This document shows positions 1-21,613 of a stretch of 21,613 nt of DNA, in pieces. Each line of letters begins with the position of its first letter. The first letter of the stretch is position 1. The notes below the pieces were generated by a model. That model did no database searches and was not told where the DNA came from. It worked only from the letters and a program-made list of their open reading frames with translations. The position numbers and the translations under genes were made by a program. This stretch comes from a virus, in the IMG/VR virus record IMGVR_UViG_3300030102_000651, positions 1-21,613 of that record; one strand, 5' to 3'.

Positions 1-1
1 A

Positions 2-1492
2 GCAGATAAGGACATACCTTCCGCACCCAAAAGTCCCTTTTCTCCAATAACAGAGAGAGATTTATCAGATCCTAGTGGTAAGCCGTATGGTGTAGATACC
101 ACTCCTGCGGAGAAGCCAAAAAGTAAAACTCAAGAAGTGTTATCTTCTGCTAAAGAAGTTGTCGAAGCTATGTCACCTTTAACAAAAAAAGCTTTAAATG
201 CTCCTTTAGTTGAAACCGCAAAAGATTTAGGCGTTAATTTAATGGCAGGAGGTGTTGAGGAGACTGCTTTGATCGTAGGAGGTATCGGAAGAGGTGCGGA
301 TGAAGCTGCAGAAATAGCACGAAGAAATATCATGGCAGCTCCTACAAGTACTCCTCTACAGTTAAGTTTGATGGCGCTTGATGTTGCAGATAGGTTTTTC
401 CCTAAAAAAAATCTGTACCCCATAGATAGAGGGGCTTTTGGTTCTATTAACATAGGAAAAAATCTAACAAAAGACGTAAAAGAATACCTTATGACTACGT
501 CTGATGAGCTTAAAGAATTTATATCTCCTGAGATGGCTTTAAGACAGGCATGGGCATTACCTAAACAAGGAACGACGATAGAAGAAATACGAACTGGGAA
601 AGCCGTAGACAGGTTGGGTAGACCCTTTGGAAAAGGAGACCCTCTTGCTACGTTTATGAATGGGTCTCAAGAATTTGCAGACATAATGGTAGATATGACG
701 CTAGTGGCTTTAAACCCTGTTTTGGGGGGTATCGCTGCTTTTACATCAAGTTCTGCCGCTGCGTATGATGAGTCTGCTAGTGAGATAGAAAAAACTATAA
801 ACGACGCATACAAAACAGGAGAGTTACAAAAAACCGACTCTTTCAAGGCGTTAGCAGAAAAATACGGTAGTGAAGAAAAAGCTTTACAACTAATCAAAAG
901 TAAAGCTGATGACTATGCAAAAGTCGCAGGGTCTGTTGGAGGTCTTACCGACTTAATTATGAGTAAGTTAGCTTTAGCTACAGGAGTAAAAGACAACCTT
1001 GGAGTAGTGACTTCTGCCGTTACAAAAGTTACGGGTGGAACTCTTACCGAGATGACAACTGAAGGACTTTTTGAGCAAAGACTGACAAACGAAGCTACAA
1101 AGTTTTTAGGTACTGATCCTTTTGACCAGGTTGGTGAAGTAATGCTTCTGGCGGCAGTTCCTGGAGGTACAGCAGGCACTATCGGTGCTACCACAGATAT
1201 AGTGGGTAGCGCTAATTTTGACTTTCCAAGCGATGCTCAAGCTAAGTTTGAAACTATAGATCCTACTACTAGCAAACCTTTGACCACTGCATATACCCCT
1301 CCTGACGTATCACTGCCTGGTACTAGTCCTGTAAAACCTGTGATAACACCTGAAACTGTTACTAGTGAAGACATAGCTATAGCTGTGCAGACGTTAGAAG
1401 ATGCAGGTATAAGAAGCAAAGACATACAAGAAGACATTTTAACATTAGCAGGGTTTCTTCCCCCCAAAACTCAAGGCTCTGCCTGTTGGTAG
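2..1492 (+). CDS. Large internal virion / DNA-ejection-type protein, 5' end outside window
   Basis: The reading frame is open from the first bases of the window, so the N-terminus is missing; the GTG at 137 is only an internal codon. I recognise no catalytic motif. The part encoded by about 660-1190 is rich in Gly, Ala and hydrophobic residues, with amphipathic helices (FADIMVDMTL, NPVLGGIAAF, GSVGGLTDLI, AVPGGTAGTIG) broken by charged stretches. The same pattern occurs near the N-terminus of the 2166-aa protein encoded downstream, and similar stretches are common in large injected phage proteins. It is first in a run of rightward virion-type genes. It stops at TAG 1490-1492, just after a C6A4 run, and the next frame continues with a plausible C-terminal domain, so the intact product is probably longer. 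A role in DNA ejection or in the capsid interior is inferred. Confidence 0.7.
   Translation, partial: ADKDIPSAPKSPFSPITERDLSDPSGKPYGVDTTPAEKPKSKTQEVLSSAKEVVEAMSPLTKKALNAPLVETAKDLGVNLMAGGVEETALIVGGIGRGADEAAEIARRNIMAAPTSTPLQLSLMALDVADRFFPKKNLYPIDRGAFGSINIGKNLTKDVKEYLMTTSDELKEFISPEMALRQAWALPKQGTTIEEIRTGKAVDRLGRPFGKGDPLATFMNGSQEFADIMVDMTLVALNPVLGGIAAFTSSSAAAYDESASEIEKTINDAYKTGELQKTDSFKALAEKYGSEEKALQLIKSKADDYAKVAGSVGGLTDLIMSKLALATGVKDNLGVVTSAVTKVTGGTLTEMTTEGLFEQRLTNEATKFLGTDPFDQVGEVMLLAAVPGGTAGTIGATTDIVGSANFDFPSDAQAKFETIDPTTSKPLTTAYTPPDVSLPGTSPVKPVITPETVTSEDIAIAVQTLEDAGIRSKDIQEDILTLAGFLPPKTQGSACW
1449..1492 (+). other. Candidate +1 frameshift site or sequence error at C6A4 run
   Basis: The upstream frame reads CTT CCC CCC AAA ACT and ends at TAG 1490-1492. 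The frame one base ahead opens after a TAG at 1446-1448 and continues without a stop to 1835. A change of frame therefore has to occur within 1449-1489, where the only obvious slippery sequence is CCCCCCAAAA (1460-1469). A +1 shift there gives GFLPPKLKALPVGSNTTL and joins the two ORFs. It could be programmed frameshifting on proline codons, a real mutation, or one extra C from sequencing; the sequence alone does not decide. Confidence 0.5.
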
Positions 1493-1550
1493 TAACACTA
1501 CGCTAGATGCTAGGACAGATGCGAGAACAGATACTACAACAGATACAACA

Positions 1551-1835
1551 GTGAACACTCGCCCGACAACCACTACGACTACCACTACAACTACAACTCC
1601 AGCAGGGTTGGGGTTAGGTCTAGACTTAGGACTACCTTCTCAGCTCGGATTAGGACTACAACAAGTAAAGGTAGAAACGCCAGATCCTGCAGAAATAGAC
1701 TATTTTTATGATTTTAGTAGTATTTTTGCAACGCCCGAACAAGAAAAATTGTTTACTCGACCGTATAGAACGTATAATAATAGAGTACAGGACTCTACAG
1801 ATGAGTTGTTAAGGCTTATTGGAGGCATGGCATAG
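1551..1835 (+). CDS. C-terminal part of virion protein (Thr-rich linker plus conserved tail)
   Basis: An 11-Thr run and a GL-rich stretch (LGLGLDLGLPSQLGLGL) lead into a compact C-terminal segment, DYFYDFSSIFATPEQEKLF, of a kind I associate with the ends of phage virion proteins. The only in-frame start is GTG 1551, and no purine-rich ribosome binding site precedes it. The frame is already open from 1449 and encodes NTTLDARTDARTDTTTDTT before the GTG. This argues that the segment is the C-terminus of the preceding gene, reached by a frame change near 1460-1469, and not an independent gene. It ends at TAG 1833-1835, overlapping the next start by one base. GTG 1551 is given as the minimal start; the function is unknown. 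Confidence 0.5.
   Translation: MNTRPTTTTTTTTTTTPAGLGLGLDLGLPSQLGLGLQQVKVETPDPAEIDYFYDFSSIFATPEQEKLFTRPYRTYNNRVQDSTDELLRLIGGMA
1566..1598 (+). repeat. ACN codon run encoding 11 threonines
   Basis: Eleven consecutive threonine codons (aca, acc, act, acg in mixed order) form a low-complexity linker, with further Thr/Asp-rich sequence (TDARTDTTTDTT) just upstream. The codons are mixed and not a pure triplet repeat, which suggests selection for a flexible Thr-rich linker and not only replication slippage. Confidence 0.75.
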
Positions 1836-2656
1836 TGGCAGAAAAACAAAAAGATTCTAAAATAGGAGCTTTTTTTAAAAGCATTTTACCTAGTGAAAAA
1901 ACTGTGGGGAGTCTTTTATACACAGATGGCGAGTTAGACCTTAAAAAACTAGGTGGTATTTTTGGGGCAGGAGCAGGAGCTTTAGGGCTTTTTGATAGAA
2001 ACATGCCAACTGTGGGGTATCAAGGTTCTATTCCAGAATATACGGCTATTAGAGAGCCTGTTTCTTTTACAGATGATTTAAACAGAAGACCTGGAAGTGG
2101 GGGACGACGATACTTTTCTGATGTCACTTATGCTCCTGAAGGAGATACATCGGCAGCACAAACCGCTGCTAGTGAACAAGCATTGGGGTTACAGGCTTTA
2201 AACTTAGCAAATCCTTTCCGACAAGACAGACCTGCATCTGTTGTACCTGATGTTCCTGTAACACAAGGTATAGCTACAGCCACTAATACGTCAACACCAA
2301 CGTTTACGTCTCCATATGCAAAAGAATTAGCGGATGCTGCCGCGTCTGTTATGGCAAGTTCTCCATATAGAATGGCTGCTGGAGGCATCGCTCAGTTAAG
2401 AAAAGGTAGATATTTAGACGGTGATACTGATGGTATGGCAGATGAAGTACCTGCTATGATAGATAATGAACAACCAGCCGCTTTGAGTGATGGGGAGTTT
2501 GTTATACCTGCGGATGTTGTAAGTCACTTAGGTAATGGTAACTCAGACGCAGGGGCTAAAGAGTTAGAAACAATGATGGACAAGGTGCGTATGGCACGAA
2601 CAGGTACTAAGAAACAAGCACCTGCGATAGACCCAGAAAAATTTTTACCGACGTAG
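1835..2656 (+). CDS. Conserved phage virion-associated protein with DGEFVIPADVVSHLGNG motif
   Basis: This 273-aa protein starts at GTG 1835 inside the upstream stop (TAGTG), with a GGAGG ribosome binding site at 1821-1825. The N-terminal half is low-complexity (GAGAGALGLFDR, then PTVGYQGSIPEY). From about residue 185 comes a conserved block: AAGGIAQLRKG, then DGDTDGMADE (195-204), then DGEFVIPADVVSHLGNG, and a Lys/Arg-rich end. I recognise this block from structural regions of many podophage genomes, but I know no proven function. Asp195, 197, 199 and 203 are spaced like a DxDxDGxxD calcium loop, a reading that is inference. Its position between virion genes suggests a structural or ejection-associated protein. 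Confidence 0.7.
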   Translation: MAEKQKDSKIGAFFKSILPSEKTVGSLLYTDGELDLKKLGGIFGAGAGALGLFDRNMPTVGYQGSIPEYTAIREPVSFTDDLNRRPGSGGRRYFSDVTYAPEGDTSAAQTAASEQALGLQALNLANPFRQDRPASVVPDVPVTQGIATATNTSTPTFTSPYAKELADAAASVMASSPYRMAAGGIAQLRKGRYLDGDTDGMADEVPAMIDNEQPAALSDGEFVIPADVVSHLGNGNSDAGAKELETMMDKVRMARTGTKKQAPAIDPEKFLPT

Positions 2657-2665
2657 GGAGTAATT

Positions 2666-3508
2666 ATGGCTACAAATGATGAAAGATTAGGTACAGAATC
2701 CTCACTAACGACTTATGCAGGTCCTTACGTTACTGACATGTTAGGTAGGGGAGAAGCCCTTGCTGACTTACCATACGAGGGGTATACAGGTCCTTTAACA
2801 GCAGGTCCATCTGATCTACAAACCAAGGCTTTTGAAGGTATAGGTAGTCTGGACATACCAACAGAAGGTATGGGAGCGTTTACTCCAGACACATTTACAG
2901 CAGAGATGGCTTCTCAGTATATGAATCCGTATTTAGATGCTGTATTAGCGCCTCAACTAGAAGAAGCAAGAAGACAGTCGCAGATATCTGCTCTTGAAGA
3001 TAGAACAAGATTAACTCAAGCAGGGGCGTATGGGGGTAGTAGGCAAGCCATAATGGATGCAGAGCGAGATAGAAATTTACAACAAAACTTATCTACCATA
3101 ACAGGACAGGGTTACTCCGATGCATTTACCAAAGGCTTAGATCAGTTTAACATAGAGCAAAATAGAGCTAGAGACGTACAAAATGACTTGAACAAGTATG
3201 GTTTAGGAGCATTAGGTCTGACAGCTGAATTTGGAGACATCCAACAAGGTATAGAGCAAGCTGGAATAGACGCAGACAAACTTCAGTTTGAAGAGGAACG
3301 GGACTTTCCTTATAAAGCGGTTCAATTTATGCAATCTTTATTGCAAGAGTTACCTCTTGAAACACAAGAATATTTATATTCACAGCCATCATTCTTACAA
3401 AGTGCAGCGGGAGGGTCTGCAGATGTCATGGCATTTATAGATGATTTAATGGGTACTGATAGTAAGGATATAACATTAAAAGATTTTCTTGACAGGTATT
3501 TTGGATAA
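2666..3508 (+). CDS. Phage virion / tail-associated protein (YMNPY...GAYGGSRQAI family)
   Basis: A 280-aa protein starting at ATG 2666 after a GGGAG ribosome binding site, nine bases after the previous stop. The N-terminus has YEGYTGPLTAGPSDLQTKAF. The middle has a helical segment beginning QYMNPYLDAVLAPQLEEA and running through LTQAGAYGGSRQAI, with many Gln, Arg and Asp residues. The tail ends in a helical acidic segment (TLKDFLDRYFG). The MNPY...AFGGSR-type pattern is one I associate with tail-associated or internal proteins in podophages. No enzyme motif, signal peptide or transmembrane segment is visible. It sits two bases ahead of the next virion gene, so the two are surely cotranscribed. 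The exact role is unknown. Confidence 0.7.
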   Translation: MATNDERLGTESSLTTYAGPYVTDMLGRGEALADLPYEGYTGPLTAGPSDLQTKAFEGIGSLDIPTEGMGAFTPDTFTAEMASQYMNPYLDAVLAPQLEEARRQSQISALEDRTRLTQAGAYGGSRQAIMDAERDRNLQQNLSTITGQGYSDAFTKGLDQFNIEQNRARDVQNDLNKYGLGALGLTAEFGDIQQGIEQAGIDADKLQFEEERDFPYKAVQFMQSLLQELPLETQEYLYSQPSFLQSAAGGSADVMAFIDDLMGTDSKDITLKDFLDRYFG

Positions 3509-3510
3509 AA

Positions 3511-5220
3511 ATGAGTTTAGATTCAGAAATAAAAAGTAGAGAACTAGCTCTTGGTAGTTTAAACCCTCAACAGCTAACATCTAGACTACGACGTGGTGGA
3601 GGGGGGTTACTGGATGCTTTGGCTACACAGAAGATTTTATCTCAAAAAGAAGCATTTAAAAGAGACTTTGCTATGCAAATGGAAAACAGTCCAAAAACCA
3701 TAGCCCAAAAGAATGAAGAAAAATTAATGGCAGATGCTATGCCTTCTCAAACAGATGTGGTGCAGGGGCTAGCGGGGGTATTAAGAAATAAACAAAAAAG
3801 ACAAAATGCTAATGCTAAGATGTTAGCAGGTATAGACCCACGTAAACTAAAAGCCCTAGCAAAAAGAGGCATACCTGGCGCACCTGTGCCACGAGTGCAA
3901 AAAGCAGCACAGGGCGGTATTGTTGGGTTTAACGAAGGCAATCGAGTTCTGGGGGGCAACCAAGTTATGGGTTTGTCAGGTATGGATAGGACAGGGTCTA
4001 ATGATCCTACTTTTAGAAGCCTTACAGAACAATTTCCAAATAACCCAGTGCTAGGGGAAGTCCCAGAAATGACAGACCCTGGGGTATTAATTGCTGAAAT
4101 GGGGACAAAAGCGTTTGATTTCCTTAAAAATAACCCTGCCGAAGCAGCTGCTATAGGAGCAATTGCCATACCAGGTGTGGGACTTGCCCTTAGAGTTGGT
4201 AAAGGAGCCGTTAATTTCGGTAAATTTCTTTTATCTAACGGAGCAAAACTTGTCAAAAATTACCCAAAAACATCTGCTGTAGCTGGAGCTGCAGGAGCAT
4301 TCGCAGGACAAGATGCTATAAATCCTTTACTTGAAGATCCTGTTAAGACTATGAAGTCCGTAGGTGAATATGCTCTAGATGTTGGGAAAGGTATAGCTAC
4401 TTTACCTAAAACAGCCTATGAAGGGACAAGAGATTTATTAGGCATAGAAAGCCCAGGGTTGTTTACACCAAGTGCCAATCCTGCCTCCAAAACCTCTCCA
4501 GGAGACACGACAACAACTGATGCTCCTACACAAGAATACTACGGACCTCCTGGATTTCAAAATATCATAGAACCACAAACAGTAACTGAAGAAAAGCCAA
4601 CACCAAAGGTGACAGGTGACGAAACACCAGCACAACGTAGAGAAAAAGAGGCTATTGTAGACGATAGACTTAACGATCTGACCAGTAAGCTTGCTCGTTA
4701 TGCTACAGGTAAAGGTGGGCCTGGAAGTTACGCAATGGCTAGTAAGGCAGAAGATAAGTTTGTATTTGACCAAAAACTTAAGTTACAATCCATGAGATTT
4801 AAGGAGATGGAGCTTCGGGCGCGGTTTGAATTAAACAACATACGTAGAGATCAGCTAACGCAAAACTTCTTCCTAAGTCAGATAGACAGTTTAAATAAAA
4901 ATATACTAAGCGGTATAGAGGCACATCAAAAAAGCCCTTATTATCAAACACAAAGTCTCCAACTATCTCCGTTATATGTAGAATTACAAAAAGAAATGGG
5001 TAAGAAGAAACCTAACCAAGCTGAAATAGATAGAATACAAAACGAGATAGACGCTGTAGAAAAAAGACTTAAGGTAGGTCGAGATGAGATTATAGGTGGT
5101 CTTGTAGCAGAAAAGAAAGCTCTTATGGATAAATTTAAAGACTTATACCCAGGTGCTACACCGTATACCGAGACTAAAAAAGATTTTAATTTAAAAGATA
5201 AACGAACTTTAGGGCAGTAG
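3511..5220 (+). CDS. Putative internal virion protein with hydrophobic core and C-terminal coiled coil
   Basis: A 569-aa protein starting two bases after the preceding stop, with only a weak ribosome binding site, so coupled translation is likely. It has a helical charged N-terminus (1-130), a GGIVGFNEGN motif (135-144), and a Gly/Ala/Val-rich hydrophobic stretch about residues 205-275 (AAAIGAIAIPGVGLAL, AVAGAAGAFAG). A Pro/Thr-rich linker (about 325-370) follows, then a long charged helical C-terminus that looks coiled-coil (about 400-560). Such an arrangement suits a protein that inserts into or crosses the envelope during DNA ejection, or a tape-measure-like protein. No enzymatic motif is seen. 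The function is inferred from layout and neighbours only. Confidence 0.7.
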   Translation: MSLDSEIKSRELALGSLNPQQLTSRLRRGGGGLLDALATQKILSQKEAFKRDFAMQMENSPKTIAQKNEEKLMADAMPSQTDVVQGLAGVLRNKQKRQNANAKMLAGIDPRKLKALAKRGIPGAPVPRVQKAAQGGIVGFNEGNRVLGGNQVMGLSGMDRTGSNDPTFRSLTEQFPNNPVLGEVPEMTDPGVLIAEMGTKAFDFLKNNPAEAAAIGAIAIPGVGLALRVGKGAVNFGKFLLSNGAKLVKNYPKTSAVAGAAGAFAGQDAINPLLEDPVKTMKSVGEYALDVGKGIATLPKTAYEGTRDLLGIESPGLFTPSANPASKTSPGDTTTTDAPTQEYYGPPGFQNIIEPQTVTEEKPTPKVTGDETPAQRREKEAIVDDRLNDLTSKLARYATGKGGPGSYAMASKAEDKFVFDQKLKLQSMRFKEMELRARFELNNIRRDQLTQNFFLSQIDSLNKNILSGIEAHQKSPYYQTQSLQLSPLYVELQKEMGKKKPNQAEIDRIQNEIDAVEKRLKVGRDEIIGGLVAEKKALMDKFKDLYPGATPYTETKKDFNLKDKRTLGQ

Positions 5221-5221
5221 T

Positions 5222-8200
5222 ATGCCTACCTATGAAATATACAAAAAAGATGGTACGCCCGTAAGGGTAGAAGGACCAGAAGGAGCTTCTACCGAAGAAC
5301 TTGTTGAACTATATCTATCTAAAAAGGACAAACCAATAACTCGCTCTGACATAATGAAAGAGTACAGAGCCAGAGCAGAAGAAATACGAAGACGTACTCC
5401 CTTAACTATAGGGGAACAGGTAGGAGAAGGTTTCAAAGGTGTAGGTAGCGGTATAGCTAACTTACTAGAAAGCGGTGCATTAGGTGCGGCTACTATACTA
5501 CCTGAAAAAGGAGAGTTAGCTCTTAGAGAAAAAATACAGAGCGCAGGAGATGTGGTTCAAGATTACTTAGCCCCTGATGAGAGGGTTGGAGGTATATCTA
5601 CTGCTATCCCTAGAAAGTTTGGTGAAGCTCTAGGGTCTTTTGGAGGCATATTAGGAGCTTCTATAATAAACCCCATAGCAGGTGGGGCTTTGGCTGTTGG
5701 AGCAGGGGCAGGGGAAGCTAGTGAACGGGCTAGGGAAGGAGAGGCTACAGAAGAAGAACGAGCTACAGCATCTAAACTTGGTGCAGTGGTAGGAGCTTCA
5801 GAACTTATAAACCCACTAAGAATAATTAAAACCTTCAAAGCTTTCCGCTCTGCTGTAGGTGATGAAGTGACCACAGACATAGTATCAAAAGGTAGACGTA
5901 TCCTTAGAGAAGCAGGGTTGGAAGGACTGCAGGAATTTAGCGCAGGTGTTGCGCAAAACTTTATAGAGAGAGGTATATATAACCCAGAGCAAGGCGCATT
6001 TGAAGGATCAAAAGAAGCGTTTGGTTATGGCGCAGGTGTAGGCGGGTTTGTACAAGCTATTGTAGAAATGATAGCCCCAAGAAGAAGAGGTGTAAGAGAT
6101 GATACAGAGACTGACGACGCAGGAAGTGGAACTCGCCCTGGAGACGATACACAACGCGAGGAAGGCGGTCCTACCGATAAAAATGTTGCCGATGCCGTTG
6201 AGGAGGTTACAGCCTCTGGATTGGATACTACTGGAACAACTACTGGACCTAACAATGTGGGAAAAGGAGCAAAAGACGTTACACTAGAAGAGGAAAAAGC
6301 AGATCCAAGGAATCTTACTGAAGAAGAAAAAATTGAAGCTAAGAAAATTAAAAAGGAGATAGAGAAAAGAAGGAAGGCGAAAACAAAAGAGGGTTCAGGG
6401 ATTACTACAGAAGCGCAGGAGCTATTAAATAAGATAGAAGGAGGCGTTCTACCCGCGTTAAACAATAATGTAAAAAGAATTTTACGTGCGAACGGTATTA
6501 AGGTTGGCAAAAATACAAAACCTGAAGATGCTATCAATGAGTTACGAGCTAAAGTTACTCAGCCAAAAGATACGGAAAAGAAGGTAGAGTTTAAAGACGT
6601 ACCTGTAGAACAAGACCCTGTAAAACGATACTCAGGAGTTACTCCCACCGCAGCTAGGTTAATATCTAGGCTTGATGAAGAAGGGATATCCACTACAAGT
6701 TTTGCTGTTACTCCTGAAATGAGACGGGCTATGAAAGCCAATGGCCTAGATGTTCCTGTAGGTATGACACAAGCAGAAGCTTTAGAAGCCCTACGAGAGA
6801 AAGGTGAAAGTGAGTCTACGCCCCCAAAAAAGGAAGTGGTATTTAAGGATAAGAAAGAGGAAGAAGGACCTGAAGCAGGGTTTGTTGATACAACAAAACA
6901 AGGAAAAACTGTTGTAGAAGAAGATAATATAGATGACGAAGATGCGTATGCTCAGGTTGAAGAAGCTTTTTCAGATAAAGTAGATGAAACAGATCCTTTT
7001 AGAATATCAAAAGAAACCATAAGACAAGAATTTAAACCTAGGTTTAAAGAGTTGGATGACACATTCCTACCTCAAATAGACCAAATTGTAAAAGAAAAAG
7101 GCGGTAAGTCTTCGGAAGCTATCGCTATAAGAGACCAATACAACAGTGCTAGAAGAACATTATTAGGACAACTAACCAAAGCAATATCTGACGCTGCAGT
7201 CAAGATTAGAAGGGGTGGGACAGAACCACAAGAGCTTACAACACCAGGAGGTAAAAAATATACAGTTGTCAAATATGATCCTAAGAAAAGACCAAAGGCT
7301 TTAAAAATTGACGACGCAGCAGATGTAAAACGTAGTGTGCAGAACCAAAAAGCGCAGATAGCAAAAGAACAAAGAGATAAAAAAGCTGATGAGGCTTTGG
7401 ATGCACTTGCTAGAAAGCAAGAACAAGAGAAACGAGTAAAAGATAGGGCGAAAGTAAAAGATTTAACCCAAAAACATACAGCTTGGTTTGAACAAAACGC
7501 TTCTGATGACGATGCTTTAATAGATAAAAACTTCTTTAAAGGTACAAAGGAAGTAGAAGACGATACAAACGCTAGAGATAAAGCCACATTGATTAGTCTG
7601 GCTATAGGGCAAACAAAAGTAAAAGATAAGGACAGACCTGCAGAAGCCGCAAGGGATTATCTTCAAAGATACAGTAATACAGCTTATGCCTTGGAGGTCA
7701 TAGCACATGACATGATTCTGCAGGATATTGAACTGGTAAAGAAAAAAGATAAAGATGGTAAGGTGATGAAAGATGCCATTTCAGGCAGGGTTAAGTATAA
7801 AGAAAAGGTCACACCCATAGAGAAATACAGACGACCTGATGATTTTCTTAAGATGGAAAAAAGAATAGGACCTGTATCAGAAACTGAACAGTTATTTTTA
7901 GCCGCGGAAAGAATCCGTAAAGGCACAGGGCAGATACGAGCAAATAACGCTGTAAAATGGATGAAAGATAATGCCCCATCAGCATACAAAACAATACTAA
8001 AGTTAAAACAGGCAGAAGTAAACGAACGAGCTAAAATATCAAGACAGATAAATAGTGATTCAAGTATACTTGCTAATTTAGGTACAAAGAAAACAGCCGT
8101 TGATGCTGATGGTAACTTATACAGTACAGACGCTAATGCTGATTTTCTGAATATACGTACAAGTGAAGTTCTTGGTATGAGTATAAAGTTTCACCCCGAT

Positions 8201-11200
8201 GTGCGAGCGTTGTTAAAAGCAGGTGAATTTAAAAAAGCTCTTGAGTATCTTGGTAAGAGAAACGAAAACAATTTTATACCTTCTAGGATAACAAAACTTG
8301 CAAAGTTGTTTGCAGAAAACGTAGGCACTACAAAGGTTGTATTGAACGCTAATTTACCAAAAGACACAGCTGGGTTGTTTGACCCAAAAACAAATACAAT
8401 AGAACTGCATCCTGACAGAGGTATGAATCCTCATGTTTTAATACATGAAGCAGCTCACGCTTTTACGTCTGCCACGTTAGCCCAGCCGTCCAATGTCACA
8501 ACAAAACAACTCAACACACTATTTAATGACGTAAAGGATAGTATTGATACAGCATATGGGTCTAAAAACTTAGATGAGTTTGTGGCTGAAGCTTTTGCTA
8601 ATCAAGAGTTTAGGCAGCAGTTAGCAAGGATCACACCAAAAGGCAAGCCTCTCAGCGCTCTACGACGTTTTGGTAATATAATAGCTAACATGTTACGACG
8701 TTTGTTAGGCGAAAAACTTGTACCTTTACAAAATATTTTACGTACGGATACAGCTCTGAATACTGTAGACCCTCTATTAGAATCTATATTAGCACCTGCG
8801 CCTGACAGCAGAAACGCTGGTGTGTTCAGTATGGCATCAGATCAAGTAGGGGTTAGGCAATTACTAAAAAGTTTAGGTAAACAAGCACAAACTAAGGCTA
8901 TGGATAGTGTTGAAAAGAATGCTTGGTTAGATGGCTTCTCTGAGGTGGTGTATAGATTAAAAAACTGGATACAGCAGTTTGTACTAGGGTTTACTGACTC
9001 TCTGGTTGCAGGAGATTTAGCCGACAGGAACGGGTTTAAAGGGTTGGGGTTTCAGTTAAACGATGCATTGTTAAGGCAGAGAGGTAGTTTAGACGATGCA
9101 AATAGGAATTTCGATGATGCTATACGCAAAGTCATAGGTATACTAAAAAAGAATCCTGGCATGGAGGCTTTGCTAAATGACCTTATCTATGACGAGACTT
9201 TTGGAGCTACCATATGGCAGATTGACCCCCTAGGTAAACGCCCTACTGATGCAGATTTAGCATCTCGGTATGATAAGCAACAGGCTATAATAAAAAAGTT
9301 AAACGATAAGTTCGGAAAAGATAAGTGGAAAGATGTGTACACTACACAAAGAGATTACTACAAAGCAAACTTCAAAGACTTAAAAGATATACTATTCGGC
9401 AGAATAAAATCTGAATTAGATGGAAAGTCTGCTACCAAAATAAAAAATATATTTGAAAAGATATTTGATGACAAAGAATTAATAGTGTACTTCCCTTTAA
9501 TACGACAGGGAACATATAAAATATCTTACATAGCAAAAGACGCTGAAGCAAGAGGACTCAAAGACCCTTTTGTTGTAGAGATGGTATCTTCAATAAATGA
9601 ACAAAACAGAAGACTTAAAGAAATAAAAGCGCAAGGGTTGGCTGACGGAGAACCCCAAGTTACCGATACACAATCCGACTTTAACAAGTATATAAGAGAA
9701 AATGCTCCACCAACTTCCTTTGTACGACAGGTTATGGATATAATAGATCAGAGTAAGTTAGGCGACACTAAGACTAAAGCCCTAAAAGAAAGTGTGGGAG
9801 AGTTGTTTATAAATGCGTTACCTGAAACGTCTTATGCTAAATCACTTCAACGTAGAACAGGTAACCCTGGACATGGGAAGAACATGTTAGAGGCATTTAG
9901 AATTAAAGGGTTTAATCTAGGTAGAGACGTAGTCAAACTACAATATAGCGCTGAGATTTCAGGTATAGAGGCTGACATAGCTAAAATAGCCGAAGAGAAC
10001 CAAGGTAACAAATATATGCAAAATCTTGCGGGTGAACTAATGAAAAGATCTAAGTTTGCAAGGCAAGGCGCAAATTATAAAGAGTTAGAAAAATGGTTTA
10101 AAAATGCTAACCAAGGGGCTTTCCTATATACCATAGGGTTTAATACTTCATCAGCTATAGTAAACCTATCTCAAATACCTTTGTTTGTTTACCCTTATCT
10201 AGGAGCAGAATATGGATTAGGTAAGGCAGGTAAGGCTATAGCTAACGCCTATCGACGTGTAGCCAACGCAAAGAACTCTATAGATAACTATTTTGAAGTT
10301 ATTGAGGGAGAATACGTGTTAAAGAAAGATTTAAAAGTATCTCCTGAAGAAGCTCAAGACCTAAAAAAGTTTGCTATGCTTGTAAAAGTAGCGCAGTCCA
10401 GAGGGCAGTTAACAAGATCATATATGATGGACGCTCTGGGCCTTGACGAGGCAGGGAGACGAAAGACAGGTGATTGGCGGTCCTTGGCAAATAATCTAGT
10501 AGCCATATCAGCTATACCATTTAATCAGGCAGAAAGACTAAACAGACAAGTAACATTGATGGCTGCGTATGACCTAGCTTTGCAGGATGGTACGTTAAGT
10601 GAGGAGGAAGCCGCGTTTAAGGCTTTACGGCAGACTCAAGAAACGAACGGAGGTGCTGTATTAGAAACCGCACCGCGCTGGGCGCAACAGGGGTTAGGGC
10701 GTGTAGCTTTGATGTACAAGAGCTACGGCATACGTATGTACACCACCATGATGCAGACAAGTAAAGAGTATCTAGATAACATGTTTGCCCCTACAGAAGG
10801 AGAGACCGCGCAAGAACGTGCGGAGAGGCTTAACGCTAAGAGGATAGCTCGTAACAAGTTAATAGGAGTTCATGCTAGTGCGTTATTGTTTGCAGGGATA
10901 CAGGGTATACCGCTCTATGGGGCGTTTGAGGTTATAGCTAACTTATTCTTTTTAGATGATGAAGAAGAAGATTTTGACTCTGTTGTACGTAGTTATGTAG
11001 GGGAGCAAGGATTTAAAGGAGCTATAAACTCGTTAACAGGTGTAGATGTGGCTACCAGAATACGACTAACGGGTCTTCTACTAAACGAAAATAGATACAA
11101 TAGAGACGCTTCTTTAGAAGAATCCTTGTTCTTCATGTTTGGAGGCCCTGCCTATAGCACTGCTAAAAGAATACAACAAGGTTTTAAGGATGCAAATGAA

Positions 11201-11722
11201 GGTGAATTAGAACGTAGTATAGAAAACTTTTTACCTCCAGGTCTAGCAAACATATTTAAAGTCGTGCCTTCTCCCCTAGGTGGCAGGTTATCAGAAGTGG
11301 GATATGAAACACGAAGAGGAGACCCTATATTTGATGACGTTACAGGTGGAGATTTAGCAGGTATACTATTTGGTTTTCCTCCCGTTGAATATACAAACAC
11401 TATGGAGAAAAATAATATAAAGAAAAATATAGATACCTCCATCAATAAGAAAAGAAGTAAAATATTAAAACGTTATTACATCGCTGCCCGCACAGGTAAT
11501 TCAGCGCATATGAATGAGGCTCTAAAAGATTTAGTAGCTTTTAATCAACGGCATCCTCTAGCACCGATTACAGTAGACTCTATAGTAAGGTCTATGAAAA
11601 GGCATATAGAACAGTCTAAAAACATACGACAGCACAACGGGGTGTCGATATCATCTACAAATAAGAATTTAATAACACTGCACGAAGGGCAGTTTGACAA
11701 TGATTATACTTTCTTTGATTAA
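5222..11722 (+). CDS. Giant polyvalent virion protein with zinc-metallopeptidase motif
   Basis: A 2166-aa protein starting one base after the preceding stop. Residues 1-37 form a short module (YEIYKKDG...GASTEELVELYL) that I associate with N-termini of large phage virion proteins. Residues 60-285 are Gly/Ala-rich and membrane-like. Residues 285-600 are highly charged, with two related helical repeats (401-444 and 484-527). HEAAH at 1075-1079, followed by DEFVAEAF (Glu1119 and Glu1123 as candidate third ligands), is a zincin-type metallopeptidase signature. About 1600-2070 is a conserved helical region with a hydrophobic segment at 1879-1910, resembling domains reported in large polyvalent proteins of phages and conjugative elements. 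Such proteins are thought to be packaged, injected and active in the new host. The peptidase call is good; other domain names are uncertain. Confidence 0.8.
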   Translation: MPTYEIYKKDGTPVRVEGPEGASTEELVELYLSKKDKPITRSDIMKEYRARAEEIRRRTPLTIGEQVGEGFKGVGSGIANLLESGALGAATILPEKGELALREKIQSAGDVVQDYLAPDERVGGISTAIPRKFGEALGSFGGILGASIINPIAGGALAVGAGAGEASERAREGEATEEERATASKLGAVVGASELINPLRIIKTFKAFRSAVGDEVTTDIVSKGRRILREAGLEGLQEFSAGVAQNFIERGIYNPEQGAFEGSKEAFGYGAGVGGFVQAIVEMIAPRRRGVRDDTETDDAGSGTRPGDDTQREEGGPTDKNVADAVEEVTASGLDTTGTTTGPNNVGKGAKDVTLEEEKADPRNLTEEEKIEAKKIKKEIEKRRKAKTKEGSGITTEAQELLNKIEGGVLPALNNNVKRILRANGIKVGKNTKPEDAINELRAKVTQPKDTEKKVEFKDVPVEQDPVKRYSGVTPTAARLISRLDEEGISTTSFAVTPEMRRAMKANGLDVPVGMTQAEALEALREKGESESTPPKKEVVFKDKKEEEGPEAGFVDTTKQGKTVVEEDNIDDEDAYAQVEEAFSDKVDETDPFRISKETIRQEFKPRFKELDDTFLPQIDQIVKEKGGKSSEAIAIRDQYNSARRTLLGQLTKAISDAAVKIRRGGTEPQELTTPGGKKYTVVKYDPKKRPKALKIDDAADVKRSVQNQKAQIAKEQRDKKADEALDALARKQEQEKRVKDRAKVKDLTQKHTAWFEQNASDDDALIDKNFFKGTKEVEDDTNARDKATLISLAIGQTKVKDKDRPAEAARDYLQRYSNTAYALEVIAHDMILQDIELVKKKDKDGKVMKDAISGRVKYKEKVTPIEKYRRPDDFLKMEKRIGPVSETEQLFLAAERIRKGTGQIRANNAVKWMKDNAPSAYKTILKLKQAEVNERAKISRQINSDSSILANLGTKKTAVDADGNLYSTDANADFLNIRTSEVLGMSIKFHPDVRALLKAGEFKKALEYLGKRNENNFIPSRITKLAKLFAENVGTTKVVLNANLPKDTAGLFDPKTNTIELHPDRGMNPHVLIHEAAHAFTSATLAQPSNVTTKQLNTLFNDVKDSIDTAYGSKNLDEFVAEAFANQEFRQQLARITPKGKPLSALRRFGNIIANMLRRLLGEKLVPLQNILRTDTALNTVDPLLESILAPAPDSRNAGVFSMASDQVGVRQLLKSLGKQAQTKAMDSVEKNAWLDGFSEVVYRLKNWIQQFVLGFTDSLVAGDLADRNGFKGLGFQLNDALLRQRGSLDDANRNFDDAIRKVIGILKKNPGMEALLNDLIYDETFGATIWQIDPLGKRPTDADLASRYDKQQAIIKKLNDKFGKDKWKDVYTTQRDYYKANFKDLKDILFGRIKSELDGKSATKIKNIFEKIFDDKELIVYFPLIRQGTYKISYIAKDAEARGLKDPFVVEMVSSINEQNRRLKEIKAQGLADGEPQVTDTQSDFNKYIRENAPPTSFVRQVMDIIDQSKLGDTKTKALKESVGELFINALPETSYAKSLQRRTGNPGHGKNMLEAFRIKGFNLGRDVVKLQYSAEISGIEADIAKIAEENQGNKYMQNLAGELMKRSKFARQGANYKELEKWFKNANQGAFLYTIGFNTSSAIVNLSQIPLFVYPYLGAEYGLGKAGKAIANAYRRVANAKNSIDNYFEVIEGEYVLKKDLKVSPEEAQDLKKFAMLVKVAQSRGQLTRSYMMDALGLDEAGRRKTGDWRSLANNLVAISAIPFNQAERLNRQVTLMAAYDLALQDGTLSEEEAAFKALRQTQETNGGAVLETAPRWAQQGLGRVALMYKSYGIRMYTTMMQTSKEYLDNMFAPTEGETAQERAERLNAKRIARNKLIGVHASALLFAGIQGIPLYGAFEVIANLFFLDDEEEDFDSVVRSYVGEQGFKGAINSLTGVDVATRIRLTGLLLNENRYNRDASLEESLFFMFGGPAYSTAKRIQQGFKDANEGELERSIENFLPPGLANIFKVVPSPLGGRLSEVGYETRRGDPIFDDVTGGDLAGILFGFPPVEYTNTMEKNNIKKNIDTSINKKRSKILKRYYIAARTGNSAHMNEALKDLVAFNQRHPLAPITVDSIVRSMKRHIEQSKNIRQHNGVSISSTNKNLITLHEGQFDNDYTFFD
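6422..6802 (+). repeat. Two diverged 44-residue repeats in the giant virion protein
   Basis: Residues 401-444 and 484-527 align without gaps, with about 11 identities by eye, including KRILRANG against RRAMKANG and INELRAK against LEALREK. Each copy is followed by a similar charged linker (VEFKDVPVEQDP and VVFKDKKEEEGP). The helix-turn/loop-helix pattern resembles HeH/SAP-type nucleic-acid-binding motifs, which is an inference. Confidence 0.5.
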
Positions 11723-11749
11723 AAAAGGTGACCACCCGAAGATGGTCAC
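11721..11749 (-). terminator. Rho-independent terminator of the leftward operon
   Basis: On the minus strand, GTGACCATC-TTCG-GGTGGTCAC forms a 9-bp stem (one U-G wobble) closed by a cUUCGg tetraloop, followed at once by CTTTTTT. It lies 45 bases past the stop of the last leftward gene. This is the classic form for stopping the replication operon before it runs into the oppositely oriented virion genes. Read rightward, the same hairpin lacks a T tract. Confidence 0.85.
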
Positions 11750-11763
11750 ATAAGAGAAAGAGA

Positions 11764-11784
11764 GTGACAAGCATAACCTGTCAC
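11764..11784 (+). terminator. Weak hairpin, possible terminator for the rightward virion genes
   Basis: GTGACA and TGTCAC form a 6-bp stem around a 9-base loop, followed by CCTACATTT with only a short T run. It sits 41 bases after the last virion gene, between the converging arms. Its half-sites are nearly the same as those of the adjacent strong terminator (GTGACC/GGTCAC), so alternative pairing between the two is possible. Confidence 0.35.
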
Positions 11785-11794
11785 CCTACATTTA

Positions 11795-12028
11795 TCACAA
11801 AATCCTCCAAATGCGAACACCTAATTTGTTATCCTCTACACGCACATGCGTTTCTACGTCCCAACCTTTTGTTTTTGCTACGTTTTTTATTTGTTTTACT
11901 GCCTCCTGAACGTTCACACAGAGGATAAACACAGAGGAACCTGCCACCATACTACCCCAGTTTACGACTATTCGTACTCCATCAGGGTTTAAATCATCCG
12001 ATTTTAATATTCCCTGCCGTAATCTCAT
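11795..12028 (-). CDS. Small conserved phage protein of unknown function
   Basis: A 77-aa protein, the last gene of the leftward operon. The ATG start lies inside the end of the primase-helicase gene, giving a 35-base overlap in another frame. It has a short basic N-terminus, then VVNWGSMVAGSSVFILCVN, an amphipathic helix (EAVKQIKNVAKTKGW) and ENRV-like charged strands ending KLGVRIWRIL. I associate this GSSVF...GW...RV...GVRVWR layout with small proteins near phage replication genes, but no function is known to me. The alternating strand-helix-strand pattern suggests a small alpha/beta fold. The strong terminator follows 45 bases after its stop. Confidence 0.65.
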   Translation of the reverse strand: MRLRQGILKSDDLNPDGVRIVVNWGSMVAGSSVFILCVNVQEAVKQIKNVAKTKGWDVETHVRVEDNKLGVRIWRIL

Positions 12029-14741
12029 CGTTTATAGAACAGTCAACTTGTATAACCCATGTAGGTGGTAAGTTCATGTGTGTGCCTCTACTGAGTCGCA
12101 TCTTAGTCTTTGTGGCCCCTAGCTTAGTTGTAAGGTCTTGTAGAAACGAGTTATAGTTTATCTGATGCTCACCACACCATGCCTTCAAAGGTTTAGGTAC
12201 AAGAAATGCACGTTTCAAATCTGTCTCGTATCGGGCTACAAGTTTACCTCTTGGTAAAGCTTCAGGTATAACAAGGTTAGCCACGTCACCCTCTTGTTTA
12301 CGCAGGTCTTCTGTGCTTTTTATCCATAGCACATTGCTCCAATGTTCGTGTATGTAGTCGTTGAGTGTCTCTTCTACAGATATACTCATGTCCTCGACCT
12401 GACGTTTGTTCTCTTTCAAACGTTCTACAGCCCACTGAAATAATTTTTTGGTGTCATACTGCACCAGACCACAACGTTTTGCCAGTATGATGCCCGTCAA
12501 CGTGCAAGCAACAAGCACTGACCAATATCTGTTCTCAGCTGTAAGCCCTGCTTTAGCGTCCACTTTCTCCTGTACCTGACGTATCAGCTTCTGTACCTCT
12601 TCTAGGTTCTCCATGACGTGTTTTATAAAAACTTTACCCGCGTGTCCGTAGTTGTTTTGTAGACAGGTGCTGAACACATCTGTTTCTTCTTTTGTCTCAA
12701 ACTGCATTCGGCTAACACGACACTCCAATATGCGCTGTGCTTCTGCTTTTGGCATGGCTTTTATGATACTTATGCGCTCTACCATGCTTGTGTTACCTGT
12801 AGTCACAGCCAGTAGCTTCCACGCTTCGCCTCTGTGACGTTCCACGTTACTGCTTGCTGACATACGTCCACGCTGTCTACCCCCAGTTAGTTGGTATGCT
12901 AGATTAGACAACTCTTTACCTGAAGTATTTGTAAGCTCGTCCATATACATTGGCAAGTTATGGTATATCTCACCTCTGTTCATCTTAGTGTTATACGTGT
13001 CTCGCTCATGCATAATCAAATCTTCTGGACTGCCCCACACCGATGCCCCTGCTACCATAGCGGTTGTCTTACCCACACCTGACTCCTTACTGTATATATG
13101 TAAAGCAGCGCAGTTTATGGGGGAAAACTTCATCAGTGGAGATCCGAAAGATGTACCCAGAACAAACTGATGCAGTTCAAAATTATCACGATTGTAAAAG
13201 TTTACTGTATCTTTCCAATCCTCCAACGTACCTTTGGGTTCAAAAGACGGGAACAAACTTGCTGTGGGTGTAGAGGGTGGATTAAATTTTGCCCCGTCTA
13301 CTGTTATCTCTTCGCTGCCAAGCACAAAACCTCCGCAATCGTCATCTGTCCACCCAAACTGTCTACGAGCTTCTTCTGCCACGCTCTTCGCTTGTAATTG
13401 TGTTACCCATGTAGTTGTGTATGCCATTATATCATCCATTCTTAGTACAGCTATGCCGTGCATAGACAGTTGTTTTCTTAACTCCTCCTTAGATGTTACA
13501 GAAGTCAACGGAACTGTAAACTCTCTTATACCATCTTGAGGCAGATGCAAACGCATGACAATAGCTTCACCCACCTCTACATCCATGATACGTTTGACTA
13601 CGTACAAGTCGTTTTGGTATATCACTTTGTCTTCTATGTTACCATCTTTGTCTTTAAAACGCATGTACACACCACCATTCGCCCCTCTAAAGTACGGCTC
13701 TGGGTATAACGGTATGTCCTTTGACGCAGGTGCTTTCCTTATACCTTTACCTAACACTATCGGTGACGCTATCTTATCCCAATGAGGACAAGCTGAACAC
13801 GTGGTTGGGTCTTCTTCTGCAAACTTAGCGCATGTATACGGACCTTTTATAAGGTCTGCTTTCTCTTCTGTCAGATACTGATTGTATTCTGGGTGTCTTT
13901 CAGACATCTTATGTACAGCTTTGTCAGCGTCATTACAAAACTTGGCTATAGATAAACCTGCTCTCCATAAAGGTTCGCTTATATCCTGTTGGTTCTCCAT
14001 AATATTCTTAATCTGCTCACACCCAACACCTTTTACAGTTTTGTCAAGTATAACTTTAAAGCTGTTCTCAGAGTTCTCTATCATGGCTTTCTTAAAAGCG
14101 TTCTCTTCGTTATCTACTTTAGTTGGTATACTGATGCCCTCTGCACCTATAAGCCTAGAGAACTCGTCAAACTCTACGCTACGAAACTCACCCGTACCAA
14201 AGAACATAACAGGTTTTTGTGTGCCACGTTTATGGTTCTGTGTTCCAGGAACTCTAAGCACACGTGCAGCATCGGCAGTTACACCATTGTCTGCTGACAA
14301 GTTATGACGTATACATGCATCTTTCAGCGCCTGCGCTACAGGTAGCCATTCAGCATAAGACACACTATCGTTAAGAACCCAGTACACATGTATCCCATAC
14401 CCAGAGTTAATTAACATGGGTCGAGGTAATCCTGTTGCTTTTACAAACCTTTTTAAGTCATGAAAAGCTGTGTTCTGGTCGGGATATTCTTTACCCACAC
14501 CGCAATCTAAATCTAAGTAAAAAGAACTTAAACTCTTTACATTTGTTACCCGTCTATCTTTATTTGTTTCGAATGTGGCTAAACCAAAGTATGCATTTAT
14601 ACCTTGAGCATCTAACTCGTTAGCCCTGCTTATTACATCGTCTATAGTTGCATGGAAGCTCTGTACCTTCTTATCCCCAAGACCTAGTACAGAATAATAT
14701 CCATCACCTAAAACCTTCTCTAAAAATTTTTTTGTTTCCAT
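11994..14741 (-). CDS. Primase-helicase: AEP-type primase fused to P-loop helicase
   Basis: A 915-aa bifunctional replication protein expected to lay down primers and unwind DNA at the fork. The N-terminal domain (about 1-200) has archaeo-eukaryotic primase motifs: YLDLD (Asp77, Asp79), SGYGIHVYW (His118) and RVLRVPGTQNHK (161-171). A Cys/His cluster (Cys304, Cys315, Cys318, His320) looks like a zinc-binding linker. The C-terminal ATPase has Walker A SGVGKTT (554-560) and Walker B LPMYMDEL (596-603), as in DUF927-like superfamily 3 type helicases. ATG 14741 is chosen over an upstream TTG at 14774 because AAGGTGGG lies 5-12 bases ahead of the ATG and nothing suitable precedes the TTG. The leader can form a pseudoknot that may control translation. 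It follows the SSB gene. Confidence 0.85.
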   Translation of the reverse strand: METKKFLEKVLGDGYYSVLGLGDKKVQSFHATIDDVISRANELDAQGINAYFGLATFETNKDRRVTNVKSLSSFYLDLDCGVGKEYPDQNTAFHDLKRFVKATGLPRPMLINSGYGIHVYWVLNDSVSYAEWLPVAQALKDACIRHNLSADNGVTADAARVLRVPGTQNHKRGTQKPVMFFGTGEFRSVEFDEFSRLIGAEGISIPTKVDNEENAFKKAMIENSENSFKVILDKTVKGVGCEQIKNIMENQQDISEPLWRAGLSIAKFCNDADKAVHKMSERHPEYNQYLTEEKADLIKGPYTCAKFAEEDPTTCSACPHWDKIASPIVLGKGIRKAPASKDIPLYPEPYFRGANGGVYMRFKDKDGNIEDKVIYQNDLYVVKRIMDVEVGEAIVMRLHLPQDGIREFTVPLTSVTSKEELRKQLSMHGIAVLRMDDIMAYTTTWVTQLQAKSVAEEARRQFGWTDDDCGGFVLGSEEITVDGAKFNPPSTPTASLFPSFEPKGTLEDWKDTVNFYNRDNFELHQFVLGTSFGSPLMKFSPINCAALHIYSKESGVGKTTAMVAGASVWGSPEDLIMHERDTYNTKMNRGEIYHNLPMYMDELTNTSGKELSNLAYQLTGGRQRGRMSASSNVERHRGEAWKLLAVTTGNTSMVERISIIKAMPKAEAQRILECRVSRMQFETKEETDVFSTCLQNNYGHAGKVFIKHVMENLEEVQKLIRQVQEKVDAKAGLTAENRYWSVLVACTLTGIILAKRCGLVQYDTKKLFQWAVERLKENKRQVEDMSISVEETLNDYIHEHWSNVLWIKSTEDLRKQEGDVANLVIPEALPRGKLVARYETDLKRAFLVPKPLKAWCGEHQINYNSFLQDLTTKLGATKTKMRLSRGTHMNLPPTWVIQVDCSINDEITAGNIKIG

Positions 14742-14745
14742 TTTT

Positions 14746-14817
14746 CCCACCTTGTGCCGAAGACACCACGACAAGATACGGCACGTTATCCTTTCGGCAA
14801 AAGCCTAGTCGTGGTGT
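14746..14817 (-). promoter_or_regulatory. Candidate pseudoknotted leader RNA upstream of the primase-helicase
   Basis: On the minus strand, ACACCACGAC (14817-14808) pairs perfectly with GTCGTGGTGT (14772-14763). Within its loop, TGCCGAA (14799-14793) pairs with TTCGGCA (14761-14755), which lies one base past the first stem, giving an H-type pseudoknot. The primase ribosome binding site AAGGTGGG (14753-14746) comes right after it. A competing 6-bp stem, GTGCCG (14784-14779) with CGGCAC (14759-14754), would use the same 3' strand. This suggests a translational switch, an RNA-processing site or an origin-like structure. I cannot match it to a named riboswitch or ribozyme. Confidence 0.55.
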
Positions 14818-14824
14818 AGTTCTA

Positions 14825-15493
14825 TTAGTCGTCCCAATCGTCAACGATAGAACTCAAGTTGCCATCAGCATCCTTGGTGGGAGGGGAGGGCTTCTTAGCA
14901 ACTTTCTTTGGCTCTGCCACAGCATCCTCTACTTCAGTATCCTCTGCATCAAAAGGATTATCCTCTTTCGCCTCAAACACATATCCATCAGTTTCTTCAA
15001 ATGGATTTTTGTCTTCATAAGGTATGTACTTTATAACCTGTACTCCTCTAAGACGCAGTGAAACATTCTGCTTGCCACCCATGTCATATGGAACAAACGA
15101 TACAGCTATATTAACTGTACTACCTGTGGTCAACAAGAAGTCTGCGGGTAATCTGTTACCCTTGGCATCAACCTGTATGGGTTTAGCGGTGGTTTGATTC
15201 TTATACGCACCTTTTAAATTAGCCTTATGCGTAAACATACCTTCGTCATCTTTGACAAACATACGCTCTAACTTCTCTGCCCACTTGTCTTTTCTATTGG
15301 CTTGGTATACTTCAGACATCGCAAAGTATAAGTCTTTGGCAGTAGCATTATCCATACGAAACTGTATAGAATACTCTGCGCCATCAGCCGTGGCATCACA
15401 TGTTACAGACCTACCTGCTTTGCTATCAAAGTGGTAAGTTGTGTTTATCTTAGGCCACAAAGCCTCTACGTTTTTTATAATATATTGTTCCAT
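14825..15493 (-). CDS. Phage ssDNA-binding protein, T7 gp2.5-like
   Basis: A 222-aa protein whose beta-rich first two thirds (about 1-155) suit an OB fold, for example SIQFRMDNATAKDLYF and TVNIAVSFVPYDMGGKQNV. A disordered Asp/Glu-rich segment follows, then a Lys/Pro-rich stretch, ending in an acidic tail DDWDD. Acidic tails of this kind in phage and bacterial SSBs contact polymerase and helicase partners. It lies directly upstream of the primase-helicase in the same operon and near the polymerase, as expected for a replisome SSB. Its ATG has an AAGGAG ribosome binding site. The assignment rests on layout and the acidic tail; the fold itself is not proven here. Confidence 0.75.
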   Translation of the reverse strand: MEQYIIKNVEALWPKINTTYHFDSKAGRSVTCDATADGAEYSIQFRMDNATAKDLYFAMSEVYQANRKDKWAEKLERMFVKDDEGMFTHKANLKGAYKNQTTAKPIQVDAKGNRLPADFLLTTGSTVNIAVSFVPYDMGGKQNVSLRLRGVQVIKYIPYEDKNPFEETDGYVFEAKEDNPFDAEDTEVEDAVAEPKKVAKKPSPPTKDADGNLSSIVDDWDD

Positions 15494-15513
15494 TTTCTCT
15501 CCTTCTCTCTATA

Positions 15514-15750
15514 TTATAAGTCTTCATCTAGTTCAGCTAGTGAATCTTCGTTCACTGTTTCTTCGCTACGGCTACTAGATGTTTTCGTCAGTGCTTCAGT
15601 TACATCTGAAAGACGAAACCTATGAGTCTTACCTATTCTTACATAAGTATCTTCAGGTATGTGTTTCTGACTTACCCAAGCACGAACAGTCGATACAGAC
15701 ACGCTAAAGTGTTTAGCTACGTCCTCTATTGTTACAAAAGGTTCATTCAT
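15514..15750 (-). CDS. Small helix-turn-helix DNA-binding protein (excisionase/MerR-like)
   Basis: A 78-aa protein. Residues 6-55 form a MerR/excisionase-type HTH: TIEDVAKHFSVSVSTVRAWV with recognition helix, wing RIGKTHRFRLSDV, then an acidic Ser-rich tail (EDSLAELDEDL). Its start overlaps the preceding stop by four bases (ATGA), so it is translationally coupled to the 131-aa gene. No integrase is in the window, so an excision role is not supported; a transcription regulator or a replication accessory factor are both possible. The acidic tail could contact RNA polymerase or another partner, which is speculation. Confidence 0.75.
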   Translation of the reverse strand: MNEPFVTIEDVAKHFSVSVSTVRAWVSQKHIPEDTYVRIGKTHRFRLSDVTEALTKTSSSRSEETVNEDSLAELDEDL

Positions 15751-16142
15751 TTCTTCCTCACAGAAATTGTTACTTCTTCTTCAATCTCTAATCCCTCTGG
15801 CTTAAGATCAGGATTTTCTTCCAAGAACTCTCTCATGTTCGCCTGATTGATACGTTTGTCAAGTAGTTGAGGTGCATTTTCCTCCACAATAAGCTTGTGT
15901 ATTGCATCCCATTCACTAACCCAGTATTTCTTCTTAGTTGAACGAAAGAATAATCCTTCAGAAGTTCTCACGCTTTCTACATTGTGATCTTCACAATGAT
16001 CTAGCATTGCCTGCTTTATTATATCTAACTGCCGTATAAGGTTGCCATCTTCTTCCTTATACTTGGCTGACAGCATAGATCTCTCTGCTCGTATACGTAG
16101 ATACGTTTTTGCCAACTTATCAGGTGTTATTTTGTCACCCAT
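15747..16142 (-). CDS. Conserved phage protein of unknown function (131 aa)
   Basis: The N-terminal half (about 1-55) is a charged amphipathic helix, likely coiled-coil (TPDKLAKTYLRIRAERSML). The second half carries EGLFFRSTKKKYWVSEWDAI, QLLDKRINQANMREFLEENP and a final strand EVTISVRKK. I recognise this layout from many podophage replication regions, where the protein has no proven role. The gene starts with ATG behind an AGGAGAGAGAT ribosome binding site and follows a 50-base gap holding a possible promoter, so it may head a sub-operon with the HTH, SSB and primase genes. The DNA-repair or nuclease-inhibitor-like coiled-coil look is not enough to name it. Confidence 0.7.
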   Translation of the reverse strand: MGDKITPDKLAKTYLRIRAERSMLSAKYKEEDGNLIRQLDIIKQAMLDHCEDHNVESVRTSEGLFFRSTKKKYWVSEWDAIHKLIVEENAPQLLDKRINQANMREFLEENPDLKPEGLEIEEEVTISVRKK

Positions 16143-16159
16143 ATCTCTCTCCTATTCTT

Positions 16160-16200
16160 AGTATATAGTAACATATAGTAGTAAAAAGTGTGTTAGTCAA
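16160..16200 (-). promoter_or_regulatory. Possible sigma70-like promoter for the SSB/primase sub-operon
   Basis: On the minus strand, TTGACT (16200-16195, 5 of 6 to the -35 consensus) is followed after 17 bases by TATATG (16177-16172, 4 of 6 to the -10 consensus). A further TATACT lies downstream at 16165-16160. The 50-base gap is one of only three clear gaps in this operon, and the -35 overlaps the helicase stop. AT-rich sequence makes chance matches common. Confidence 0.35.
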
Positions 16201-17728
16201 GTACTTCTTTGTAAAGTTCTATAAATTTTGTGTGTACGTTTATTTTTCTATCTAATAGTCTGTATACGTGTTTTTCTGCATCAGAACCTTGTAGTTGTAC
16301 AACCGTGCATTTATGTGTCTGCCCTGACCTATGTACACGTGCATTTGCCTGATCGTATGTCTCTAGCGAGCTAGTTGGCCCCCACCATACTACTGTGTTA
16401 GCTCGTGTTAACGTGACACCATGCGCTGCCGCTTGTGGTTGGATCACAAGTACTTGTGGGTCATCGTCCTCTTGAAACTGTTTAAATATATGTGTGCGTT
16501 TGTGTGCAGGCACATCTCCACGTATGACCTCTGTTGTTATACCTTCTGAGCGTAACTTATCTGTTAGTATATCTATTGCATGTTTGAAAGGTACGAATAC
16601 AAGGACTTTCTGGCTAGATTCGTCTATGACTTCTCGTAACACTTTATATCTATTATTAATGTCGAACTCTAATACATCACCTTCGTCTGTGTATATAGCC
16701 CCTGCTGATATTTGTAATAGCTTGTTAAGAGTTACAGCCGCGTTTACTGCTGTGATTTGCTCACCTGTTATATCTAACACAAGCTTTGTCTTTAGTTCTT
16801 TGTAATACTTCTTTTGTTGTGCTGTTAGCTCCACTTGTCTTTTAGTATATATCATCGGAGGCAGATCAAGGCACTCCTCCTTAGTAAATCGTATGGCAGG
16901 TTGGAGAACTCTGTATACTATGTCCGTGGCATCAGCACGTATCTTCCATGTAAACTGAGATACCTTGAACATAACCATGTCTTTAAATGCACCAAAGAAC
17001 CTTGGTACTTTATATGGGTTTACGAGTTTAGCTAACCCGTATGCGTCTGTAGGGTTCTGCGCGGCTGGTGTGCCTGTCATCATCCATAGCCACGTGTTAT
17101 CATGCACTAGCTGACGTAATAACTTCCAGCGCCTTGTCTGGGCATTCTTGTAGTGCGTAGCTTCGTCCACAATAATTAGATCGAACCCACCTTTTTTCAG
17201 CTCGTCAAGGACAATACCTACACCATCGTAGTTTATCACCACGTAGTCTGAGCCTTCTTGCACTATCTTCTTACGTTTATCAGCTGACCCGTGTGCCACT
17301 GATACAGTTCTATGCGTGGCGAATGTAAACAAGTCATCACGCCATGCGCTATCCATAATCGAGAGCGGGCATACTACAAGCACTCTGTTTATTACGCCTT
17401 GTTTCATAAGGAAGTCTGATGCCCATATAGCACTCGCTGTTTTCCCTGTACCTTGTTCGTTGAAACAAAATCCTTTTTGGTGTAAGGTAAGGAATGATGC
17501 TGTCGAAACTTGGTGGTCAAATGGTTTGTATCGTCCTGTCCATGTGTATTTTGCTTCTATGGGTGATGGCGATTTTATACCTAGCTGATTCAGGCTCCTT
17601 GCCTCTTCCAAACCCCAGTTAACAACCACTTGGTTGTCTCCTACAGCTTTGCTTTTGGGTATAGCATTTATGACTTTGTCAGGGTCACGTAACCGTAACA
17701 GTAAAGCCTTGTTGTCTATTATTTGCAT
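16193..17728 (-). CDS. SNF2/DEAD-like superfamily 2 DNA helicase
   Basis: A 511-aa ATP-dependent helicase or translocase. It has an entry motif YKPFDHQ (67-73), Walker A NEQGTGKTA (90-98), a DEAT box (IIVDEATHYKN, 185-195) and a TGTP motif (218-221). In the second RecA-like domain come VLVFVPFKHAI, QPQAAAHGVTLTRANTV and motif VI DQANARVHRSGQ with arginine-finger residues. The HRSGQ ending is typical of SNF2-type proteins, which translocate on duplex DNA; related phage proteins lie in replication modules of marine podophages. It is expected to act with the polymerase and primase in replication or fork repair. It starts with ATG a short distance after the 43-aa gene. The assignment to the SF2/SNF2 class is firm; the biological task is inferred. 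Confidence 0.88.
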   Translation of the reverse strand: MQIIDNKALLLRLRDPDKVINAIPKSKAVGDNQVVVNWGLEEARSLNQLGIKSPSPIEAKYTWTGRYKPFDHQVSTASFLTLHQKGFCFNEQGTGKTASAIWASDFLMKQGVINRVLVVCPLSIMDSAWRDDLFTFATHRTVSVAHGSADKRKKIVQEGSDYVVINYDGVGIVLDELKKGGFDLIIVDEATHYKNAQTRRWKLLRQLVHDNTWLWMMTGTPAAQNPTDAYGLAKLVNPYKVPRFFGAFKDMVMFKVSQFTWKIRADATDIVYRVLQPAIRFTKEECLDLPPMIYTKRQVELTAQQKKYYKELKTKLVLDITGEQITAVNAAVTLNKLLQISAGAIYTDEGDVLEFDINNRYKVLREVIDESSQKVLVFVPFKHAIDILTDKLRSEGITTEVIRGDVPAHKRTHIFKQFQEDDDPQVLVIQPQAAAHGVTLTRANTVVWWGPTSSLETYDQANARVHRSGQTHKCTVVQLQGSDAEKHVYRLLDRKINVHTKFIELYKEVLD

Positions 17729-17749
17729 TTCTCTTTCTCATTTTTATAT

Positions 17750-17881
17750 TTACTTCTTAGTCTTCTTCTTGGACTTTTTTAATACAGATTGTATCGTCTT
17801 TGCTTGTTTTGCATGAGTCTTCGACGCTTTATTTAGACCCTTCACCACCTTCTTTAGTTTGTTTTGTATCTGTCTAGTCAT
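17750..17881 (-). CDS. 43-aa Lys-rich small protein
   Basis: A short frame, MTRQIQNKLKKVVKGLNKAS at its start and ending KKSKKKTKK, with about one third Lys. Its ATG overlaps the preceding gene's TGA by four bases (ATGA), the same junction used repeatedly in this operon, which supports real translation. Such a basic peptide could bind DNA or RNA, but no family is recognised. The GTGAAGG internal context gives no better start. Confidence 0.5.
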   Translation of the reverse strand: MTRQIQNKLKKVVKGLNKASKTHAKQAKTIQSVLKKSKKKTKK

Positions 17882-18186
17882 TTTTTCTTGGTCGCCCCCT
17901 TTTTCGCTTCGTGTTTGGCTCTGAGTTCTTGCTTTGCTCTTTTTGCGATGGCGGCTTGCCTTGGCTTCCCTGCGACTTTGGCTCTTTGCTCCACCACAGT
18001 AAGGATTTGAATCTTTCTAGCATACGGTTTATTAATGCGCTTAACCTTACGAGCAGTTGCTTGGGCATCTGCCACAGTGGCAAATTTAATAGGGACTGTG
18101 TCTTTGGGGTTTTCATCTGTGTATAGTCTCCTTCCTGTTCCTTTTGGCTTCTTGCCTGTTCCGACTTTAGGGTCTTTCTTTTTCAT
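17878..18186 (-). CDS. Small basic conserved phage protein (102 aa)
   Basis: The sequence has a basic Gly/Lys N-terminus (KVGTGKKPKGTGRRLYTDEN), then PIKFATVADAQATARKVKRI, then a basic helix (VVEQRAKVAGKPRQAAIAKR) and a Lys-rich end. The KPKGSGRRLYTDENPKDTV-type block is one I associate with marine phage replication regions, with no proven role. It overlaps its neighbours on both sides by four bases (ATGA). A strongly positive charge and the location between a nuclease and a helicase suggest nucleic-acid binding, which is an inference. Confidence 0.7.
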   Translation of the reverse strand: MKKKDPKVGTGKKPKGTGRRLYTDENPKDTVPIKFATVADAQATARKVKRINKPYARKIQILTVVEQRAKVAGKPRQAAIAKRAKQELRAKHEAKKGATKKK

Positions 18187-18434
18187 TTCTTTTTCTTCTT
18201 TTGTCCGTTCCTTGCCCTGTTCTTTGATGGGCTTTCTAGCCTTGTGCCATCCTTGTTTGAACCACCTTTGCTTAACATCTTATTATGAGACACATCTTTG
18301 CCTTTACGATTAATACCTTTCTTGTCGTAGGCTCTCCTAGCACGTTGACGTTCCATTCTATCAGGGTGTTCGCCACGTTTCTTCTGTTGTTGATATTCTT
18401 TCTTGTAGGGTCTAGGTGATTTAGTATACGGCAT
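18183..18434 (-). CDS. Small HNH-nuclease-like protein (83 aa)
   Basis: The N-terminal half is a basic helix (ERQRARRAYDKKG). The second half, KDVSHNKMLSKGGSN followed by SPSKNRARNG, resembles a beta-beta-alpha HNH core: Asp47 and His50 from the first strand, Asn60 in the loop and Asn72 in the helix. Phage relatives with DVxH...LSKGG.N...NR are often called HNH endonucleases. There are no cysteines for a structural zinc, and Ser49 takes the place of the usual Asp or His before the general-base His, so activity is uncertain. The ATG overlaps the preceding TGA by one base (TGATG) and the stop overlaps the next start, so it is cotranslated with the nuclease and the small basic proteins. Confidence 0.6.
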   Translation of the reverse strand: MPYTKSPRPYKKEYQQQKKRGEHPDRMERQRARRAYDKKGINRKGKDVSHNKMLSKGGSNKDGTRLESPSKNRARNGQKKKKK

Positions 18435-19099
18435 CAGTTACTCCCATTGTATACGCATTCTATAACTGCGCAGTGTCTACGACATAATCCACTGGGTCGT
18501 GCGTTCCATGTGTCATTATCATGTGCAATTTGCATACGATTAAAACTAGCTAACCATTTATCCCATAGGTCTGTCAACATATCTATCGTGTATTTTGCTT
18601 TTATGAACTTCTTAGCAATGACATACATCAAAGCCGCGTTAACCTGTTTTACTTCAGGGAAGTGTTTAAATGTAGCCATAGCCATAAGTTCCAGTTGTCC
18701 TTTATCTGCATACTCTGCACTTCGTCCAGTCTTATAGTCTACCACCCATGCTTTTGCCTCGTCAACTATTACCAAGTCTGCTATACCACGCCACCACACG
18801 TTCTTGTCCTTGAACGTACAAGGCTCAAGCTCTGCGGTCAGACCCATACGCATCTCTGTAAACTTGTCACCCTGCTTACGCTTAAGTGCTTCCAGGGGGC
18901 CTTTGAGGAAAGCAAACTTATCTGGTATTGGTGTGTCATCACTTATAAAGTCTTCTGCTACAGCGTGTAGCTCTGTACCATAACGCATAGCCTCTGTATG
19001 TGGCTCTTTATAATCTTTGGCTATTTTCATATGGTAGAATTGTTTGGGGCATTGTTCAAACGCCTTAATTCTACTATACGACCAAGGTGCTATACTCAA
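18434..19099 (-). CDS. PD-(D/E)XK exonuclease with probable Fe-S cluster, Cas4/RecB-like
   Basis: A 221-aa nuclease. Motifs are SYSRIKAFEQC (Cys17), GTELHAVAED (His45, Glu49), RGIADLVIVD (Asp108), VVDYKTGRS (Asp121, Lys123) and Gln135 in QLELMA. These are the RecB/Cas4 nuclease core. The C-terminus has Cys206, Cys210 and Cys215, which with Cys17 could hold a 4Fe-4S cluster, as in AddB- and Cas4-type nucleases. Its start codon is TTG, overlapping the polymerase stop as TTGA, with GGAG a few bases ahead. Likely work is exonucleolytic processing in recombination or host DNA degradation. Fe-S binding is predicted from the four cysteines only. Confidence 0.85.
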   Translation of the reverse strand: MSIAPWSYSRIKAFEQCPKQFYHMKIAKDYKEPHTEAMRYGTELHAVAEDFISDDTPIPDKFAFLKGPLEALKRKQGDKFTEMRMGLTAELEPCTFKDKNVWWRGIADLVIVDEAKAWVVDYKTGRSAEYADKGQLELMAMATFKHFPEVKQVNAALMYVIAKKFIKAKYTIDMLTDLWDKWLASFNRMQIAHDNDTWNARPSGLCRRHCAVIECVYNGSN

Positions 19100-20901
19100 T
19101 CACATTCTCCATAAGATTTGCCTTTACCTGATTCACAATCTATTGGTAAACCCTCTGCCCATTCTGGTGGCTGACGCATACATTCTTCGACGTATTGCTG
19201 TGCTTCGTCCACCTCTTCGTCCTTAACACAACATGCTATACTGTCATGTACTGTCAGGACAACTCTGTACCTCTTCGCTATTTGTAGCATTTGTTCACCA
19301 ATAATGCAACGAGCTATCGCTTGACACACGTTCTCTATTACCTTACCACCATATATGCGAGTGCGTCCTCTTCTTGTTTTGTAATCAAACTCCACACCTT
19401 TATCTGTAGTGGTAAATCGTAGATCGTCGTAGCGTAAGTGTAGTCCAGAGGGCAGGAGTATTTTACCATCTTCTACAAACAAAACACCATACAAACCAAA
19501 TGTGTTACCATCTTTCAGGAACAACTGAGCATCACGCCATAGTTTGCTTATCTGATGATTTGTTTCTCTGTATATCTTTATAACACGTCGCGCCTCATGT
19601 AGCTCCATGTCAAACCCAAACGTCTTGAGTTGGTCTTGGAACTTCTGCGCCCCCATGCCATATCCTGCACCCAATATCGTGGTCTTACCCACAAATCTTT
19701 GGTCTTTGGTAACATCACTCTCCGCTACACCGTATATACGTGACGCCATTTTCTTGTATACATCTTCGCCCTTGGCAAATGCTTGAGTCAAATCGTTCTG
19801 TTCAGCGAGCCAAGCCAACACTCTTGCTTCTATTTGTGCCGAATCTGCGTCTATTATAGAGTAACCATGTGGTGCAATTATGCCACGCTTTAGCATGTTT
19901 GCGTTCGCACCACGGCTTGGTAAATTCTGTAGATTTATCTTATCGTCACCACCCCAACGCCCTGTATGTGCCGCGTAATACCTAACGGGTACAGGCAATA
20001 AGCCACGTTTCGCTATGTCGATGAACCTTTGTGTTCTTGTTTCTTCAAGTGTGCTTTTATTACCTAACCGGGCCGCAACAAGTGACTGAACCCTCTCGTC
20101 CTGATGTGTTATCAAGCGTTTAAACTCTTCGTCTGACTTAGCAAAAGCCCATGTCTCTTTACCCGTGGTAGGGCTTATTTTCTTAGGAGGTGAAACGTTA
20201 TATGCAGCAAGTAGCTTTGCAAACTTGTCGTTACTCATCAAAACTTCTTTTGATACATGAGCGTCCATCAAAAGCTCTTCTTTACGTTGACGTGTTTGGC
20301 TAAGATGATCTTCTAACAAGTCTAAGTTCAGATCCAAAATAGGCTCTACAAACATACGTAGTGACAAGTCAATAAGCTTGAGTTCTTTCTTTGGGAACCC
20401 CTTCGCCATGATCGTAAACAAGTCATATGTCAAGTCCACATCATTGACAGCATAGTCACCTAATCGCTCCAGTTCTTCGTCAGTAAAGTCTTGCCTGTGT
20501 TTATCAAGAGTGTTTTGTATCTCGTCACCCTTTTTACCCACACCATACTTCTCTGATAATGCTTTTAATGATACGCTCTCTTCTACACCATTTACAGCTC
20601 TAGCTATGCATACTGTATCAGTATAAGCACGAGGTTTAATATCAAATATCCAAGAGAGGATAGCACCATCAAACATAGTATTGTGAGCCAATACCATCGA
20701 CCTATCCCAGTCGAATGTTTGTAAGAACGTCTTAAGTTGTTCCTGTGTACCACTTGCCCACTCCGTTTCTCCGTTGTTAACTTTAATAGCGACCCCAAGC
20801 ACTTCAAACCTAGGGTCGCGTACGTATTCTTCTGTCGTCAGTTTCTTTAGAGAATACTCTTTGTTGTAGTATGTTTCAAAATCAAGAGTGATTAAGTCCA
20901 C
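19096..20901 (-). CDS. polA: Phage family A DNA polymerase with 3'-5' exonuclease
   Basis: A 601-aa replicative polymerase without a 5' nuclease domain. The exonuclease has LDFETYY (Asp7, Glu9), LAHNTMFDG (Asn74, Asp78) and YAVND (Tyr150, Asp154). The polymerase has TGRWG (313-317), motif A DADSAQIEARV (Asp353, Glu358), motif B QRFVGKTTILGAGYG (Arg402, Lys406, Leu410, Tyr414) and motif C VHDS (His552, Asp553). All catalytic carboxylates are present, so both activities should be intact. Aligned on Lys758 and Tyr766 of E. coli Pol I, position 762 is Leu (here Leu410). It starts at GTG 20901 with GGAG nearby, overlapping the previous gene by 20 bases, and leads into the nuclease gene by a TTGA overlap. 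Confidence 0.93.
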   Translation of the reverse strand: MDLITLDFETYYNKEYSLKKLTTEEYVRDPRFEVLGVAIKVNNGETEWASGTQEQLKTFLQTFDWDRSMVLAHNTMFDGAILSWIFDIKPRAYTDTVCIARAVNGVEESVSLKALSEKYGVGKKGDEIQNTLDKHRQDFTDEELERLGDYAVNDVDLTYDLFTIMAKGFPKKELKLIDLSLRMFVEPILDLNLDLLEDHLSQTRQRKEELLMDAHVSKEVLMSNDKFAKLLAAYNVSPPKKISPTTGKETWAFAKSDEEFKRLITHQDERVQSLVAARLGNKSTLEETRTQRFIDIAKRGLLPVPVRYYAAHTGRWGGDDKINLQNLPSRGANANMLKRGIIAPHGYSIIDADSAQIEARVLAWLAEQNDLTQAFAKGEDVYKKMASRIYGVAESDVTKDQRFVGKTTILGAGYGMGAQKFQDQLKTFGFDMELHEARRVIKIYRETNHQISKLWRDAQLFLKDGNTFGLYGVLFVEDGKILLPSGLHLRYDDLRFTTTDKGVEFDYKTRRGRTRIYGGKVIENVCQAIARCIIGEQMLQIAKRYRVVLTVHDSIACCVKDEEVDEAQQYVEECMRQPPEWAEGLPIDCESGKGKSYGECD

Positions 20902-21340
20902 TATTCTTCTCCTTTACAGCACATTCGTATTCGATACCGACATACGCCATATTATCCACGTAATGATCTTTCTTTAATGGACTCGTTTGTCGTCGTGCTA
21001 GCTTCGTTGCCTGGTGTACCAAGGTGATGTCCCGTGCTGTAAGACGTTGTCCTGTGATAGCATTATAAATGCGGGCAATATGTTCGTGGTTATCTACAGC
21101 GTCACCATAGTCTTTATTACGATCTGTAGCCGTGAGGCTCGATGCTTCACTGAGTAGCTGACAGCGGACAGGTGGTTTGGATTCTTGTATGATAACTTCT
21201 TTTGGTGTACCCGAATCATTAATTAGTTTCAAAGCGTAGCCGTACGATACCTTACACGCCTTTGCTACTTCTTTAGGTGTGGCAAGTCTGTTTTTGAGTA
21301 TGTACTTCCATACTTTTTCTCTTTTAGAATTTCTACGCAT
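20882..21340 (-). CDS. HTH domain fused to a DUF6378-like domain
   Basis: A 152-aa protein. Residues about 8-45 (VWKYILKNRLATPKEVAKAC then VSYGYALKLI) look like a winged-helix or HTH fold. Residues 62-140 match the layout of a small phage helical family I know as DUF6378: LLSEASSLTATDRNKDYGD, NHEHIARIYNAITG, ITLVHQATKLARR, HYVDNMAYVGIEYE. The function of that family is unknown; the conserved Asp, His and Lys pattern resembles all-alpha nucleotide pyrophosphohydrolases such as MazG, which is speculative. The start has GAGGAG eight bases ahead. It overlaps the polymerase start by 20 bases and the upstream 61-aa frame by 76. Confidence 0.7.
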   Translation of the reverse strand: MRRNSKREKVWKYILKNRLATPKEVAKACKVSYGYALKLINDSGTPKEVIIQESKPPVRCQLLSEASSLTATDRNKDYGDAVDNHEHIARIYNAITGQRLTARDITLVHQATKLARRQTSPLKKDHYVDNMAYVGIEYECAVKEKNSGLNHS

Positions 21341-21450
21341 TTAGATTTCTCCTCTTCTCTTATTTGATGTATTAAATAATCTCTGTGCAACTTGGCATTC
21401 TCACGTGCCTTTTTTAGTCGTTCAGATACCTTTCTAACAATAACTGTCAT
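21265..21450 (-). CDS. Small charged helical protein (61 aa), tentative
   Basis: The frame is charged and probably one long helix for residues 1-45 (RLKKARENAKLHRDYLIHQI). Its ATG overlaps the preceding stop by four bases (ATGA), like the other genes of this operon. Against it, the last 76 bases overlap the start of the next gene in another frame, which is more than elsewhere in the operon. No family is recognised. It could be real and coupled, or an open frame by chance over a gap. Confidence 0.45.
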   Translation of the reverse strand: MTVIVRKVSERLKKARENAKLHRDYLIHQIREEEKSKCVEILKEKKYGSTYSKTDLPHLKK

Positions 21451-21611
21451 TTTTTCTTAGTTTTATTGTTAAACTGGTCAGGTTGAATAAGACCCTTCGC
21501 AATATCACGTCTTATCATCTCTTTGTATTTCTTGATAGTCTCAGGTTTGAAGTGACGCACTTGTCTTATTTTTTCATCTCTAGGGATTGGCTTTAATTTA
21601 AATCTATCATC
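21447..21611 (-). CDS. C-terminal end of an unidentified gene running off the right edge
   Basis: The frame is open from the window edge and encodes the last 54 residues of a protein, including FKLKPIPRDEKIRQVRHFKP and YKEMIRRDIAKGL, ending NNKTKKK. It stops at TGA 21449-21447, overlapping the next ATG (ATGA). The sequence is basic and helical; no family is recognised. The coupling and codon pattern match the rest of the leftward operon. Confidence 0.55.
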   Translation of the reverse strand, partial: DDRFKLKPIPRDEKIRQVRHFKPETIKKYKEMIRRDIAKGLIQPDQFNNKTKKK

Positions 21612-21613
21612 TG

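Follow-up and report, generated by a model that had tools for sequence, protein, structure and literature searches.

What kind of element separates two replication genes in this viral genome, and how does it bear on the gene that follows? The window, i.e., the whole stretch of DNA analysed, comprises 21,613 nucleotides (positions 1 to 21,613 of IMG/VR virus record IMGVR_UViG_3300030102_000651). It contains a leader element between the end of the open reading frame for a single-stranded DNA-binding protein (SSB; 14825) and the start codon of a primase-helicase (14741). At 11722-11994, a plus-strand gene array meets the minus-strand replication operon in convergent orientation. The immediate surroundings of the leader are as follows.

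11994-14741, minus strand: primase-helicase gene, putatively controlled by the leader (915 aa; DUF927; PHROG annotation DNA primase/helicase)
14825-15493, minus strand: gene of a Gp2.5-like single-stranded DNA-binding protein, the upstream neighbour (PHROG 112, E = 5e-18)
14753-14746, minus strand: Shine-Dalgarno sequence AAGGUGGG (= AAGGTGGG), read directly; it adjoins the pseudoknot

A search of IMG/VR with the primase yielded 223 related stretches, 80 of which were kept. In almost all of the kept relatives that have upstream sequence, the element is located directly before the start codon, and each phage record tested carries a single copy. Comparison of these homologues indicates that the leader is a three-way junction of the helices P1, P2, and P3, with a pseudoknot between the loop of P3 and a strand on the 3' side of P1, instead of the simple H-type knot proposed by the sequence-only reading. 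The perfect 10-bp stem on which that proposal was built is present exactly at its minus-strand coordinates and corresponds to P1. A covariance model matches the window only once, at 14748-14820, with 72.0 bits. The parts of the junction are listed in the order of the minus strand.

14764-14816, minus strand: core of the three-way junction, from the 5' strand to the 3' strand of P1 (covariance model match and covariation)
14817-14808 with 14772-14763, minus strand: P1 in its 10-bp form, ACACCACGAC with GTCGTGGTGT (perfect pairing, coordinates checked)
14808-14816, minus strand: 5' strand of P1, CACCACGAC, which pairs with 14772-14764; A14817 adds the tenth pair in the window sequence
14806-14807, minus strand: junction linker UA (identical in all 75 sequences)
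14796-14805, minus strand: P2 hairpin GGC-UUUU-GCC (third pair with two-sided change in 27 of 75 sequences)
14792-14795, minus strand: junction linker GAAA (GAA nearly invariant)
14774-14791, minus strand: P3 hairpin GGAUA/UAUCU with the 8-nt loop L3 (14786-14779, ACGUGCCG) (covariation)
14764-14772, minus strand: 3' strand of P1, GUCGUGGUG (read in the sequence; covariation of P1)

There is extensive covariation supporting the three helices, and the compensatory changes that had been proposed as a check on homologous gaps are present in P1, P2, and P3. Among 75 relatives, 96.6% of the positions in P1/P2/P3 are paired, with 232 two-sided changes compared to 65 +/- 8 in shuffles, and pairing falls to 31-61% when the partner strand is slid by 1-3 columns; a set of 25 separate prophage elements is 95.9% paired, with two-sided changes in 15 of the 16 pairs. 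Both alignments were fitted to the model and hence lean towards it, whereas an alignment of 48 sequences that was not so fitted still shows 96.1% pairing and 118 two-sided cells (38 in shuffles). Over 75 sequences, pairing reaches 97.4% in P1, where seven of the nine pairs show two-sided changes; in the close clade, it is 100% in P3, where four of the five pairs do so. The folding energy of the leader is modest (z = -1.28 with flanks; z = -2.67 for the trimmed element).

The alignment follows the order P1, UA, P2, GAAA(A), P3, CU, P1', succeeded by GUGUCUY in most marine members. The linkers UA, GAAA, and CU are nearly invariant across the set; the junction of the window has UA and GAAA, and its third linker contains a U (14773). 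One relative (L045) carries a long variant of P2. Five others (L047, L048, L053, L078, and L079) are reduced but, as judged by eye, keep P1, and three of them (L048, L078, and L079) also keep the loop-to-3' pairing. Pattern scans of viral contigs revealed many further diverged members. The P1-P2-P3 order and the GAAA linker are reminiscent of a hammerhead of type I, but inspection revealed no CUGANGA core, and no Rfam ribozyme matched.

Two stems compete for the strand between P1 and the ribosome binding site. One is the 7-bp pairing of TGCCGAA (14799-14793) with TTCGGCA (14761-14755), regarded by the sequence-only reading as the second stem of its knot; the other is a 6-bp pairing of GTGCCG (14784-14779) with CGGCAC (14759-14754), regarded as its rival. 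Both are perfect in the window and share the same 3' strand, as had been noted; a single base separates the 7-bp stem from the first stem on one side and from AAGGTGGG on the other, whereas the 6-bp pairing lies directly before 14753-14746. The strands of the latter are as follows.

14779-14784, minus strand: 5' strand of the pseudoknot, GUGCCG, within L3
14754-14759, minus strand: 3' strand of the pseudoknot, CGGCAC (site 1), located 13-18 nt ahead of the start codon

Across 19 close relatives, L3 retains its pairing with CGGCAC to 99.1%, with two-sided changes in two pairs; in L011 and L013, both strands have changed in concert to GUGUCA/UGACAC, a double compensatory change. By contrast, the 7-bp stem is only 83.5% paired, has no pair with a two-sided change, is broken in L011 and L013, and is matched or surpassed by every shuffle; moreover, it requires bases of P2. 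The supposed rival is therefore the true pseudoknot, and the 7-bp stem, although present and perfect in the window, does not have that role. The two exclusive states postulated for the window are not supported, since one of the two stems lacks covariation and is lost in L011 and L013.

Swap tests agree with this assignment: native L3 and site 1 are more complementary to each other than to swapped partners both in marine members (p = 0.0024; 21 clusters) and in prophage members (p < 5e-5; 35 clusters), although such tests overstate independence because the sequences share ancestry. When each L3 type is represented once (similarity cut 0.75), the marine signal at site 1 weakens to p = 0.02, whereas the prophage signals stay at p near 0; after coarser merging of L3 types, the marine signal is not significant (p = 0.30; five clusters). 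Among the marine members inspected, no convincing pseudoknot was found in the L086/L189 group, L102, L112, L204, L205, and L250. The P3 loop of L086, L189, L195, L199, L201, and L246 contains the palindrome CUGCAG without a clear downstream complement, and a loop-loop dimerisation of this marine subgroup is conceivable. Other members without a good pseudoknot (L082, L102, L112, L103, and L165) show a possible complementarity between the loops of P2 and P3, e.g., UUGC/GCAA; in L082, L102, and L103, this loop-loop contact was seen by eye.

Does the leader belong to a known RNA class? Comparison of the window with Rfam gave no match to RF02996 and no other meaningful match at gathering, nor did the region at E up to 10; weak matches to BSnc115 and GlsR6 were rejected as chance. 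To this extent, the earlier statement that the element could not be matched to a known class still holds; it does not hold for relatives at the same site, as 6 of 18 marine primase-leader records match int-alpA (RF02996) above gathering, precisely at the element. The Rfam model of this class was built independently. In the opposite direction, a covariance model built mostly from marine leaders (R1) detected the element in 18 out of 401 genomes from a single bacterial family, where weak finds, e.g., L291, may be due to chance; most of the strong finds are named int-alpA by Rfam, with up to 67.7 bits. A second model built exclusively from 38 marine leaders (R3) recovered 33 of 50 prophage-side loci. 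The relationship between marine leaders and int-alpA is thus supported both ways. Of 369 genomes sampled from the wider class, 39 contain RF02996 itself above its cut-off. BLASTN with the leader or a prophage element yielded no match in named phages, and a strict pattern run against bacterial genomes gave mostly chance matches, of which only that in an Acidovorax prophage (L269) was accepted as real.

On the strength of these comparisons, the leader is best described as representing a divergent marine-phage clade of the orphan int-alpA class. Both have the same order of P1, UA, P2, GAAAA, P3, CU, and P1', as borne out by covariation and the Rfam consensus structure, and the same conserved junction bases. 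Because RF02996 has no match in the close clade of the window, we consider the latter an outlying clade and do not file it as a formal member of the family. The genomic setting also differs: int-alpA follows the integrase gene in prophages, whereas the leader precedes the primase-helicase gene in marine contigs, and the window has SSB and primase-helicase in place of integrase and alpA as neighbours. The class was reportedly described in a paper of 2017. Within the literature searched, int-alpA turned up in one paper, as an entry in a table of predicted small RNAs, with the remark that it had not been followed up.

The position of the element points to a function in cis. The next open reading frame starts 16-68 nt (median 26) past P1 in 99 of 100 elements (starts were assigned by rule, without a random control); in the window, 22 nt separate the end of P1 from the AUG. 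The downstream genes vary, encoding a primase-helicase, a DUF1376 primosomal protein, an HNH protein, a methyltransferase, or, in many cases, unknown products, and an E. coli member is located between an integrase gene and the next open reading frame. Given this variety downstream, and upstream as well (integrase or others), none of the neighbouring genes can supply a partner shared by all members. Like a riboswitch, the element is a 5' leader with a structure that reaches the expression platform.

In prophage members, L3 has a second possible partner. L3 is more complementary to its own second site (at or near the Shine-Dalgarno sequence) than to swapped sites (p < 5e-5), a signal that is absent from marine members in the same test (p = 0.50). 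Since prophage L3 covaries with the Shine-Dalgarno sequence as well as with site 1, two mutually exclusive pairings are possible. Many prophage int-alpA elements, among them L280, L282, L287, L290, L296, and L314, contain the complement of L3 twice, once immediately after P1 and once in the Shine-Dalgarno sequence, often within a small hairpin loop; in L314, it is AGGAAG both times. Hairpins enclosing the Shine-Dalgarno sequence are mildly enriched in prophage members, only in comparison with mononucleotide shuffles, and were given no weight. The prophage element at L207:4039-4176 is followed by a reading frame of 13 codons with a stop codon that overlaps the next gene's start, which suggests translational coupling.

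We consider it likely, on balance, that the leader of the primase-helicase gene is a cis-acting member of a marine int-alpA clade, in which a pseudoknot at the Shine-Dalgarno sequence allows a factor to tune translation. Comparison shows the fold with its pseudoknot, the kinship with int-alpA, and the constant location before a start codon; we infer the rest. The P3 loop would pair with the strand just 3' of P1 and form a stable pseudoknot beside the Shine-Dalgarno sequence. Lying within the footprint of the 30S subunit, it would lower translation initiation, and a factor bound at the conserved junction might shift the frequency with which the pseudoknot forms. The synthesis of primase-helicase would thereby be tuned after the polycistronic mRNA is made, so that the pseudoknot probably gates the amount of replication protein produced. 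In prophages, site 1 and the Shine-Dalgarno sequence may serve as alternative partners of the loop, which would create two exclusive states; the marine clade lacks the second pairing. Two suggestions of the sequence-only reading gain from the homologues: the pseudoknotted leader adjoining the ribosome binding site of the primase-helicase is borne out by a conserved fold, which is best understood as a translational switch.

In the translational riboswitches SAM-II and preQ1-II, a pseudoknot forms at the Shine-Dalgarno sequence. The leader resembles them in the pairing of a loop with a strand at or next to the ribosome binding site and in the high conservation of unpaired core bases, but it differs in its junction and motifs, has no match to the Rfam models of these riboswitches, and precedes genes that share no metabolic theme.

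Among the alternatives to a factor-tuned int-alpA switch, a protein operator fares best, although we judge it rather unlikely. SSB, the primase-helicase, or a host RNA-binding protein would stabilise the pseudoknot and block translation, in the manner of gp32 of phage T4, which represses the translation of its own mRNA (PMC535899). The location of the window's leader directly downstream of an SSB gene and upstream of a replication gene would fit such an operator, and a protein might contact the junction bases, which are nearly invariant. The T4 gene 32 operator shares with the leader a phage replication gene, a leader pseudoknot, and a proposed translational control, but it precedes the SSB gene that it regulates, whereas the element in the window follows the SSB gene. 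We know of no three-way junction in the T4 operator. The non-marine members examined are flanked by unrelated genes, with integrase or others upstream and no common adjacent partner, which leaves the autoregulation by SSB envisaged earlier unsupported as a general function.

An improbable alternative is a small RNA that acts in trans or is a product of mRNA processing, either cut out or transcribed alone. Rfam files the family under this type (Gene; sRNA), and many prophage members, e.g., L285, have a U-rich run after P1, which is absent from the clade of the window. The position of the element argues for cis instead: the 3' strand of the pseudoknot lies past P1, beside or inside the ribosome binding site, the open reading frame starts at a narrow distance in nearly all members, and the L3 of prophages covaries with the Shine-Dalgarno sequence.

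A DNA element, i.e., a replication origin or a single-strand initiation hairpin, would suit the position before a replication gene in marine phages but is very improbable, because many members are located downstream of integrase genes and upstream of genes without a role in replication and because the excess of G-U over A-C cells (72 vs 16) indicates selection on one strand as RNA, namely the mRNA strand. Least credible of all is an H-type knot in which P1 and the 7-bp stem alternate with the 6-bp pairing: perfect stems in the window weigh little against a stem that takes bases from the covarying P2 and is lost where its rival survives by double compensation.

The recognition of the marine leaders as relatives extends int-alpA to marine phages and gives it a new gene partner, the primase-helicase. 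The class also gains a pseudoknot supported by covariation and, in its prophage members, a further pairing of the loop with the Shine-Dalgarno sequence. A broader reading, which we put forward tentatively, is that int-alpA including its marine clade may be a cis switch, in which the P3 loop picks either a decoy strand or the Shine-Dalgarno sequence and the junction senses a metabolite or protein of the host, so that unrelated phages might tune early or replication genes with the same sensor. The data argue that int-alpA acts in cis on translation, which turns an orphan class into a concrete, testable hypothesis and raises the chance that one shared sensor is used by many phages.
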